Positions 1 to 64,000 of a stretch of DNA of 64,000 bases are shown here, one piece after another. Numbering within the stretch: position 1 is the first letter of the stretch; every line of letters begins with the position of its first letter. Where the stretch lies: assembly GCF_016595435.1 (NCBI RefSeq), contig NZ_JAENIJ010000013.1:1-64000 (forward strand), given 5' to 3'. Source of the DNA: Luteolibacter pohnpeiensis (GTDB taxonomy: Bacteria > Verrucomicrobiota > Verrucomicrobiia > Verrucomicrobiales > Akkermansiaceae). The notes beneath the pieces are model-generated. The model had not been told where the DNA came from. It made no database searches and saw nothing but the letters and a program-made list of their open reading frames with translations. A program made the translations under genes and the position numbers.

Positions 1-444
1 GACAATGCCGACTACTACGTGTTCGGCACCTACGGCACGACCACGTACTACATGACCTGCTATCTGGATCTGGAAACCGAGGTCATGGGCACCACACTCG
101 TTCAGAAATCCACGCGTCCGCTCTACAAGCCCGGAGCCTTTGCCTTCCAGCGTCCGCCACTGGATCTCGCCGCAAACCTGAAGGCGGCGATGGACTGGAT
201 ACCGCACGACGGCACGGTGAAACTGGTCGAGCCAGTGACAAACCCCGGCCCATACCTGGGCAAAGTGGTTAATATCGCCGGTGGCCGAGCCACCTGGGCC
301 GACATGCTGGCCGTGCCAAACGGCCTGACTTGCGTTCTCGAAACCGGCCGGACGACCATCCAGCTAGGAGCGCCACCCGCCTACGGAACCAACAACCTGA
401 ACCGCCGCCTGACTGGATCTGCGAAGGACAATCTGGTGATCTAA
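1..444 (+). CDS. Partial protein of unknown function, island or phage cargo
   Basis: The reading frame is open from the first base (reads DNADYYVFGTYG...) and stops at 442-444, so the 5' part lies outside the window. The visible 147 residues are rich in Gly, Thr and Tyr, have no obvious transmembrane segment, and end in a GTNNLNRRLTGSAKDNLVI tail. I do not recognise the family. A phage-tail or structural protein is possible because the gene lies in a probable integrated element that ends near base 2511. Its last four bases overlap the end of the convergent gene on the other strand. Confidence 0.6.
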   Translation, partial: DNADYYVFGTYGTTTYYMTCYLDLETEVMGTTLVQKSTRPLYKPGAFAFQRPPLDLAANLKAAMDWIPHDGTVKLVEPVTNPGPYLGKVVNIAGGRATWADMLAVPNGLTCVLETGRTTIQLGAPPAYGTNNLNRRLTGSAKDNLVI

Positions 445-1418
445 GATCGTTTTGGGTTACTTGAATTTGTCGAAGGGAGCTTAGGAGTAGGGATGCTATT
501 GTCTAAATTTGGATGGTAGATAATGTCACCGCTCTCAAAAGTGAGGTCCAGATATTTTCCCGAATCCAATTTGAGTGCGCCTATCATTCTTTCGATATTC
601 TTTGCAAAATCGTCGACCTCATCTTCTTCAATCAATGTGACCGATCTAGTAGAACGCAATATATCCTTAGCCTTTCCGTAAGCTCGGGCATACTCGCTCT
701 TTGGTGCGGCCAAAAGTAGGTGTATGCGTGGCTTTTCTTCAGCATCTGATAAAAATCGTGTCAGACTCTCCCACTGATAAGCCTTCGTTCTAATAGCGTC
801 GCTTTTTCTCAGATCGAATGAGAGCGGCTGGTAAACATTCCACACTCCGTTTTTCCAAGCTTGAGGGAACAAATGTGACGCGAGAGACGTCGACACCTCA
901 TGTTCTACAATGTGAGGCTTCACAATTCTTGCTTCGAACGCTCTTTTGTAGATTTCTCGATAAATGGTGGCATCATCTCTACTATCATCCTCTTGGGCGA
1001 TATAATGCCGGAGAACAGCCTCATGGAAAAGTTTCTCGAGCTCAGCATTGGGGTCGGTCGTGAGGCCTCCTCCTGAAGAACTCCATTGAAGTGCAGCGTC
1101 GTCGTGCGGAACAATGGAAAGAGCGAGATCTTTAGCGCTCTCCGGAGATTCTGGGAAAGGAAGATCATCGGATTCAGAGCGGGCGATCTCCTTTGCGAGT
1201 TTTTTAAACCGGTGCTCAACTTTCTTCGTAACGAACCGATAATCGTCGGGGGAAAAGCCAGTGAAAAAATGGCTCATTCGACGGTATTTACGTGAAACGC
1301 GGAATTCCAAATACCGCTTATCAGGACACCATACGAGTACGCCTACGTTGACGAACTCACCCGAGAGAGGTTCGTGAACGTAACGCAAAAAGCAAAAGCT
1401 GTAGGGCACCAAAATCAT
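441..1418 (-). CDS. DUF3037 family protein
   Basis: This 325-residue protein begins MILVPYSFCFLRYVHEPLSG, followed by GEFVNVGVLVWCP, the typical opening of DUF3037 proteins. The rest is charged and probably mostly helical, with a Lys/Arg-rich stretch near residues 40-75. No catalytic motif is obvious and no membrane segment is seen. Its start overlaps the stop of the upstream HipA-like kinase gene by 4 bases (ATGA at 1415-1418), so the two are translationally coupled. DUF3037 proteins are often found next to HipA-like kinases, but their job is not established. Codon use is more AT-rich than in the core genes further along, in keeping with transfer. Confidence 0.8.
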   Translation of the reverse strand: MILVPYSFCFLRYVHEPLSGEFVNVGVLVWCPDKRYLEFRVSRKYRRMSHFFTGFSPDDYRFVTKKVEHRFKKLAKEIARSESDDLPFPESPESAKDLALSIVPHDDAALQWSSSGGGLTTDPNAELEKLFHEAVLRHYIAQEDDSRDDATIYREIYKRAFEARIVKPHIVEHEVSTSLASHLFPQAWKNGVWNVYQPLSFDLRKSDAIRTKAYQWESLTRFLSDAEEKPRIHLLLAAPKSEYARAYGKAKDILRSTRSVTLIEEDEVDDFAKNIERMIGALKLDSGKYLDLTFESGDIIYHPNLDNSIPTPKLPSTNSSNPKRS

Positions 1419-2227
1419 TTACATGTCGTGGCGGTGAGGATGCGAAAGAAGTCGAGGGTATCACCAGCCAGCTTCCTAAAATACGTCTCCAATCGCGGCA
1501 AGTCTAGATCATCATCGTTCAAATATGTCTCAGTTTCTTTCGCGAGAACTGGCACACGCTCTTTCAGGAGCCACTCCTCAAACGTATCCCAGAGATCTTG
1601 CCCAATGAACTGATCGACAGTAACTTGACGAAGTGTTTGGTGGAAGCAATGACGGCTTAAAACCTGACGGTGAAGCGTTTCCCTCCAGGGTTTTTCGGCT
1701 TTTTCGTAGCTGCGGAGGAACGCGAAGGCCTTGTCAAAATCGAGGATTGCTACTTGTTTGCCTCTCCACAAAGCATTCGGATTGCCGATTTCTCGGTCGG
1801 AGTTTTGGACCATCGCATCGAAAGCGTAAGCCTGCTCGAGGTCGGATTTCTCGATTGTCGGGGGAATTGTACCGTGAATCCATTGTTTCCAATCATCGCC
1901 CAAATGGACCGTTCCGATATTCCAACCTAAACTATTTCGAATAAGCTCGGGAAACTCAGGGTGATCTGCAGCGGAAAAGTCGAAATTTGGGAGAATCTTG
2001 ACCCAAACTGGCTCCGGAGCGTTCAAGCCTAGCTCGCGAGCCAGTTGGAGCGCGAAAATTTCTCTCAACATTGCTTCTGGCCTGTCTCCAAATCCTGCCT
2101 TGGATTTGACGACCAAAAGCTCCCGGCCACCATCATCTTCAGAAGCGCCGAATGCCAAAAATGGTTTATTGAGGCCTCTGTTCATGGGGCGTCGGAATTG
2201 AACAGCTGTAAAGCTTCGTAAAGGCAT
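1415..2227 (-). CDS. HipA-like protein kinase
   Basis: A 270-residue HipA-like (HipA_2-type) kinase. Lys41 in LLVVKSKAG is the probable ATP-contacting lysine. The catalytic loop reads FDAMVQNSDREIGNPNALW, with Asp144 and Asn149, and the metal-binding motif is ILDFD (Asp163). It lacks the long N-terminal lobe of classical HipA toxins. I chose ATG at 2227 (protein begins MPLRSFTAVQ) over a TTG at 2275, because MPLR is the usual start of this family and the TTG has no Shine-Dalgarno. An AAGGAGG-like stretch lies about 24 bases upstream of the ATG, further than usual. It forms a two-gene operon with the downstream DUF3037 gene. A toxin-antitoxin or defence role is inference only. Confidence 0.8.
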   Translation of the reverse strand: MPLRSFTAVQFRRPMNRGLNKPFLAFGASEDDGGRELLVVKSKAGFGDRPEAMLREIFALQLARELGLNAPEPVWVKILPNFDFSAADHPEFPELIRNSLGWNIGTVHLGDDWKQWIHGTIPPTIEKSDLEQAYAFDAMVQNSDREIGNPNALWRGKQVAILDFDKAFAFLRSYEKAEKPWRETLHRQVLSRHCFHQTLRQVTVDQFIGQDLWDTFEEWLLKERVPVLAKETETYLNDDDLDLPRLETYFRKLAGDTLDFFRILTATTCK

Positions 2228-2414
2228 GATTGAATAAGGGTTTAATTGCCCCTCCTTCGAATTGACAAGCGTCAATGCTCTCGAAACTTACCAAAGATGG
2301 TGAGGATCAGCAGTTTTCAAGGTTGGTGATGACATGAATCTCGACCCGAAACCAATGACGGGTGGCGGCGATCCGGGCAGGCCATAATCAAATTTTCAAC
2401 GGTGAATTGGTCTT

Positions 2415-2452
2415 GCATGTACATGCGTTTCATCGGATCACTGTCGGATCAC
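2415..2452. repeat. Palindrome and direct repeats beside tRNA fragment
   Basis: A perfect 12-base palindrome, GCATGTACATGC, lies at 2415-2426. Two direct copies of TCGGATCAC at 2433-2441 and 2444-2452 are spaced 11 bases start to start. They lie just inside the probable island boundary, where recombinase or excisionase arm sites would be expected. That role is inferred. The rest of 2228-2486 shows no gene. Confidence 0.4.
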
Positions 2453-2486
2453 GGGGCGATTTTTCCCGAATTTACTTGATATTAGC

Positions 2487-2511
2487 TCAGGTTCGAGTCC
2501 TGTTCCCGGCA
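2487..2511 (+). other. 3' end of a tRNA gene, probable attachment site
   Basis: The bases read as a T-arm (CAGG, loop TTCGAGT, CCTG) followed by a 3' acceptor strand TCCCGGC and discriminator A. The matching 5' acceptor (GCCGGGA) and the D and anticodon arms are absent from the 150 bases upstream, so this is not a complete tRNA. A lone 3' tRNA end is the classic scar of a tyrosine-recombinase integration, with the intact tRNA at the other end of the element. The acceptor sequence would suit a tRNA-Leu, but that is a guess. Confidence 0.6.
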
Positions 2512-2539
2512 CTTTGGTTTCTTTGAATCCTTCAGATCG

Positions 2540-2749
2540 ATGAACGAACTTAAAATCAAACTCGCTGCGCTCGGACTCGACGAGGAACAGGTTGAGCAGG
2601 TGATTGCGACTGTAGGGGAGTTTGCGAAATCGAAGTTGCCGCCGAATCTTCATCCGATGTTGAACGATGTGCTGAGTGGGAAAAGCCCGGATTTAGGACC
2701 ATTGGCAGGAATGCTTGGCGGCCTGAAGGGCATGTTTGGGGGGCTTTGA
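2540..2749 (+). CDS. Small hypothetical protein, 69 residues
   Basis: Begins MNELKIKLAALGLDEEQVEQ and continues with an amphipathic helix (residues 1-30), a short loop, and a C-terminal Gly/Leu/Met-rich tail (LAGMLGGLKGMFGGL). The composition suggests a small helical protein able to associate with a membrane or partner. I do not recognise a family. It is the first gene after the tRNA fragment on the core-genome side and has the codon pattern of the surrounding core genes. Confidence 0.55.
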   Translation: MNELKIKLAALGLDEEQVEQVIATVGEFAKSKLPPNLHPMLNDVLSGKSPDLGPLAGMLGGLKGMFGGL

Positions 2750-2782
2750 GCGACGTTTTCCAGACGAGCTCTCAAGCAGATG

Positions 2783-2846
2783 TGAGCATGGCGGGTTTGA
2801 GCCGCTGATCTTCTCACCGCGAATGTGACGCTACCAATTGAGCTCA
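2783..2846 (-). pseudogene. Degenerate tRNA-like sequence
   Basis: Read on the minus strand, the stretch contains GAGCTCAATTGGTAG (D-arm-like), a stem-loop TCACA-TTCGCGG-TGAGA with a possible CGC anticodon, a T-arm-like GCGG-CTCAAAC-CCGC, and a 3' acceptor-like ATGCTCA. The first five bases at the 5' end, TGAGC, would pair with that acceptor. At 64 bases it is too short. It looks like a tRNA that lost about five bases between acceptor and D-arm and two in the D-stem, with T54 changed to C. It is probably a decayed tRNA gene. Coincidence is not excluded. Confidence 0.35.
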
Positions 2847-2952
2847 CGCGCCTTCAGATTCGCACAACAATAGGCCGAGCGCGCGGATAGAAAAAAATTC
2901 GCGTTTCTTAACAATGTTTTGCCAAAGGGGTAGGATTCATCATGCTCGGTGC

Positions 2953-3465
2953 ATGAAATTGGCGGCTTCGATCTTCGCATTGTGTTCGATCACCCTCGGC
3001 TTTGTCAGCTGCGGAGCAGGGAGCGTGGGCTACAACCCGACGGGATTGGGGCCGTTCGATCGCAATGGAAATTACGTGGAGGCCTGGGCCGATAGCCCGG
3101 ATAAATGGAAAAAGGCCGGGTCCGCGCCCAAGATCGAAGAGCAACCGGTGCTGCTAGCGAGCCGCGATGAGGCACCTGTCGTGCCGATCAACTCCCGCCC
3201 GGCACCCAGTACTGTTGCCGTTTCCACACAGCCGAAACCGATAAGGACGGTTTCCACCCCGAAGCCTGCGGCGTCTAAACCGAAGCCAAAGCCCGCGCGA
3301 GCCAAGCCAAAGAAGCCGGCTCCATTGCGCTATACGGTGAAGAAAGGTGATACGCTTTACGGGATCGCGAGTAAAAATAACTCAAACGTCAGCGCGATCC
3401 AGCGGGCAAACGGCATCAAAGGCTCCCTGATTCAACCAGGTAAGGTTCTGGTCATTCCGCGCTGA
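2953..3465 (+). CDS. LysM-domain lipoprotein
   Basis: The start at 2953 gives a lipoprotein signal peptide (MKLAASIFALCSITLGFVSC) with Cys20 as the lipidation residue. A start at 2914 would add 13 residues before it. Residues about 20-65 are a low-complexity linker, then a Pro/Lys-rich spacer (KPKPKPARAKPKKP) runs up to a single C-terminal LysM domain of about 44 residues (YTVKKGDTLYGIASKNNSN...). LysM binds peptidoglycan glycan chains, so the protein probably tethers the outer membrane or a partner to the wall. No catalytic domain is present. Confidence 0.85.
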   Translation: MKLAASIFALCSITLGFVSCGAGSVGYNPTGLGPFDRNGNYVEAWADSPDKWKKAGSAPKIEEQPVLLASRDEAPVVPINSRPAPSTVAVSTQPKPIRTVSTPKPAASKPKPKPARAKPKKPAPLRYTVKKGDTLYGIASKNNSNVSAIQRANGIKGSLIQPGKVLVIPR

Positions 3466-3491
3466 GCGGTTGGGCCCAGAAACGTTTCCGC

Positions 3492-3521
3492 CTTCTGCCG
3501 TTGATGCTCTCAACGGTAGGA
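3492..3521 (+). terminator. Hairpin after LysM gene, possible terminator
   Basis: The core stem CCGTTGA (3498-3504) pairs with TCAACGG (3510-3516) around a five-base loop. Wobble pairs extend it outward to about 12 pairs. There is no T-run, so it is a weak terminator or a processing hairpin. Confidence 0.35.
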
Positions 3522-3580
3522 AGAACGTGTTTGCGGTGAAATGAAGTCGACATCCCGGAGCAAAACTTCGAATTTGCCGC

Positions 3581-4756
3581 ATGCGCACGTTCCTTGCTGC
3601 TGTGTTTCTTGCTACGTCGTCCGTCTGGGCGAGCCCGATTTCAGAGTGGATGGCCAAAGCTCCGGCGGAGCGTGGACCTGTCCCGGATGTGGCATTGACA
3701 AAGGAAGAAGCGGGCGAGCTCCGTGACCAACTTGGAACTGAAGTTCTGGCAGACCTGGCCTCACAACGCGCGGATGAGGTGAAGAACATGTCGATCACCA
3801 TCGGCGACAAAACCATGAAATGGTTGGAAAAGGAATTCGGCCACGCTGCTGCCGGAAAGCGGAGTCTCTGGATTTCCCTCCACGGTGGAGGAACGGGGCC
3901 TGCGGCGATGAATGACCAGCAATGGCAAAATCAAATCCGCCTCTATAAATTGAAGGAAGGGATTTATATCGCTCCGCGTGCTCCCGACAATGCCTGGAAT
4001 ATGTGGCATCTGGGTTACATGGATCCGCTATTCGACCGTCTGATCACGGACATGATTGCGACTCGCGGAGTGGATCCGAATCGAGTCTTTATCATGGGCT
4101 ATTCGGCGGGTGGCGACGGAGTTTGGCAACTCGCCCCTCGTTTGGCGGATCGTTTTGCCGCCGCCGCGATGATGGCGGGGCATCCGGGCGATGCTTCCTT
4201 ACTTCCGTTGCGTAATTTGCCATTCGCGATTTTCGTGGGCGGAAATGATGCCGCATACAACCGGAACAAGTTGGATGAGGAAAAAGGCAAAGAGCTGGAT
4301 GAGCTGGAAAAAGCCGACGAAGGCGGCTACGAGCACATGGTCCGCGTTTATAAAGGGCTGCCGCATTGGATGAACGGAAAAGACGCGGAAGCGGTGCCGT
4401 GGATGGCCAAACACACCCGGAACCCATGGCCTAAAAAAGTCATTTGGGTGCAGGATGACGTGACTCATGACCGATTCTACTGGTTGGAAATTCCAGCAGA
4501 TAAGGCAAAGGTTGGTGAGAAAATCATCGCCACTGTGAGTGGCAACACCATTGCTTTGGAAGGGGATGTGCCTGCCGGTTGCAAACTGAATTTATCAGAT
4601 GCCTTGGTCGATCTGGATGCTGAAGTGACCGTGACCGTAAATGGAAAATCGAAGTTTTCAGGTATGGCAAAACGCACACCTGAAACGATCATCCATTCAT
4701 TGAAGAATTTGCCTGATCCTAGCAGGTGTGCCTTCGCTGTGGTTCAATTGAATTAA
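3581..4756 (+). CDS. Secreted alpha/beta hydrolase (esterase-like)
   Basis: A signal peptide of about 18 residues (MRTFLAAVFLATSSVWA) precedes a 370-residue mature enzyme. An oxyanion loop (WISLHGGGTGP) and the nucleophile elbow GYSAGG, with Ser175, mark the alpha/beta-hydrolase fold of the polyhydroxybutyrate-depolymerase/feruloyl-esterase type. A His in PHWMNG (GLPHWMNGKD) is the likely catalytic base. After about residue 300 there is a beta-rich tail (VIWVQDDVTHDRFYWLEI...) that may be a carbohydrate- or substrate-binding region. The substrate cannot be told. It converges with the next gene. Confidence 0.75.
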   Translation: MRTFLAAVFLATSSVWASPISEWMAKAPAERGPVPDVALTKEEAGELRDQLGTEVLADLASQRADEVKNMSITIGDKTMKWLEKEFGHAAAGKRSLWISLHGGGTGPAAMNDQQWQNQIRLYKLKEGIYIAPRAPDNAWNMWHLGYMDPLFDRLITDMIATRGVDPNRVFIMGYSAGGDGVWQLAPRLADRFAAAAMMAGHPGDASLLPLRNLPFAIFVGGNDAAYNRNKLDEEKGKELDELEKADEGGYEHMVRVYKGLPHWMNGKDAEAVPWMAKHTRNPWPKKVIWVQDDVTHDRFYWLEIPADKAKVGEKIIATVSGNTIALEGDVPAGCKLNLSDALVDLDAEVTVTVNGKSKFSGMAKRTPETIIHSLKNLPDPSRCAFAVVQLN

Positions 4757-4780
4757 ACCGTCAGTTGAGTTTGTTAGAGA

Positions 4781-5350
4781 TTAAAATCGGATCGTCGGAA
4801 TGATGACGACATCGATCACCTCGTGGGTTGGTTCGTAAACGCGGACCAACCGATCATTGTACTGATAAAGGCGGATGCCGGTTTCCAATTGCAGGCCGGG
4901 GAACCAGTCACTTGGGACTAGGGTAAACAGTGGCCACCAGTCGTCTTGAATTCTGTAGCCCGGAGCGACCTTGTCCTGCCAGCCTGGCGGCAGTGATTTG
5001 CCCCGATGGAGATTTTTCGCCAAGCCAGGAGGCAATCCATGATCGTTGTCTCGATATTTGGAGAAATACTGAACGATCGTCGTGCGGTCCGAATCTCGGA
5101 ATTTAGTGAACTTATGATCATCACGATGGTCATCCTGTTTTTTGGAAGGAGTAACAATTTTCCGATCATGACTATCATTCCCTTTAGAGGATTTGCTTGA
5201 TCCATTGTCGTGCTTGACCGCATGTGACGAAGGTGCGGATTTGCCCTTACCTTTATTGCCTTTGCCTGAATCAGGTTTTGCCTGTGAAGCCAAGCTCAAG
5301 CTTAGCAACATCGCGGATACTGTCAGTGTCTTTGTCAATCTTGCTTTCAT
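4781..5350 (-). CDS. Exported basic protein, RcnB/CigR-like C-terminus
   Basis: A signal peptide of about 24 residues (ending LASQA) is followed by 70 residues rich in Lys, Ser, Asp and His, probably disordered. Next comes a block with GLPPGLAKNLHRGKSLPPGW, a pattern seen in RcnB/CigR-type periplasmic proteins. The C-terminal 60 residues are hydrophobic and aromatic (WWPLFTLVPSDWFPGL) and end in VIDVVIIPTIRF, like the beta-strands at the end of that group. Function unknown; a periplasmic or envelope role is inferred. Confidence 0.6.
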   Translation of the reverse strand: MKARLTKTLTVSAMLLSLSLASQAKPDSGKGNKGKGKSAPSSHAVKHDNGSSKSSKGNDSHDRKIVTPSKKQDDHRDDHKFTKFRDSDRTTIVQYFSKYRDNDHGLPPGLAKNLHRGKSLPPGWQDKVAPGYRIQDDWWPLFTLVPSDWFPGLQLETGIRLYQYNDRLVRVYEPTHEVIDVVIIPTIRF

Positions 5351-5715
5351 GATTCGAATTCGTCGTTCAGCTTTATTGAATTTGCAATGGAAGATCGTGT
5401 TTTTATGAAAGACTTGGCTACCCAGGTTTATATCAAATTCAGATGTATAATAACAACTCGGATATTATTGATGTTGGTTTCTTGATTCTGATGATTAGTA
5501 AGTTGCGAATTCCTGATTCGAAAAGATTTCATGTCACTTTAATTGCAAAGTGCTCATTTGTATTGCAATATGAGCGATTCGGTGAGTTCGATTAGAAAAT
5601 AAAAATCATATATTTTTCTGAAGGGGCTGATGCTTTTGCTTGTTTGGAATGGTGATTTCCCGAATGTTTTTTGTCAGAAGGCTCTCGCTCGAGTTGTAGA
5701 AACTTTGATAAAATC
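5351..5715. other. AT-rich intergenic region, divergent promoters presumed
   Basis: This 365-base stretch between divergently read genes is clearly more AT-rich than its surroundings and contains no credible ORF or RNA structure. It presumably carries the promoters of both neighbours. I could not fix a -35/-10 pair with confidence. Confidence 0.5.
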
Positions 5716-6300
5716 ATGAAACCAAGCCAATTTGCCAATATCGCAATCCGCATCCTTGCCCTATTTCTGATTTACAGAGCACTGGAATTTGCGGCGGTGA
5801 CTTTTATGAGTCTTGAGATGACCGTAAATATGTACACTGCTACGTCGTTGTCATCCAGACATCCGGATTGGATGCCAGTGATGAGAGCGGTCCATGTTTC
5901 GATTTGGGCCTCAATGATTATCCCCTCAATACTGGCGCTCAGTTTGTGGTTCCTCGCTCCGATTTTCTCGAAATGGATGGTCAGTGATGATGAAGGTGAT
6001 CCTTCTCAAGCCAGTTGCTTCCCTTCTCTTGGGATGCTGATTCAAGCTGCTGGAATCATCCTCATAGCGGTAGCTGCTGCCAGTCTGCCACAGATGATTT
6101 ATGTTCATTTGCAAGATCATCAACCTAGCCCGGATGATGCGTTGATGCAGGCTCAACTCAATCTGGATGTGATCAAATGGATTGCCAAAGTTTTTGTTGG
6201 CGGACTGATGCTGGTGCTGGTGAAGAAACGCATGCTGCCGGCGTCTTATTATCAGCTTCCTAAGCTCGCTGAACCTGCTGGAAAAGATGATCATGCGTGA
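5716..6300 (+). CDS. Integral membrane protein, unknown function
   Basis: The start at ATG 5716 (MKPSQFANIAIRILALFLIY) puts a transmembrane helix right at the N-terminus, typical of these small membrane proteins. A start at 5671 would add 15 unhelpful residues. About four hydrophobic segments are seen, roughly at residues 8-30, 65-90, 112-135 and 168-185, with a hydrophilic tail ending GKDDHA. No family recognised. Codon use is slightly AT-rich. It converges with a two-gene exported-protein operon on the other strand. Confidence 0.65.
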   Translation: MKPSQFANIAIRILALFLIYRALEFAAVTFMSLEMTVNMYTATSLSSRHPDWMPVMRAVHVSIWASMIIPSILALSLWFLAPIFSKWMVSDDEGDPSQASCFPSLGMLIQAAGIILIAVAAASLPQMIYVHLQDHQPSPDDALMQAQLNLDVIKWIAKVFVGGLMLVLVKKRMLPASYYQLPKLAEPAGKDDHA

Positions 6301-6310
6301 TTGGCCGCGG

Positions 6311-7027
6311 CTATTCCTCTTCTGTTAGATCAGGGCGAACGCGGAAAAATTGCCGGGTATTGGCGAGGCCTCCTTTGACTTCGAAGATGGCTTCATCACC
6401 GATGATTTCCATTTCTGCGTCCACACTGCGCCAAAGAGCGTTGTCCAGAGTGGGGCTGGTTTCGACGATTAACGGGATGGAGGCGAACTTGGCCGGGAGA
6501 TGGAAGATGAAGGCTTCGTCAGCGATGGAATACTCGCTGGATGAAACTTTCAGGACATCGTCCGCGCGATTCGGATCGGTGCCTAGGAATGCCTCGTCTC
6601 GATTGGTAAATCCGTCTCCATCCGGATCTTCGGCGGAATCATCATTACCAATGTGAAGCTGGTGCTGCTGCTCGAAGTCATCGGGAACGCCATCGTTGTC
6701 CGTATCCTCGCGGACCGGAATGGTGGTGACCGCAGCATTTTCTACGGGAGAGGAAGTAACGGTTAGATTGCCACTGCCGCCTTCTAACAGGAATGAGATC
6801 GCATGGACGCGGGTAGGATCGAGCGGACCCCATTTCATCAAAGCAAGTGCCGGATCCACCCTGCCGTTATGAGACAGGCGGCGTGCAGTTGCTCCTTGGG
6901 GAATGCTAACGGTCACAAAGACCGACTTGCTTCCTGTGGGGCTTAGTTCAATGCGATACGGGATGCCTGATGCCGCGACAGAACTGCAGGAGGCCAAAGC
7001 TGCGATCAGAATGAGTTTCAGGGTCAT
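6311..7027 (-). CDS. Exported protein with thrombospondin type-3 repeats
   Basis: A signal peptide (MTLKLILIAALASCSSVAAS) is followed by a beta-rich domain. A calcium-binding segment at about residues 107-150 reads DTDNDGVPDDFE, then DPDGDGFTNRDEAFLGTDP, the thrombospondin-3/EF-hand-like pattern common in verrucomicrobial exported proteins. The last 80 residues resemble the small beta-sandwich that often follows this motif (VETSPTLDNALWRSV...TRQFFRV). It lies only 4 bases downstream of the giant exported protein gene and is surely in its operon. A cell-surface or extracellular matrix role is likely. Confidence 0.7.
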   Translation of the reverse strand: MTLKLILIAALASCSSVAASGIPYRIELSPTGSKSVFVTVSIPQGATARRLSHNGRVDPALALMKWGPLDPTRVHAISFLLEGGSGNLTVTSSPVENAAVTTIPVREDTDNDGVPDDFEQQHQLHIGNDDSAEDPDGDGFTNRDEAFLGTDPNRADDVLKVSSSEYSIADEAFIFHLPAKFASIPLIVETSPTLDNALWRSVDAEMEIIGDEAIFEVKGGLANTRQFFRVRPDLTEEE

Positions 7028-7031
7028 GGCG

Positions 7032-10000
7032 TTAGAATAGGGGATACCCGGGCAGGATGATATTGGAAGGACAGGTGAAGGTGCGGGTGGATTGCGTGGT
7101 GCCGTCTGTGTTCAAAAAGTGAACTTCAAATTGAGTGGCCAGGAATGAGTGCAGGATGAGATCCGGCACGGTGTCGTTATTGAGATCGGCAAAGGCCCGG
7201 ATCTGTATGCCCTCGATATCTGGAAGGGAACGTCGTGAGATCACGGCTCCATTCGAGTCGAGAGTGATGAGAACCGCGGTGGATTCATCCGCATCCATGG
7301 CACCGATGAATGAGTTTGTGGTTCCGGGTATCGTTGCGGCGGCGCGCAGCACATCCTGAGTTGGGTTTGAGTAAAAGATGGTCGGAGTGGCGGCGAAGCC
7401 CGTGACGCTTCCCTTATGCAGCAGCAGCGGGCCGTTTGTTAGAAATGACGAGTCATCACCGCCTGCGATGTCGTTGCTACCATCTCCATCGTAGTCGCCC
7501 ATGCCGAGTGCACGGAATGAACCCGCGTCATGGATGAGGGTGGTGCCGGTTAGTTTTCCATCCGAGGCATCCCGCTCCCAGAAATCAATGTAGCGAACGT
7601 CATCGAATTCACGTTGCAACAGCAGGCCGTCGCCAAAATCGCCGGAGAGTTTGCCATAAGCGACAACGTTGTAGCGCGTATCCGCCAGATAGGCGAGTGA
7701 GGCAGCGCTGACAAATGGAGACCGACTGAGATAAGCACCTGTATTGCTTTGGTAAGTGCCCAGCTCGATGCCGTTGGGGTAGAGTCCGTTTGCTCCGGTA
7801 AAATCGATTTCCTGGAACGGATATTGAACCTGCTGGTTCGCGATGAAAATGCCCCCGGCCTGAGTGCCCGGACTGGTTGCCAGGATCGGATCCGGGCTTG
7901 GGAACTCGGGGTGATCCGGGTTGCTAACAGGGGAGTTTTTGAAATCGGGATCAATCTCAGGCGGTGTCTCCGGTTCAGGATCGGGATCATCATCCGGTTT
8001 CCGATGCGGCGGAACTGGTGGGGTCGGGTGATCACGCTTGAGTCGCTTAACCTCCAGACAATAAGGGATTGAGTCCGAGGTCGAATAGAGGAAGTTCGGG
8101 ATGGAGCCGACGATGTCCGGATTGCTGGCCAGAAAAGTAACGCTGGAGGCGATGTTCTGGTGCGCTGTACCCAGGTATTCATCGTTGCCGAAAAGTTCGA
8201 TATTTCCGCAGCAACCTTCACGAATGTATTCACTGATCACATTGAGCTTTCCTTCCCAGTTTCCACAGAGTCTCGGAACAGAATCATCCTTCGAATACAT
8301 GTAAGTCGACATACCCCGGACCTGAACTTTTCTGAATTGAGTGGTCCCACTGTAATCCACGCTGTAAATATCACCGCCCAGATTTACACTTCCTGTTAGA
8401 CGCAAGACAATGGTTGGCAGCTCCTCCGTAACCGGGAATGTGGCGACGAGATAATAGGAGCCGTCCTCCACGTATTCATCGACCTTGTTTCCACCAAAAA
8501 CCGTCCAGAATGCATTCACGTTACTGCCGGTCTCAAAGAAATCCGATGGAGCGAAATAAGACAAAGTTACGGTGACTTCGGTCCCTTCGGGATTGAGTTT
8601 CATTTCTTCCGCTGCGACGGCTTCGCCAAATTTTTCATCGGCTGTTAGTTCGAGGTAGTCGGTGACGTAGGTGCCGCCTGCGCTTTCTTCATAGCCGAAG
8701 TCGGTTAGACCGGAGCGATTGAAGTTCAGAATTGGCCAGAAATACCCGTCTTGCGAAACTTCATTGAAATAGGTCCCATTCTCTTCGTCAGCTACCCCAT
8801 GGTCCATGATGGTGGCGCGCGTGGCTCCAATACCATAAATGTAGTTGATCCCTGCTGACTGACCGCTGGTTAGTCCGGTCAGCCATTGTTGAGGGTTGGA
8901 TTCGGCAAAGGCATCAAGATCACCAAAGCTGAGGACGCTGATTTGGCTGGTGTAGGTTTCACCAAGAACCGGATTTAGATGAAATGCTTCCGAATACTGG
9001 CTAAACAGGCTGACCGAATCAAAGCAGGGGCCGGATGAATAGTAACCAAAGGACTTGAAGGTATCATTGCCTGTGGCCATGACTTCGATTTCTGCGCTCG
9101 GGGTATCGCCCAGAACCAAGGTTGCGGTTGTGGCTGACGTTTTCGTGATCGTCGCATTGCCGCTGGTGACCTCCCATTCGACGTCCAGTTCCTTGGTGGG
9201 GTCAGCTGGAATCGCGGTGAGTGTCTGACTGGATTCCAATGGGAAACAGGTGTGATTCGGTTGAATGAAAAACGCTTTCGCCTGATAGTGGATTTGCGCC
9301 TGGCTGAAGCGGAAGCCACCGACGATGGGGCGCAGGCAACCTTGCGCCGGGCTGTTGGCTTCAACCGTCAGCGGATAGAGATCGAGATCGTCCGGCGGAT
9401 TGATCGTCAAAGTATGACGTTTGGTATTGGAGGTGGTGATGTGGCCGTCGATATCCTCGAGGTTCAGGGTTTCCGTTCCGTCTTCTTCCCGAAGTGCGGT
9501 CAGCCAATTGCCATTCTTATCGGCGAAATACCAATTCAGTTCACCGATTTCATGGGAATCTTCGAGGTCGACTGAGATCGTCAAACTGTGATCTACGTCG
9601 TCCACCGTATAAGCCGGTTGCACGAACACGACGCGGATTGGTTTCACTTCGTAGGAAAACAAACCGTTGTAGGGTTCCAGGCACAGACGCCTTTCATCGA
9701 CCACCAGTTTCACCCGCAACGGTCCCTTGCCGATATTCGCTCCTCGGAAAAATTGGCTCTCGGGGCCATCGACCTGGATGGCGCTGCCCGGGATGGTTTC
9801 TAACAGGTAGTTTTCTTTGAATTCGAGCTCGATGCCCTTGGCACTGGCGTCTTCCGGCCAACGGCATGGTGTGAATTGCAGGTCTTCCTTCAACCCGGCA
9901 TGTGCGGTGTCGAGCACGGCTTTTTGACCGCTATTCACGAGATCCGTAGCGATTTTTCCAAGGAATGGAAAATCCTGAATCTTTTGGGGAAGGGAGTCCG

Positions 10001-11411
10001 ATGCCGACGGGATTTTATCGATCAGAAATTTCGCCGTATCAAAACCACGGCCCTCTGCGTGGGCGAAGACCTTCAGTCGTATCGTCTCACAACCGTTTCC
10101 GGGTTGAGGTGAATCTTCGTAGAGATAAGTCGGATTGCCGATCTCATCCACTGCTTCGTAGTTAAATTTGGTAATGCGATAAGGCAGCTGCTGTTTGTTC
10201 CATTCCTCCTTGAAGTTATAAAGTTCATACGATGCCTTGATGGCAAATATCGGCAGTCCCGAGGTGACCTTGGAGCCCTTGTCTGCATTCGAAACAAACT
10301 TCTTCGAGGTTTTTTCGGCAATCTCGGAAAGCTTTTCGCCAACCTTGTCAATCGCGCCATCCAGCCCCGTTGCCTCCTTGATTTGGTCGATGATGTCTTT
10401 TTTGTTATCGAGACGGCAGCGTTCGATCGATTCGATTTGAAGATCGACCCGGTTGTGAATCGGTGCGCAGCCGTGGTAGCCATCTGCCATGGGAATGGCG
10501 CGGCTCATGGTGGAGCTTGTTGCATGATTTCGCCGGTCCGCCATGCGTGCGGTTTCTGCCCGATCCTCCTGGCTCATCAACAAGAGAAACAATTCCTCAT
10601 TGATTTCGCGAACGGCTTGACCGGATGCACTGCCGGAGTTTTTCAAACCATCGAGGATCGCTTTATTGTAGTCTGCAGAAGCTTTGGCGGCAGCGAAGAG
10701 ATTGGCTTCCGCACTGATGGCGTTTCCCGATTTCAGGCTTTGCATTGCCGAATCGAGATCCACGCCTTGGGAAAGCGCTATGTCGTCCAGAATTGTGTCG
10801 AGCTGGGTGTAGAAAATATCGAAGCTGAAATTGGAGCGATCAATCGGTTGCAATTCGAGATCACCGCACTCGTGCATCACCCCATCCAGCGTCGCCCGGA
10901 TTTCAATGCGCCGGGTGCTGTCCCGCAACCAAAGGTCGGGCAGATAGGGCACCATCATGGTCATCTTCCCGGTGCTTGGATCAAAGCCGACATCCAGGGC
11001 AAACCAATCCGGCCCATCGAACGGTCGGAACTCGGCCGTCGCTGAAGTGGTGGGGGAATTCGGGGCCAGGATTTCGATAACGGACAGAGATCTGGCGTAT
11101 CGATTGGAAAGGTTCGCTTGCGGCGCGGTGGCGTTGGGCAGAAAGCAGAACGGCGCTGTTAGATTGGCGTGGGTGGTGTAAAATTCTCCGTGTCGCCAGA
11201 GATGGTCAGCGGTTTGCCAAGCTGGATCTAACTTCTTCTCCGCATCGGGCATGCTCGAAAGAGTGGTGTTCCAGTAGGTCTCGATCTCACTGAGCACGAT
11301 GCGATGATCCCCGTTGGAATCTGCCGGATGCGTATCTTCGGCTGCAAACATTCCTTGTAGGGAAGTTAGATGCAGCAGAAGGCAAGAGGTGATAAACCTA
11401 AGGGTATTCAT
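7032..11411 (-). CDS. Very large exported multidomain protein
   Basis: This 1459-residue protein starts with a signal peptide (MNTLRFITSCLLLHLTSLQGMFA). A dockerin/EF-hand-like DSNGDHRIVLSEIETYW follows at about residues 31-47. Residues 200-400 are mostly helical. A long beta-rich part of Ig-like segments follows. A Pro/Asp/Glu-rich hinge (about 1120-1170; PTPPVPPHRKPDDDPDPEPE) leads to a C-terminal region with FG-GAP-like calcium loops (DYDGDGSNDIAGGDD near 1308; DLNNDTVPDLILH near 1435), as in integrin-like beta-propellers. No enzyme motif is visible. It probably works at the cell surface or outside the cell, together with the thrombospondin-repeat protein immediately downstream. Confidence 0.7.
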   Translation of the reverse strand: MNTLRFITSCLLLHLTSLQGMFAAEDTHPADSNGDHRIVLSEIETYWNTTLSSMPDAEKKLDPAWQTADHLWRHGEFYTTHANLTAPFCFLPNATAPQANLSNRYARSLSVIEILAPNSPTTSATAEFRPFDGPDWFALDVGFDPSTGKMTMMVPYLPDLWLRDSTRRIEIRATLDGVMHECGDLELQPIDRSNFSFDIFYTQLDTILDDIALSQGVDLDSAMQSLKSGNAISAEANLFAAAKASADYNKAILDGLKNSGSASGQAVREINEELFLLLMSQEDRAETARMADRRNHATSSTMSRAIPMADGYHGCAPIHNRVDLQIESIERCRLDNKKDIIDQIKEATGLDGAIDKVGEKLSEIAEKTSKKFVSNADKGSKVTSGLPIFAIKASYELYNFKEEWNKQQLPYRITKFNYEAVDEIGNPTYLYEDSPQPGNGCETIRLKVFAHAEGRGFDTAKFLIDKIPSASDSLPQKIQDFPFLGKIATDLVNSGQKAVLDTAHAGLKEDLQFTPCRWPEDASAKGIELEFKENYLLETIPGSAIQVDGPESQFFRGANIGKGPLRVKLVVDERRLCLEPYNGLFSYEVKPIRVVFVQPAYTVDDVDHSLTISVDLEDSHEIGELNWYFADKNGNWLTALREEDGTETLNLEDIDGHITTSNTKRHTLTINPPDDLDLYPLTVEANSPAQGCLRPIVGGFRFSQAQIHYQAKAFFIQPNHTCFPLESSQTLTAIPADPTKELDVEWEVTSGNATITKTSATTATLVLGDTPSAEIEVMATGNDTFKSFGYYSSGPCFDSVSLFSQYSEAFHLNPVLGETYTSQISVLSFGDLDAFAESNPQQWLTGLTSGQSAGINYIYGIGATRATIMDHGVADEENGTYFNEVSQDGYFWPILNFNRSGLTDFGYEESAGGTYVTDYLELTADEKFGEAVAAEEMKLNPEGTEVTVTLSYFAPSDFFETGSNVNAFWTVFGGNKVDEYVEDGSYYLVATFPVTEELPTIVLRLTGSVNLGGDIYSVDYSGTTQFRKVQVRGMSTYMYSKDDSVPRLCGNWEGKLNVISEYIREGCCGNIELFGNDEYLGTAHQNIASSVTFLASNPDIVGSIPNFLYSTSDSIPYCLEVKRLKRDHPTPPVPPHRKPDDDPDPEPETPPEIDPDFKNSPVSNPDHPEFPSPDPILATSPGTQAGGIFIANQQVQYPFQEIDFTGANGLYPNGIELGTYQSNTGAYLSRSPFVSAASLAYLADTRYNVVAYGKLSGDFGDGLLLQREFDDVRYIDFWERDASDGKLTGTTLIHDAGSFRALGMGDYDGDGSNDIAGGDDSSFLTNGPLLLHKGSVTGFAATPTIFYSNPTQDVLRAAATIPGTTNSFIGAMDADESTAVLITLDSNGAVISRRSLPDIEGIQIRAFADLNNDTVPDLILHSFLATQFEVHFLNTDGTTQSTRTFTCPSNIILPGYPLF

Positions 11412-11572
11412 TAGTTTGACCGTTTAAAAAGTGTGCAATGGTGTCAAGAATTTGACGGGGCGAATTTCATAAACGGGCTATTCGCGATCGCTTCGCTACG
11501 AGTTTCACAGGTTGTGGCAGATTGGTTTCCTGCTTGGACTGAAAGCGGATTCCGTGTTGGGTTTCCTGCATC

Positions 11573-12643
11573 ATGATGAACGGCTCACTGCTCGTGCTCG
11601 GATTGTCCGGGCCGGAACTGACGGTTGCGGAAGCGGAGCTTTTCCGTCGTCTGCAGCCCGCAGGCTTCATCCTGTTTTCACGCAATATCACTTCCCCGCA
11701 GCAAACCCGGAAATTGACCGATGACCTGCGTGGACTTTGTTCCGAGGAGCCGATCATTGCCATCGATCAAGAAGGGGGAAAAGTCACCCGCACCAAAGAC
11801 ATCGCTCCGGTTCCTCCGTCTGCAGCTGCTTTGGCCGCGAAGGCAAACCCTGCAGACATCGCGAATGTCGGCGCACTCACGGGGGACTTTCTTCGGCTGC
11901 TTGGCTTCAATCTGGATTTTGCTCCGGTGTTGGACCTTGATCACTTTCCAGGTCTGCAAAACTCACTGCGCGGGCGCTGCTGGGGGCGTGATCCGCAGCG
12001 CGTGATCGATTACGCAGGGCAATGGAACCGATGGCTGCGGAAACGCTACATCGCCAGTTGCGGCAAGCATTTTCCTGCCTGTGGCCGTGCGGTCTCCGAT
12101 CCGCATTTCGACCTGCCATCGTCGCCCGCGACCTTGGATGAATTGCTTCGGGAAGACGTCATTCCTTACACCGCGCTGATGCCGGAGCTCGATTCGATCA
12201 TGCTGGCGCACGTCGATTTTCCAAACATCGATCCTGATTTTCCGGCGTCGCTTTCGCCAAGGATCATCCGCCGATTTTTGCGCGATCAGCTGGGATTCGA
12301 AAAGCATGTGGTGCTAACGGACGACCTCGACATGGGCGCCATCACCGGGCGTTACGGGCGTGGTCAGGACGTCAAGATGGCGATCGAAGCCGGCAATGAT
12401 CTGGCGATGATTTGCCATAAAATCGAAACCGCCGAAGTCGCGGCCAAAGCGATTGCTGAGTTGCCGTATTGGATGATCGATGAGGCGCACCAACGCCTCG
12501 CCCGGCTGCGCAAAAAATTGTGCGAACCGCTGACCTGGTCGGACGCGTCCTGGCAAAAGACCTGCGATGCCATTGCCGAATTCGCCGCCAAAATCCCAGA
12601 AGAAGGCACCGGACAAGCCCAAAGCCCGGTGGCTGATTATTAA
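11573..12643 (+). CDS. Glycoside hydrolase family 3, NagZ-like
   Basis: A 356-residue family-3 beta-N-acetylhexosaminidase of the NagZ type, which removes GlcNAc from anhydro-muropeptides in cell-wall recycling. The fold landmarks are ILFSRNI, IDQEGGKVTR (substrate loop) and FAPVLDLD. The catalytic loop reads KHFPACGRAVSDPHFDLP, where most NagZ proteins have KHFPGHGxxxxDSH. The DxH dyad is kept but the GHG is changed to ACG. The nucleophile Asp is in LTDDLDMGAI. There is no signal peptide, so the enzyme is cytoplasmic. Start codons at 11573 and 11576 are equally possible. Confidence 0.85.
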   Translation: MMNGSLLVLGLSGPELTVAEAELFRRLQPAGFILFSRNITSPQQTRKLTDDLRGLCSEEPIIAIDQEGGKVTRTKDIAPVPPSAAALAAKANPADIANVGALTGDFLRLLGFNLDFAPVLDLDHFPGLQNSLRGRCWGRDPQRVIDYAGQWNRWLRKRYIASCGKHFPACGRAVSDPHFDLPSSPATLDELLREDVIPYTALMPELDSIMLAHVDFPNIDPDFPASLSPRIIRRFLRDQLGFEKHVVLTDDLDMGAITGRYGRGQDVKMAIEAGNDLAMICHKIETAEVAAKAIAELPYWMIDEAHQRLARLRKKLCEPLTWSDASWQKTCDAIAEFAAKIPEEGTGQAQSPVADY

Positions 12644-12811
12644 TGCAATCGGTTACGGATTGGCGTTTTCCAATGTGAAAAACTCGGCAACCCCCGGATT
12701 TCCAAGGTTTGAGTTCAATTTCCCTTGCCAACTGCAGATCCAGCGGCTTGATTCCGCGCTCAACCTAAAACTAGGACGGTCCGGCGGAAGCTGGATCTAT
12801 CCCCTACGATT

Positions 12812-13069
12812 ATGAGCGAAAACGAAATCAACCTCAAAGAATATCAGCTCCACGAAGGAGACACCGGCAGCGCCCCTTACCAAGTGGCCCTCCTCACCCA
12901 ACGCATCCTTCATTTGACGGATCACTTGAACCTTCACACGAAGGACTTCTCCTCACGCCGCGGCCTTCTCAAGCTGGTCGCCCAGCGCCGCAAGCTCCTT
13001 GATTACATCAAAGGAAACTCCGAGGAGAAATACCAGGAGGTCATCAAAGGCCTGGGTCTCCGCCGCTAA
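12812..13069 (+). CDS. rpsO: 30S ribosomal protein S15
   Basis: An 85-residue protein that is clearly S15: [40 protein letters not shown] and the basic [13 protein letters not shown] block that binds the 16S rRNA three-way junction. Length and order of motifs match the family (88-89 residues in most bacteria). It lies directly upstream of pnp, the ancient rpsO-pnp arrangement in which S15 and PNPase expression are linked. Confidence 0.98.
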
Positions 13070-13085
13070 CCCAATCTTAGCCGAG

Positions 13086-13109
13086 CAGCCACGGATTTCT
13101 CCGTGGCTG
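13086..13109 (+). other. Perfect 10-bp hairpin between rpsO and pnp
   Basis: CAGCCACGGA (13086-13095) pairs exactly with TCCGTGGCTG (13100-13109) around a four-base loop, with no T-run. In other bacteria the rpsO-pnp gap holds an RNase III processing hairpin or a leaky terminator. Either would fit here, so PNPase may regulate its own message as in enterobacteria. That is by analogy. Confidence 0.6.
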
Positions 13110-13214
13110 TTCTGCAAACGGCCCGCGTAGTCGAACCAGTTGTCGATCTACGCCAGCCGCCGGACCATCGCCATCGTCCCGATATTTCGGGAATTCGGCA
13201 GGTCTGGGAAATGA

Positions 13215-13243
13215 ATGCCCGTCCCGCATACGGCGAGGCGGGC
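13215..13243 (+). repeat. REP-like palindrome in the pnp leader
   Basis: The arms GCCCGTCCCGC (13217-13227) and GCGAGGCGGGC (13233-13243) pair in ten of eleven positions around a five-base loop, about 29 bases before the pnp start. The core CGTCCCGC is the same as in the REP palindromes flanking the transposase inside leuS. The string ATGCCCGTCCCG recurs at 45411-45422. It may be a solitary REP copy that now forms part of the leader. Confidence 0.45.
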
Positions 13244-13271
13244 TGTACGCACTGATAAAAGAATAGAAGAA

Positions 13272-15446
13272 ATGAATATCCATACTCTTACGGCCGAAGT
13301 CGGGACGAATCCGATGACGTTCGAAACTGGCAAGATTGCCAAACTCGCCGACGGCGCGGTCACGGTCCGCTGCGGTGATACGATCATCCTCGTCACCGCT
13401 GTTTCCGCCACCAAGGTGAAGGCCGGTCAGACCTGGTTCCCCCTTTCCGTGGAATACAAAGAAAAAGCCACCGCTGCCGGCGTATTCCCAGGCGGCTACT
13501 TCAAGCGCGAAGGTCGCCCTACCGAGAAAGAAATTCTCACCTGCCGCATGACGGACCGCCCACTGCGCCCGTTGTTCCCAAAAGGCTACTTCTACGAAAC
13601 CCAAATCGTCGCCATCCTCCTCAGCGCGGACGGTGAAAACGATTCGGACATCCTCGCCATGAACGGCGCTTCCGCCGCTCTCTGCCTTTCCGACATCCCA
13701 TTTGCTGGCCCAATCGGCGCCGTGCGCGTCGGCCGCATCGACGGTGAATTCGTGATCAACCCAACTCACGCCCAGCGCGAAGAAAGCGATCTCGATTTGA
13801 TCTACGTCGGCAACAAGACCGATGTCATCATGATCGAAGGTCAGGCTGACGAACTTCCGGAAGAGGAATTCATCAAGGCACTTCATTTCGCCCAGGAAGC
13901 TGTGACCAAGTTGGTGGCCGTTCAGGAAGAAATGGCGAAACTCGCTGGCAAAGAGAAACGCTCGTTCGAGGCGGTTCTCGCCAAGGAAAACCTGCTCGAA
14001 ATCGCTTACGAAATCGCAGGCGATCGCATCGAAGCCGCGATCTACGCGCCATCGAAAACCGAGCGTGCCAAGAAAGTCGGCGCCCTCCGCGACGAAGTTG
14101 AAGCTGCGATCAAGGAGCGCGCTCCTGAAGCAACCGAGTTCGACGTCGAGCAAGCCTTCGAATACCTGCAGAAGAAAGCATTCCGCATTTCCATCATGGA
14201 AAAAGGCGTGCGTGCCGACGGCCGCAGCATCGGTGACCTTCGCCCGCTGTTTGGCGAAGTCGGCACCCTGCCACGCGTCCACGGTTCCGCGATTTTCGCC
14301 CGTGGTGAAACCCAGGCGCTTGCGATCACGACCTTGGCTCCTGCCGATGAGAAGCAATACTTCGACAACTACGCCGGTGGCGAAAGCGAGAAGCGTTTCA
14401 TCCTCCACTACAACTTCCCTCCATTCTCTGTCGGCGAATGCGGACGCATGGGTGGCATCAACCGCCGCGAAATCGGTCATGGATCGCTCGCAGAGCGCTC
14501 GATCGAGCCAGTGATTCCTGAAGAGTCCGACTTCCCATACGCGATCCGCGTTTCCTCGGAAGTGATGGAGTCGAACGGTTCCACCTCGATGGCCACCGTT
14601 TGCGCAGGCACCATGGCCTTGCTTGATGCAGGTGTTCCATTGATCCGCCCGGTCGGCGGTATCTCCGTGGGTCTCGTCACCGATTACAACGAAGACGGCA
14701 CGCTGAAGGAGCACAAGATGCTGCTCGATATCATCGGTTCCGAAGACTTCTACGGTGACATGGACTTCAAGCTTTGCGGCACCGACGAAGGGGTCACTGG
14801 CTATCAGCTGGACCTCAAGCTGCCGGGCATCCCGCTCAGCATGCTGGAAGAAGCGATCCACATCGCCAAAGGCGGCCGCACCAAGGTCATCGCCAAGATG
14901 GCGGAATCGATCGTCGATCCGAAGGAGCTCAGCTCGCACGCACCACGCATCGTTTCCCTCAAGATCCCTGCGGATCGCATCGGCGAACTCATCGGACCTG
15001 GCGGCAAGAACATCAAGGGCATCCAGGCCGAGTCCGGCGCCGAGATCAACATCGAGGACGACGGCACCGTGCACATCTACGCTTCCAAGCAAGAAGGCCT
15101 CGAGCGTGCGAAGTCGATGATCGACCGCATGTTCCAGGAAATCGAAGTTGGCAAGACCTACACCGGTCGCGTGGTTTCGATCACTGCCTTCGGCGCGTTC
15201 ATGGAAGTGCTTCCTGGCAAGGACGGTCTCATCCACGTTTCCGAGTTGGCCGAAGGCCGCACGGAGAAAGTCGAGGACGTCGTCAAGAAGGGCGAAATGG
15301 TGACCGCCAAGTGCCTGGGTGTTGACGAAAAAGGCCGCGTGAAAATGAGCCGCCGCGCTTACCTCCGCGATCAAAAAGCCGCCGAAGCTGAAGCCGCTGC
15401 TCCAGCCGAAGAAGCACCAGCTGCAGAAGCTCCTGCCGCTGAATAA
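13272..15446 (+). CDS. pnp: Polyribonucleotide nucleotidyltransferase (PNPase)
   Basis: PNPase degrades RNA 3' to 5' with phosphate and sits in the degradosome. Two RNase PH-like domains are present (first from residue 5, second with GRSIGDLRPLFGEVG and ETQALAITTL). A KH domain (RIGELIGPGGKNIKGIQ) and an S1 domain (GKTYTGRVVSITAFGAFMEV) follow, then an Ala/Glu/Pro-rich tail. ATG 13272 gives MNIHTLTAEVGTNPM and 724 residues, the usual length. The upstream start at 13215 would translate the REP-like hairpin and is rejected. Confidence 0.97.
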   Translation: MNIHTLTAEVGTNPMTFETGKIAKLADGAVTVRCGDTIILVTAVSATKVKAGQTWFPLSVEYKEKATAAGVFPGGYFKREGRPTEKEILTCRMTDRPLRPLFPKGYFYETQIVAILLSADGENDSDILAMNGASAALCLSDIPFAGPIGAVRVGRIDGEFVINPTHAQREESDLDLIYVGNKTDVIMIEGQADELPEEEFIKALHFAQEAVTKLVAVQEEMAKLAGKEKRSFEAVLAKENLLEIAYEIAGDRIEAAIYAPSKTERAKKVGALRDEVEAAIKERAPEATEFDVEQAFEYLQKKAFRISIMEKGVRADGRSIGDLRPLFGEVGTLPRVHGSAIFARGETQALAITTLAPADEKQYFDNYAGGESEKRFILHYNFPPFSVGECGRMGGINRREIGHGSLAERSIEPVIPEESDFPYAIRVSSEVMESNGSTSMATVCAGTMALLDAGVPLIRPVGGISVGLVTDYNEDGTLKEHKMLLDIIGSEDFYGDMDFKLCGTDEGVTGYQLDLKLPGIPLSMLEEAIHIAKGGRTKVIAKMAESIVDPKELSSHAPRIVSLKIPADRIGELIGPGGKNIKGIQAESGAEINIEDDGTVHIYASKQEGLERAKSMIDRMFQEIEVGKTYTGRVVSITAFGAFMEVLPGKDGLIHVSELAEGRTEKVEDVVKKGEMVTAKCLGVDEKGRVKMSRRAYLRDQKAAEAEAAAPAEEAPAAEAPAAE

Positions 15447-15492
15447 TTCGCAGGAGCGACTGAACGAAAGTTTGGTCCTCCTTGATTTCCCA

Positions 15493-15525
15493 AAGCCGAC
15501 ATCCATCGCGGGTGTCGGCTTTTTT
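15493..15525 (+). terminator. Rho-independent terminator of pnp
   Basis: AGCCGACATCC pairs with GGTGTCGGCT around a short loop and is followed by six T residues (15520-15525), a classical terminator 47 bases after the pnp stop. Confidence 0.85.
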
Positions 15526-15563
15526 GTTGGCGGAAAACCAGCTGCCTTGAGACAAAAAGAATC

Positions 15564-17627
15564 ATGGCATCTCACCGGCAGCGATTCATCGACCTGGCGA
15601 CTTCCAATAGCCCGGACTCATCTGAGTCGAAGATTCGCTCCGTCGAGTGGTTGGACCAGCAACTGCCGCAAGATGGAGTCGATTTCGCATCCGCAGTGCA
15701 GCGCTGGGAAATGCTCGATTCGCGGCCGAAAGCCCGCGCATGGCGGAAGTCGATTTACTGGCTGTTGCTGACGTTTGCTTTGCTAGCAGGTTTGCCGGTG
15801 GTTTGGATGATGCGCGAACCAGCAGCGTTGTATTCGTCGGTCGCTTCGTTGTATGGAAATATCGGTGGATTTTCTATTTTTTCGATAACCGACACTCCGA
15901 TCTCGGTTTCGGATGAATTGAGTGATGAGGAAAAGCTACTGCTCGGGGACCAGTCAATTCCCCTGCTTGAGCAGAAAATGCAATTATGGAAAAGCGATCC
16001 GGGCAACCCGGCTTTTTATTCGGAGTATGCGGTCACTTACTTCACTGAGCAGGGCAAATTGCCACCGGATTACGATCAAATTGTGGCTCGAATTGATCCG
16101 GACAATGCTTGGTTCGATTATTTCGCAGCAGGTGCGGAGACTCCGGTTCGAGCCGTCGAGAAATCGTCGGAGCAATTTGGAAGTATGCAAAAACGCGGAG
16201 ACCTGCCTGCGGTTGTTCCCCCCGATTGGGTGATAAATGATTCTGCAGCAATGGAGGCGGCCCTTAACAGGGTGCGGGTAGCTCGGGGGAAACCGCGCTT
16301 CCAAAGCTATCTGCAAGAGTTAACTCAGCAGCGAATTCCGCTTTTGAGCCAGGATACGCCGGTCAACTACGTGCGATCGTTGGCTTACATCATAGGTGAG
16401 CCTAGGGGAGATCTTGAATTGCGAAAACTAGGTAAGATTTTTGCAGCGAAAGCTTACACTTTGGGTGAGGCGAGTGATATCGAGGGACTGCGTGATCTCC
16501 GTCTCGATGCGATGGAGTTTTCCGAACACCTTGAAGAAAACGATGACCGCCGAATGTTTCCCCAGTTGGTAACCACAGTGACAGTTCCCACAGTGATGGA
16601 AGCCCTCCACAAAGCTGAGACAAAGCTCGGGATTGAGAAGGAGGATCCGCGAGTTGAATCCAAGGCTAAGGCTTACGAAACTCTAGAGCTGGAAAGGGAG
16701 CGGAGAAGCCTCCATGGGAGTGCGGCATCTCAGCAGGAACTGGTTGAAGAACGGGGTGGTGGATTGTTTGCGGTGTTGTATACTTCCGCGCCAGCCAATC
16801 GCTTGGCTAATCCTCCCCCAATTACGGAAGCGGACCTCAAACCGCTGCGGTTGATGGATCATGCGGCCTACTCCCAATTTCACACCGCCGATGCGTGGGC
16901 GATCATGGGGTTGTTATTGCTGTCCTTGGCACTTTATCGCTTTCGCGGTCATCGGGAGCTCAATGGAATCGCCCGGCGATTGGTCCAATTACTTCAATTA
17001 GGGGATTGGTGTTGGATTGTGTTCGGCGGCGTGGTCGCGCCGATATTTCTGACGATCGGCGTGATTTGGCTGACCCCGTTGGGTGGAACCGACTGGTCCG
17101 TGAATCATTCGAGGGGCTACGAAAATAATGCGCTGCCCACCTTCCAATATGCGGCGATGGTGCTTTGGCTGGTGATCCAGACATCGCTGATGATTCAATG
17201 GCGCATGCGACGGAGAGCTCCCTTTTTTCCCATATCCAAATGGAAACTCTGGGTCGCAATGGCAACAATCGGAGTCGTGGTCACAGCCTTGTTAGGAGCG
17301 AATCATTTTTGGACTGAAGAGGTTACGCCTGGGCTGTTGGTAATCGGTGCGTTCTGGGTGGTGACCAGCTGTGCACTGGCCTTGTTCTCGGCACCATTGG
17401 AAATGCCGCAGCGACTGGCTTTCGCCAAAATCATGCAATGGCCGGTAGTTATCGCGATGTTGATCTTTGCCGCAGCCTCAATCGGTTTTTATGAATATTA
17501 TCTCCACTGGTTTGAGAAGGATGATTTTCAAAAGTTCAGGGCTGAGTTACCAAGCTCCATCCCTTACGAATATCGAGTCGGAGTCCAGATGAAGAAAGAG
17601 CGCGATGCGATGTTGGAGAGATTTTAG
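15564..17627 (+). CDS. Membrane protein of unrecognised family, copy 1
   Basis: A 687-residue protein with a cytoplasmic N-terminal part (1-62), one transmembrane helix (64-83), a long soluble region of about 360 residues, then a C-terminal cluster of about five or six transmembrane helices (roughly 445-670). The soluble region contains WKSDPGNPAFYSEYAVTYFTEQGKLPPD and RIDPDNAWFDYFAAG, which have clear counterparts in the next gene. The end, PYEYRVGVQMKKERD, is also shared. I do not recognise a family or catalytic motif. The one-helix-plus-cytoplasmic-start layout recalls anti-sigma factors, but no zinc motif is present. It is followed 15 bases later by a paralogue, probably in one operon. 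Confidence 0.65.
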   Translation: MASHRQRFIDLATSNSPDSSESKIRSVEWLDQQLPQDGVDFASAVQRWEMLDSRPKARAWRKSIYWLLLTFALLAGLPVVWMMREPAALYSSVASLYGNIGGFSIFSITDTPISVSDELSDEEKLLLGDQSIPLLEQKMQLWKSDPGNPAFYSEYAVTYFTEQGKLPPDYDQIVARIDPDNAWFDYFAAGAETPVRAVEKSSEQFGSMQKRGDLPAVVPPDWVINDSAAMEAALNRVRVARGKPRFQSYLQELTQQRIPLLSQDTPVNYVRSLAYIIGEPRGDLELRKLGKIFAAKAYTLGEASDIEGLRDLRLDAMEFSEHLEENDDRRMFPQLVTTVTVPTVMEALHKAETKLGIEKEDPRVESKAKAYETLELERERRSLHGSAASQQELVEERGGGLFAVLYTSAPANRLANPPPITEADLKPLRLMDHAAYSQFHTADAWAIMGLLLLSLALYRFRGHRELNGIARRLVQLLQLGDWCWIVFGGVVAPIFLTIGVIWLTPLGGTDWSVNHSRGYENNALPTFQYAAMVLWLVIQTSLMIQWRMRRRAPFFPISKWKLWVAMATIGVVVTALLGANHFWTEEVTPGLLVIGAFWVVTSCALALFSAPLEMPQRLAFAKIMQWPVVIAMLIFAAASIGFYEYYLHWFEKDDFQKFRAELPSSIPYEYRVGVQMKKERDAMLERF

Positions 17628-17642
17628 TTCCGAGATAATTGC

Positions 17643-19730
17643 ATGCAAAAATCGCAAGAAATTCAGGATGGGGAGAGGCGGCGGCTGATCAATGCCGTTC
17701 TTGGTGAAATGCATCATGACGCCGAGCAGCGTTTGGCAGGGGAGGCGTGTCTTGAACTTGTGCTATCCCAAGATCCCCGAAGTGATTACTCTTCACCGGA
17801 AAAGTGGCTGCGTATGGTTGATCAGAAGCGGGCCAATCCATCATGGATGTGGATTGGTTGGGCATTAGTTCTACTGCTATCACTTGCCAGTGGATTTTTG
17901 GTGTATGGCAAGCGCTATCAGATTTTGGATCCATTTTGGATTTATTCCTATTCTGATAGTTCAAGTTTTTCCAAAATTGAAGATTCCGAGCTCTCCGTAA
18001 AAGAAAAACTAATACTCAACGGATTTTCAGTATCGGGTGCGAAAAAGCTCTGGGATCTGGAGCCGGAAAATGCAGCGTATTTCGCAAACTACTCACTTCG
18101 ACTGTTCAAGGAAACCGGCGAATTGCCACCTGATTTTTTAAATACGGGAAGAAAAATAGATCCGGGTAATGCCTGGTATAACCTCGTGGAGGCAGCTTAC
18201 CTATCCAAAGATGCTGTTTCCCAGGAGCCTGCGGGTTGTGTTGCGAATGTCTATAAGCCATATTTGGGGTATTTGCCGTCTTATAAGAGTAGTTATTTTT
18301 CGTATGATATTGGCCCCTGGGGGATTGATGATTTGTTATCATATAAGAATGGTTTGAGTCTTCTGGATGAGATTGAGAAATTGCCCCGGATTGAGAATTA
18401 TCAAAACCAATACGCGGCTGAATTAAATCATGTATATCGATCTGAGAAAGGAATGCCAAAAGAGGTGCTAGGCTACATGATCCGAGTTAATGATCAGGAT
18501 CATGCTCGTATGCTGGAAGGGGGGATTGATTTGCTTCGCGCTAAAGTTTGGGATATTGGTAAAAGTGGAAATCCATTAGAATTCGCCAAGTTCTGCAATC
18601 AGGACCTGTTGCTTTTGAGAAGGATGGTTGAGTGTTCGGATTCTGGTCTGATTGGGCAAATGGTGGAACGACGTTGGATCGAGATGTTGGTGTCGGAAAC
18701 TGAGATGGTCGCAGAAAAATTGGAATTGGTTGATGCTTATCCATGGCTATCAGTGATGCAAATGAGATTGAAGGAGGATCACAATGTGATTGCTGATTGC
18801 TTGCCTGTTAGTCATGATTCGACTGGTACGGCGGCAGCGGAATATGCATCAAGGAAAGTTGCCAGTAATGTCTTTACTTTCTCCATGTGTGTTCCTAGGT
18901 TGGCTCCAGTTGATATATCTGAATTAAAAATTGCTCGATTGTCAGAAATCGCTTCCTTTGTGGTGATGTGTGTGATATGCTCTTGGGTTATTTTTGTGGT
19001 AAGCATTGGGGTAATCTCGATTTATCGATTTTCTGTAACCTGGTCCACTCACCGGTTGGGTGCGCGGGTTGTCAAACTTCTTACCATGGGAGACTGGTTA
19101 TGGATTTTCGGGGTGGGTGTTTTAGCACCTGTCAGCGCTTTGAGTCTGATGCTGTTCCTGTGTTCAGAATTTTTGCACCAGCATCTTTTCGTTAGTGCTT
19201 ATATCGACGTGCTAGGAATCAATTTTAGCATGTATTTAGTGGATTTTATCGTGTTTGTTCTGTTAGCGCTGTTTTTGCCCGTCCAAATATCAATTTGGCG
19301 TTTGTCGAGACGGGTCAAAGTATTTGGTTTTAAGACAGCGATGCCACTAGGATGGGCCTCCATGATAGCAGCTTTTTCGGCGTTGATTGCATTGGTGAGT
19401 CAGGCTCCGAATTGGCTATTCGTGAGTTTAGCGTTGATTGCCTTTTGTCTATTGATCTTAGGATTGATACGCCCCCTGCTTGGTTCAAAAGCGGATACCT
19501 TTCGCTGCCAAGTACTGGCCCGCGTTACGCTAACATCTTACGGTTTCATGTTGTTTAACTTGGCGATCTTCGCAATGGTGGCTTGTTTGCTTCAGCAGTA
19601 CTGGTTTGAAAAAGATATTTTCAGTCAGATTTCTTCTGAGGAGCCAGCGATGTCACGCTACGAATTCCGGGTGGCGGAACAATTGAAACGGGATAATCTC
19701 AATGTGTTAGATTTGAGAAACTCTCAGTAA
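17643..19730 (+). CDS. Membrane protein of unrecognised family, copy 2
   Basis: A 695-residue paralogue of the gene just upstream, with the same plan: cytoplasmic N-terminus, transmembrane helix 68-88, a large soluble part, and a C-terminal membrane block (about 430-680). Matching blocks include DLEPENAAYFANYSLRLFKE, GELPPDFLNTGRKIDPGNAW and the closing YEFRVAEQLKRDNLN. Overall similarity is low away from these blocks, so the duplication is old. The gene is markedly more AT-rich than copy 1, which suggests either faster drift or separate arrival. Function unknown. Confidence 0.65.
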   Translation: MQKSQEIQDGERRRLINAVLGEMHHDAEQRLAGEACLELVLSQDPRSDYSSPEKWLRMVDQKRANPSWMWIGWALVLLLSLASGFLVYGKRYQILDPFWIYSYSDSSSFSKIEDSELSVKEKLILNGFSVSGAKKLWDLEPENAAYFANYSLRLFKETGELPPDFLNTGRKIDPGNAWYNLVEAAYLSKDAVSQEPAGCVANVYKPYLGYLPSYKSSYFSYDIGPWGIDDLLSYKNGLSLLDEIEKLPRIENYQNQYAAELNHVYRSEKGMPKEVLGYMIRVNDQDHARMLEGGIDLLRAKVWDIGKSGNPLEFAKFCNQDLLLLRRMVECSDSGLIGQMVERRWIEMLVSETEMVAEKLELVDAYPWLSVMQMRLKEDHNVIADCLPVSHDSTGTAAAEYASRKVASNVFTFSMCVPRLAPVDISELKIARLSEIASFVVMCVICSWVIFVVSIGVISIYRFSVTWSTHRLGARVVKLLTMGDWLWIFGVGVLAPVSALSLMLFLCSEFLHQHLFVSAYIDVLGINFSMYLVDFIVFVLLALFLPVQISIWRLSRRVKVFGFKTAMPLGWASMIAAFSALIALVSQAPNWLFVSLALIAFCLLILGLIRPLLGSKADTFRCQVLARVTLTSYGFMLFNLAIFAMVACLLQQYWFEKDIFSQISSEEPAMSRYEFRVAEQLKRDNLNVLDLRNSQ

Positions 19731-19909
19731 GTGAATCCTCCAAGAACGATTTTGACATATTTTTGCCCAAACGCCTTTTGGCGATTTGTAACAATCGAAC
19801 CAGCGATGCTGCGTGAGCCTAACGAGCTCCGTCTTTTCGAGCGAATCTATCACGTGCCCGGGGAGGAGAACTTTACGAAAGGCTTTGTCCAAGGCTGTCT
19901 AACGGATCA

Positions 19910-19934
19910 AGCTGCCTGGGGAATCCAGGCAGCT
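19910..19934. terminator. 10-bp hairpin between convergent genes
   Basis: AGCTGCCTGG (19910-19919) pairs exactly with CCAGGCAGCT (19925-19934) around a five-base loop, in the gap between the tandem membrane-protein genes and the porin gene. No T-run is present on either strand. It is probably a shared weak terminator. Confidence 0.5.
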
Positions 19935-19963
19935 GGGCTAATTCAGCATGCGGGCGTCTGCGA

Positions 19964-21349
19964 TTAGAACGCAGCGCGGAAGGCGACTTCGTAGGTCATG
20001 GTTCGGACGTTACTTTCCCGGGTATCGAGATCGTCGTATGAAATCCCGCCCATGATTTTCAGTTTGTCGGGGCAAAAGTGGTAGTTCAGGCCGAAGTAGA
20101 TGGAATTGAGCTGGTGGCCGCGACCGTTGTCATCATCGACGAGCAGGTCGTCATGGGCAGCGCGGAGGTAGCGGCTGGTGGTTTGCAATCCCTGAAGTTC
20201 GGAGGAGCTGCCATACTCATATCGGACGACTGCTTGGAGTTTATCCTCAATGATCCAATACCATGGCATCACGACGAAACCGGTGAAGTTTCCCTGGCGG
20301 CGTTCGATCAGATCCGGGGCGCTGCCATTGTCGCCGTAGACCGCTTCTGTGATGAACCCCCATTCCTTTTTATCATAGTGTGCAGATAGCGCGCCGGCCC
20401 AGCTGTAGCCGAGTGAATCATCCGCTCCGCTGCGATCGTTCTGGCTATAATCCAGCCGAAATGTCAGGTCATCATCTGGTTTCCATTCGAGGCTGGCGTA
20501 ATAGAATTCACCATCGTTCCAGCCACCGAGGAAATCGGCGTCGTCTTCGCCGCTAAAAACACCGAGTGTCAGTTCCCAATCGGCTTTATCGAGTTCAAGC
20601 GTGACCCCGGTAGGTCGGCCTTCTTCTCCGCCGAGGCGGTCCGAAAGGGTTGACCTTTCAATCGTGTAGATTTCCTTGGAAGATTGATGGGCTTCCTCGC
20701 TCATCTTGAGTTTCATCCGACCGTATTTCAGTTTGATCCCGTCGAGGAATCCGTCGCCGAATGCTTTGCCAATATCGAATTCGAGAGAGGCTTCATCAAA
20801 TCGATCGTAACCCCAACTGACGTCCTGATGTCCACCGTCCCGAAAGCGGTTATCATCGACCAGGTTGAGGTTGATTTCCGCAGTGAGGTATTTCAGAAAC
20901 TCGGTTTTGGATTCGAGCCGGAATCTACGGTATTCATCGTAGGCATCATGGTAGTCCCTGCCATTGACATCGTTTCCATCGACATAGGCCGCTTGATATT
21001 GAAATCGGCCTCCGATCTCGAAGGAACTGATCCATGGATTTTTTTTGTTTTCGAAGAGAAGACCCGGATCGTGATCGAGCCACTTGCAGAGGTTGAAATC
21101 CTTATCTGGCTTGATGCCGGGCACCGGTCCAATTATCTCTGCCAACGCTTCTTTTGAATCCTTGGCAGGGTTTGTGTGCTTATGGGAAGAAGCTGGCTTT
21201 GGATTGTTTTTAGCCTTTTTCTTTTTTTTCTCAGATTTTTCAGACTTCGGCTCTGCATGTGTTTTTTCTGATGCAGCCGCGAGAGGTGGCACGATGAGTG
21301 CGGCGGCGAGCAATGCGATTGCTGCCGATGATGGGGCGATGGCTTTCAT
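19964..21349 (-). CDS. OprO/OprP-type phosphate-selective porin
   Basis: A signal peptide (MKAIAPSSAAIALLAAALIV...) is followed by a Lys/Ser/Glu-rich, probably disordered, stretch to about residue 65. The rest is an outer-membrane beta-barrel of alternating strands with YRRFRLESKTEFLKY and KLKYGRMKLKMSEEA, the OprO/P family arrangement, ending in a Phe (FRAAF) as barrel proteins do. The family includes phosphate- and pyrophosphate-specific channels, but members in this phylum are mostly uncharacterised. Here it sits 29 bases downstream of the DUF4956 gene and after the VTC gene, behind a Pho box, which favours phosphate uptake. Confidence 0.8.
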   Translation of the reverse strand: MKAIAPSSAAIALLAAALIVPPLAAASEKTHAEPKSEKSEKKKKKAKNNPKPASSHKHTNPAKDSKEALAEIIGPVPGIKPDKDFNLCKWLDHDPGLLFENKKNPWISSFEIGGRFQYQAAYVDGNDVNGRDYHDAYDEYRRFRLESKTEFLKYLTAEINLNLVDDNRFRDGGHQDVSWGYDRFDEASLEFDIGKAFGDGFLDGIKLKYGRMKLKMSEEAHQSSKEIYTIERSTLSDRLGGEEGRPTGVTLELDKADWELTLGVFSGEDDADFLGGWNDGEFYYASLEWKPDDDLTFRLDYSQNDRSGADDSLGYSWAGALSAHYDKKEWGFITEAVYGDNGSAPDLIERRQGNFTGFVVMPWYWIIEDKLQAVVRYEYGSSSELQGLQTTSRYLRAAHDDLLVDDDNGRGHQLNSIYFGLNYHFCPDKLKIMGGISYDDLDTRESNVRTMTYEVAFRAAF

Positions 21350-21378
21350 GCCTTGGGTTTTGATGAAGACTGAAAAAT

Positions 21379-22077
21379 TCAGCCGTCGAGCTCATTGCCT
21401 GTAGGCGTGAGAACGACCCGGTTATTTCCGCAAACGAGGTGGAGGTCTTCCAAAAGTTTGGGAGTGCTGGCACCGATTTTCAGCTGCATGCCGTAGCGCA
21501 GCTCGGTCATCATGCCGGCTTGCGCGGATGAGACACTCATGAGCTGGACGCCATCCGTGAACTTCTCGAACACCGGCTTGAGCAGCTGCTCGAAGTCCAT
21601 GTCGCTGGTCATGCGAAGGGTGAGCAGGTGTGAGGCACGCCGCGGTGCGAAAGCATTGATTTTCGAAAGGATGAAAATCGCTCCGCCTACCAGAACGGTG
21701 ATCAGACAGGCCATTTCATAGAGCCTCGCACCGACGACCATGCCGATGGCCATGGCGAAGAATACGAATGCGAGATCCCGTGACTGACCGAGTGTGCGCC
21801 GGAAACGAATCACGGAAAATGCCGCAAACATCCCGAAGGCGATGGCACCGTTGTTCGAGACGACCATGATCAAGATCGTGGTGACGATGCCGATCATGAT
21901 CAGCGTTTGCACATAGTCCTGCGAATAGCGGGTCCCCCGATATGTTTTGCGATAGATGGTGGCGATGATCAGGTTGAGCGTCAGGCTGATCAGCATCGCC
22001 ATGGTGACTTCCAGCGGACTGTGGGCTAGTGTTGAAGTTTGGTCGCCGAAATTAAGGAGTTGTTCAAATGAGGCCAT
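21379..22077 (-). CDS. DUF4956 membrane protein
   Basis: A 232-residue protein with four hydrophobic segments between residues 25 and 145, including AMLISLTLNLIIATIYRKTY and the conserved FSVIRFRRTLGQSRDLAFVF. A soluble alpha/beta C-terminal domain of about 80 residues follows. DUF4956 proteins are regularly found next to VTC-domain polyphosphate polymerases, and the pair is thought to act together at the membrane. The exact role is unknown. It is the middle gene of a three-gene operon, 90 bases after the VTC gene. Confidence 0.85.
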   Translation of the reverse strand: MASFEQLLNFGDQTSTLAHSPLEVTMAMLISLTLNLIIATIYRKTYRGTRYSQDYVQTLIMIGIVTTILIMVVSNNGAIAFGMFAAFSVIRFRRTLGQSRDLAFVFFAMAIGMVVGARLYEMACLITVLVGGAIFILSKINAFAPRRASHLLTLRMTSDMDFEQLLKPVFEKFTDGVQLMSVSSAQAGMMTELRYGMQLKIGASTPKLLEDLHLVCGNNRVVLTPTGNELDG

Positions 22078-22167
22078 AAAGAAATGCAGACAGGTAGGGG
22101 GAACGGAGATGCGAAATGATCACGTGGGAGCGTGAAACAAAAGAAGCCGGATCGGGTAGGGGGGGCG

Positions 22168-23079
22168 TTAGATCAGTGAAAGGATCTTGGAGAAGTATTG
22201 CCGGATGGGGCTGACGGAGCTGCCGCGCGGCTGGCTGCGGGCATGGGCCGGAGCGTGATCGACGGTGGCGGTACTGGCCACCAGCTCGCTTTCTTCCAAT
22301 AGCTGAGCGGTTCCTAATTCATGGGCAGTCACCTTAGACTCTGCGAGATTATCGGCTGTTTTCGTGAATTCATACAGCTCAAGAGCAGCTGCATACTTGC
22401 TGAATCCTCGGGGAACCAGGTTGAACTCGCCGATTAGGTTCCGAAACCAATAGGGGACCGGGCCAATGGTTTTGACTTCCATTAGAGATTCGCCCGGCTC
22501 GACCAGAGGGTGCTCGAAATCGCGATCATCCGGTTTCAGCGGCAATAGGCGAAAACGGCAGCTTGGCTCGATGTCGAAGGTAATGCGGATATTGCCCTCT
22601 GGACCGCTATCGAAGGCATACCGATGGTAGCGGATCTGAACCACGGGGCGGCTTTCACGATTATTGACCAGATCGTTGATTTCGGCCAATACCCGTTGCT
22701 CATTCGGGCAGGTTGAAGTTTCGAGAGCAGGCAGCTCTCCTTTCGAAAGGAGTTTGAGCTCATCAAGTTCGACTGGGACGCGGCGCTTCACGGTCATCCC
22801 GTCCAATTTGTGTTTCACCTCGATAAATGCGCTGGGAGGAATGGTGCCATCACTGCGCCCATAGACGCGGGTGCGGACACGACGGCGATTCGGAACTCCA
22901 AGCTGCTTTTGCCAATAGCTGGTCCGTTCATCCGTATCAAAGTATTCAGAAAGAACCGGATAGCCATCCTCCGCACCACGATCCGCCTGCATCACCTCGG
23001 CGACACGATCGCGAATGATTTGCCCCAAATGAGGAGGGAGAACAAATTTGAATTCTCTACGGTTCTGGTTTGCGTCCAT
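22168..23079 (-). CDS. VTC-domain polyphosphate polymerase
   Basis: A 303-residue VTC-domain protein. The tunnel-fold landmarks are present: RREFKFVLPP at the start, SEYFDTDERTSYWQK, the basic NRRRVRTRVYGR strand, FIEVKHKLDGMTVKRRVPV and VVQIRYHRYAFD, followed by LMEVKTIGPVPYW. In yeast Vtc4 the equivalent Arg/Lys and Glu residues make polyphosphate from ATP, and bacterial homologues are taken to do the same. There is no SPX domain. The C-terminal 70 residues are poorly conserved. It is the first gene of the phosphate module, and a Pho box lies 33 bases upstream of its ATG. Confidence 0.85.
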   Translation of the reverse strand: MDANQNRREFKFVLPPHLGQIIRDRVAEVMQADRGAEDGYPVLSEYFDTDERTSYWQKQLGVPNRRRVRTRVYGRSDGTIPPSAFIEVKHKLDGMTVKRRVPVELDELKLLSKGELPALETSTCPNEQRVLAEINDLVNNRESRPVVQIRYHRYAFDSGPEGNIRITFDIEPSCRFRLLPLKPDDRDFEHPLVEPGESLMEVKTIGPVPYWFRNLIGEFNLVPRGFSKYAAALELYEFTKTADNLAESKVTAHELGTAQLLEESELVASTATVDHAPAHARSQPRGSSVSPIRQYFSKILSLI

Positions 23080-23088
23080 GGATGGTTT

Positions 23089-23129
23089 TTTATAGAGTCA
23101 ACTTTCGGAAAGTGACATTCCTGTGACAA
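23089..23129 (-). promoter_or_regulatory. Pho box and -10 element before the VTC gene
   Basis: On the minus strand, 23129-23112 reads TTGTCACAGGAATGTCAC: two seven-base repeats close to CTGTCAT, spaced 11 bases start to start. This is the spacing and layout of a PhoB box. A TATAAA at 23094-23089 could be the -10, giving a message with a very short leader before the ATG at 23079. It implies the VTC-DUF4956-porin operon is switched on by phosphate starvation. No phoB/phoR gene is in the window. Confidence 0.65.
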
Positions 23130-23455
23130 AATCAATCCGTCGATGAAAAAATCGGTGCAAAATGCGACAGATGATCTACACCCTTTATTTTGTTAGGGTC
23201 TGAGGAAGAAGGAAAATCGTCCTAAATTGCATCAAGCGATTGAATTTTTCGAAATGGAGTGAGCAAAGGCGGAAAAACGCGGAGTGGAGGCGTATTTTTC
23301 GTGAGCTTTGTCTATTATCGCGATGACTGCCGCGAATGGACGAAGATTAGGAATTCTTAATAATTATCAGGGATTCCAGAGGCTGCGGAGTCTTCACGCG
23401 AACGCGTAATACCGGGTTTCGCGGAAAGTGATATCAATGAGGTGTCAGCGGAACT

Positions 23456-23507
23456 CCCCCCTTCGCCGACGTGACCTCCCCCCGGAAGTCGAACCCCCCA
23501 CCCCCCC
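23456..23507 (+). promoter_or_regulatory. Four C-tracts before an exported-protein operon
   Basis: Runs of 6, 6, 6 and 7 C residues occur at 23456-23461, 23478-23483, 23494-23499 and 23501-23507, ending nine bases before an ATG at 23517. On the minus strand these are four G-runs able to form a G-quadruplex. The last two lie in the loop between GTCGAA and TTCGAC, so a hairpin is also possible in the RNA. There is no Shine-Dalgarno. Variable homopolymer length could tune expression. The rest of 23130-23455 shows no gene. Confidence 0.45.
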
Positions 23508-23516
23508 ACTTCGACC

Positions 23517-24251
23517 ATGCAATCTTTCAAAACCATCCTTCTTGGGCTTTTCAGCCTGGTGCTGCTTCAAGCGAGTGCCACCGCTGACACGGGAGCCAGA
23601 GTTTACTGCTGGGCACCCGGCATGAGCTCCACACAATTGCTGGACTCTTACGGCATGGGCACCGGCCATTGGTTGGGAAACTACGATGATTACATCATCT
23701 ACGGCATTGCAGGTTCTTTGACATTGGGTGATCAAATGTCGAATGCTGCACCGGATGCCTCGGATCCAGAAAAGCGCTTCCGTTCTGGAAAAGCGGAATG
23801 GGGCAACATGGGTGGTTTGATTACTTCTTATTCCGCTGTCCGTCTCCGTGTCGATACCGAGAGCCGCGGGTTTTATCCTGAATTGCTTGAGTTGCACGGC
23901 GACCGCGCAGGAGTCACCACGGGGCCAGTTCGCCTTTATGGAGATACCTGGCACATGCAACGCGCCCAATACAACCAAATCAGCGTCAGCATCGGATTCC
24001 ACCTCGCTGCGGAATACCAAAACAACGAGCCCTACGTGAACCGCAATCCTAATGGATTCTTCTACGTAGTGGCAGAGCGTCAGATTACCAGCACCGCTCC
24101 TACCGGCGCTCTCACCATTGCCAATCCACGGATTTACAAGGGAACCACCGCAGTGGTCGGCTATGAAATCAACCGCGGTTCGGTCGGTGAAACCCCTCCA
24201 TTCACGGGTTACAGCACCAGTGACGAAGCGGTCACCGTCATGGCTGAATAA
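23517..24251 (+). CDS. Exported protein of unknown function
   Basis: The signal peptide MQSFKTILLGLFSLVLLQAS ends near ATA-D. The mature 220 residues are beta-rich, with many Tyr and Gly (GTGHWLGNYDDYIIYGIAG) and a VMAE end. There is no Cys at a lipobox, so it is periplasmic or secreted. No family recognised. It is the first of three closely spaced genes (21 and 22 bases apart) that all encode exported unknowns. The operon reads away from the divergent phosphate module. Confidence 0.6.
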   Translation: MQSFKTILLGLFSLVLLQASATADTGARVYCWAPGMSSTQLLDSYGMGTGHWLGNYDDYIIYGIAGSLTLGDQMSNAAPDASDPEKRFRSGKAEWGNMGGLITSYSAVRLRVDTESRGFYPELLELHGDRAGVTTGPVRLYGDTWHMQRAQYNQISVSIGFHLAAEYQNNEPYVNRNPNGFFYVVAERQITSTAPTGALTIANPRIYKGTTAVVGYEINRGSVGETPPFTGYSTSDEAVTVMAE

Positions 24252-24272
24252 TTTTTCAACTACCGGAATCTC

Positions 24273-24824
24273 ATGAAAACCAGCACCTCGTTTCTTTCGG
24301 TCATTTTCATTGTCCTGTTCGCAGCTGCTTCGGCTTCCGCGCAGCCGACAGGAAAGCCGGGGCTCGGGGTGCAAGCGTTGTCCGATAGTCGGCAGAAAGC
24401 CGCGGTGAAACCGGTTTCGCGCCAAGCGGTGCTCCAGCGTTTGGCGAAGAATAATCCGAATGCCAAGCTTCCGGTCGAATCTCCCAAACCGGATTGGGAT
24501 GCGACCAAGTTTCTTGATTTCATCAACTACGAAGGTGAGGTGACCTTGGTTCCAAAAGGCTCGATTCTCTTCGTGCCGGACCAACTTCAATCGAATGTCA
24601 GCTCTGCAGCAGCGGGCAAAACCATCCCTTGGGTTGAGTTTATCGGTAAATACCGCGCCGTCGTCGAGACCATGGAAGTGACGCCTGAGCAGGCATCCGG
24701 AGTCCAGCCAGTCGATACCAACGCCTTTTCCACCGCGATCAAAACCGGACGCGTGATCGTCGCTGTCATCCACGGTAATCCGGTGTCCGTTCAACAACCG
24801 GCAGCGGCTTCCGCTCAAAAGTAA
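24273..24824 (+). CDS. Exported protein of unknown function
   Basis: A 183-residue protein with a clear signal peptide (MKTSTSFLSVIFIVLFAAASASA, cleavage likely after ASA). A basic stretch follows (QKAAVKPVSRQAVLQRLAKNN) and then a compact domain (VTLVPKGSILFVPDQLQSNV, ...KTGRVIVAVIHGNPVSV) with an alternating strand/helix pattern. No recognised family. Middle gene of the three-gene exported operon. Confidence 0.6.
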   Translation: MKTSTSFLSVIFIVLFAAASASAQPTGKPGLGVQALSDSRQKAAVKPVSRQAVLQRLAKNNPNAKLPVESPKPDWDATKFLDFINYEGEVTLVPKGSILFVPDQLQSNVSSAAAGKTIPWVEFIGKYRAVVETMEVTPEQASGVQPVDTNAFSTAIKTGRVIVAVIHGNPVSVQQPAAASAQK

Positions 24825-24846
24825 TTTTCCAATTTCCCCCAACCCC

Positions 24847-25950
24847 ATGAAAACCATCCTTGCCGGCGCGCTATTTGCAGCGGTCTCCATGCACCCACTT
24901 TTCGCAGATGAGGATTTCATCCTGCAGGAAGCGGTTATCGACGGAAATACCGTCACCTACAAAATTCCGGTGAGTGGCGATGAGGGAGAAGTCGTTTCCC
25001 AACCCGTGGATGCTGATTCGTCCATCTTCCGCTTGATCACCGTTTACACGGATGGCGATGGGCAAGTGCAGACGCTTCAACTTGACACGAAAACCGTTGG
25101 AACCTTTGTGCCAAGTGCTTCGATTACGCTTTCTTCGAAAGATCCTTACGGCACGCCTCGGACACGGTTCGATCAACCGTATGGGGTGAAAGTTACGGTT
25201 TCGAATCTTTCCACCAACGCTGCCGATCCGATTGAGGCGCGCGAAGTGAAAGTATACCGCAGCTACAAACTCTACGATCCTACGACATTTGCGGCTTATC
25301 CGGATGATGCAGGCAAGACGTATTCAGAATCATTCACATTCACCGCAGATGGAAGTTACAATCTGAGTGATGGCACCGAAGGCGGCGGGATGTCGCCACG
25401 GCTGGATGCATTGGAAAATCCTGATTCCTACATGATGGGTGAGGAAACCTATACGGTGGTCGCCTCGGGAACCGACAAAGTGCTCGCCAGCGCCACCATG
25501 ATCATCTGGCCACTCGCCACAGCGGAAATCATCGGAGTCGATCAAACACAGACCTACACCCAGGTTCCTACCGAGACTTCGGTGAAGTATCACAACCTTT
25601 ACCCGGGCTCCCAAGCTTATGTTCAGGTCCGCATCGGTGACGAAGACAAAATTATCAACGCTTCTGCCCTGTCCTACAGTTCAGCTGTTAAAGAACCCCA
25701 GACTCAACAACTCCCGCTGACCGAGCTGGATCAGCTGGTCACGGAGGACGGTGTCTACATTTTGAAAGCCTTTACCATCACGCCGTTTAATGAGGGGGCG
25801 CCGGAGCAATTATCGATTGTCGACCTGACGGTTAAGAATGCCGATGGCACTGAAGATCCTGCGAATCCGACAGAGGACCCGGAAGAGGAAGTGCCTGTGA
25901 CCATCAAGCGCACGATCAAGGTCAATGGCGGTCTTAGCACGATGGAATAA
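24847..25950 (+). CDS. Exported protein of unknown function, Ig-like
   Basis: A 367-residue protein with a signal peptide (MKTILAGALFAAVSMHPLFA). The mature part is almost all beta-strand. Two or three Ig-like or fibronectin-like segments can be guessed (SITLSSKDPYGTPRTRFDQP..., TYTQVPTETSVKYHNLYPG...). An acidic Pro-rich stretch (GTEDPANPTEDPEEEVP) near residue 340 precedes a short basic end. This suggests an extracellular or surface-exposed structural protein. Last gene of its operon, followed by a strong terminator. Confidence 0.6.
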   Translation: MKTILAGALFAAVSMHPLFADEDFILQEAVIDGNTVTYKIPVSGDEGEVVSQPVDADSSIFRLITVYTDGDGQVQTLQLDTKTVGTFVPSASITLSSKDPYGTPRTRFDQPYGVKVTVSNLSTNAADPIEAREVKVYRSYKLYDPTTFAAYPDDAGKTYSESFTFTADGSYNLSDGTEGGGMSPRLDALENPDSYMMGEETYTVVASGTDKVLASATMIIWPLATAEIIGVDQTQTYTQVPTETSVKYHNLYPGSQAYVQVRIGDEDKIINASALSYSSAVKEPQTQQLPLTELDQLVTEDGVYILKAFTITPFNEGAPEQLSIVDLTVKNADGTEDPANPTEDPEEEVPVTIKRTIKVNGGLSTME

Positions 25951-25976
25951 CGATTTTTTCATGGATTGAGTAAGCG

Positions 25977-26011
25977 GGCGACCGTGAGCATTTTGCTCCG
26001 GTCGCCTTTTT
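25977..26011 (+). terminator. Terminator of the exported-protein operon
   Basis: GGCGACCG-GAGCA pairs with TGCTC-CGGTCGCC with one bulged base, followed by five T residues. Confidence 0.85.
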
Positions 26012-26035
26012 ACATCTGGCCATCCGAGTGGAATG

Positions 26036-26070
26036 AAAAAAGCGACCGGCGGTTCACGCCGATCGCTTTT
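26036..26070 (-). terminator. Terminator of htpG
   Basis: On the minus strand, AAAAGCGATCGGCG pairs with CGCCGGTCGCTTTT around TGAAC (one mismatch), followed by a T-run. It lies 28 bases after the htpG stop. Confidence 0.8.
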
Positions 26071-26097
26071 GAGGAATCAGATGATCGAGATCGCGAA

Positions 26098-27939
26098 TTA
26101 AGGGATCATCCGCTCAAGCAAAGCGCTCATGCGAGCGGCAACTGCTTGCGGGTTTTCGATCAGTCCCGCTGCGAGCAATGCCTGGTCGGCGAGTTGAGTG
26201 CCGATCGCTTCCGCGAGTTCTGGGTCGGAGTCTTTCAAGGCTGAGAGCTTCTTCACCAGGCCGTGGCCCGCGTTGATCTCAAGCGATGGCTTTTCTTCCG
26301 GCATCTCCTGGCCCATGGATTTCATCATCGCCCGCATTTGGGGGTTCAGTGAATCTTGTGAGGTCAGTGCGACGGCCGGGCTTTCGACCAAGCGTTTGCC
26401 GATGCTGACGCCGGATACGCGGTCGGTGAGTTTACCGGCAAGCCATTCGCTGAGGGCGGATGATTCCGCTTCACTTAGTTTCTCCGAATCATCAGCGAGG
26501 TCTTCCAATTCGATGTCGGCGCGATCTGCGGCGACCAGCTTCTTGCCGGAAAATTCGGTGAGAGCCTGAAGCACATACTCATCCACCGCATCGGTGAAGA
26601 AGGCGACCTCCAGGCCGCGTGCTTTGAACGCTTCCAGATAAGGGCCGCTTTCGATCACTTCCCGCGAAGTACCAGTGAGGTAGTAGATGGTTTCCTGGCC
26701 GTCCTTGGCGCGGGAAAGGTAGTCTTTGAAGCTGGTGAGTTTGCCCGCGTCGGTCATCGAACTTTCGAAGCGGATCAGTGCGGCGAGCGCTTCCTTGTGC
26801 TCGTAGCTGGTGGCGATGCCTTCCTTCAGGAACCGACTGAACTTTTCATGGAACTCGCGGAATTTCTCCGGCTCGTCGTTGGCTTGCTTGTCGAGGAATT
26901 TGAGGAAACGCTTGGTGATCAGCTGGTTCAGTTTGCGGATCAAGGCGCTGTCCTGCATGCTTTCGCGGGAAATGTTCAGCGGCAAATCCGCGGAATCGAT
27001 CACGCCGCGCAGGAAGCGGAGCCAGTCAGGCAGCAGCTCTTTTGGCTTTGGATCGATCAGGACTTTTTTGCAGTAAAGCGCAACGCCCGGCTCCATCTGC
27101 CCCATGCCGAAGCGCTCGTTGTTTTCGCCAGGAACGAACAACAGCGAGTTGATGGTCAGAGGCGCATCGGCGCTGAAATGCATGGTGTAGAACGGCTCGT
27201 CCCATGCGTGCGCGATGAATTTGTAAAACGCGCTGTATTCCTCGGTGGTGACTTCGCTCTTCGACTTGAGCCAGATGGCCTCGACGGTGTTGACGCGTTC
27301 GCCATCCAGCAGGATCGGGAACGAGACGAAATTGGAATACTTCTTCAGCAGCGCCTCAACGCGCACCTTGTCGGCGAATTCATCATCCTTGAGGTGCAAT
27401 ACCATTTTCGATCCGCGGGCGACATCCTCCGCAGGCTCGATGGTGTAGCCACCTTGGCCATCGCTTTCCCATTTCAGGCCCGGTGCGCCAGGTTCCCAGG
27501 AGCGAGTGAAGACCTCGACCTTATCCGCAGCCATGAATGCGCTGTAAAATCCGACGCCGAATTGTCCGATCACTTCCGGGCCGGCGTCGCCTTTTTCCTT
27601 CATCGCTTTCAGAAATGCCTTGGTGCCGGAGTGGGCGATCGTGCCAAGGTTCTGCACCAGCTCGGCTTCGGTCATGCCGATGCCGCTGTCCGCGATGGTC
27701 AGGGTTTTGGCCTCCTTGTCGGTGGTGATGGTGATGTCGAGTGTCTTGCCTTTTTCAAAAACCTCGGCCTCAGTCAGTTCCTTCAGGCGCATTTTTTCGA
27801 GCGCGTCTGATGCGTTCGATACCAACTCACGGACGAAGATTTCCTTATCGGTGTAAAGTGAGTGGATGACGATATCGAGCAGCTGACGAACCTCCGCCTG
27901 GAAGGTGTGCTGTTGGGGAGCAGTAGGTGTCGTTTCCAT
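26098..27939 (-). CDS. htpG: Molecular chaperone HtpG (Hsp90)
   Basis: An Hsp90 homologue of 613 residues. N-terminal ATPase motifs are present: RELVSNASDALEK, DSGIGMTEAEL, GTIAHSGTKAF and FGVGFYSAF. The middle domain has the RGVIDSADLPLNISRE block. The C-terminal dimerisation domain runs to the end. It begins METTPTAPQQHTFQAEVRQLL. An in-frame start 225 bases further upstream is not used because it would add a non-Hsp90 extension. Single gene with its own terminator. Role: cytosolic, ATP-driven folding of client proteins. Confidence 0.97.
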   Translation of the reverse strand: METTPTAPQQHTFQAEVRQLLDIVIHSLYTDKEIFVRELVSNASDALEKMRLKELTEAEVFEKGKTLDITITTDKEAKTLTIADSGIGMTEAELVQNLGTIAHSGTKAFLKAMKEKGDAGPEVIGQFGVGFYSAFMAADKVEVFTRSWEPGAPGLKWESDGQGGYTIEPAEDVARGSKMVLHLKDDEFADKVRVEALLKKYSNFVSFPILLDGERVNTVEAIWLKSKSEVTTEEYSAFYKFIAHAWDEPFYTMHFSADAPLTINSLLFVPGENNERFGMGQMEPGVALYCKKVLIDPKPKELLPDWLRFLRGVIDSADLPLNISRESMQDSALIRKLNQLITKRFLKFLDKQANDEPEKFREFHEKFSRFLKEGIATSYEHKEALAALIRFESSMTDAGKLTSFKDYLSRAKDGQETIYYLTGTSREVIESGPYLEAFKARGLEVAFFTDAVDEYVLQALTEFSGKKLVAADRADIELEDLADDSEKLSEAESSALSEWLAGKLTDRVSGVSIGKRLVESPAVALTSQDSLNPQMRAMMKSMGQEMPEEKPSLEINAGHGLVKKLSALKDSDPELAEAIGTQLADQALLAAGLIENPQAVAARMSALLERMIP

Positions 27940-28057
27940 GGTCTGATTTTGTGAAAAATGGATCGGCCCGCAAAAAAGCCCAACTCCACAAAAATGGCAA
28001 GGGCTTGATGCCCAATTCGAACCTGCCAAAGCTGACAGGCTTTCGAGAGAGGTGAAA

Positions 28058-28555
28058 TTAAAGGGATTTTTCCCAGAACAAGGCTTTGCCGATTGCCGGG
28101 TCAAGTTCGTATCCCTGAAACCCACAGGATCGATACGCTGCCTTGGCGACCTCATTTCCTTCAAGAACCTCCAGCGTCAATTTGCAGCAATTTCTCTGCC
28201 GTGCGATTTCCTCAAGCTTGGCGATCATTTGCTTGGAAAGCCCTAGGCCACGAAATCGAGAGCTGACGATCACATCGTGCAGATTCAGCAGGGGTCTGCA
28301 CTGAAAGGTGGAAAAGCCTTCAAAGGCAATGATCATGCCAGCAGGAATTTCCTCAACAAAAGCCAGCACGATCACGGCCGCCGACCGCTTTGCAAGTTCG
28401 GCAGGCAGGTTGGCTTTGGTAAAGTCCGATAGGCCACAACCTCCACCCATCGGATCAGACGCATACTCATCCAGCAACCGCACGATCGCCGCCGCGTGAT
28501 CAGTGTGGGCAGGATCGGCTTGGAGGATGTGGATCAAAGAAATCTTGTTAGGCAA
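28058..28555 (-). CDS. GNAT-family N-acetyltransferase
   Basis: A 165-residue GNAT enzyme. The acetyl-CoA loop is in IVSSRFRGLGLSKQMIAKLEE (R-x-x-G-x-G/A pattern), followed by CCKLTLEVLEGNEVAKAAYRSCGF, the typical motif A/B arrangement. There is no signal peptide, so it acts in the cytoplasm, but the substrate (protein, polyamine or small molecule) cannot be told. The start codon at 28555 is TTG, the only reasonable one, because the next Met is well inside the fold. Confidence 0.8.
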   Translation of the reverse strand: MPNKISLIHILQADPAHTDHAAAIVRLLDEYASDPMGGGCGLSDFTKANLPAELAKRSAAVIVLAFVEEIPAGMIIAFEGFSTFQCRPLLNLHDVIVSSRFRGLGLSKQMIAKLEEIARQRNCCKLTLEVLEGNEVAKAAYRSCGFQGYELDPAIGKALFWEKSL

Positions 28556-28561
28556 ATGGGT

Positions 28562-29914
28562 TTACTGGATGGGAATGTGATTTCGAACGGCGAAGTCTTC
28601 AGCTTTCGAAGGATCATTCGGATTTTTTTCGAGGAGATTGTTGTAAATTCGGCATTTTGCTTCGTTCTGTCGTTGATCTTCAGGAATTGATTCAAGCCAA
28701 TCGACTGCATCTTCAGGTTCGTAGTCCGAGATGGTGTAGGCGTATTTGGAGACTTTCAGATATTTTTCCTTACTTGCTGGCAGAGTGTTCAGCCAGTTTC
28801 CGACGGCTTTGTAGTCTGAATTGGTCCAGTTGAAGATGATGTTTTTCGCAATGGATGCACTGGATTTTTCAGGAAGATTCGTATTGAACCAGTCGATCCA
28901 TTTCGCGGCATCTTCAGTTTGCATGCTCCCACCGAAATTTCGGCATAATTGGTAGGTCTCACTTTGAGTCAGTTGGGCTTCCTTGATCCAGGCGACTCCT
29001 GCATCAAATCCCATTTTTTGGCACTGCCCACCAAAGTAGTTTAGCGCAGATTCGTAGACGTCAGCCGTGTCACTGGATGAATCAGATGAATTGATAAACT
29101 CACGAACATCTTGAAGAGCAGCAAGGCTATCTCCGGCTTTAACGCTGGCTTTCAAGATGTCAAAGATGCAGTCATCGGGATATTTGATATCGAGTTCAGT
29201 CATCAACTGCATTGCCCGGGATCGATCAGTTTCAGCAACTTGCTTGATGATACTTGTTTTCGCATTTTCGATCGCAAAATAGGGCTTTGATCTCAAAGAC
29301 GAATCAGAAATCAAGTCAGGATAGCGACTCATGAAATCCTTGGTAAAGCTGATCGCTCCTTCTAAATCTGATCTTGCCCAAGAAATGATGGAATAGCAGA
29401 CGGCTCCTTGCACCACCCCTTTTTCAACGAGATCCGGAAATTGCATATATCGCAGTAGACCGTCCTTTCCGTCTAGCTTCATGGCGAGATTGAAGGCTAG
29501 TTCGCAGTGGGACATTCGCTCTTTGTCGTCCAATTCCTGGCAGTCCAGAACGTTTAGAATATATTGATGAAATTGGGAGTCGTTCAGCGATTGAATGATG
29601 TCGGTGATACGGTTTTGGCGATCTTGCAGATTGGCGACAGCTGGGCCGCCGTTGCGAGCGGCTGATTTTTCTTTGATGAATTGGATCGTTTCTTGATCAA
29701 ATTTACCTAGAGGTGTTGATGATCTCGTTGTTACTTTTCGATCTCTATCCACTTTGCTCGCAAGGACTGAGCTTGAGCCGATGCCTAACGCTTCGGCTTT
29801 TGAATGGAGAAAGGAAAGTTTTTCATCTGCTTGACCTTGGCGTCGGATATTGAGAGCGACAACTGCTATCAATGAAACAACAAGCGTCAGATAGGCTAGG
29901 GTTGCTCGTTTCAT
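28562..29914 (-). CDS. Membrane-anchored helical-repeat protein, copy 2
   Basis: A 450-residue protein with a short N-terminal membrane anchor (MKRATLAYLTLVVSLIAVVAL), a coiled segment to about residue 60, and then helical repeats. The last repeats read DYKAVGNWLNTLPASKEKYL and EPEDAVDWLESIPEDQRQNEA, the WLxxLP repeat found in large paralogous families of this phylum. It probably acts in the periplasm as a protein-binding scaffold. The ATG at 29914 is preferred over an upstream start at 29956, which lies inside the previous gene. It follows that gene with a 5-base gap. Confidence 0.65.
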   Translation of the reverse strand: MKRATLAYLTLVVSLIAVVALNIRRQGQADEKLSFLHSKAEALGIGSSSVLASKVDRDRKVTTRSSTPLGKFDQETIQFIKEKSAARNGGPAVANLQDRQNRITDIIQSLNDSQFHQYILNVLDCQELDDKERMSHCELAFNLAMKLDGKDGLLRYMQFPDLVEKGVVQGAVCYSIISWARSDLEGAISFTKDFMSRYPDLISDSSLRSKPYFAIENAKTSIIKQVAETDRSRAMQLMTELDIKYPDDCIFDILKASVKAGDSLAALQDVREFINSSDSSSDTADVYESALNYFGGQCQKMGFDAGVAWIKEAQLTQSETYQLCRNFGGSMQTEDAAKWIDWFNTNLPEKSSASIAKNIIFNWTNSDYKAVGNWLNTLPASKEKYLKVSKYAYTISDYEPEDAVDWLESIPEDQRQNEAKCRIYNNLLEKNPNDPSKAEDFAVRNHIPIQ

Positions 29915-29919
29915 TATCG

Positions 29920-31173
29920 TCAATTTGAATGGTTGAGTTTGATGTGGTTGACCCATTTCTCTCGTAAATGCGGATCATCGATCTCTTGGGCAATGGAGGC
30001 GACATCAGCCTGACAACGACAGCCTCCGGCTTCCAAGAAACCTACGAGTAGGTGATCATTGCCGGGTTGATAATAATGTTTGAGTAAATCGATGACTTCA
30101 TCCGGCTGCATGAATTCTGATCCAGTGGCCTTGGCGACAGCTTGTCCCGTAAGTTGGTCCAGATCGGAAATATCCTGTTCCTGAGCCCAATCTCGTAGGG
30201 TGTCGATGTCCTCGATTGAGATTTTCTTTTTGAATTGCGCTTGTGAGATCAACTGCTTGGAAGTTTGGAGTAGGGAAGCATCACGCTCGGCCGGGGTTGG
30301 ATTCATTTCAGCTAGAACCTCGGTTGCTCGTGCCAAGCCATCGCTTTTAGCGGCTTGAATCACCTGAGAAGCGATCAGCTGGTTTGAGTCTTTTTCTTGC
30401 AGGCATTGGCGTGCGAAATTTGCATAGGTGCCTGGTGATATATCATGCTGGTGTGAGATCTTCGACATGACCTGACGCGCTTCTTCTGGAGTAAGGTCGA
30501 GAATTCTTTTTATCGCAAGATGAGGATCAAATTTTAGAAGGGCAGGCACTATGGCAGATTCGAATATCACTCTGTGATCATCGACTCGGTTAAGTTTTTT
30601 CCGGTAATCGGGTTGTTGTGAACTCCAGCCGTCTAGCCAGGAGCTTGCTTCGGAGGGTGATGTTTCAGCCCATTTTTTCAGATATTCAATTAACGGGGCC
30701 TGATACATGGCACCATACCGATGATATATCCCCATGTAGGTCATGGCGGATTTCGTATCCTGATCTGCAAGTGACCAGAACAGGCTACTCCATACTCTAC
30801 TCTTATCACCATCTGATAGGTCAGATGCTTCGACCTCGTCGAGAACGGCCATCAATTGAGCTGGAGTCATCGAGGAGATTTCTTCGCGAAGCTGTGCTTT
30901 ATCCAGTCTCGTCAGCTCCCCGAAGAACGAGGCATTGAGTTTTTTCAAATCGAATGAAACATTGGCTAAACTCTTGAATTTAGGTTCAGAGATTGTCGGA
31001 TTTACTGCTAAATCGGCTGATTTTTCATGCGCCTTGATTTTTGCGGCGATCGCATCGGCTTGATGATGAACACTTCTGATGGAATACTCCTGATAGATAA
31101 GTAATGAGATACCCAAAAGCGCTGTGATGATGAACGGGAACTTTTTCAACGCAAAATGCTCGATAATCTTCAT
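29920..31173 (-). CDS. Membrane-anchored helical-repeat protein, copy 1
   Basis: A 417-residue protein with the same plan as its downstream neighbour: MKIIEHFALKKFPFIITALLG anchor, a charged linker, and helices to the end (YLKKWAETSPSEASSWLDGW is a WLxxW/P repeat). No enzyme motif. ATG 31173 is chosen because upstream in-frame sequence is the reverse side of the next gene and would not encode an anchor. The pair is likely a tandem duplication in one operon. Both genes are more AT-rich than their neighbours. Confidence 0.65.
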   Translation of the reverse strand: MKIIEHFALKKFPFIITALLGISLLIYQEYSIRSVHHQADAIAAKIKAHEKSADLAVNPTISEPKFKSLANVSFDLKKLNASFFGELTRLDKAQLREEISSMTPAQLMAVLDEVEASDLSDGDKSRVWSSLFWSLADQDTKSAMTYMGIYHRYGAMYQAPLIEYLKKWAETSPSEASSWLDGWSSQQPDYRKKLNRVDDHRVIFESAIVPALLKFDPHLAIKRILDLTPEEARQVMSKISHQHDISPGTYANFARQCLQEKDSNQLIASQVIQAAKSDGLARATEVLAEMNPTPAERDASLLQTSKQLISQAQFKKKISIEDIDTLRDWAQEQDISDLDQLTGQAVAKATGSEFMQPDEVIDLLKHYYQPGNDHLLVGFLEAGGCRCQADVASIAQEIDDPHLREKWVNHIKLNHSN

Positions 31174-31213
31174 CAATTTTGTCAATTGGATTATCCTTGC
31201 CTGCTTGTAACGG

Positions 31214-31257
31214 CAAAAAAAACACCCGCCTGCGCGGAAATTCCGGCAAGGCGGGTG
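31214..31257 (-). terminator. Terminator of the M42 peptidase gene
   Basis: On the minus strand, CACCCGCCT pairs with AGGCGGGTG around a GC-rich inner loop and is followed by eight T residues. Confidence 0.85.
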
Positions 31258-31286
31258 AGATGAGGGCTTGGTTTGGCCAGCGGCGA

Positions 31287-32345
31287 TTAGAGGGCCCAGT
31301 CGCCTTGGTCGAGTTCGCACACGCAGGCGGCGAGCAGGTCGATGCAGGCTTGGATGTCGGCCTTGCTGGCGGTTTCGATCGATTGGTGAATGTGGCGGGT
31401 CGGAATGGAAACCGCACCGGCGATGGAACCACCTGGGGTCATGCGCTGCAGGCTGGCGGTGTCGGTTCCGCCTGCGGCGAGAATTTCCGGTTGCCATTTG
31501 ATGCTGTTGCGCTCGGCGACCTGTTTCATGTAGGCGACCATGCGGTAGTCACAAATCACGGAAGAATCCATCAGCTTGATGCCAGCGCCAGCGTGCAGCG
31601 CGGTGCATTGTTCTTGTGGGGTTGATCCCGGAATGTCGTAGGCGATGGTGGTGTCGAGTCCGAAACCGAAGTCAGGCTGGACGTCGAGAGCTGCCACGTT
31701 GGCACCGCGCAAGCCGACTTCTTCCTGAACGGTGAAAGCGGCGTAAAAATCGTAGGCAGGCTTTTTGCCGGAATCCTTGATGGCACGCAGCGCCTCGATC
31801 AGCACGAAAACTGAAACCCGGTTATCGAGCGACTTGGCGTTCACGCACTCGCCCATTTCCTTCAGATCCGAGTATCGGGTGATGGAATCACCGACGCTGA
31901 CGAATTTTTGCAGTTCGTCCTTCGACATGCCGGTGTCGATGAAATAGTCCTTGGTTGGCACGTTTTTGGTGCGCTCATCCGGGGACATGATGTGGATCGG
32001 CTTGGAGCCGAGCACACCAAGGATGTCCTTTTTGCCGTGGATGAAAACCCGTTGTGCGGTCAGGGTTTTCGGATCGAATCCACCGATCGTGTTGAAACGG
32101 ACAAAGCCCCTGTCATCGATGTGAGTGACGATGAAACCGATTTCGTCCATGTGCGCGGCGGCCATGGATTTCTTTTCCGAAGATTCGCCCTTCAACAGGG
32201 CGATGACGTTGCCCATGTTATCGGTGCGGACTTCGTCGACCAGGCCTTCGATTTCCTTGAGAACGAGATTGCGGATTTGTTTTTCGAAGCCAGGTGCGCC
32301 TGGAGCTTCGCAAATGCGGGCGAGTAGAGATACATCAATCGACAT
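31287..32345 (-). CDS. M42-family metallo-aminopeptidase
   Basis: A 352-residue M42 (glutamyl aminopeptidase/endoglucanase-like) enzyme. All the metal-binding and catalytic blocks are visible: AAAHMDEIGFIVTH, NAKSLDNRVSV, TVQEEVGLRGAN, GLDTTIAYD and SIPTRHIHQSIE. These enzymes form large tetrahedral cytosolic assemblies that trim peptides from proteasome-like proteases. The enzyme is not exported. The downstream terminator separates it from the helical-repeat genes. Confidence 0.9.
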   Translation of the reverse strand: MSIDVSLLARICEAPGAPGFEKQIRNLVLKEIEGLVDEVRTDNMGNVIALLKGESSEKKSMAAAHMDEIGFIVTHIDDRGFVRFNTIGGFDPKTLTAQRVFIHGKKDILGVLGSKPIHIMSPDERTKNVPTKDYFIDTGMSKDELQKFVSVGDSITRYSDLKEMGECVNAKSLDNRVSVFVLIEALRAIKDSGKKPAYDFYAAFTVQEEVGLRGANVAALDVQPDFGFGLDTTIAYDIPGSTPQEQCTALHAGAGIKLMDSSVICDYRMVAYMKQVAERNSIKWQPEILAAGGTDTASLQRMTPGGSIAGAVSIPTRHIHQSIETASKADIQACIDLLAACVCELDQGDWAL

Positions 32346-32429
32346 GCCCGAAGGGTTCCGAATGAACCCGGCGCTGGCGAGAGCGAAGATGGGAGTGCGT
32401 GCAAATTTTCCTTATTCGCATCGCCGCCG

Positions 32430-33428
32430 TTAGCCCAAGACTGTGCCAGCCAGCGGGCTTTTGCCATTTTCCAATCGGCTGATGTTTTCCACCGTGACTC
32501 GGGCAATCTCATGCAGCGCTTCCTGAGTCAGAAATGCCTGATGCGAGGTGATCAAGACATTCGGGAACGTCAGCAATCGCGATAGATCATCGTCCTGCAA
32601 AACACAGCCCGACAGATCCTCGAAGAAAATTCCTTCCTCCTCTTCGTAGACATCCAACGCCACGCCGCCGATCGAGCCACTTTTGAGTTTGCTGATCAGG
32701 GCATGGGTGTCGATCAGTTTGCCGCGGCTGGTGTTGACGATGAAAACGCCGGGTTTCATCTGCGAAAGCGTTTTCTCGTCCAATAGGTGGAACGTCTCGG
32801 GAAATAGCGGGACATGTAGAGAAATGATGTCGCTTTGTCCTAACAGAGCGCCGAACTCAACATAACGGACCTGATGTTTCGCGGCCCATTCGTGATTCGG
32901 AAATGCATCGAACGCGAGCACCTCGCAGCCGAAACCGCGGAAAATCTGCGCGGTGATTTGGCCGATCTTACCGGTGCCGACGATGCCGACGGTTTTCCCG
33001 TGCAGATCAAATCCCACCAGGCCATTCAGCGAGAAATTCTGCTCGCGCACCCGGTTGAAGGCGCGATGGATTTTGCGATTCAGGGTAAGTAACAACGCCA
33101 AGGTGTGCTCCGCCACCGCGTAGGGCGAGTAGGCGGGCACGCGGGTCACGGCGAGTCCGAGTTCTTTTGCCGCATCGAGGTCGACATTGTTGAAACCGGC
33201 GCAACGCAGGGCGATGTGTTTGGTTCCTTGCGCGGCCAAGGCCTCCAAAATCGGGCGATCGGCCTTGTCGTTGACGAAAATGCAGACGCATTCCGCTCCC
33301 TCGGCGATCGAGGTGGTCTGCGGTCCGAGCCGGAATTCCAGAAAGCGCAACTGCACACCACTTCCGGCAGCGGCGGCGGTGAGGAATTCACGGTCGTAGG
33401 GTTTCGTGTCGAATACGGCGCAGATCAT
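32430..33428 (-). CDS. D-2-hydroxyacid dehydrogenase (D-lactate dehydrogenase-like)
   Basis: A 332-residue NAD-dependent enzyme. The start MICAVFDTKPYDREF is the D-lactate dehydrogenase opening (an upstream start at 33446 adds six residues). The Rossmann motif is TVGIVGTGKIGQ, the substrate Arg is in NTSRGKLID, and the catalytic His is in ITSHQAFLT, with the acidic EEEEGIFFED loop between. This group reduces pyruvate to D-lactate in fermentation. Other 2-hydroxyacids are possible. It stands alone, divergent from the rsmC-like gene. Confidence 0.85.
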   Translation of the reverse strand: MICAVFDTKPYDREFLTAAAAGSGVQLRFLEFRLGPQTTSIAEGAECVCIFVNDKADRPILEALAAQGTKHIALRCAGFNNVDLDAAKELGLAVTRVPAYSPYAVAEHTLALLLTLNRKIHRAFNRVREQNFSLNGLVGFDLHGKTVGIVGTGKIGQITAQIFRGFGCEVLAFDAFPNHEWAAKHQVRYVEFGALLGQSDIISLHVPLFPETFHLLDEKTLSQMKPGVFIVNTSRGKLIDTHALISKLKSGSIGGVALDVYEEEEGIFFEDLSGCVLQDDDLSRLLTFPNVLITSHQAFLTQEALHEIARVTVENISRLENGKSPLAGTVLG

Positions 33429-33557
33429 GGCGGAACCATGGCTCAATCGCTGTTTGAGAGCAATATGGGATCAACCGATGCGGGTCATTTCAGAAGAGAT
33501 GCGAGGTTGATGAAATCGCGGATGGCCGTGGCGGCGTGGGCTGCTACAACTCCGCCC

Positions 33558-34562
33558 ATGAACCCCGCTCTCGAAACCCTGATGCTCGTCTTTTCCGGCG
33601 AAGAGGCATTGCCTGTTCCGGATCGGGCGCTGTTTTTGGGCGCGGAACCGCATCCGGATCTGGCAAACTGGCCACAGGTCATCGGCTACCAACCGTTCAA
33701 ACCAAAGGCAACCGAGTGGGACAATGCCGGACTTTCCCGAATCGAATCTCCAGCCGGGAAATGGCCACTGGTGATGCTTCTTCCGGGGAAATCGAAAGAT
33801 GAAACGCTGGCGTGGTTTGCGATCGCTAGAAATCACCTGGAGCCCGGTGGGATGATCGTTGCGGCGATGCCAAACACGGCCGGGGCGGGACGATTCGAAA
33901 AGGAACTTTCCAAAGCGGCGGGGAATATCCACTCCGTGCAGAAAAACAAATGCCGCGCGTTTTACGCGACCATCGATGATCGCTGCAATCCGGCGATTTT
34001 TGAAAATTGGAATTCGCTGATCGGGCGGCAAACCATAGCTAACACCCATTTCACCGTCGAGGCCGGAGTTTTCAGTTCAGGCCATGTCGATGCTGGCTCG
34101 GAATTTCTCGCGCAACATCTTCCGGCTCATTTGCGCGGCAAGGTTGCCGATCTCGGAGCGGGTTGGGGATACCTGACCCATGAGTTGTTAGAGCGATGCC
34201 CGAAGGTCGAGAGCGTCGATTTGTTCGAAGCGGATTCGCGCGCGCTCGATTGCGCTCGGACGAATCTCCGCAAGTTTTCCCAGCCGATTGGCTATCATTG
34301 GCACGATGTCTCCACCGGGATTTCTGGGGAATACGACGTGATTTTGAGCAATCCGCCATTCCATACCGGGCAGGCGACGGATGTCGATCTGGGTCGCGCC
34401 TTTCTAACCGTTGCCACATCCGCACTCAAACGCAGCGGAAAACTTCTTCTGGTGGCCAACCGGCAGTTGCCCTACGAAGCCGTGCTTCAAAGCAGCGGGC
34501 TCGCCTGGCGCAAGGTCGCCGAGAATGAGACCTTCAAGCTGCTGTTCGCCGACAAACGCTGA
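33558..34562 (+). CDS. rsmC: 16S rRNA guanine-N2 methyltransferase, RsmC-like
   Basis: A 334-residue protein with an inactive N-terminal copy (about 1-150) and a catalytic C-terminal half. The SAM-binding motif is VADLGAGWGYLTHEL, the acidic residue is in VDLFEADSRALD, and the target-base motif is ILSNPPFHTG (NPPF). This two-copy layout is that of RsmC/RlmG, which methylate rRNA guanine. RsmC is slightly favoured by length. ATG 33558 is chosen because the upstream in-frame sequence reads across the divergent gene's promoter. Confidence 0.85.
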   Translation: MNPALETLMLVFSGEEALPVPDRALFLGAEPHPDLANWPQVIGYQPFKPKATEWDNAGLSRIESPAGKWPLVMLLPGKSKDETLAWFAIARNHLEPGGMIVAAMPNTAGAGRFEKELSKAAGNIHSVQKNKCRAFYATIDDRCNPAIFENWNSLIGRQTIANTHFTVEAGVFSSGHVDAGSEFLAQHLPAHLRGKVADLGAGWGYLTHELLERCPKVESVDLFEADSRALDCARTNLRKFSQPIGYHWHDVSTGISGEYDVILSNPPFHTGQATDVDLGRAFLTVATSALKRSGKLLLVANRQLPYEAVLQSSGLAWRKVAENETFKLLFADKR

Positions 34563-34573
34563 CTTCTTATCCC

Positions 34574-35281
34574 ATGAAACTCGTCAAACTCCTCGCCAAT
34601 CTCGGCTACGGTTCCCGCAAGGAAGTCCAGCGCTTCATCAAAGCTGGAGCTGTCACCGATGATACGGGCGAAGTGCTGCGCGAAGCATCGAACACACCGC
34701 ACGAACGCATTTTGTTCCGTGGCGAACCACTCGATCCGCCATCGCCGTTGGTGATCATCATGAACAAGCCGGACGACTACACCTGTAGTACCGAAGATCC
34801 CGGCGATACGATTTATGACCTGCTGCCGGCCCGGTTTTCCTGCCGCAATCCGGGGCTCAATCCGATTGGGCGACTCGATAAGGACACCACCGGCTTGTTG
34901 TTGATGACAGACGATGGCAAATTACTGCATCGGATCATTCACCCGAAGTCGAATTGCTTGAAGCGCTACCACGCGGTGCTGGATCGGCCGCTCAACGGCA
35001 GCGAAGGCGAGATTTTCGCTTCTGGAGAAATGTTGCTTCGCAGCGAGGATCGCCCGCTTTTGCCTGCACAACTGGAAGTGCTGAATGAAAAGGAAGCCAT
35101 CGTGACTTTGCACGAAGGCCGTTATCATCAAGTGCGTCGCATGTTCGCGGCTGTGGACAATCACGTGCTCACTCTGAAGCGGATATCGATTGGTGGACTG
35201 GCCTTGCCGGATGATCTGGAGGAAGGCGAATGGCGACCCCTCACCGATGCGGAATTGGCGTTGGTTTTCGATCACCCATGA
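34574..35281 (+). CDS. rsuA: 16S rRNA pseudouridine synthase, RsuA family
   Basis: A 235-residue enzyme with an N-terminal S4 RNA-binding domain (KLLANLGYGSRKEVQRFIKAG) and a catalytic domain bearing GRLDKDTTGLLLM, where the Asp is catalytic, and the RYHQVRRMFAAV strand. RsuA makes pseudouridine 516 in 16S rRNA, and RluB/E/F relatives act elsewhere. It lies 11 bases after the rsmC-like gene, so two rRNA modification enzymes share an operon. Confidence 0.85.
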   Translation: MKLVKLLANLGYGSRKEVQRFIKAGAVTDDTGEVLREASNTPHERILFRGEPLDPPSPLVIIMNKPDDYTCSTEDPGDTIYDLLPARFSCRNPGLNPIGRLDKDTTGLLLMTDDGKLLHRIIHPKSNCLKRYHAVLDRPLNGSEGEIFASGEMLLRSEDRPLLPAQLEVLNEKEAIVTLHEGRYHQVRRMFAAVDNHVLTLKRISIGGLALPDDLEEGEWRPLTDAELALVFDHP

Positions 35282-35326
35282 TCATGCGATTGCGTGACTC
35301 CTCTTGTTCCTTCAAACTCACTCCAG

Positions 35327-36595
35327 ATGTCAGCGAGCGGAAATGTTAGAGATTGGGACGTGATCGTGATCGGTGGCGGCCCGGCGGGATCTTCCGCTGC
35401 GACGACTTTGGCTCAGTCGGGCCGGAAAGTGCTGGTGTTGGAAAAGGAGAAGTTCCCGCGTTTCCACATCGGCGAGTCACTCTTGCCCTACAATCGGCGC
35501 ATTTTTGAAGAACTCGGTGTCTGGGATAAGATCAGCCAAGCGGGTTTCATGACCAAACGCGGAGCCCAGTTCTGGATGGGCAACGCAACCCGTCACAATC
35601 GCCTCGATTTCTCTGCCGGTTCATTCACCGAATTCAGCGAGTCCTTGCAGGTCGAACGCGCGAAGTTCGACCAAATCCTGCTCGACCACGCGCGCGAAGC
35701 GGGGGCTGAGGTGCGTGAGCAATCGACCGTGATCGCCCACGAAGTCGGCAGTGATCAGGCCAAAGTCAGGTATCGCGATGCTGCTGGAAATGCGGCCGAA
35801 GTTTGCGCGAAGTTTCTCATCGATGCAAGTGGCCTCGGCAATTTCAGCGCCAATCGCGAATCGGTTCGCGAGTATTATTCCGGTCATAAAAAGCTTGCGA
35901 TCTTCGGCCACTTTTCCGGCGTCCAGATGCCGGAAGGGAAAGAGAAAGGCGACATCCTGATCGTCCGATGCAAGAACTCCTGGTTCTGGTTGATTCCGCT
36001 ATCGGACGATCGAACCAGTGTCGGCTTGGTGGTCGATGCGGCAGATTTCAAGGCATCTGGTAAATCACCGCGTGAGGTCTTTGACGAAACCGTTGCTGCG
36101 ACCCGAGCCGTGAAACGCAGATTCGGTGCGGCGGAAATGGAAGGTGAATTGCGTGTCGCAACCGACTTTTCCTATCGCAATACCCGTCTGGTTTCACCGC
36201 GGGTGATTCGAGTTGGCGATGCTTCAGGGTTTATCGATCCCGTTTTTTCGAGCGGAGTTCTGCTCGCCATGGAAAGCGGTCGGCAAGGAGCGCAAGTCAT
36301 CGATCGGGCGCTCCACGGAAATCGGGCGATGACCTCGGCAATGAAACGTTATGAAAAGGACAACCGTCGGCGGATTGCGATTTATTGGCAGTTCATCGAG
36401 AAATTCTACGAGCTTCATTTCACTCAGCTGTTTTTCCAACCCTACAATCGCTATCGGATGGTTTGTGCCATCAATGCCGTGTTGGCAGGACGGACCGAGT
36501 TATCATTCTCCGTCTGGTGGCGGCTGCGCGTTTTCTTTTTCCTCGCGTGGTTGAACAAGCATGTTCCAGTCGCAAAACGAATCGAAGTGAATTGA
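35327..36595 (+). CDS. Flavin-dependent halogenase-family oxidoreductase
   Basis: A 422-residue FAD enzyme: DVIVIGGGPAGSSAAT at the N-terminus, FPRFHIGESLLP (flavin contact) and RVGDASGFIDPVFSSGV. It has the halogenase signature W219-F-W221-L-I-P (WFWLIPL) and a Lys77 in FMTKRGAQFW where halogenases carry the lysine that holds HOCl. This puts it in the flavin-dependent halogenase group. A geranylgeranyl-reductase-like role is the alternative. There is no biosynthetic cluster around it, so the substrate is unknown. ATG 35327 is preferred to a GTG at 35294. Confidence 0.7.
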   Translation: MSASGNVRDWDVIVIGGGPAGSSAATTLAQSGRKVLVLEKEKFPRFHIGESLLPYNRRIFEELGVWDKISQAGFMTKRGAQFWMGNATRHNRLDFSAGSFTEFSESLQVERAKFDQILLDHAREAGAEVREQSTVIAHEVGSDQAKVRYRDAAGNAAEVCAKFLIDASGLGNFSANRESVREYYSGHKKLAIFGHFSGVQMPEGKEKGDILIVRCKNSWFWLIPLSDDRTSVGLVVDAADFKASGKSPREVFDETVAATRAVKRRFGAAEMEGELRVATDFSYRNTRLVSPRVIRVGDASGFIDPVFSSGVLLAMESGRQGAQVIDRALHGNRAMTSAMKRYEKDNRRRIAIYWQFIEKFYELHFTQLFFQPYNRYRMVCAINAVLAGRTELSFSVWWRLRVFFFLAWLNKHVPVAKRIEVN

Positions 36596-36596
36596 T

Positions 36597-36986
36597 ATGA
36601 GTGATCTCAGTGATGCGGCCGATGCGCTCGGCTTGGAGAAAATCGAAAGGCATATCTTCATTTGTGCCGATCCTGCGGAAGCGAAATGCTGCGCGCTGGA
36701 AGCCGGGCAGGAATCGTGGGAATTTCTCAAAAAGCGGCTCAAGGAACTTGGCCTGGCTGCGGGAAAAAACTCGAAAGTTTTCCGCACCAAAGCCGGATGC
36801 CTTCGGGTCTGCCTGCGCGGTCCCGTCGCCGTCGTCTATCCGGAAGGCGTCTGGTATCACTCCTGCACCCCGGTGGTTCTCGAACGCATCATCCAAGAGC
36901 ACCTCATCGGCGGAAAAATCGTCGAGGAATTTGCATTCGCTCAGAACGATCTGCATCCCGAATCACCAACCGCGGAATCCGAGTGA
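36597..36986 (+). CDS. Thioredoxin-like [2Fe-2S] ferredoxin
   Basis: A 129-residue protein with the pattern of thioredoxin-like ferredoxins. Cys23 (HIFICADPAEAKCC), Cys31/Cys32, and Cys68 and Cys72 in GCLRVCLRGPVAVVYPEGVW can bind a [2Fe-2S] cluster. The GPVAVVYPEGVWY segment is typical of the family. Cytoplasmic electron carrier. Its start is one base after the stop of the halogenase-like gene (TGATATGA), so the two may be coupled and this could be the electron donor. That link is inferred. Confidence 0.8.
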   Translation: MSDLSDAADALGLEKIERHIFICADPAEAKCCALEAGQESWEFLKKRLKELGLAAGKNSKVFRTKAGCLRVCLRGPVAVVYPEGVWYHSCTPVVLERIIQEHLIGGKIVEEFAFAQNDLHPESPTAESE

Positions 36987-37007
36987 TCTGCGGTTGGAAA
37001 CTCGGAA

Positions 37008-37023
37008 ATCTAACAGGTTAGAT
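37008..37023. other. Short palindrome between convergent stops
   Basis: ATCTAAC (37008-37014) and GTTAGAT (37017-37023) form a perfect 7-bp stem with a two-base spacer, in the gap between the convergent ferredoxin and jetC-like genes. It contains two opposed copies of the CTAAC word noted elsewhere in the window. Confidence 0.4.
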
Positions 37024-37024
37024 C

Positions 37025-40000
37025 CTAGGAAAGCGCTTCGATCAATTTCTCGCGATCGACTTTCACCACCCAGTTTTCGATGTTGGTGACGCGGCCGGAT
37101 TTGTCATCGTAGGCACGGTCCACGCGGCATTGGACGACGGTCTCGGCGTGTTGAATCATCGTCGGCAACCGGTCTTCCGGGAATGCCATGATGAGTTGCA
37201 GGCCGAAGTTTCGCGCCAGGGCAAGACACGCATCGATCCGGTCACCGGAAAGCTTTGAGAACGCTTCGTCCATGATGACGATGCCGAGATTCTTCCGGGT
37301 TTCACGGGGGCCGACATCGTAAACGCGTTGGAACGCGGCAAGCATCGCGACGAAAAACGGTGCCTGGTTCTCACCACCGCTTTGCTTCTTCGCGTTTTTG
37401 TTGAGCGAAATCGCAGCACCTTCGCCTTTGCCGGTCGGCGTCGCCTGGATGTCCCAGTGATGATAATATCGGTAGTCGAGCGCACGCTGGTGCTTGGGCT
37501 CGTCGGCGTTTTCGATCGCTGCCATGAGCGCTGCCTTGGCTTGCTCGATTTCCTCCTTGGCACCGGAAGCGAACAGCTCCAGCCCCGGATTGAGTCCTTT
37601 GTCGACCAGGGTCCAGATCGCACTGTGGCTGCGGTCCATGCGCATGGAAAGCTGGTAGCGCCAGCCGCCGATGTCGTGGTCCATCGCCCGGTTGAGTTCG
37701 CGTTTGGTGCGCTCGGCCTCGTCGAGTTTTTCCTTCAAAACATCGAGCACCTGATGCTGCAAGCGGTCTTCCCATTGCTTGCGCGCATCTTCCGCTTCCT
37801 GAACGTAGCGTTCCAACTCATGCGTTTGCAGCTCAGTACGACGTGCATCGTAGCGCGAGTTGTCGTCATCATTCGGATCAAATGCCTCGGCGGTTTCCGG
37901 ATGGGTCTCGGCGAGTGCCTGGCGCTCACGATTGCGATCATTGCGAGCCTTGTCCGATTCGTATTCGCGGATGCGCGAAATTTCGGCGGCGGCTTCGAGT
38001 CGTTGCTGCCAGTTTGGAAATTGTTCGGTTGCGGAGTGGATCAGCTCTTCGATTTCGGCATCGAGCACGCCTTCCAGCGATTCGCGGCTTTGCTGGCGCT
38101 TGATGAACGAGGTGCGTTCTTCTTCCTCCAAACTGGTGATCAGTTCGGTCAGTAAGCGCTCCTGCTGCGCGAACTTTTCCATGCTGTTGGCAAGTCGGCC
38201 GATGCGTTCGATGACACCCTGGAAGGTTTTCTCCAACACCCGCAGCTTCTCCACGGTTTCCTCGCGCTCTGGCGTGGCAAGCAGTCGGATCGTTTCATCC
38301 AGCTGGCCGAGTTCTTTGCGCAAGCGCGGCAGGTCGCGCAATTTCGAACTGCCTGCCGGTGGATCGGCTTTGTCGAGTGCCCATTGCTCGCCGCGATGGA
38401 TGAAGGTGCGCCAGTCGTCGCGGATGCGATTTTGCCGAACGAGTTCTTCTTTGACCTCGGCCAGCTCATCCTGACGCATTTCCCGCAAGCGGCGCAGACC
38501 TTCCTCGCCGATGGTGAATTCTTTCGCTGGATTGATGAGGCGACGGAGCGGCGGATCTTTCAGCCAGCCGTCTTTCGAGAACGCCCGTGGATGAGAATCC
38601 AGCTGATTCGCCGACTCAACGGCGGCGAGATCACCATAAAGGTGGTTCAGGTAATTCGCGGCCAGTTCGCTTTTGGTCTCGAAGAATCCGGCGACCGTTC
38701 CGGCTTTTGGTTTCTTCGGCGCGCGAGCGATTTCATCCGGATTGACGACGGGCTCATCGATGTGGCCGAGACGCCGCGCCTGATCCCATGCGGCCTTGAA
38801 ATCTTCCGGTAAAACGGCATCGCGATGATTGCCGAGCAACGACTCTAACAAGGGCCACCATGGTTCGGCTTCGGCTTTGACTTCGATCACACGACCCAGT
38901 GCTTCGGCACGTTGTCCGCGGGATTTCAGAGCATCTAACAACGGCGATGGTGCGGCGGAACCTTTGTGATCGAGATCGTCCAGTTCGCGCTCCAATTTCG
39001 CTTCGCGCGCTTCGAGTTCCCGGATGCTTTCGGTGGTCGGGCGCAGCTCTTCGCCGGCGGCATTGATGAGTTGCTGGTAAATGCGCGGCATGCGTTGCGC
39101 GGCATCGAGCGCGGCCAATTCATCCGCTCCTTGCATCTGCTTGATCCAGCTCGCGGCAGATGCTGGTTCTTCCAAACCGAGCTCGCTGGCGAGGCGCAGC
39201 CATTGCTTCCACGATTGGGTGCGCTCGTGCAAAAATTGCCGGGCAGCCTTCTCTGTTTCACGCAGTGCGTCAAGTTCGCGCGCGACCTCATCGCGGCGAG
39301 CACGGTCTTCGGCCAGGCGGGCGATTTGTTGGTCGTTGCCGGCAACGAGGCGGACTTTTGCGAGTTGCGAATCCAGCTCATTCCGCTCGCGCAAAGCCTC
39401 TTCGTGATCGGCATTGTGCTCGGTGTTTTGAATCCGGAGCTGATCGATCTCGGTGCGTTTGGCGTCGAGGAATTCCAGCTTCTGTTCGTGGGAAAGCGCT
39501 TCGTGAAGGTGACCGTGCAGGCGCGCATCGCGATGCGTGCGGCGATAGGTCGCGTGCAGCTCGCCGATGCGCGTGAGGCGGGCGAACTGGTCATGCATTT
39601 TTTCCAAACGCTCCTGGGCACGGCGGTGCGCATCGACGCTGGCGCGAACCGCTTTCACATCCGGCATGCCGGGTTCTAACAAGTAGTCGCGGATGAATTT
39701 TTCGAACGACTCCACCGGCTGGAATGCCATCGAGTTCGGCAGCGTTTTGTTCATCTGGACGCGATCGAATCCGAGGTGGCCGCGGGCGCCCATTTCCTCG
39801 AGATACGATGCTTGGCGGTCAAAAACTTCGCCGCCGAGATCGCGTTTCACATGCACGCGAAACTCATCCTCTGGCATGAAAGCCACGGCATCTGGATCGA
39901 GATCCTGGCCGAGAAAGTCGTCCCGCTCCAGGCGTTGTGGCACGGTGAACCAAAGCGTGCGAGCACGGGCGGTCGGGCCTTCGAACTCGATCCGCGCACC

Positions 40001-40354
40001 CCAGGTTTCGCGGCGCGGCTCGGTCTCGCCATCGGCCAGCGGCCAGACAAATTCCAATCCGGCAAGCGTCACGCCGGACGGACGCAGGTAGCGTTCCTGG
40101 CCATCGGCGCCCTGCGTGTTGGTGTCGCAAAGGCAGTAGCCGCGCAAGGATCGACCGCTTCCGGCACCCGCGGCGGCTTTGTTGAAGCGGCTTTGCGCTT
40201 CACCCAGCATGACAAACTGGATCAGGTCTAACAGAACGCTCTTGCCCGAGCCATTGGCACCGGTGATGAGCGAAAGTCCGGAAAGATCGATGAAACGCCG
40301 GTAGCCATACCAGTTGATGGCGAGGATGCGGCTGAGGTGAACGCGTGATGACAT
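37025..40354 (-). CDS. jetC: SMC-like ATPase, MukB/JetC family
   Basis: A 1109-residue SMC-type ATPase. Walker A is GANGSGKS (residues 32-39), a long charged coiled coil fills about 270-900, the ABC signature is SGGE at about 992, and Walker B is GIVIMDEAF near 1030. The head layout (WYGYRRFIDLSGLSLITG) is that of the JetC/MksB group. With the JetB- and JetA-like proteins it would load onto DNA and extrude loops; in Wadjet it senses plasmid DNA. ATG 40354 is one base beyond the jetB stop. The operon lacks a jetD gene. Confidence 0.85.
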   Translation of the reverse strand: MSSRVHLSRILAINWYGYRRFIDLSGLSLITGANGSGKSVLLDLIQFVMLGEAQSRFNKAAAGAGSGRSLRGYCLCDTNTQGADGQERYLRPSGVTLAGLEFVWPLADGETEPRRETWGARIEFEGPTARARTLWFTVPQRLERDDFLGQDLDPDAVAFMPEDEFRVHVKRDLGGEVFDRQASYLEEMGARGHLGFDRVQMNKTLPNSMAFQPVESFEKFIRDYLLEPGMPDVKAVRASVDAHRRAQERLEKMHDQFARLTRIGELHATYRRTHRDARLHGHLHEALSHEQKLEFLDAKRTEIDQLRIQNTEHNADHEEALRERNELDSQLAKVRLVAGNDQQIARLAEDRARRDEVARELDALRETEKAARQFLHERTQSWKQWLRLASELGLEEPASAASWIKQMQGADELAALDAAQRMPRIYQQLINAAGEELRPTTESIRELEAREAKLERELDDLDHKGSAAPSPLLDALKSRGQRAEALGRVIEVKAEAEPWWPLLESLLGNHRDAVLPEDFKAAWDQARRLGHIDEPVVNPDEIARAPKKPKAGTVAGFFETKSELAANYLNHLYGDLAAVESANQLDSHPRAFSKDGWLKDPPLRRLINPAKEFTIGEEGLRRLREMRQDELAEVKEELVRQNRIRDDWRTFIHRGEQWALDKADPPAGSSKLRDLPRLRKELGQLDETIRLLATPEREETVEKLRVLEKTFQGVIERIGRLANSMEKFAQQERLLTELITSLEEEERTSFIKRQQSRESLEGVLDAEIEELIHSATEQFPNWQQRLEAAAEISRIREYESDKARNDRNRERQALAETHPETAEAFDPNDDDNSRYDARRTELQTHELERYVQEAEDARKQWEDRLQHQVLDVLKEKLDEAERTKRELNRAMDHDIGGWRYQLSMRMDRSHSAIWTLVDKGLNPGLELFASGAKEEIEQAKAALMAAIENADEPKHQRALDYRYYHHWDIQATPTGKGEGAAISLNKNAKKQSGGENQAPFFVAMLAAFQRVYDVGPRETRKNLGIVIMDEAFSKLSGDRIDACLALARNFGLQLIMAFPEDRLPTMIQHAETVVQCRVDRAYDDKSGRVTNIENWVVKVDREKLIEALS

Positions 40355-40355
40355 A

Positions 40356-41000
40356 TCAGTCGTCGGTAGAAGGAGTTTCAGTGACCGGAGCGGCGGCGTC
40401 TGGTTCGTAAAGCGCGGCTCGCGAGAGGCAGGATTCAAGCGAGTCAAAAGGAATCACGCGCGGCAGGCTGGGGAGAATTTCGATCAGCAATTCGCCGAGC
40501 TGCGATGCTCCCTCGGGCTTGTGCGTGCGGATCAGGCGATGGCGCTTCAACCGGCTTAGCAGCCCATCGAGGTGGGTTTTTTCCGGTGGATCGATTTGGT
40601 TGAAGGTGTCGCGGAATTTTGCCCAAAGTTCGTCTGCGCTTACCACGACCGCGTCGCTCGAACCGGTGGTGCGCTGGTCGTCCCAGATTTGCCACAGCAC
40701 CAGCACCAGCAGCGTTTCGTCTTTGGTGAATTGCGAAAGCAGGTGGCAGGACTCCGGTCGTGGACGTGCCTGGAGCAGGGAAAAATCGTCGTCGACAATC
40801 AATTCAAGCCCGAGCGGGGCAAGGTAGTCCTTGAGGTGATCCTGGTAGTGATCGCGTGCGGTTAGAAAGAGGTCGCGACCGGATCCGGAGCTGCCGAGCA
40901 GGGTGCCACGGCCTAACAATTCCGCCAGAATTTCACGCAACGGATCGCGATCTTCTTCAGGAACATCGGACCAGAATCGGGGCCAGTGAGGATCGGACAT
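40356..41000 (-). CDS. jetB: DUF4194 protein, JetB/MksE-like
   Basis: A 214-residue protein matching the DUF4194 pattern: ILAELLGRGTLLGSSGSGRDLFLTARDHYQ, ESCHLLSQFTKDETLLVLVLW and TTGSSDAVVVSADELWAKF, with a KRHRLIRTH winged-helix-like end. It is the MukE/MksE-type partner that bridges the JetA kleisin and the SMC head. The ATG at 41000 is chosen over an upstream start inside jetA. It lies 14 bases after jetA and one base before jetC. Confidence 0.85.
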   Translation of the reverse strand: MSDPHWPRFWSDVPEEDRDPLREILAELLGRGTLLGSSGSGRDLFLTARDHYQDHLKDYLAPLGLELIVDDDFSLLQARPRPESCHLLSQFTKDETLLVLVLWQIWDDQRTTGSSDAVVVSADELWAKFRDTFNQIDPPEKTHLDGLLSRLKRHRLIRTHKPEGASQLGELLIEILPSLPRVIPFDSLESCLSRAALYEPDAAAPVTETPSTDD

Positions 41001-41014
41001 AATGGGTGAAAAGG

Positions 41015-42490
41015 TTAGATGCGGCGGATGTTGAAGCGCTCCACCAGCCAACCGGCTTGGGTGTCGGTGGGAATGGTTTCCGGCTCCAATCCATCGGTGC
41101 GGCCCGGGCCATCGACGGCCCAGCGAATGCGCCGACCGTTGGCGATGACTGCATTGTCGTAAGCGGCGATGGCCAGCAGATCGAGCATGTCATCGACCTC
41201 GTTTGCGACGAAATCCGTGGTGCTGATCGAGCTCGTTACATCCGGTAACAGACGGGTGACCAAACGCGCGGCGCGTTGAGGTGTAAGGGCGAGCCGTTGA
41301 CGTTCACGCAGCGCGGCGAGCGCTTCGTCGGTCGTCTCACCCACCGGTGATTCTCCGCCGAAGGTCAAATCGGCAGGCACTTTGGCGCGGCGCGTGCGGG
41401 CCAGCGACTCAATGCCGAAAAAGCATTTCACTTCGGGAATCCGCAGTTGGAAATCCGGTTCCGCGTCGCGCAAGGTTGCGAGCCGCTGGTGTTTGTAAGC
41501 CTCGTTGATCGCGTCGCAATAGCCCTTCACGATTTCCGGGCGGCGGCCGCGCAGCTCGGTTTGGTAGCGATAGCGTTGTTGCGAAAGTTGGTTGAACGAT
41601 GCCATCCGCGCATCGATCGCGTCTGCAACCAGACGGATCGCGGCGATGCGGTGTTCCAAATCGCGCAGTGCTTTTTCAGCGCGATGCCAGGATTCCTCTT
41701 CGTCCCAATGGTAATGAGCAGCCAGACCTTCCGCCAGGCGCTCCTTCATCAACGGATCGGTGCGGCAATCGGCGACACGCGAACGCAAAGCCTGCAGTCT
41801 CGGCAGCAAGCCGTTTCGGCGAAGCGCATCGTAGCAAACCATGTGCTGACCGGCACCGAATTCGGCGTAAAGCAGTCGCAAGGTTTCGGCGGGCGTGTCG
41901 CTTGAGCGTTGGCGGCGATCGAAAACGGAAATCAGTTTTTCCACGCCGTGGAGCTGCACGATCGCGGTTTCCAAGCGGGCGTTCACGTCGGTGATGAGCG
42001 CGCGGATGATGTCCGGTTCGTGAATCCGGGCGTCGAGAACGCCGGGGCGCTCAAGCGTTTCACAAACGCCGCGAACGGTATCGGCAAAGGTTTTCAGCTC
42101 GGCGATCTCGTCCTCCGCAAGTTCGCGCAGCAGCCGCAACAGCGGACGCAGGCCAGGTGAAATGAGTGTCCATCGCTCGTGCAGGCCGAGCTGTTGGTCT
42201 TCCAGCCAGTTGGCCTCGCACAAGCGGTTGAAAATCTGCCCGGCTTTTTGGCGGCTGTCGCGCAACGCCGCGCCTTCGTCCATTTCCAGCACAATGTCCG
42301 GGTGCGACGAGAGCACTTCGCGGATCAGCGCGATCGATTCGGCGTGGGGAATGCGGCCGGCTTCGCCTGCAATTTCTTCCAGCCGTTCCGCGCAATCGAC
42401 GTAAATCGCCGTCGACGGCCGGGTGAGCGGACGGAAAAAATCCCGCGACACGGCGGAGAGGAGTTTTTCACTGAGGACGGGCAGGAGCAT
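41015..42490 (-). CDS. jetA: JetA-family (MukF-like kleisin) protein
   Basis: A 491-residue mostly helical protein, with no membrane segment. The N-terminal region (LPVLSEKLLSAVSRDFFRPL...STAIYVDCAERLEEI) and winged-helix-like segments match the Wadjet JetA family, the MukF/MksF-type kleisin of the complex. The middle (residues 130-340) is long amphipathic helix. It begins the operon jetA-jetB-jetC. The divergent gene upstream is 173 bases away, and a GGACCC/GGGTCC palindrome sits 24 bases before the start. Confidence 0.75.
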   Translation of the reverse strand: MLLPVLSEKLLSAVSRDFFRPLTRPSTAIYVDCAERLEEIAGEAGRIPHAESIALIREVLSSHPDIVLEMDEGAALRDSRQKAGQIFNRLCEANWLEDQQLGLHERWTLISPGLRPLLRLLRELAEDEIAELKTFADTVRGVCETLERPGVLDARIHEPDIIRALITDVNARLETAIVQLHGVEKLISVFDRRQRSSDTPAETLRLLYAEFGAGQHMVCYDALRRNGLLPRLQALRSRVADCRTDPLMKERLAEGLAAHYHWDEEESWHRAEKALRDLEHRIAAIRLVADAIDARMASFNQLSQQRYRYQTELRGRRPEIVKGYCDAINEAYKHQRLATLRDAEPDFQLRIPEVKCFFGIESLARTRRAKVPADLTFGGESPVGETTDEALAALRERQRLALTPQRAARLVTRLLPDVTSSISTTDFVANEVDDMLDLLAIAAYDNAVIANGRRIRWAVDGPGRTDGLEPETIPTDTQAGWLVERFNIRRI

Positions 42491-42513
42491 CGGGCGGGCC
42501 GGGAGGATGCATG

Positions 42514-42528
42514 GGACCCCCCGGGTCC
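42514..42528. promoter_or_regulatory. Palindrome upstream of jetA
   Basis: GGACCC pairs with GGGTCC around CCC in the gap between jetA and the divergent exported-protein gene, about 24 bases before the jetA ATG. It could be an operator. No regulator gene is adjacent, so this is a position-based guess. Confidence 0.3.
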
Positions 42529-42663
42529 TCCAAGAGCGAAGTTGGGGATTTTATCGGTCTGGCGGTATTTTGCCAAATCCTGACCACGAGCTGGGTTTGG
42601 GCGGGAAAAGCGGATTGACGGGGCGCAAGTAGGAAGGGAGCTTGGGGCGCTCCTCCAGTCATC

Positions 42664-44808
42664 ATGGGATTGAAACATTTTTCAGCGATTTTCCGGCCTT
42701 TTTGCATCCACTCCCGAGTTTCCTTGCTCACGCTGGCACTTGTTGGCATCGGCCACGCAGATCCCGGCGATTTGGATGAGGATTTCAATCCAGCGACAAA
42801 TGGCCTGGTGCGTGCGGTCTCAATCCTTCCCGATCAAAGCATTGTCATCGGTGGCGACTTCACGGTGGTCGGAAATACCACGGTCCGCAGCCGGATGGCG
42901 AAATATTCCGCGGCTGGGGTATTGAGCTCCAGCTACACCCCGGTTGCCAATGGTGGTGTCTGGGCGCTCACCCCGCTCAGCGATGGCACCTTGTATGTTG
43001 GTGGACAATTCACCACGCTTGCTGGGGCGACAAGGATCCGCATTGGCCGACTTGCCAGCAGCGGCAGCATCGACACCAGCTTTGACGCAGGGAACAACGT
43101 GGCAACAGCCTCGGCGATCGGAGCGATTGAGCCACAGTTGTTTAGTGGAAATATCGTGGTGGGTGGGCCTGCCGGGGTTGAAAAATTGCAGCAAAACGGC
43201 GGCTCGGTTTCCACCGGTGTCTTTACTCCGGTCTTGTGCTCGGAAGCGAATCTCGGTGTCACCAACATCTCTGTCTTATCGGATGGAAGATACCTCCTTG
43301 GCGGATTATTTACCGCGAGCGGTAGCTCCACGGATGGGGTTGATAGCAACTTTTCGGATCGGATCCTGGAAAACGGCAAAGCGGATTCCGTTTACGCCAC
43401 CAACATTTACGGCGGTGTCACCGCGCAAACGCTCCAAGCTGACGGGCGGATTCTGATCGGTGGCGATTTTGTCCAGGTGGATGGAAAGACGAAACCCTAT
43501 TTGGCGCGTTTGACTTACACTGGGAGCCTCGATTCCACATTCAATCCCGTGGTGGATGGGCCGGTGCGAGCCATTGCCGTTCAAGCAGACGGGAAAATCC
43601 TGATTGGTGGGGATTTTAATAAAGTGAACAATGTGGTTTGGCCGAAATTGGCGAGATTGTATGCGAATGGTGATCTCGATACGACCTTCGATGCCAATTT
43701 TGCTGTCAGCACGAACTCGGTTTACGGCATCAGCCTCCAAGCCGATGGGCAAGTCATCGTGACCGGCATGTTTACGGTCATCAACGGGGTCCAGCGGCAA
43801 TTCATTGCCCGACTTGAGAACGGTGATGCCACCGGCTGGTTTCGCGCCACCAGCCCGACCAGCATCCGCTGGATGCGTGGAGGAACCGCGCCGGAAGCCG
43901 AAACGGTAACCTTTGAATATAGCAAGTCGGGTGGCTGGACTTCTTTGGGCTATGCGACTCGTATCACTGGCGGATGGGAAATCAGCGGGGTGACCCTGCC
44001 CGCGGAATGTCAATTGCGAGCTTTCGCCCGGACCAAGAGCGGAAATTATGATGGTTCCACCAGCCTCCACATGGTCACCCAGGCCTATCCAAGTCCGGTG
44101 GCGATGATCACGGATGCCAGCGGAACGGAGATCGCCGACGGGCAATCGAAAGATCTCGGATTCGTTGGATCGGACGCCGTCGGTTCGTTTGATCTGATTT
44201 TGAAAAACCCGGGAACGGGCCCGCTCGGAGGCATTTCAGCGTATTTTGTAGGAGAAAACGCGAGCCGGTTTTCTCTGATCTCCGGTTTGGATTCCACGAC
44301 CCTTGAAGCCGGCGCCAGCACTCCTTTTGAGATTGGAGTTTCAGCCGCCAATGGCGAAGAGGTGACAGCGGATCTGGTGCTGGTCAGCAATGATCCAACG
44401 ACCCCGACCTACACCATCACGCTAACCGTGGAGGGAACCGATCCGAAAACCGGGTGGCTCTGGAAGTATTTCCAAGTCACAGAGGCAGAGGGTAGTGCGG
44501 CGGATGAAGCGGATCCGGATAGTGACGGGCAATCCAATGCGTTCGAGTATGCCGCTGGATTGGATCCGACCGACCCTGGCTCGCGTTTTCAGGTGACCGC
44601 AGAAGTTTCCGAAGGCATGCCGCTAATTCGATTCAGCCCATATCTGTCGGGACGGATCTATTCGGTGGAGACCAACACAACCCTGGAATCAACGGGCTGG
44701 AGCGCGGCAACTGGTCTGGTAACGACTACTGATGGCGCGGGAGTCTTCACCGGAGATGAACCGGTGAGTGGTAAAAGATTTTATCGCGTGGTGATCACAC
44801 GCCCCTGA
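42664..44808 (+). CDS. Exported delta-60 repeat (beta-propeller) protein
   Basis: A 714-residue protein with a signal peptide (ending ALVGIGHA). About eight delta-60 (DUF5122) repeats span residues 30-385: ILIGGDFVQVDGKTKPYLARL and ILIGGDFNKVNNVVWPKLARL show the I-x-I-G-G-D-F and L-x-R-L pattern of these propeller blades. Then come Ig-like domains (ADLVLVSNDPTTPTYTITLTVEG is of the choice-of-anchor type), a thrombospondin-like DPDSDGQSNAFEYAAGLDPTDP, and a small beta-sandwich. Surface or extracellular role likely; target unknown. Confidence 0.75.
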   Translation: MGLKHFSAIFRPFCIHSRVSLLTLALVGIGHADPGDLDEDFNPATNGLVRAVSILPDQSIVIGGDFTVVGNTTVRSRMAKYSAAGVLSSSYTPVANGGVWALTPLSDGTLYVGGQFTTLAGATRIRIGRLASSGSIDTSFDAGNNVATASAIGAIEPQLFSGNIVVGGPAGVEKLQQNGGSVSTGVFTPVLCSEANLGVTNISVLSDGRYLLGGLFTASGSSTDGVDSNFSDRILENGKADSVYATNIYGGVTAQTLQADGRILIGGDFVQVDGKTKPYLARLTYTGSLDSTFNPVVDGPVRAIAVQADGKILIGGDFNKVNNVVWPKLARLYANGDLDTTFDANFAVSTNSVYGISLQADGQVIVTGMFTVINGVQRQFIARLENGDATGWFRATSPTSIRWMRGGTAPEAETVTFEYSKSGGWTSLGYATRITGGWEISGVTLPAECQLRAFARTKSGNYDGSTSLHMVTQAYPSPVAMITDASGTEIADGQSKDLGFVGSDAVGSFDLILKNPGTGPLGGISAYFVGENASRFSLISGLDSTTLEAGASTPFEIGVSAANGEEVTADLVLVSNDPTTPTYTITLTVEGTDPKTGWLWKYFQVTEAEGSAADEADPDSDGQSNAFEYAAGLDPTDPGSRFQVTAEVSEGMPLIRFSPYLSGRIYSVETNTTLESTGWSAATGLVTTTDGAGVFTGDEPVSGKRFYRVVITRP

Positions 44809-44815
44809 GGCTTGC

Positions 44816-44847
44816 CATAAAAATGCCGCCGGGTGATGCCCGGCGGC
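44816..44847 (-). terminator. Terminator of the peroxiredoxin gene
   Basis: GCCGCCGGG pairs with CCCGGCGGC around a short loop (44825-44847), and read on the minus strand is followed by a T-run (44823-44818). Confidence 0.8.
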
Positions 44848-44878
44848 GAAAGCGGATAGGATTTGAAAAACGGGCGCT

Positions 44879-45370
44879 TCAGAGTGATGCCAGCGCTTTT
44901 TTCACAGCTTCAAAATCTGGCAGATCGCCAGGTGACTCGAGAACTTCGGCGTATTGGACGGTGCCTTCTTTATCGATCACAAACGCTGAACGTTTGGAAA
45001 CGCCACCCATGATCAGATTTTTGGCAGGCAGGAATTGCTCGTAAGCGATGCCGTATGCCTCGGCAACTTCGTGCTCGTAATCGCTGAGCAGGGGAATCGT
45101 GATGTTTTCTTTTTGAGCCCAGATCTCCTGTGCGAACGGGCTGTCGCCAGAGATGCCGAATACCTTGGCGTCGAGTTTTTCGTAATCGCTGATGCCGTTT
45201 GAAAGGTCGCACATCTCAGTGGTGCAGACGCTGGTGAAGGCCATCGGGAAGAAAACGAGGACGATGTTGGCCTTTCCGAAATGATCGGACAGTTTGACAA
45301 CTTCCGGCCCGGAGGCTGTTTTTGAAACGAGTGTGAAATCCGGTGCTTTTTGTCCGACAGTGATAGGCAT
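44879..45370 (-). CDS. Thiol peroxidase (AhpC/TSA-family peroxiredoxin)
   Basis: A 163-residue peroxiredoxin. The peroxidatic Cys49 is in FFPMAFTSVCTTEMC and Cys54 is a possible resolving residue, as in AhpE/Bcp-like enzymes. The SPFAQEIWAQKENITIPLLSD and GGVSKRSAFVIDKEGTV blocks are typical. Cytoplasmic enzyme that reduces hydroperoxides with thiol reductants. Single gene, divergent from avtA. Confidence 0.9.
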   Translation of the reverse strand: MPITVGQKAPDFTLVSKTASGPEVVKLSDHFGKANIVLVFFPMAFTSVCTTEMCDLSNGISDYEKLDAKVFGISGDSPFAQEIWAQKENITIPLLSDYEHEVAEAYGIAYEQFLPAKNLIMGGVSKRSAFVIDKEGTVQYAEVLESPGDLPDFEAVKKALASL

Positions 45371-45444
45371 GGTGGTTTCGGGGTTGTTATGGGTTCGATG
45401 CTGAGTATAGATGCCCGTCCCGACCGGTCAACCGGCGTCACGAA

Positions 45445-46728
45445 ATGGCTTACGAATTCTCTAAATTTGGGCGGCAGCTCGGCTGCGGCAGTGGTATCGA
45501 AGAACTGATGGATGATTTGGGGCACGCCCTAGCGAGTGGGGGAGCCAACGTGAAAATGCTAGGTGGCGGGCAGCCTGCGCGAATTCCCGAGATGAATGCG
45601 GTGTGGCGCCGTCGGCTTGAAGAACTGATGGAAGAATCCGGCGGTCTTGAGCGTACGCTGACCTCATACGATCCGCCACGCGGGAATCCGCGATTTCTGG
45701 AAGCGATCGCCGGCATTTTCCGGGATCAATTCGGCTGGAATATCACGGCCGATAATGTGGCGGTAACGGCTGGTGGCCAAACGGCTTTCTATTTCTTGTT
45801 CAATCTGTTGGCAGGTCAAATGCCGGATGGATCGAGCAAAAAAATCCTGCTGCCGCTGGTCCCGGAATACATCGGGTATGCAAACCAAGGCATGTCCGGA
45901 GATTTGTTCCGTGCCTGCACGCCGACGATCGAGAAAACCGGTCCCCACGAGTTCAAATATCGGGTGGATTTCGACAACTTGAAGGTCGATTCCGATGTCG
46001 CGGCGATCTGCGCATCCCGCCCGACCAATCCGACCGGCAATGTGATGACGGATCAGGAAGTGGCACGACTTTCTGAGCTGGCGAAGGCCAACAATATCCC
46101 GCTGATCATCGACAATGCCTACGGTGCTCCCTTCCCAAGTATCATCTTCACCGATGCAACTCCATTTTGGGATGAGCATGTGATCCTGACTTTCAGTCTA
46201 TCCAAAATCGGTCTTCCGGGTTCCCGCACAGGCATCGTGATTGGGCCACCCGAGGTGATCCGCGCGTTGGGTTCAATGAGTGCGATTGCCGGGCTTTCCA
46301 ATCCGAGTACCGGACAGCAAATCGTGCTGCCACTCATCGAATCCGGTGAAATCCTCAAGCTTTCGCAAGAAGTGGTCCGGCCGTTTTACGAAGAGAAGTG
46401 CAAGCTTGCACGCCGTGCGGCGGAAGAGGCATTCGGCGACGAGGTTGAATGGTTCATGCATCGCAGCGAGGGAGCATTATTCCTCTGGTTGTGGTTCCCG
46501 GATCTTCCGATCACTTCGCGCGAGCTGTATGAACGCCTGAAAAAACGCGAGGTTCTGGTGATTCCAGGCGCACCGTTTTTCTTTGGCCACAGCGATGACA
46601 GTTGGCGCCACCGCGACGAATGCATCCGCGTTTCCTATGCGATGGATGAGGAAATCGTCCGCGACGGACTCCGCATCATCGCGGAAGAAGTCAAAAAGGC
46701 CTGGAAGGCAGTCGAAGTTTCCGTCTGA
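45445..46728 (+). CDS. avtA: Valine-pyruvate aminotransferase
   Basis: A 427-residue class-I aminotransferase that follows E. coli AvtA almost block for block: MLGGGQPARIPEMN, YDPPRGNPRFLEAIAG, FYFLFNLLAG, EYIGYANQGMSGDLF and ASRPTNPTGNVMTD. The PLP lysine is in TFSLSKIGLPGSR. A SEGALFLWLWFPDLPIT block follows. It makes alanine from pyruvate and valine and helps in branched-chain amino-acid synthesis. Converges with ruvX. Confidence 0.95.
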   Translation: MAYEFSKFGRQLGCGSGIEELMDDLGHALASGGANVKMLGGGQPARIPEMNAVWRRRLEELMEESGGLERTLTSYDPPRGNPRFLEAIAGIFRDQFGWNITADNVAVTAGGQTAFYFLFNLLAGQMPDGSSKKILLPLVPEYIGYANQGMSGDLFRACTPTIEKTGPHEFKYRVDFDNLKVDSDVAAICASRPTNPTGNVMTDQEVARLSELAKANNIPLIIDNAYGAPFPSIIFTDATPFWDEHVILTFSLSKIGLPGSRTGIVIGPPEVIRALGSMSAIAGLSNPSTGQQIVLPLIESGEILKLSQEVVRPFYEEKCKLARRAAEEAFGDEVEWFMHRSEGALFLWLWFPDLPITSRELYERLKKREVLVIPGAPFFFGHSDDSWRHRDECIRVSYAMDEEIVRDGLRIIAEEVKKAWKAVEVSV

Positions 46729-46757
46729 TCATCAATCGGGTGGGGAGGCTGAATCGA

Positions 46758-47192
46758 TCAGCCTTCCATCCATAAATTGAGAATCTCGACCGCTGCTGCT
46801 TGGTCGATGATCGCCTTTTGATGGCGTGCCTTGCGGCCGGCCTGGCGCAATTTTTCGGCAGCAGTCGAAGTGGTCAGGGTTTCGTCGACAAACACCAGTG
46901 GCAAAGTCGGAAGCCGGAGCTGGAGTTCCCGAGCAAACTCCCGGACCTTGGTGGCGGAGTCACCTTCACTGCCGTCCATGCGCAGGGGCAGGCCCACGAC
47001 CAGGGTTTTGATCCGGCGCAGCTCGGCGATCCGCTGGATGCGCTCCAGTGGATCGGTCTTGGCCCGGTCGATGGTCTCGACCGGATGGGCTAAAATCCCG
47101 AAGTCATCGGTCGCGGCAACGCCGATCCGCGCCTCGCCATGATCGATGCCGAGGGCGGGATGGGGGCCGGAAGATGAATCGTGGTCGATCAA
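46758..47192 (-). CDS. ruvX: Putative pre-16S rRNA nuclease / RuvX (YqgF)
   Basis: A 144-residue YqgF-fold nuclease: GIDHGEARIGVAATDDFG (acidic motif), VVGLPLRMDGSEGDSATKV, VFVDETLTTSTAAEKLRQAG and KAIIDQAAAVEIL. In E. coli YqgF matures the 16S rRNA 5' end, and RuvX-type Holliday-junction resolvase activity is also described for the fold. The gene overlaps the end of manC by 4 bases (ATGA), so translation is coupled. Confidence 0.9.
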   Translation of the reverse strand: MIDHDSSSGPHPALGIDHGEARIGVAATDDFGILAHPVETIDRAKTDPLERIQRIAELRRIKTLVVGLPLRMDGSEGDSATKVREFARELQLRLPTLPLVFVDETLTTSTAAEKLRQAGRKARHQKAIIDQAAAVEILNLWMEG

Positions 47193-48271
47193 AGGAGTTC
47201 TTCCGGCAGTATGTCGGACAGTTTTTTGATCGCATCTGCTTGGTGACGATTTGCGATCAGCAAAGCGTCATCGGTTTGGACGATAATCAGGTCGTCGACA
47301 CCGAGTAGGGCAACACGGGTGCCTTTGCGGGCGTTGAAGACGATGTTGTTTTCCGAATCCAGCTCGGAAACCGGTTCGTTCACGCGGTTCTCGCTGCCGG
47401 ATTTTTCGAGGTATTTGGCAACGGAAATCCAGGAACCGACGTCGTCCCAATCGAAGGTCGCTTCGATGTTGAGTACGCGATCAGCGCACTCCATCAGCGC
47501 GTAGTCGATGGAAATGGGTGTCAATTTCGGAAATTGAGCTGACACAGTCGCATTCAAGTCGCTCGCGCGGCGGAGTTCGGAAATGAACCCGGACAATTCA
47601 GGCGCATGCTTGGTGAGCTGCTTGATCACGGTCGGCAACGACCAGACGAACATGCCGGCATTCCAGGAGAAACCACCCGCGGCGAGGAATTGCTCGGCCA
47701 GTTCCGGATTGGGTTTTTCGCGGAAACGCTTCACCTCAAACGGTGGGTGTTCGAGATCCAGGCCCGGAATTGAGGCGCGGTCACCGCGTTCGATGTAACC
47801 GTAGGATGGGCATGCCCAAGTTGGGCGAAGCCCGATGGTGACGAGACCGTCGGATGATTCAGCGACGGACAACGCGTCACTCATGACGGATTGATAAGCG
47901 GCGACGTCCTGGATCAGTTGGTCTGCAGGCAGAACCATCATGACCGCATCCGGATTGCGGGCAGCGACGAGGCCGATGCCGAGTGCTACCGCCGGTGCCG
48001 TGTCGCGCTTGGCGGGTTCAGCAAAAATATTTTCAGCGGGAAGCATCGGTGCGACTTCACGCACAGCGGCTTCTTGCAGGGAATTGGTAAGAATGAGAAT
48101 GTTTTCGAGCGGAACCAGACCTTTCAGGCGGTCGATGGTTTGGTTCAACAAGGTGCCGTCGCCAAAAAGATTGAGCAATTGTTTCGGTTTGGAATTGCGG
48201 CTAAGAGGCCAGAAGCGGGTGCCGGAGCCGCCGGCGAGAATGAGTGCGTAGGTATTTTCCGGAAGAGGCAT
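47189..48271 (-). CDS. manC: Mannose-1-phosphate guanylyltransferase
   Basis: A 360-residue nucleotidyltransferase that makes GDP-mannose. ALILAGGSGTRFWPLSR is the GTP-binding signature and FSWNAGMFVW the substrate block. FEVKRFREKPNPE stands where FVEKP is usual. The YALMECADRV and FDWDDVGSW blocks also fit. It lacks the phosphomannose-isomerase domain that some ManC proteins carry at the C-terminus, so it is the single-function form. Probably feeds exopolysaccharide or glycan synthesis. Operon with ruvX. Confidence 0.9.
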   Translation of the reverse strand: MPLPENTYALILAGGSGTRFWPLSRNSKPKQLLNLFGDGTLLNQTIDRLKGLVPLENILILTNSLQEAAVREVAPMLPAENIFAEPAKRDTAPAVALGIGLVAARNPDAVMMVLPADQLIQDVAAYQSVMSDALSVAESSDGLVTIGLRPTWACPSYGYIERGDRASIPGLDLEHPPFEVKRFREKPNPELAEQFLAAGGFSWNAGMFVWSLPTVIKQLTKHAPELSGFISELRRASDLNATVSAQFPKLTPISIDYALMECADRVLNIEATFDWDDVGSWISVAKYLEKSGSENRVNEPVSELDSENNIVFNARKGTRVALLGVDDLIIVQTDDALLIANRHQADAIKKLSDILPEELL

Positions 48272-48379
48272 TTCGACTCGAACGATACTGAAAAGGCTCA
48301 GTTCGAAAAGAGAGAATGCGGCTGCTCATTTTCTTTTTCCGGAGTTGTCGCCGGATTCCGGAGCGTTTAAGGTTTTGTC

Positions 48380-48703
48380 ATGGCAGATGATTACTCGGAT
48401 ACCACTCCGGAATGGATTGAGACCAGTGCCCTGGCGGCTCCCGCGTTGATTGGTGCGGCTGCCGGGTTGTTGTTAGGTGATTTGATGAACCGCGGTGCGC
48501 GCCGCGGAATCGGCATCGGTTTGGGAGCGGTGGGTGTGGCGGCAGTGATGCCATTTCTGGTGGGCGGCGTGGCCGGATTGGTCACCGGGCCTCGCAGCAA
48601 ATTCGGCGTCCGCCGGAAAATCCAACGCATCCGCGATGCCGGCATCGGCACTCCGCGGTCAGACGATGTCGACCAAGAACTTCGCGAGCAAGGCTTGGTC
48701 TGA
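48380..48703 (+). CDS. Small membrane protein, unknown function
   Basis: A 107-residue protein with an acidic N-terminus containing DTTPEWIE, two hydrophobic segments (about residues 18-32 and 44-65, Gly-rich, separated by an Arg-rich turn RGARRG), and a basic-then-acidic tail. No family recognised. The DxTPEW motif at the start reappears in the protein encoded at 49794-50207, which is only one gene away. Confidence 0.6.
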   Translation: MADDYSDTTPEWIETSALAAPALIGAAAGLLLGDLMNRGARRGIGIGLGAVGVAAVMPFLVGGVAGLVTGPRSKFGVRRKIQRIRDAGIGTPRSDDVDQELREQGLV

Positions 48704-48726
48704 TTCTTGATTCGTTCTACGTGAAC

Positions 48727-48750
48727 CGCCTGAGCCGAAAGGCTCAGGCG
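48727..48750. terminator. 10-bp GAAA-tetraloop hairpin between convergent genes
   Basis: CGCCTGAGCC and GGCTCAGGCG close a GAAA tetraloop without a T-run, between the stop codons of two convergent genes. A shared terminator is likely. Confidence 0.5.
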
Positions 48751-48756
48751 CGATAT

Positions 48757-49713
48757 TCATGATCCGAGCGGGAACACGATCCGTGAGCTGACCGCGTAGT
48801 GATCCGAGGCAAACGGAGGTTCTTCAAACTGGATTCCTGACTTCAATACCTTGGCGTTCCGCGTTACCAAAATATGATCGAGTTTGAAGTCGCCGCGCCG
48901 AACCGATTCCCATTGGTGGAAGGTTCTTCGATTTGGATCATTCGGATGAAGGGCGTTGAAGGTGTCTAGCAAGCCATTCGGCCATTTTTGCTTTTTCCCA
49001 TCGATTGTCGCCCGTTCGCCACGAAGAAAGGCAACAGCGGGGTTGTTTTCGATGGCATTGAAATCGCCAACCAGAATGACGGGGTCTTGCGGGAACTTGC
49101 GCTGATCGATCCGGCTGGCAATCAGCATCGCTGCGTGTTCGCGAGAATTTTGGTTCCGATGATCCCAGTGGGAGTCGAAAAAGTAAAAACCGCGTCCGGT
49201 TGCGCGATCCGTGAGGTGAACCCATGTGGCGGTGCGGGGAAGCGTGTTTCCCCAGGTCATGGAGCCTGGGATTTCGGGAGTGGACGAAAGCCAGAACGTT
49301 CCGCAGTCGGATTGATCCAATTCGAATCGCGATCTTAGAAAGAAAATGCCGGAGTATTCGCCGCCTCTTTTTCCATCTTCCCGCCCAACCCCAAAGAACT
49401 CATAGTCCGGGAGAGAGGCCCAGAGGTCCGCAGCAGGTCCATGGAGTGCTTCCTGAACGCCAAAAACGTCCGGGGCGATATCATGGATGATGTGAACGAC
49501 CTTGGCGATGCGGTGCGGCCAGTTATTACGGGGATCATCCTCCTGGTGGGCGTATCGAATATTGAAGCTGGCGACCTGGAGCTCCAGCAATCCGTCTTCA
49601 CGCACCGCAACGGTCTTGGGTGGCCCGAGATCCTGGGTTTTCCGGCAGGAAAGGGTCAGGGCCAGGAAGGCTGCCAATAGCAATTTAGATCCGGTTCCGT
49701 TCTTCAGGAGCAT
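48757..49713 (-). CDS. Lipoprotein of the endonuclease/exonuclease/phosphatase family
   Basis: A 318-residue EEP-fold protein. A lipoprotein signal (MLLKNGTGSKLLLAAFLALTLSC, Cys23) starts at 49713; an in-frame start at 49773 would put 20 residues before it. Metal and catalytic motifs: LQVASFNIRY, DVFGVQEAL, FDSHWDHRN, ILVGDFNAIE and LDHILVTRN followed by ASDHYAV. The substrate is unknown. Members of this group include extracellular nucleases and phosphodiesterases. Confidence 0.8.
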   Translation of the reverse strand: MLLKNGTGSKLLLAAFLALTLSCRKTQDLGPPKTVAVREDGLLELQVASFNIRYAHQEDDPRNNWPHRIAKVVHIIHDIAPDVFGVQEALHGPAADLWASLPDYEFFGVGREDGKRGGEYSGIFFLRSRFELDQSDCGTFWLSSTPEIPGSMTWGNTLPRTATWVHLTDRATGRGFYFFDSHWDHRNQNSREHAAMLIASRIDQRKFPQDPVILVGDFNAIENNPAVAFLRGERATIDGKKQKWPNGLLDTFNALHPNDPNRRTFHQWESVRRGDFKLDHILVTRNAKVLKSGIQFEEPPFASDHYAVSSRIVFPLGS

Positions 49714-49793
49714 CGCGGCGCAGTCTTGGGCTGAAGGTTGATGCGGAAAAGTTCCAATTTGGCATTCCTCCATTTTGAGGTTACCCGTGTTAG

Positions 49794-50207
49794 ATGAACG
49801 AAAATATTCAAGATATCAAAAGTGAGGTGGATCACGATATGACTCCTGAATGGCTGGAGTTGGGAACCAGTGCCAAAACGATGGCTACTGCACTGGAAAT
49901 CAGGACAATCGGGACCGAATATGAGGCTGATGTCCGTGCCTTGTCCGGTAAAGTTGCGCAGTTGTGTGAACACGTTGAAAGCATCCACGGCGGTGTCATT
50001 TCATTGCTTAACCAATTGGATCACGCCGATATTTCAACGGATGCTACGGAGGAAATTCAGGCTGAAAATGTTCAAATCGAGCGTGAAATGCACGAATTCA
50101 AAGGCGACACGAAAGAGAACTTCCGGGATGTGGTTAAGGCGCTATTCATGTGGCGCGATGATCCTGTCGAGCGGGTGCAGCAGAAGAAAGCAGTTGGTGC
50201 GAAGTAA
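49794..50207 (+). CDS. Small helical protein, unknown function
   Basis: A 137-residue soluble protein that is nearly all helix, with a coiled-coil core (residues 35-95: TIGTEYEADVRALSGKVAQL and following). Its start contains DHDMTPEWLEL, the same DxTPEW[IL]E motif as the protein at 48380-48703. The C-terminal FMWRDDPVERVQQKK is amphipathic. No family recognised. Converges with rpmA. Confidence 0.55.
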   Translation: MNENIQDIKSEVDHDMTPEWLELGTSAKTMATALEIRTIGTEYEADVRALSGKVAQLCEHVESIHGGVISLLNQLDHADISTDATEEIQAENVQIEREMHEFKGDTKENFRDVVKALFMWRDDPVERVQQKKAVGAK

Positions 50208-50243
50208 CTCATTTCCAGTTTCCAACCTGCAAAGTCAGGAAGC

Positions 50244-50278
50244 AAAAAAGCCGCTCCCGGCGAAGGAAGCGGCTTTTT
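50244..50278. terminator. Bidirectional terminator after rpmA and the helical gene
   Basis: AAAAAAGCCGCT and AGCGGCTTTTT form a stem with A- and T-runs on both sides, so it can end transcription from either direction: rplU-rpmA on the minus strand and the 49794 gene on the plus strand. Confidence 0.85.
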
Positions 50279-50311
50279 GTATGAAAACGTATCGTTCGAC
50301 AGCGAGGGCAA

Positions 50312-50566
50312 TTAAGCCTCCACAGGAGCCAGCACGTTAACGCGGCGGCCTTCACGATCGAAGGTAACTTTGCCGTCAACGAGGGCGAAAAGGGTGTGAT
50401 CACGGCCCATACCGACGCCAAGGCCAGGATGAACTTTCGTGCCGCGTTGGCGGATGAGGATGTTGCCGGCGATTACGGCTTGGCCGCCGAATTTTTTGAC
50501 GCCGAGGCGTTTGCTGCGTGAATCGCGACCGTTTTTAACGGAACCTTGTCCTTTTTTGTGGGCCAT
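50312..50566 (-). CDS. rpmA: 50S ribosomal protein L27
   Basis: An 84-residue L27: [20 protein letters not shown], the mobile N-terminus that reaches the peptidyl-transferase centre, then [20 protein letters not shown] and [20 protein letters not shown]. The start is complete (no Firmicutes-type cleaved leader). Follows rplU with a gap of 24 bases, the standard order. No obg gene follows here, unlike in many bacteria. Confidence 0.97.
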
Positions 50567-50590
50567 GGTGGTAGAAAAGTTGAGTTAGAT

Positions 50591-50905
50591 TCAGCCTGCG
50601 ATCGAAGTGATCTCAAGCTTGGTGAGGTGACGGCGGAAGCCTTTGGTTTTGTGGAATCCCTTGCGGCGCTTGAATTTGAAAGCGATGCCTTTAGGGCCGC
50701 GGTGTTGGCTGAGGACCTTGGCGGTAACCGAAGCGCCTGCAACGCTAGGAGTGCCAACTTTGACGCTGTCTCCTTCGCCAACGAGGATGACCTCGTCGAA
50801 GGTGATTTCGGAATCGACGGCGGCGTCGAGCTTCTCGACATCGAATTTGTCGCCTTCTTGGACGCGGTATTGTTTACCGCCGGTTTTGATCACTGCGTAG
50901 GCCAT
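50591..50905 (-). CDS. rplU: 50S ribosomal protein L21
   Basis: A 104-residue L21: MAYAVIKTGGKQYRVQEGDK, VGEGDSVKVGTPSVAGASV and FKRRKGFHKTKGFRRHLTKL are the signature stretches. Operon with rpmA. The promoter must lie in 50906-51150, a stretch of about 245 bases with no gene and nothing else I can identify. Confidence 0.97.
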   Translation of the reverse strand: MAYAVIKTGGKQYRVQEGDKFDVEKLDAAVDSEITFDEVILVGEGDSVKVGTPSVAGASVTAKVLSQHRGPKGIAFKFKRRKGFHKTKGFRRHLTKLEITSIAG

Positions 50906-51150
50906 GGCCGTTAGGGAAAAAATGAGAATTTATCCGCCGGTTCGGGCGGGCAGGGACAACAACACGGGTCCCCGGGATGGGCAAGGATTTTTTTTAGAAT
51001 CTGTGAAAGGATTGCGCGTTTCTCTGGAGATTGGCTGAAAAATTTTCGTTTAGGGTCACCCTTTGATCAAAAAATGCGCCCGGCTTTGGAGCACGAGCGC
51101 ATGGTTTGGTGAAAATACTGAAGCGGAAATCCGACCGGAAAACGGATCGT

Positions 51151-51846
51151 TTACCAGTTGGTGTTGGTTCCGCGGGTATCGATGTGGGTGAAAGTTGGGT
51201 AGCTGCCGATGCCGCCTTTGAACAAGCCACGATCGCGAAGGTTTCGAGCGGCTGCGGTCACTACGGACGCGCGGACTGGGAATTGCACATCCACCGCGAC
51301 GTTCGCTTGGTGCCAAGAGCCTTTCTTCGCACCGGGGCAGCGGGCGTTGTAGGCTGGGCAGCGATAGGCCGATACGACGTTTTTGACAGGCATGTCGAGT
51401 TCCACCGCCACGCGATCAATCACGCGGAGGGTGTAGCCCATGCGAGTCCACCATTGCTTGGGTGGGAGCGTATTCCAGACACCGTTGCGGGATTTTGCGT
51501 GTGCCTCGACCACTTGGTGGGCACTGAGGCGCTTAAGATTGAGAGAAGCGAGGTAGCGGTCGTAGTCGGTGATGAGCGATCCGTGGCGCTCGACCCATTC
51601 GTCCGGGAGGCTGTCGATGCAGATGTCAGTTTTGACGCCTGCTGCTTTGACCGCTTCGTTGGCCTTGCCCTTCACCACGATAATTTTCGGCGTGTCGCTT
51701 TTTTTATGAAAGAGAAACGCGCTGGCCGGGGTAGAGGATGCTAGTAGAGCAAGTCCGGCAAATCCCATTGAACCCATAATCCCTCGGCGGTTGACCAGTT
51801 GAAAGTTGTCTTCGATTGGGAGCGAGGGGACTGGCTGGTTCGACAT
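51151..51846 (-). CDS. Exported D-Ala-D-Ala carboxypeptidase-like protein (M15)
   Basis: A 231-residue M15-type peptidase. A Tat-like signal (NRRGIMGSMGFAGLALLAS) lies at residues 18-42. The domain has VSAYRCPAYNARCPGAKKGS, then WHQANVAVDVQF (His and Asp zinc ligands in the SxHxxxxAxD pattern) and THIDTRGTNTNW (second His). Acts on cell-wall peptides in the periplasm. ATG 51846 is chosen; 51894 adds 16 residues before the signal. Confidence 0.8.
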   Translation of the reverse strand: MSNQPVPSLPIEDNFQLVNRRGIMGSMGFAGLALLASSTPASAFLFHKKSDTPKIIVVKGKANEAVKAAGVKTDICIDSLPDEWVERHGSLITDYDRYLASLNLKRLSAHQVVEAHAKSRNGVWNTLPPKQWWTRMGYTLRVIDRVAVELDMPVKNVVSAYRCPAYNARCPGAKKGSWHQANVAVDVQFPVRASVVTAAARNLRDRGLFKGGIGSYPTFTHIDTRGTNTNW

Positions 51847-52038
51847 GGGGGTGAAAAATTGGGGTTTCAGTGCTTGGAGCGCGTTCCGTGCCAAGCATTT
51901 TGCATCGTGGCTCGGGCAACTTGCGAAAATTCCCGGCTACCCAAGCAGAGAGAGAGGCCCGGACAAGGTAAAATGACCTGAAAGTGCGCGGAATTCCGAA
52001 AGATCGCCGAATTTCTGGCGTATCGTGCGATTTGCAAA

Positions 52039-53727
52039 TCAATCTGTCACACCTTGCTGTCGGGAAACGAGGGCGAGGATGAAGCCAGCCAAAGCAACGG
52101 TGATGATGCCCCAATCTCCGATCGTTGCGTAAAGCGTGGTGGCTGGGTTCAGCGGCACCATGACTTTGGTCAGCAAGCCGCCACTGGTGAAATGGCTGCC
52201 GGTTGCATCGGTGAGAACTTGGCGTTTGCCGGTGAGCGGTTGGAGCAGGCTGCCGGTGGAATCCAGCGCTGCACTGACGCCGGTGTTGGCACAGCGCAGC
52301 ATGGGGCGCCGCAATTCGATCGCCCGGAACAGGGCGTTGTTGAAATGTTGGTCTGCCGCTTGGCTTTCGCCGAACCAGCCATCGTTGGTGACGTTCACAA
52401 TCACTTGAGGACCGGAGCGGACGAAGCGCCGGTTCAGTCGCGGCACGGTGTCCTCAAAGCAAATGCTGGGAATGATGCCGATTTCCTGGCCACCGCTGGT
52501 TTGTGCGGTCAGAGGTTCGAAGGAATCACCTGGCGTGAACGAGCCTCCCCATTCGGCTCCGGCTTGCTCGGCGTAGATTTTTTTCAGCCACGGCATGGAA
52601 TCGATGAACGGGATGGTTTCACCAAAAATCACCAGATGGTGTTTGTGAAAGGTTTGCAGGTCGTTCTCCGGCGAGCGGATGGCGAGCGCGTTGTAGACGT
52701 GTCCGCCGTTTTTTCGATACAATTGGCCCTCAGTGGATTCTGCCTCGATTTCGTTGGAGCCGTAGATGATGGTGAATGGCGGGTAGCCGCGCCGCACGTT
52801 GAGGATGGTGCTGGTGTTCTGTTCCCACTCACCCCATTCGCCGTCACTGGTGCGGAAAATTTCGCCACCGAGTGCGCTTTCAGGCCAGAGAACCCAGTCG
52901 GGGGCATCCCCGGGTTTGAGCGATTCCATCGCCTTCGCGGTTTCGTCCTCGTAGGACAGGTTGACCTTCAATCCGTCCCACAGCCTTTGGCTTGCTTCCT
53001 GAGGAATATTGAGCTGGACCAGAAGCGCTTTCAGGGGAACCGCGACGCGTTTTTTTTCGGATTGGATCCGCCAGAATCCGTAGCCGATGACCACTGCCAG
53101 GATCACAGCGGTGATTCCCAATGTCCGGGCTGCTGTGGTTTTATTGGCGGATGATTGAGCGGAATACAGCCAGGCGGATTGGAAAAATACCGCGAGCATC
53201 GAAAGCCCGGTGACGCCGAGCAAATCGGCCGATTGGGCAATCAAGCGGGTGTCGTGAAACGCGATGCCAAGTCCGTTCCAGCCGAAGCCGGTGAAAAGCC
53301 AGCTGCGCAGCCATTCCAGGCCGCCCCATACCGCCCCGAGGTAAAGCGCGAGCAGGATCGGCTTCGCTCGCGAGCGACGTGGATTTCCCAAAGTGGCGGC
53401 AAATGCGCCGAACATACCCCAGAAAATCGCCAAATAGAGCGGCAGAAGCACCGCTCCGAGCGTGGAAACTTCAGTCAGCCAAAAAAGTTCGATCCCGAAG
53501 GCGATAACTCCTCCGAGATAACCAAGCGCAAATCCTTTCGCCGCGCGGCGTTTGGCGGTTTTTGCATCGACCGACCAAATCGCATACAACAACGGTATCA
53601 CCGCAATCCAAACCAGAAACGTGGCGTTGAATGGTGCGAACATGAGCCCGACCAATCCACCACTCAGCATGGCGGCTGGCCATTTGAGCCAAGCCGGAGG
53701 CTGTTTGGATTTTACGAAAATTCCCAT
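52039..53727 (-). CDS. lnt: Apolipoprotein N-acyltransferase
   Basis: A 562-residue membrane protein that adds the third acyl chain to lipoproteins. Six to eight hydrophobic segments fill residues 15-210, and the rest is the nitrilase-like periplasmic domain with the catalytic triad Glu (VLWPESA), Lys (FHKHHLVIFGE) and Cys (PSICFED). Length is near the family norm. A last hydrophobic segment (IITVALAGFILALV) closes the protein. The ATG at 53727 removes a 12-residue upstream extension. It fits the many lipoproteins encoded in the window. Confidence 0.92.
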   Translation of the reverse strand: MGIFVKSKQPPAWLKWPAAMLSGGLVGLMFAPFNATFLVWIAVIPLLYAIWSVDAKTAKRRAAKGFALGYLGGVIAFGIELFWLTEVSTLGAVLLPLYLAIFWGMFGAFAATLGNPRRSRAKPILLALYLGAVWGGLEWLRSWLFTGFGWNGLGIAFHDTRLIAQSADLLGVTGLSMLAVFFQSAWLYSAQSSANKTTAARTLGITAVILAVVIGYGFWRIQSEKKRVAVPLKALLVQLNIPQEASQRLWDGLKVNLSYEDETAKAMESLKPGDAPDWVLWPESALGGEIFRTSDGEWGEWEQNTSTILNVRRGYPPFTIIYGSNEIEAESTEGQLYRKNGGHVYNALAIRSPENDLQTFHKHHLVIFGETIPFIDSMPWLKKIYAEQAGAEWGGSFTPGDSFEPLTAQTSGGQEIGIIPSICFEDTVPRLNRRFVRSGPQVIVNVTNDGWFGESQAADQHFNNALFRAIELRRPMLRCANTGVSAALDSTGSLLQPLTGKRQVLTDATGSHFTSGGLLTKVMVPLNPATTLYATIGDWGIITVALAGFILALVSRQQGVTD

Positions 53728-53786
53728 GCGCGGAGCTTCAACCGTGGGATCGCCCCGGTCCACTGCGAAAAGCGCTGGCAGCCGTA

Positions 53787-54635
53787 TTATGGAGCCCAGG
53801 AATGTTGGTCCCAGAATTTACGAAGATCTTGCTGGGTGCCATTGAAGGCATTGTGTTCCAGCGGCCTGTCCATGGTGCCAAAGTATTCGGGGGATTTCCA
53901 CGGGCCATGATAGTAGTGTTTGGAAATGGAGCGCCCGGACCATTCCACGCCGCCGTATTGCCACATCGCCCAATCATTCCAGACCCCGTAGGCATTCATC
54001 AGGTCCTTGGGGGTGCGGAATCCAGAGGTGTGGGAATACAGCGCGAGCCAATATGGGCATTGGCGGATGCGACGTTTTTGTGCGGAGCTTGCATTGCTGA
54101 GCGTGCTGCGAAGCTGGGCGCTGTTTTCCAGATAGATGACCGGTAGCACTCCGGTTCGCTGTTGGATGCGATTGATGAAGGCGATGAAATCACCGGGATC
54201 GGATTTGGTATCGAAATCACCGACTAACAAAATCTTTCTGCCCTGCAGTCCGCGGCTGGAGGTGATTTCCTTCAGGCGGGAAAGATAGCGATCCGCTTGC
54301 CAGACGGGATCGACGTCCGCCAGGACGAAGTAATAGGTGCCGAGCAACATGCCCTGGCGGTTGGCAGCGCTCAGGAAATCCGCGCATTTGTCATCGATCA
54401 GGCGGCCTTTCCCGGTCCGGGCGATGAGGCCCAGGGCACCGTTTTGCTTCAGCCCTGAAACGTCATTTTGCGAAAAGGAGTCGCCTCCGCGTTGTCGTTC
54501 TTTGGGATCGTAGGAAGAGACATTCACGATTTTCGGAGCCTGGGCCAACTCAACCCGGCCATACCCACCACAGCTGTTCAGCAACCATGGCATGGCCAAA
54601 GTTGCGACGAATCCTGCCAACGAAAGAAAACGCAT
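53787..54635 (-). CDS. GH25-like (lysozyme fold) lipoprotein
   Basis: A 282-residue lipoprotein, with a lipobox at MRFLSLAGFVATLAMPWLLN then Ser-Cys22. The domain resembles family-25 glycosidases: NVSSYD, GALGLIARTGKGRLIDDKCADFL, GTYYFVLADVDPVWQADRYL, GRKILLVGDFDTKSDPGDFIAF and a closing aromatic Trp-rich region. These enzymes cleave peptidoglycan glycan strands. The catalytic Asp/Glu positions are not fully conserved, so activity is uncertain. Follows 60 bases upstream of lnt, in the same orientation. Confidence 0.65.
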   Translation of the reverse strand: MRFLSLAGFVATLAMPWLLNSCGGYGRVELAQAPKIVNVSSYDPKERQRGGDSFSQNDVSGLKQNGALGLIARTGKGRLIDDKCADFLSAANRQGMLLGTYYFVLADVDPVWQADRYLSRLKEITSSRGLQGRKILLVGDFDTKSDPGDFIAFINRIQQRTGVLPVIYLENSAQLRSTLSNASSAQKRRIRQCPYWLALYSHTSGFRTPKDLMNAYGVWNDWAMWQYGGVEWSGRSISKHYYHGPWKSPEYFGTMDRPLEHNAFNGTQQDLRKFWDQHSWAP

Positions 54636-54692
54636 GACCTATCTAACGACCTGATTCGGCAGGAAGCAAGAAGTGATGAGTTTCGGCAAGTC

Positions 54693-55073
54693 TTACGAGT
54701 TGCACCGGATTCTAACAAATGCAGTGTGGGCGGAGGAAATCAGGCCAAGCGGAGCAAGACCGATGCCCAGATAAACTGCCCACACCAGAACTGGCGTGGC
54801 AAATAATCCATCGAGCTCGATTTGCTCATTTCGCGGCGCAACCCATAGCGACAGCGCAATCCCAGCTAAGACTGAAGCCATCGCAAAGCTTCGCCAAAAC
54901 CAGCCAGGTGTTTTCTTCCAGGCCGCGTTGAGAGAGATCGCGAAAAGGCAGAAGAACAGCATGGGCACGGTGAAGGAGGGAGCGAACACCGTGAGCGCAA
55001 AGGTGAAAATCAGGCATTGGCTGGCACCCAATGTTCCGAGTGAGCGAATGCTGAAAAGCGGTCGAGGTTCCAT
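54693..55073 (-). CDS. Small integral membrane protein, unknown
   Basis: A 126-residue protein with four transmembrane segments (about residues 12-33, 35-55, 66-83 and 95-115) and short tails. ATG 55073 gives MEPRPLFSIRSLGTLGAS; a start 90 bases further up would include the remnant of a GNAT gene. No family recognised. Lies 12 bases after that remnant. Confidence 0.6.
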   Translation of the reverse strand: MEPRPLFSIRSLGTLGASQCLIFTFALTVFAPSFTVPMLFFCLFAISLNAAWKKTPGWFWRSFAMASVLAGIALSLWVAPRNEQIELDGLFATPVLVWAVYLGIGLAPLGLISSAHTAFVRIRCNS

Positions 55074-55084
55074 GGATTTTTTTG

Positions 55085-55252
55085 TTAGTGGCTGGAGATG
55101 GCGTTCTTGACACACGCTTCCGCATGATCGCGGCAATAATCCGGCGTGATCCAACCCATCCATTTTGAGATTTGTTCGCGCGACTCAAGGGCGGCGGCAT
55201 AAATCCCGTCAATATCACTCAACTGATAGGGCCGGATGGAAAAGGTGCTCAT
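55085..55252 (-). pseudogene. N-terminal remnant of a GNAT acetyltransferase
   Basis: A 55-residue ORF beginning MSTFSIRPYQLSDIDGIYAA and containing QISKWMGWITPDY is the first third of a RimJ/RimL-type GNAT enzyme. It stops at TAA 55087-55085, well before the acetyl-CoA loop. No frame downstream continues the domain; an unrelated membrane protein starts 12 bases later. It is a truncated gene or, less likely, a short functional peptide. Confidence 0.5.
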
Positions 55253-55363
55253 TGGATGCGAACTAAGCGGATGTCATGAAATGGGTAAATCCCGAATGGG
55301 CGTGGTTCGAAAAAATCTGAAATTCTTGTAACCAATCGCGCTCGTTATGCATTTGTGATCACG

Positions 55364-55642
55364 ATGAAGACCTCAACTGCTTATCTTTTATTAACTGTCG
55401 GATTTACATGTCTTGCTGCCTGCGCGGCACCATCGCGCGGGAACGGCAAACGGCTCGAAGCCAAATTCGCAGAGCTCGACACCAATCACGATGGCAAGCT
55501 CGACTACGCCGAATTTTCGAAATCTCGTGTCGCGGCAAACTCGGATGATCCGAAGTCGCTTTTCAACAAGGCTGATACCAATCACGACGCCTTCCTGTCC
55601 CAGGAGGAGATCCTGATTGCGATCAAGAGCCGCAAGGGCTGA
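55364..55642 (+). CDS. EF-hand lipoprotein
   Basis: A 92-residue protein with a lipoprotein signal (lipobox LAAC, Cys20) and two EF-hand calcium loops (DTNHDGKLDYAEF and DTNHDAFLSQEEI), matching small EF-hand proteins common in Verrucomicrobiota and Planctomycetota. A GTG at 55355 is an alternative start. Calcium binding at the envelope is inferred; the role is unknown. Confidence 0.8.
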   Translation: MKTSTAYLLLTVGFTCLAACAAPSRGNGKRLEAKFAELDTNHDGKLDYAEFSKSRVAANSDDPKSLFNKADTNHDAFLSQEEILIAIKSRKG

Positions 55643-55661
55643 AGTTCACCATTTTCATGCA

Positions 55662-55703
55662 GCCCAGATTCGTTTTTAGCATCATTGATGCAACGATCTG
55701 GGC
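55662..55703. terminator. Hairpin after the EF-hand gene
   Basis: GCCCAGATTCG (55662-55672) pairs with CGATCTGGGC (55694-55703) with one bulge. The loop holds a second small hairpin, GCATC-ATT-GATGC. No T-run on either strand, so it is a weak terminator or a structured RNA. Confidence 0.4.
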
Positions 55704-55731
55704 AGCAAAATCAGTAGCTGCTAGAAACTTC

Positions 55732-55968
55732 TCATGGTTCTCGGGGAAGGAATAGGTAGATCAAACTTCCGAGAAGATTTAGGCATACAATTAGAACGAT
55801 GCCGATGATCCGGTTGGTGTCACTGAGCCTCGGGTTGCGGATGCATGCAATGAGAGACCACAGCCAGAGCAGGAAGCCGCCGAATCCGATTAGCCCGAAC
55901 ATTCCTAATACAAATAGTTCGGGTGCTCCAATGCCAGTGGCGCCTAGTAGGTAAGGGGATAGATTCAT
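55732..55968 (-). CDS. PLDNc-like two-helix membrane protein
   Basis: A 78-residue protein with two transmembrane segments and the PLDNc-type middle (WLWSLIACIRNPRLSDTNRIIG) seen at the N-terminus of phospholipase-D-family proteins, but here standing alone. The C-terminus is IYLFLPREP, close to the usual end of these stand-alone modules. Function unknown. Confidence 0.7.
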   Translation of the reverse strand: MNLSPYLLGATGIGAPELFVLGMFGLIGFGGFLLWLWSLIACIRNPRLSDTNRIIGIVLIVCLNLLGSLIYLFLPREP

Positions 55969-56095
55969 AGGGAATTGGTGATTGCAGAGCTATCAGATGG
56001 TAGTGATTTCAGGCAATTCCAATTGCGGGCTGAGTTTGGACTGCGCCGACGGCTGCTTTTCAATTTGACGCTGTGGATTGCGCACCGAACTCTTC

Positions 56096-56827
56096 ATGGT
56101 GCTAGTTCGGACATTTGAGAGATTTTTGGCCTTGTTCATTCGCTGGCGGAAGGAGCCGTTGATGCCTGTGGCCTTGTTGCTGGCGTCATTAGGTCTCTGG
56201 GCATTCCTCGGCATCAGTGATGAATTGGGAGAACGGGAAACTCACCAATGGGATGAGAAGATTTTGCTGTCGATGCGCGAGCCCAGCGATTTGGCAGAGC
56301 CGATCGGGCCGGACTGGTTGGAGGAAAGCGGTCGGGATCTAACAGCCTTGGGCGGGTTTACCATTCTAACAGGCCTGACGCTGGCATCCATAGGCATCGC
56401 TGTGCTGTTGCGGAGGCCGCGCATCGCGGTGGTGATTGCAGTCGCGATTACAAGCGGAATGGCCTTGGTGCAATGGTTGAAGAGCGGCTACGACCGACCA
56501 CGGCCAGATCTGATTTCGCACGGCACGGTGGTTTCCAATGCCAGCTTCCCGAGTGGGCACTCGACAATGTCGGCCGTGGTTTGGCTGACGTTGGGGTTGT
56601 TGCTGGCGCGGACCCAACCAAGTCGGGCGATGCGTATCTACCTCATTTCGCTTTCCGTTCTGATCACCTTATTGGTGGGCATGAGTCGGGTTTACCTCGG
56701 AGTTCACTGGCCCACCGATGTGTTGGCCGGCTGGGCACTTGGCGCGGCGTGGGCGCTGGGTTCGTGGGTGATAGCGGTCTGGTGGGATCGGAGATCGGCG
56801 GCGCTAGGCGATGTCGTCGGGAATTGA
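56096..56827 (+). CDS. PAP2-family membrane phosphatase
   Basis: A 243-residue PAP2 protein. The phosphatase signature is complete: KSGYDRPRPD, PSGHST, and SRVYLGVHWPTD. About six membrane helices. Such enzymes dephosphorylate undecaprenyl pyrophosphate or phosphatidic acid; which one cannot be told. ATG 56096 is preferred over a TTG at 56078. It is followed by a secreted GH16 glucanase gene 38 bases later. Confidence 0.85.
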   Translation: MVLVRTFERFLALFIRWRKEPLMPVALLLASLGLWAFLGISDELGERETHQWDEKILLSMREPSDLAEPIGPDWLEESGRDLTALGGFTILTGLTLASIGIAVLLRRPRIAVVIAVAITSGMALVQWLKSGYDRPRPDLISHGTVVSNASFPSGHSTMSAVVWLTLGLLLARTQPSRAMRIYLISLSVLITLLVGMSRVYLGVHWPTDVLAGWALGAAWALGSWVIAVWWDRRSAALGDVVGN

Positions 56828-56865
56828 TCGACGCCGTCGAGGATTTCGTTCAAGGACATCGCATC

Positions 56866-57672
56866 ATGATGAAGCGGACGATTGGGACTTTGGCGTTTTT
56901 ATGGGTTACGACTCTGTCGGGCATTTCAGCTCCCTCGGATTGGAAGCTGGTTTGGTCGGACGAATTCGCGGGGAAGGAAATTGATTTCACCAAATGGTCG
57001 GTCGAAGAAAATGGCCATGGCGGCGGCAACAACGAGTTGCAGTTCTATGTGGACAGGCCGGAAAATGTGAGAGTCGAAAATGGCAATCTGGTGATCGAGG
57101 CTCGGCGTGGAAAATTCGGATCAGGCGGCGTCGAAAAAGAATTCACCTCCGGGCGAGTTCGGACCAAACGCCATGCTTCGTGGAAATACGGTCGCTTTGA
57201 AATCCGCGCCAAGCTGCCTGGCGGGCAGGGGATTTGGCCGGCGATCTGGATGTTGCCGGACAAAGAGCCCTACGGTGGATGGGCGGCGAGTGGTGAAATC
57301 GACATCATGGAACTCGTCGGCCACGAATGGGACACGGTCCATGGCACACTTCATCACGGAGCGAGCTGGCCAAACAACGTTCATACCGGTCAACCGTTCA
57401 AATTGAAGAAGGGCAACTTCGGCGACGATTTCCATGTGTTCGCCCTGGAGTGGGAAGAAGGTGAGATCCGCTGGTATGTGGATGGCAAACTCTACCAAAC
57501 TCAGAATCAATGGAGCTCGACTGGCGGGAAATTCCCAGCTCCGTTCGACCAGCCATTTCACCTCATTTTGAACGTGGCGGTCGGCGGGAATTGGCCGGGG
57601 CCACCGAACGATGCCACCGTATTTCCCCAGCAAATGCTGGTCGATTGGGTGCGGGTTTATCAAAAAAAATGA
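56866..57672 (+). CDS. Secreted GH16 beta-glucanase (laminarinase-like)
   Basis: A 268-residue glycoside hydrolase family 16 enzyme with a signal peptide (MMKRTIGTLAFLWVTTLSGIS). The catalytic motif is GEIDIMELVGHE, with Glu144 as nucleophile, Asp146, and Glu149 as acid/base. The start WKLVWSDEFAGKEIDFTKWS and the end DWVRVYQK are typical. It probably cuts beta-1,3-glucans such as algal laminarin. Sequence upstream of 56866 belongs to the PAP2 gene. Confidence 0.9.
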   Translation: MMKRTIGTLAFLWVTTLSGISAPSDWKLVWSDEFAGKEIDFTKWSVEENGHGGGNNELQFYVDRPENVRVENGNLVIEARRGKFGSGGVEKEFTSGRVRTKRHASWKYGRFEIRAKLPGGQGIWPAIWMLPDKEPYGGWAASGEIDIMELVGHEWDTVHGTLHHGASWPNNVHTGQPFKLKKGNFGDDFHVFALEWEEGEIRWYVDGKLYQTQNQWSSTGGKFPAPFDQPFHLILNVAVGGNWPGPPNDATVFPQQMLVDWVRVYQKK

Positions 57673-57701
57673 AATAACACCGCCCGGGGCTTTCTCTCAC
57701 C

Positions 57702-57878
57702 ATCGATTCAATTCCTTTGGAATGGTGTTAGCAGTGATCCGTGGAAGGTCTGATGAAATTCCCGCTGAATCCACTCAACGGGCAGCAGCCTAAACCGGAA
57801 AAGTCTGGCGATATTGGGCAACTGATCATGCGCAAACTTTTTCACCGCTAACACCATTCCGGAGGAATTGAACTCGAT
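57702..57878. repeat. 177-bp inverted-repeat element, MITE-like
   Basis: The arm at 57702-57736 and the arm at 57843-57878 are inverted copies of each other with only a few mismatches over about 35 bases, and flank about 106 bases of non-coding sequence. Each arm holds its own small palindrome (ATTCC-TTT-GGAAT; ATTCC-GGA-GGAAT). It fills the 239-base gap between GH16 and the EEP gene. It could be a miniature transposable element or a structured RNA or regulatory site. Only one copy is seen in the window. Confidence 0.55.
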
Positions 57879-57911
57879 CCCGGCATGATGAGTTCTTATC
57901 TTATCAAAACC

Positions 57912-58793
57912 TCAAGAGTCGGTTTTTATCACTAATCCGACCGGGTAGTGATCGGATAGCTCGCGCGGAGCATCAATGATGAATGCATCTGTTTTGGGAA
58001 TGCCTTGGGTAAAAATATAATCAAAGGTCGTTGGTTCGAATTTGCTGTCGGGTTCGCTGCGCCAGGTGAGGCGCTTTTCCCGTGGCGTGTTGGCCCAAGT
58101 GTTGGTGTAACCGCCCTTCGTCATGAGATCGACCACATGGCAGAGTGGAAATTGGCCGTCGTGATTCGTGTTGAAATCTCCGGCGGCGATCCAGCCGAAG
58201 ATTTTTTCTTTGGCAAATGCAGCTTTGATCACCTCGCGGTGAGCCAGCAATTGCTTCGTTTGCTCCGCCCGCATATCGGCGACGAGTTGGGCTCCGCCAG
58301 GTTTGTCGCTGCCGCCGTTGCTCTTGAGATGATTGCCGTAGACCATGATCAGGCCAGCTGGGGATTCGAGAGCGGCAAACGAAAATCCACGGGAAATGTT
58401 CGGAACATTCGCTTTCCAGGGCTCCCACCACGCTCCGTGGCAGGGGAGTTTGGAGGCGATTCCGATTTGTTGAGGGCGGAGTTCGCCTGTCGCTGGATCC
58501 GTGAAACTGCTGACAACATGGGTGGTTAGACCGGGAACTGCGGAGATTAATTCATTGAAAGCTGCCCAATCGTGAATTTCCTCGGCGACGAAGATGTCCG
58601 GGTTGAGCTTTTTCAATTCAGCTTGGCAGGCCTTCATGTGCTTGTCCGCCTCTTCAGCGGATGCGGTTGGGCGTAAACCGGGGAACCACTCAATGTTCCA
58701 GACGACGAATCGAAGATCAGCTGCAGCGGCTTGGTGAGACCAAAATGCCAGGATGAAAAGTGCTACGGAAAGCAAACGGCGGAAGGATTTCAT
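57912..58793 (-). CDS. Exported endonuclease/exonuclease/phosphatase-family protein
   Basis: A 293-residue EEP-fold enzyme with a signal peptide (MKSFRRLLSVALFILAFWSHQ). Motifs: RFVVWNIEWFPG, DIFVAEEIHDW, VYGNHLKSNGG, AAGDFNTNHDG, FDYIFTQG and LSDHYPVGL. Exported DNase or phosphodiesterase; substrate unknown. It is the second EEP protein in the window (the other is the lipoprotein at 48757-49713). The ATG at 58793 is chosen; an upstream one would disrupt the signal peptide. Confidence 0.8.
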   Translation of the reverse strand: MKSFRRLLSVALFILAFWSHQAAAADLRFVVWNIEWFPGLRPTASAEEADKHMKACQAELKKLNPDIFVAEEIHDWAAFNELISAVPGLTTHVVSSFTDPATGELRPQQIGIASKLPCHGAWWEPWKANVPNISRGFSFAALESPAGLIMVYGNHLKSNGGSDKPGGAQLVADMRAEQTKQLLAHREVIKAAFAKEKIFGWIAAGDFNTNHDGQFPLCHVVDLMTKGGYTNTWANTPREKRLTWRSEPDSKFEPTTFDYIFTQGIPKTDAFIIDAPRELSDHYPVGLVIKTDS

Positions 58794-58863
58794 GATAAGT
58801 TGGCCAAAATACCGAGCAGAGCTACAAACGAAACATGGAGCGCGGCGCATGCCATGCGTTTGT

Positions 58864-59640
58864 TTATTCCTCCGTGAAAGTCACGGTGGTTGGGAGGTTT
58901 TCAGCAAAATATTCCGACCAATGTTCGAGGAAGAATTTCTTTTCCTGGGTCAAGACCGTCGGTGACCGCCCGAGGATGGGGCGAAGCGATGTGGTCATTT
59001 GCAGCGTGACCAGGAGAAATACCGCACACCAGATGGTTAACGGAGCGCGCTGAGTTCCGCCATTGCTGAAGATGACTTGCTTGAGGAACTTGAAGGCAAA
59101 AAAGACAGCGATGATCCATGCTCCGATGCCGAGCGCGCCCATGAAGCCGAAGGAATTGGTGGATTCTGCGAAAATCCAGATGGCCGGGGAAAAGCCTAGC
59201 AACAGCAAGCCTGCAAGGGCGAGTGCGCCAGTCAGGCAAGCCGCAAGTTGCTGCGCTTGGATGCGCGAGCCGGCGAGTGTCGCGAAAATGTAGAGGCTGG
59301 GAAAGCAGATCGCGCCGGAAATGAGAAGGCCCGCAGCGATTTTCAAAGGGGCGGCCCAAAGCTGTTCGTGTTTGGCGAAGCAACCGAGAACGATGCCAAA
59401 CAACAGAAGCGAAATCAGGCTGATCAGGGCAAATTTCGGAGTTGCTCCGTTTTTGGGATTGGCCAGGTGCTGGGCCAGTGCATGCGGGCGGCGCAGCAGG
59501 GCTTCGATCAAGGTGCGGATGTCGGCGTTTTCCGGCACGGGGGGCTCCAGCGGTGGGGGCTGGACGGGGATAGCGGGCTGCGGCAGGACCGGCTTGTGGA
59601 TTTCCGGTGGTTTCGGATTAGTTGGCTCGTCGGGGTTCAT
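58864..59640 (-). CDS. Integral membrane protein, YIP1-like
   Basis: A 258-residue protein with a Pro-rich N-terminal tail (KPPEIHKPVLPQPAIPVQPP) of about 40 residues and five transmembrane segments (about 70-90, 95-118, 130-150, 165-185 and 205-225). The ALLRRPHALAQHL segment before the first helix resembles YIP1-type proteins. Function unknown. Its start lies inside the last codons of the upstream membrane gene, 23 bases of overlap, so the two are coupled and may form one complex. Confidence 0.6.
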   Translation of the reverse strand: MNPDEPTNPKPPEIHKPVLPQPAIPVQPPPLEPPVPENADIRTLIEALLRRPHALAQHLANPKNGATPKFALISLISLLLFGIVLGCFAKHEQLWAAPLKIAAGLLISGAICFPSLYIFATLAGSRIQAQQLAACLTGALALAGLLLLGFSPAIWIFAESTNSFGFMGALGIGAWIIAVFFAFKFLKQVIFSNGGTQRAPLTIWCAVFLLVTLQMTTSLRPILGRSPTVLTQEKKFFLEHWSEYFAENLPTTVTFTEE

Positions 59641-60397
59641 AACGTTTGCGGTTGGAAGTCAAATGCTTGGAAACGGAAAAAAGCAGGGACGCGAAAATGG
59701 TTAGAATGACCAGAGTGGGGATCGGTTGGCCGTGGGTGATCCGGTCAAATGAGTGCCAGACGGACTGGTAGAAATTGCCGCGCATTGGATCGGATCGGAG
59801 GAAGGCGACCTCTAAATGCGGCGAACCGAAAAAAGGACGAAGTATCCACGAAAACTGAGCCCCGAGAAATCCATTTCCGGCGAGCCAGGCAACCAAGGTC
59901 GCGTTGGCGGCGAACCGACTGGCAGCTCTGGCCGCGAGCACTTGATGCAGCCGGATATTCGCCATGATTCCGGCGAAGGCGATCAGGCAGGTGTGCGTCA
60001 GCAGATACGCCGCATGGGCGGTGACCGCTCCCGGAGCATCAGGAGCGGGAGCATTGAGCGCCAACAAAAACGTGACTGGTGCAAGTGAGCCGAGGATGAG
60101 CGCGGCGACCGCAAACGCATTGAGCAGTGCCAGCAACGATTGCCGGAAGGCGAACCCGGCGCCCAATAGAATGCCGAAAAGTCCGTTGAGCAGACCGTTG
60201 CAGGCGAGCGTCAGAAAAATCAGCAGCGGCATTTTTACTGCCACGAACGCGCCCATCAGCGGCGACCGCCAGAAGCCTACGGAAAATCCGTAAAAGCTCA
60301 TGCCGCCGATGGTGATGAGTGCCGCGACTGCAATTTCCTTTGCCGATGCGTCGTCCAAGGACTTGGCATCTGGCTGGAGGTAGTGGCGGGCAATCAC
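59618..60397 (-). CDS. Integral membrane protein, unknown function
   Basis: A 259-residue polytopic membrane protein with about six or seven transmembrane segments. Motif-like stretches are YGFSVGFWRSPLMGAFVAVK, with the GFWRSP turn, and FYQSVWHSFDRITHGQP near the end. No enzyme motif, no recognised family. Probable partner of the following membrane protein. Confidence 0.6.
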   Translation of the reverse strand: MIARHYLQPDAKSLDDASAKEIAVAALITIGGMSFYGFSVGFWRSPLMGAFVAVKMPLLIFLTLACNGLLNGLFGILLGAGFAFRQSLLALLNAFAVAALILGSLAPVTFLLALNAPAPDAPGAVTAHAAYLLTHTCLIAFAGIMANIRLHQVLAARAASRFAANATLVAWLAGNGFLGAQFSWILRPFFGSPHLEVAFLRSDPMRGNFYQSVWHSFDRITHGQPIPTLVILTIFASLLFSVSKHLTSNRKRYEPRRAN

Positions 60398-60465
60398 GTC
60401 TGCATTAGGAATTCAAACGATGAATCCCTGATGCAGGTTGTGTGAGAATTTTGTGAAACCGTGGC

Positions 60466-63400
60466 TCAGTCGGTGGCCACGATGTTCAGGATCTTGTTCG
60501 GAATGTGGATGATCTTTCGGATCGTCTTGCCATCGGTGTATTCCTTCACCCGTGGGCATTCGAAGGCAACGGCCTTGACCGCTTCTTCGTCCGCGTCCTT
60601 GGGCATCGTGATCCGATCGCGCAACTTGCCGTTCACCTGAATGACCAATTCCACCTCATTGCGCACCAGCGCGGCGGGGTCGAATTCCGGCCAGCTGCTT
60701 TCGGAAAGCAGCGCGGTCGATTTTCCGATCCGGTCGCGGATTTCTTCCGTCAAATGCGGTGCGAACGGATTCAGCACGGCGAGGAATTGAGTGAACTCTT
60801 TCAACGGCACCACTTCCACTTGGGTGAAGGCATTGGTGCAGACCATCATTTGGGAGATCGCGGTGTTGAAGCTGAGTTTCTCGATGTCTTCGCCGACTTT
60901 CTTGATCGTTTCATGAACCACGCGCAGCAGTTCCTTGTCAGTGCATTCCACGTCCTGGACTTTGTCGGTGAGCTTCCATTCACCTTCGCCATCCTGCTCG
61001 AACGCGACGCGCCAAACCCGGGCAAGGAAGCGGGAAACGCCTTCCACGCCCTTCATCTGCCATGGCTTCACCTGTTCCAGCGGACCCATGAACATTTCAT
61101 AAAGCCGCAGCGAATCCGCGCCATACTCGGAAACCACATCGTCCGGGTTCACCACGTTGCCGCGCGATTTGGACATCTTCTGATTGTCCTCACCGAGAAT
61201 CAGCCCCTGGTTGACCAAGCGCTGGAATGGTTCGGGAGTGCGGACGTGGCCGAGATCGAACAAGACCTTGTGCCAGAAGCGGGCGTAGAGCAGGTGAAGT
61301 ACGGCGTGTTCCGTACCACCGACGTAGAGATCGACCATTCCAGGTTTGTCATCGCTCCAGTATTCCTCCGCTTCCTTGGAGATAAAGCGCTCGGAATTAC
61401 CAGGATCGCAGTAGCGCAGGTAATACCAGCAGGAGCCGGCCCATTGCGGCATGGTGTTGGTTTCGCGCAGCGATCCATCGGGCAGTTCCACCCAGTCGCG
61501 CGCTTTGCTCAACATCGGATCAGGCGTTCCGGTCGGAGTGTAGTCCTCCAATTCCGGAGCCAACAACGGCAACTCGGCATCCGGCAAAGGATGATGCTCG
61601 CCGTCCTTCCAAGTGATCGGAAACGGCTCGCCCCAGTAGCGTTGGCGGGAGAACAACCAGTCGCGCAGCTTGTATTGAACGCGGCGCTTGCCTTTGCCTT
61701 CTGCCTCCAACCAGTCGATCATTTTGGCTTTCGCTTCGGCTGTTGGAAGGCCATCCAGGAAACCTGAGTTGATGGCGAAGCCATGTTCGCAATAAGGGAG
61801 CGCGGGCGTCCCGCCCGACTTGGAAGACTGTGGCACAGGCGTCCCGCCTGTGGTCTGCCTCACATAAACACTCGACTTGCTTGCATCGATTCGTGCCTTC
61901 GATGGGTTCTCTTCGATATAAGCAATCAGTGTCTCGAGCTGAGCCTGCGAGCGCACGATCCGATCATACGACTCATCCTGCCAAACAGATCCCGTTTTCC
62001 CAAGTGCGTGGTTGATTTCCTTGGCGCTGAAACTTTTCCAGGAATGCGTGATTTTCGACAGATCTTCTCCCGGGAAAATCCGAATGATCACATGCACATG
62101 ATTTGGCATCACGGCGGATGCGATCAGCTCATAGCGCTCGCCATCAAAATGCAGCAATGCGCCATCCACAATTCTGCGGATGCTGGGTTCACTCAAAATG
62201 CATTCGCCCTCGCCGGCATCGAGCCATCGTTCGATTTTTCCGCCGAAGCGTGAGTGGAATTCCTCCTCAAGTTCCGGCGAATGCGGTTCTGGATGTGCGG
62301 CGATCCAGGTGGCCTTCTGCTCTTGGAGTTCGTTCAATTTTCCCATCGGCAGGCTATCCGCCAAACGCCAGGTGATGAAATGGTAACGACCTTCTTGTTG
62401 CCAATGGGGGAGGTTGCGGCGTGTTTTTACAACTTCGCCACCATTGGAGATGGTAGGAAATTCGGCGTCTGTCACCACAGGCGGGACGCCTGTGCCACAT
62501 TCTTTTTCCTTTCCAACCACTGCCTTGATCGGCAGCTCAAATCGCTCGGCGAATTCAAAATCCCGTTCATCGTGTGCGGGCACGGCCATGATGGCGCCGG
62601 TACCGTAGCCCATCATGACGTAATCTGCGATCCACACCGGGATGCTTTCGCCATTTACGGGATTGATTGCGTAAGCTCCGGTAAAGACGCCGGATTTGTC
62701 TTTGTTCAGGTCGCCGCGGTCCAAATCGGACTTGGAGGCACAGGCTTTTTGATAGGCTTCAACTGCCTCTTTTTGCTCAGCAGTGGTGATTTCCGGCACG
62801 AATGGATGCTCGGGCGCGAGCACCATGTAGGTCGCTCCGAACAAGGTATCGGGACGGGTGGTGAAAACGGTAACGGTGCGATCGCCGATGGTGAAATCGA
62901 CCTCCGCGCCTTCGCTGCGGCCGATCCAGTTTTTCTGCAGCATCTTGATGCCGTCCGGCCAATCGAGCGTTTCCAGCTCATCGATCAAGCGTTGCGAATA
63001 CTTGGTGATGCGGAACATCCATTGGCGCAACGGGCGACGCTCGACAGTGTGGCCTTTCGATTTCCACTCCTCGACTTCCTCGTTGGCCAAGACCGTGCCG
63101 AGATCGGGTGACCACCAAACAGGGGTGTCGGCGACGTAGGCCAGACGCACCGCGTCGATTTCAGCGCGGCTCCAGCCTTTCGCTTCCAGCTCGGAAACCG
63201 GCTTCGCCTGTTGCGCGTTTTCGTCGTAGTAGGACGAATACAGCTGCAGGAAAATCCACTGGGTCCAGCGCACGTATTCCGGATCGGTGGTGGCGATTTC
63301 GCGATCCCAATCGTAGCCGAAACCGAGCGCCTTCAACTGGCGGCGGAAATTTTCGATGTTGGCCGCCGTTGTGATCGCCGGATGCTGGCCGGTTTTGATC

Positions 63401-63699
63401 GCGTATTGCTCCGCAGGCAGACCGAACGAATCGTAGCCCATCGGGTGCAACACGTTGAATCCTTTCATCCGCTTGTAGCGGCCGATGATGTCGGTGGCGG
63501 TGTAGCCTTCCGGGTGTCCGACGTGGAGTCCGGCCCCGCTGGGGTAGGGGAACATATCCAGGACGTAATACTTCGGCTTGGAGGGATCGAACCCTTCGTC
63601 GCCCGGTCCCGGGGTGCGGAAGGTTTTTTCAGCATCCCAGTGGGCCTGCCATTTTGGCTCGAATTCGTCGAAGGGGAATGGTTTGCGGCGGTCGGACAT
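60466..63699 (-). CDS. leuS: Leucyl-tRNA synthetase with in-frame transposase insertion
   Basis: The frame encodes 1077 residues, about 230 more than usual LeuRS. The synthetase parts are complete: [11 protein letters not shown] (HIGH motif, near 54-63), the CP1 editing domain ([28 protein letters not shown]), the [13 protein letters not shown] block and KMSKS at 841-845. Residues 401-636 (708 bases) are foreign and form a RAYT-type HUH transposase. They sit in a loop after CP1 that already varies in length among bacteria (E. coli has a long insert there). Removing them leaves 841 residues, a normal length. Both junctions keep the frame, with no stop or frameshift, so the gene is likely still functional as a fusion. 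Leucine charging is essential, which supports this. Confidence 0.93.
61803..61817. repeat. REP-like palindrome, leuS right side, outer copy
   Basis: CGGGCG, loop TCC, CGCCCG: a shorter relative of the full REP nearby. Translated as part of leuS, just before Cys637, where the synthetase sequence resumes. Confidence 0.7.
61829..61854 (+). repeat. REP sequence, right of the transposase
   Basis: A 26-base REP whose core CACAGGCG-TCC-CGCCTGTG forms a perfect 8-bp stem. Its exact inverted copy lies at 62474-62499 on the other side of the transposase domain. Confidence 0.85.
62474..62499 (-). repeat. REP sequence, left of the transposase
   Basis: The same 26 bases as at 61829-61854 but on the opposite strand, so the two REPs flank the transposase in inverted orientation, as in a REPIN. 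In the fusion protein this copy is read as CGTGVPPV. Confidence 0.85.
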
Positions 63700-63742
63700 G
63701 GTCGGAAAAGGAGGCGGGACTGTGGTGAGTGAAGGGGCGATT

Positions 63743-63783
63743 GAAAAGAAAAACCCCGCCGCGACGTGAAGCCGGGCGGGGTT
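63743..63783 (-). terminator. Terminator of the thioredoxin-fold gene
   Basis: On the minus strand, AACCCCGCCCGGC pairs with GCGGCGGGGTT around a loop of about ten bases, and is followed by a T-rich stretch. It separates the thioredoxin-fold gene from leuS. Confidence 0.85.
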
Positions 63784-63803
63784 GGGAAATACAGGCGCGG
63801 TTT

Positions 63804-64000
63804 TCAGTTCGGCTGGTGCAGCGTCAGGATCTTGTCGAGATGGGCTAGAAACTGGTCGGTTTTCGGATAGTCCGAAGCATAAAACCGACCGAATTCCTTG
63901 CCTTCGGAGTCGAGTAGAAGCACCGATGGAAATCCGTCGATTTTGTATTTTTCAACAACTGGCTGGTTGGCCTCGGTGAGTTCCGGATCGCTGTGCGGAA
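63804..64000 (-). CDS. Thioredoxin-fold protein, C-terminal part
   Basis: The visible 64 residues ([20 protein letters not shown]...) continue off the end of the window. [19 protein letters not shown] is the cis-Pro and last-strand part of a thioredoxin fold. The CxxC active site would lie further upstream, outside the window, so whether this is a reductase, a DsbA/DsbD-type domain or an exported thioredoxin is open. Stop TGA at 63806-63804. Confidence 0.75.

Follow-up and report, generated by a model that had tools for sequence, protein, structure and literature searches.

A RAYT transposase and its REP hairpins in frame within leucyl-tRNA synthetase: a probable mobile element of host proteins

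Inteins and homing introns occupy set sites in conserved genes, where they are sporadically present, form site-linked lineages and carry a nuclease as cargo; elements of the IS200/IS605 kind have a Y1 transposase and subterminal hairpins. REPtrons consist of a RAYT (TnpAREP) gene and its flanking REPs (PMC3733652; PMC8266576; PMC6006769); in the excerpts of these papers they are free, housekeeping-like genes, unable to self-propagate (PMC3733652), and TnpAREP is regarded as domesticated (PMC8266576). REPs also lie inside coding genes, where they encode 20–30 amino acids, or 43–82 when in clusters, the highest number of intragenic GTAG REPs being that of Opitutus terrae, a verrucomicrobium (PMC3733652, in excerpt). 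Likewise, the excerpts of PMC6006769 describe tnpAREP genes of subclass 2.4 as carrying REPs in frame, and a few unexpectedly long proteins as set aside as fusions or annotation errors. The excerpts of PMC3733652 contain no mention of a transposase or RAYT gene inside a host gene, and the literature matches listed, drawn from open-licence literature and thus no proof of novelty, included no report of RAYTs embedded in host enzymes.

The stretch of DNA analysed here (the window) comprises 64,000 nt from Luteolibacter pohnpeiensis (contig NZ_JAENIJ010000013.1). Its complementary strand contains a leuS with an in-frame RAYT element, as a single open reading frame of 1077 codons plus stop (positions 60466–63699), without internal stops, whose product scored 979.5 bits against the leuS_bact profile TIGR00396 (cut-off 548.4). 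The N-terminal part of LeuRS (residues ca. 1–395; positions 62515–63699, complementary strand), which takes in the catalytic N-half together with the greater part of the editing domain, matches LeuRS profiles and aligns with the Thermus thermophilus enzyme (1h3n) up to residue 365 of the latter; the profile-matching C-terminal part (residues ca. 637–1077; positions 60466–61791, same strand), with KMSKS and the anticodon-binding domain, picks up again at 1h3n residue 376, which places the RAYT insert between these two residues. What we take to be the LeuRS motifs, HVGH among them, are readable on either side. Comparison with 20 leuS genes lacking a RAYT delimited the insert to residues ca. 396–636, between an LPI.xVV block and AxNSGFLDG. 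The proposal, made in an earlier sequence-only reading of this DNA, that the insertion site is a host loop of variable length is supported; the empty versions of the site that this reading had thought worth seeking do exist, as leuS genes without RAYT in relatives. It had also named a second leuS as a matter to be checked, and none was found in the L. pohnpeiensis genome (4.67 Mb in 254 contigs and 98.84% complete, so that the absence is not absolute); the same search turned up a RAYT in frame within ispG of this genome. An AlphaFold model of the whole fusion, from an alignment with just three LeuRS rows, had a mean pLDDT of 54.5 and a pTM of 0.31.

Within the insert, residues 426–604 (positions 61888–62424, complementary strand) form a RAYT (HUH Y1 transposase) domain, as indicated by profile matches, an AF2 model of the insert and a Foldseek comparison. 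The Y1_Tnp profile PF01797 matches residues 522–598 with 36.9 bits (cut-off 23), and the score against NF047646 (REP_Tyr_transpos) is 57–62 bits, which is under its curated cut-off of 80, a value passed by some other fusions (84.0 for locus L047 and 86.4 for L084). The HUH motif reads His-Val-His (residues 534–536, positions 62092–62100) and the presumed catalytic tyrosine is residue 594 (positions 61918–61920), both on the complementary strand. The core of the insert was well predicted, with a pLDDT over 85 in most ten-residue blocks, and the REP-coded ends were unstructured, with linkers under 50; using this model, the first-ranked structure in Foldseek was 4er8, in which a RAYT is in complex with a REP hairpin (E 4e-7, TM 0.38/0.55), which was likewise the best structure in a sequence-profile comparison (E 1.5e-8).

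The RAYT domain is bounded by two inverted arms of 31 nt each that are 97% complementary. The arm at the 5′ end of the insert in the sense of the gene (positions 62474–62504, complementary strand) consists of a GTGGC tag and the palindrome ACAGGCGTCCCGCCTGT, and the arm at the 3′ end (positions 61824–61854, forward strand) is an inverted copy of it. As a DNA hairpin, this REP has a predicted energy of -10.2 kcal/mol (z -4.8), which none of 200 shuffles equalled. Beyond the 3′ arm there is a third palindrome, tagged GGAGC (positions 61797–61817, forward strand); it is of the type bounding most other leuS elements and is possibly a relic of an earlier occupant. Together with the leuS_bact and Y1_Tnp matches in one open reading frame, these ends uphold the original description of a complete RAYT, flanked by inverted REPs, in frame within an otherwise complete leuS; the arms are somewhat longer than the 26 bases first given. 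Across the fusions, the REP tags are GTAGC, GTGGC or GGAGC, those in the window being GTGGC and GGAGC rather than GTAG, the most frequent tag of REPs, and the terminal hairpins contain no stop in the frame concerned and are predicted to be unstructured as protein. Against single-base shuffles, 40 of 48 fused RAYTs had inverted tag-plus-palindrome ends beyond the 99th percentile, and the other eight had none at that level.

The insert resembles REPtrons in its HUH Y1 enzyme of the 4er8 fold, its inverted tag-plus-palindrome flanks and, in some genomes, a REP family elsewhere; however, REPtrons, as excerpted, are free genes, whereas the RAYT of the fusions would be translated with another protein, in which it has set sites and is subject to replacement, so the description of a RAYT as a free-standing gene with housekeeping-like inheritance does not fit the fusions. 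With intragenic REPs and the RPEs of Rickettsia (both as described in PMC3733652, in excerpt) it shares the presence of in-frame palindromic DNA in coding genes, tRNA synthetases included, but those encode repeats only, whereas the insert in the window holds a RAYT domain of 179 residues. As with inteins and homing introns, a given site is occupied in different species and by site-linked lineages, with the exceptions of metH locus L076, valS and alaS; here, however, there is neither a detected splicing domain nor a detected intron, the enzyme is a HUH transposase instead of a homing endonuclease, and the insert appears to remain part of the protein. An intein is unlikely, the Hint/splicing domain being absent in a Pfam search at E 0.01, as is a group I or group II intron or an IStron, for which Rfam gave no intron RNA around the open reading frame in 12 fusion loci and the window insert. 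Compared by sequence alone, the likeness to IS200/IS605 lies in the Y1 transposase and the hairpins; only the RAYT domain is found here, with REP-like ends and no separate transposase gene.

The fusion in the window is, by genome comparison, one case of a much wider and recurrent pattern, which the sequence-only reading had not foreseen. In 97 genomes of the family, 48 of the 137 RAYT matches listed were in frames longer than 500 codons, and hosts were assigned for 46 of them, by grouping on flanks and naming one protein per group: metH (17), leuS (9, including that of the window), ispG (8, including that from the same genome), alaS (4), hsdR-like genes (3), carB (2), adenosine deaminase-like genes (ada-like; 2) and a TPR protein (1). 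Two loci were left out of this count, L085, with a weak match (E ca. 8e-4), and L086, in which the RAYT lies at the very end of the open frame and is probably free. A sample of 288 genomes from the phylum gave a RAYT match in 88; among the matches listed, 49 of 150 rows were in frames longer than 500 aa, and the distribution of frame lengths was two-peaked, with 7 of the 150 listed rows between 320 and 500. RAYTs in frames over 500 aa were also found in 37 of 80 named contigs, from Verrucomicrobia, Lentisphaerae, Kiritimatiellales, Planctomycetes, Chloroflexales, Bacteroidota, Ignavibacteriales, Nitrospirae, Methylomirabilis and Proteobacteria. Of these 37 fusions, 32 were assigned to a host through the best-scoring family or a BLAST match in the first set (several below the family cut-off; rows L140, L160, L164, L165 and L169 fell outside the assignment), namely hsdR-like genes (5), Eco57I-type methylases (4), valS (3), carB, leuS, ada-like genes, cca and pglX (2 each), and one each of alaS, priA, xseA, nspC, MmeI, a SNF2 helicase, DUF1156, a phospholipase-D/DrmD-like helicase, a radical SAM protein and an ADH-MocA protein; type IIG enzymes are among the hosts. 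Fused RAYTs made up much of the query alignment and the two sets have members in common, so that the proportions do not represent population frequencies; in these samples the element is recurrent, with some 20 types of host gene from several phyla.

The position of the inserts is largely constant within each host gene. All nine leuS inserts, across five genus groups, share one site, the eight ispG inserts lie in one loop, and in metH the RAYT is at HMM position ca. 1043 in 21 of 22 rows, the exception (L076) having its insert some 35 residues upstream. Among 35 metH loci read in the genus set, a RAYT was present at position 1043 in 17 and at a further site, near 923, in three; in genomes G403 and G404 both sites are filled within one open reading frame of ca. 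1425 codons. Locus L120 has a metH empty of RAYT. Since L076 is offset, and since valS and alaS show two insertion sites each across distant taxa, the sites are not absolutely fixed.

RAYT lineages largely follow the site. When 63 RAYTs were placed in a tree, their host labels required 12 changes, against 37.3 for shuffled labels, and none of 200 shuffles was as low. The eight ispG RAYTs form one clade (support 99), those of carB, ada and alaS (two rows each) form one clade apiece, and those of the metH 923 site form their own clade (three rows, support 99), although two of these three share their gene with a RAYT at the first site. Conversely, the leuS and metH RAYTs are not single clades (3–4 and 3 changes, respectively), and the leuS RAYT from the window groups with a RAYT from a different genus (support 96). 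The trees come from quick searches, with SH-aLRT support only, and rows with short matches, including two of the four alaS RAYTs, were excluded from the tree and from the motif counts.

Comparison of host and insert sequences points to turnover at these sites. At the metH site, the host sequences of G105 and G069 are 93.7% identical and their inserts 90.0%, while the hosts of G105 and G097 are 96.6% identical and their inserts only 50.4%. Between G097 and G069, the left flank is 95.0% identical over 300 nt, with the last 60 nt identical, and the right flank 93.0% over 300 nt (83.3% in the first 60 nt), yet the inserts are 52.6% identical and their REPs differ; near-identical flanks thus hold unlike inserts, which indicates that elements were replaced in situ at this one metH site. 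The leuS host tree groups mostly by genus, with one exception (G019 with G076), and requires at least seven gains or losses of the insert, against an average of 7.9 for shuffled labels, so that fused leuS genes are scattered as if at random. In leuS, host identity shows no correlation with insert identity (Spearman 0.04), and in metH the correlation is weak (Spearman 0.27). Additionally, some genes contain in-frame remnants: the unfused leuS of G034 has a short one that corresponds to the right REP end; leuS of G045 (L104) has, at the usual site and in frame, two inverted GTAGC REPs that enclose no RAYT and together span ca. 120 nt; and metH of G395 has an apparent RAYT remnant, internally deleted with the frame kept.

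An in-frame ATG was present up to 45 codons upstream of the RAYT in 25 of 77 fused RAYTs versus 39 of 48 free ones, so that most fused RAYTs no longer have a start codon close by; sites resembling a Shine-Dalgarno sequence preceded 1 of 77 fused and 3 of 48 free RAYTs and were thus uninformative. None of the 77 fused RAYTs was followed by a stop, which follows from the choice of long frames.

The fusions therefore display in-frame carriage at a recurring set loop, intact host halves, no stop and mostly no close start of their own, replacement, a conserved active site and paired REP ends; their repeated occurrence at particular places in many essential and defence genes of related bacteria is suggestive of a mobile element resident in the proteins of its host. 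We consider it probable that this is an element of the IS200/IS605-REP kind (REP hairpin, RAYT, inverted REP hairpin), translated and unspliced within host proteins and homing-like in its behavior. A broader proposal, for which we put the chances at close to even, is that of an autonomous element class whose normal state would be permanent residence in an essential host protein, as one of its translated domains, with a HUH transposase homing to one loop of one gene, DNA hairpins doubling as protein linkers, no splicing, expression and shielding provided by the host, and a feed of copies into genome-wide REP/REPIN populations. The host gene would supply promoter and ribosome binding, and the RAYT would be translated as a fusion and stay tethered in the host protein, from where it may act on REP hairpins in single-stranded form, as the IS200/IS605 and TnpAREP enzymes do. 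In a homing-like spread, probably following the uptake of foreign DNA, the element could then enter alleles in which this site is vacant or holds another element, with occasional loss or shortening leaving in-frame remnants, and it could also give rise to RAYT-less REP/REPIN copies. Residence in an essential gene would protect the element, because frame-breaking changes would cripple the host; the protected home and the expression linked to leuS that the sequence-only reading had proposed would fit this picture. No common target sequence was seen by eye at the leuS, metH and ispG junctions, and homing by the enzyme itself is hence something that we only infer. The papers cited above leave open by what means RAYTs persist when they seem not to move themselves, and the fusions offer testable lineages that visibly replace each other at set sites. 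They also suggest that a parasite may live in an essential protein without splicing, and they point to natural sites for domain insertion in LeuRS, MetH, IspG, CarB, ValRS and restriction enzymes; likewise, filters that drop transposases as too long may hide a real type of element.

The same data could be read as domestication, in which the RAYT is a lasting DNA-binding or nicking domain with a new function for the host enzyme or its regulation, kept for the benefit of the host, as the sequence-only reading had entertained; we judge this unlikely. All 44 inserted and all 19 other RAYTs with full-length matches share the HxH motif, the Tyr, a Lys and a Trp without exception, and dN/dS was low in three RAYT pairs (0.080, 0.102 and 0.038; 0.074, 0.046 and 0.051 for their hosts), three of the other four pairs compared being saturated and the fourth, between unlike elements, giving 0.169; both invariance and low dN/dS indicate that the activity is kept, which is in line with the mobile element and also agrees with a domesticated domain. 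In restriction enzymes, moreover, the pairing of RAYT and host is kept across phyla: hsdR loci L047 and L153 (G036 versus Methylomirabilis) are 75% identical in both host and RAYT, and Eco57I-type hosts are 38–42% identical, with RAYTs at 43–56%, in five of six pairs (60% and 78%, respectively, in the sixth), similar values that fit co-inheritance. However, relatives of the leuS and metH carriers lack the insert, near-identical metH hosts hold unlike RAYTs at one site, and the hosts are unrelated enzymes with no need in common. A new role thus suits leuS and metH poorly, as there the insert is gained, lost or replaced while the host gene stays, but it may still apply to certain restriction enzymes whose RAYT seems to have been inherited along with the host gene; because the pairing looks more stable in these enzymes, two regimes may exist.

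Removal of the insert ahead of enzyme function, through splicing of protein or RNA or through proteolysis, appears very improbable. Cleavage is conceivable, as the linkers are predicted to be disordered (pLDDT <50), but no intein family was detected with Pfam at E 0.01, none of the 12 fusion loci gave an Rfam match at the gathering score, and the sole match in the window insert was sub-threshold and to an sRNA family; besides, an RNA intron would not need the open frame.

We also give very little credence to a single ancient insertion per gene, followed by vertical inheritance, many losses and fast evolution of the insert. The site-linked RAYT clades agree with it, as do the similar inserts of some congeners (G065 and G094, G105 and G069), but the replacement pairs count strongly against it, and it would have to accommodate one pair with 96.6% identity between hosts and 50.4% between inserts next to another whose inserts are still 90% identical, the uncorrelated identities of host and insert in leuS, and the clustering of the leuS RAYT of the window with one from another genus. 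Finally, an artefact or pseudogene, through misassembly across repeats or a dead leuS, is exceedingly improbable, for although the copy in the window comes from a 254-contig assembly and REPs are repeats, nine leuS genes, from nine genomes in five genus groups, share the site and one-contig genomes hold equivalent fusions (metH in G090, ispG in G076 and G048), which makes misassembly unlikely as a general explanation, dN/dS is low for host and insert where measured, and no second leuS was found.

The genomes differ in whether the REPs of fused RAYTs occur elsewhere. The REP of the window was detected solely at both ends of the leuS element, and not as a genome-wide family, so that this copy has not seeded one. 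Conversely, the REP at the metH RAYT of G069 and G105 occurs in 39 copies per genome (up to 2 mismatches; 0 for the control), several of them as close inverted pairs. Among the four RAYT matches listed for G069, only that in metH bears this REP at its ends, which suggests, without proving it, that the fused metH RAYT drives the family. The G069 REP also matched other genomes (9 matches in G101, 5 in G090 and 1 in G000), with as many as 50 in G097, even though the metH RAYT of G097 carries a different REP.

The inverted pair of GTAGC REPs in leuS of genome G045 (locus L104) occupies the same site as the RAYT elements of other leuS genes. It lacks a RAYT and is REPIN-like, and its stretch of about 120 nt is in frame. 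At another leuS locus (L107, from G073, an assembly of four contigs) the gene is read in two overlapping frames of 272 and 664 aa, a break that could be due to a frameshift, an error or recoding. In ispG of G112 (L133) the frame is kept through an apparent truncated remnant of a RAYT and the run of coding repeats for Ala-Ala-Ala-Thr that follows it.

The RAYT in metH of G087 (L076) spans residues about 1080-1330, which places it about 35 residues upstream of where metH genes usually carry theirs; despite this shifted position, its sequence clusters with those of the metH RAYTs. Hosts of RAYTs in the set of 80 named contigs are often restriction-modification and BREX-type genes (loci L156, L143, L201, L175, L151, L207, L139, L142 and L153, and others), and in some of them the RAYT and its host appear to have been co-inherited across phyla.

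MetH from G111, G395 and G405 carries an in-frame insert of a kind other than the RAYT element, of about 250-335 aa and with a P-loop, located between the two B12-binding domains. This insert covers residues about 431-766 in L216 (positions 66-3845, + strand) and occurs also in L220, L222 and L223; no RAYT was found within it in any of these four loci, and it matches Zeta_toxin (Pfam) with 41 bits in L216 and 21 bits in L220. MetH is itself split over two frames in the Luteolibacter pohnpeiensis genome (G000, contig C111, 102179-106164) and in many congeners, with HMM positions up to about 325 in a frame of their own of about 370 aa and the remainder in a second ORF; in some congeners it is a single frame.
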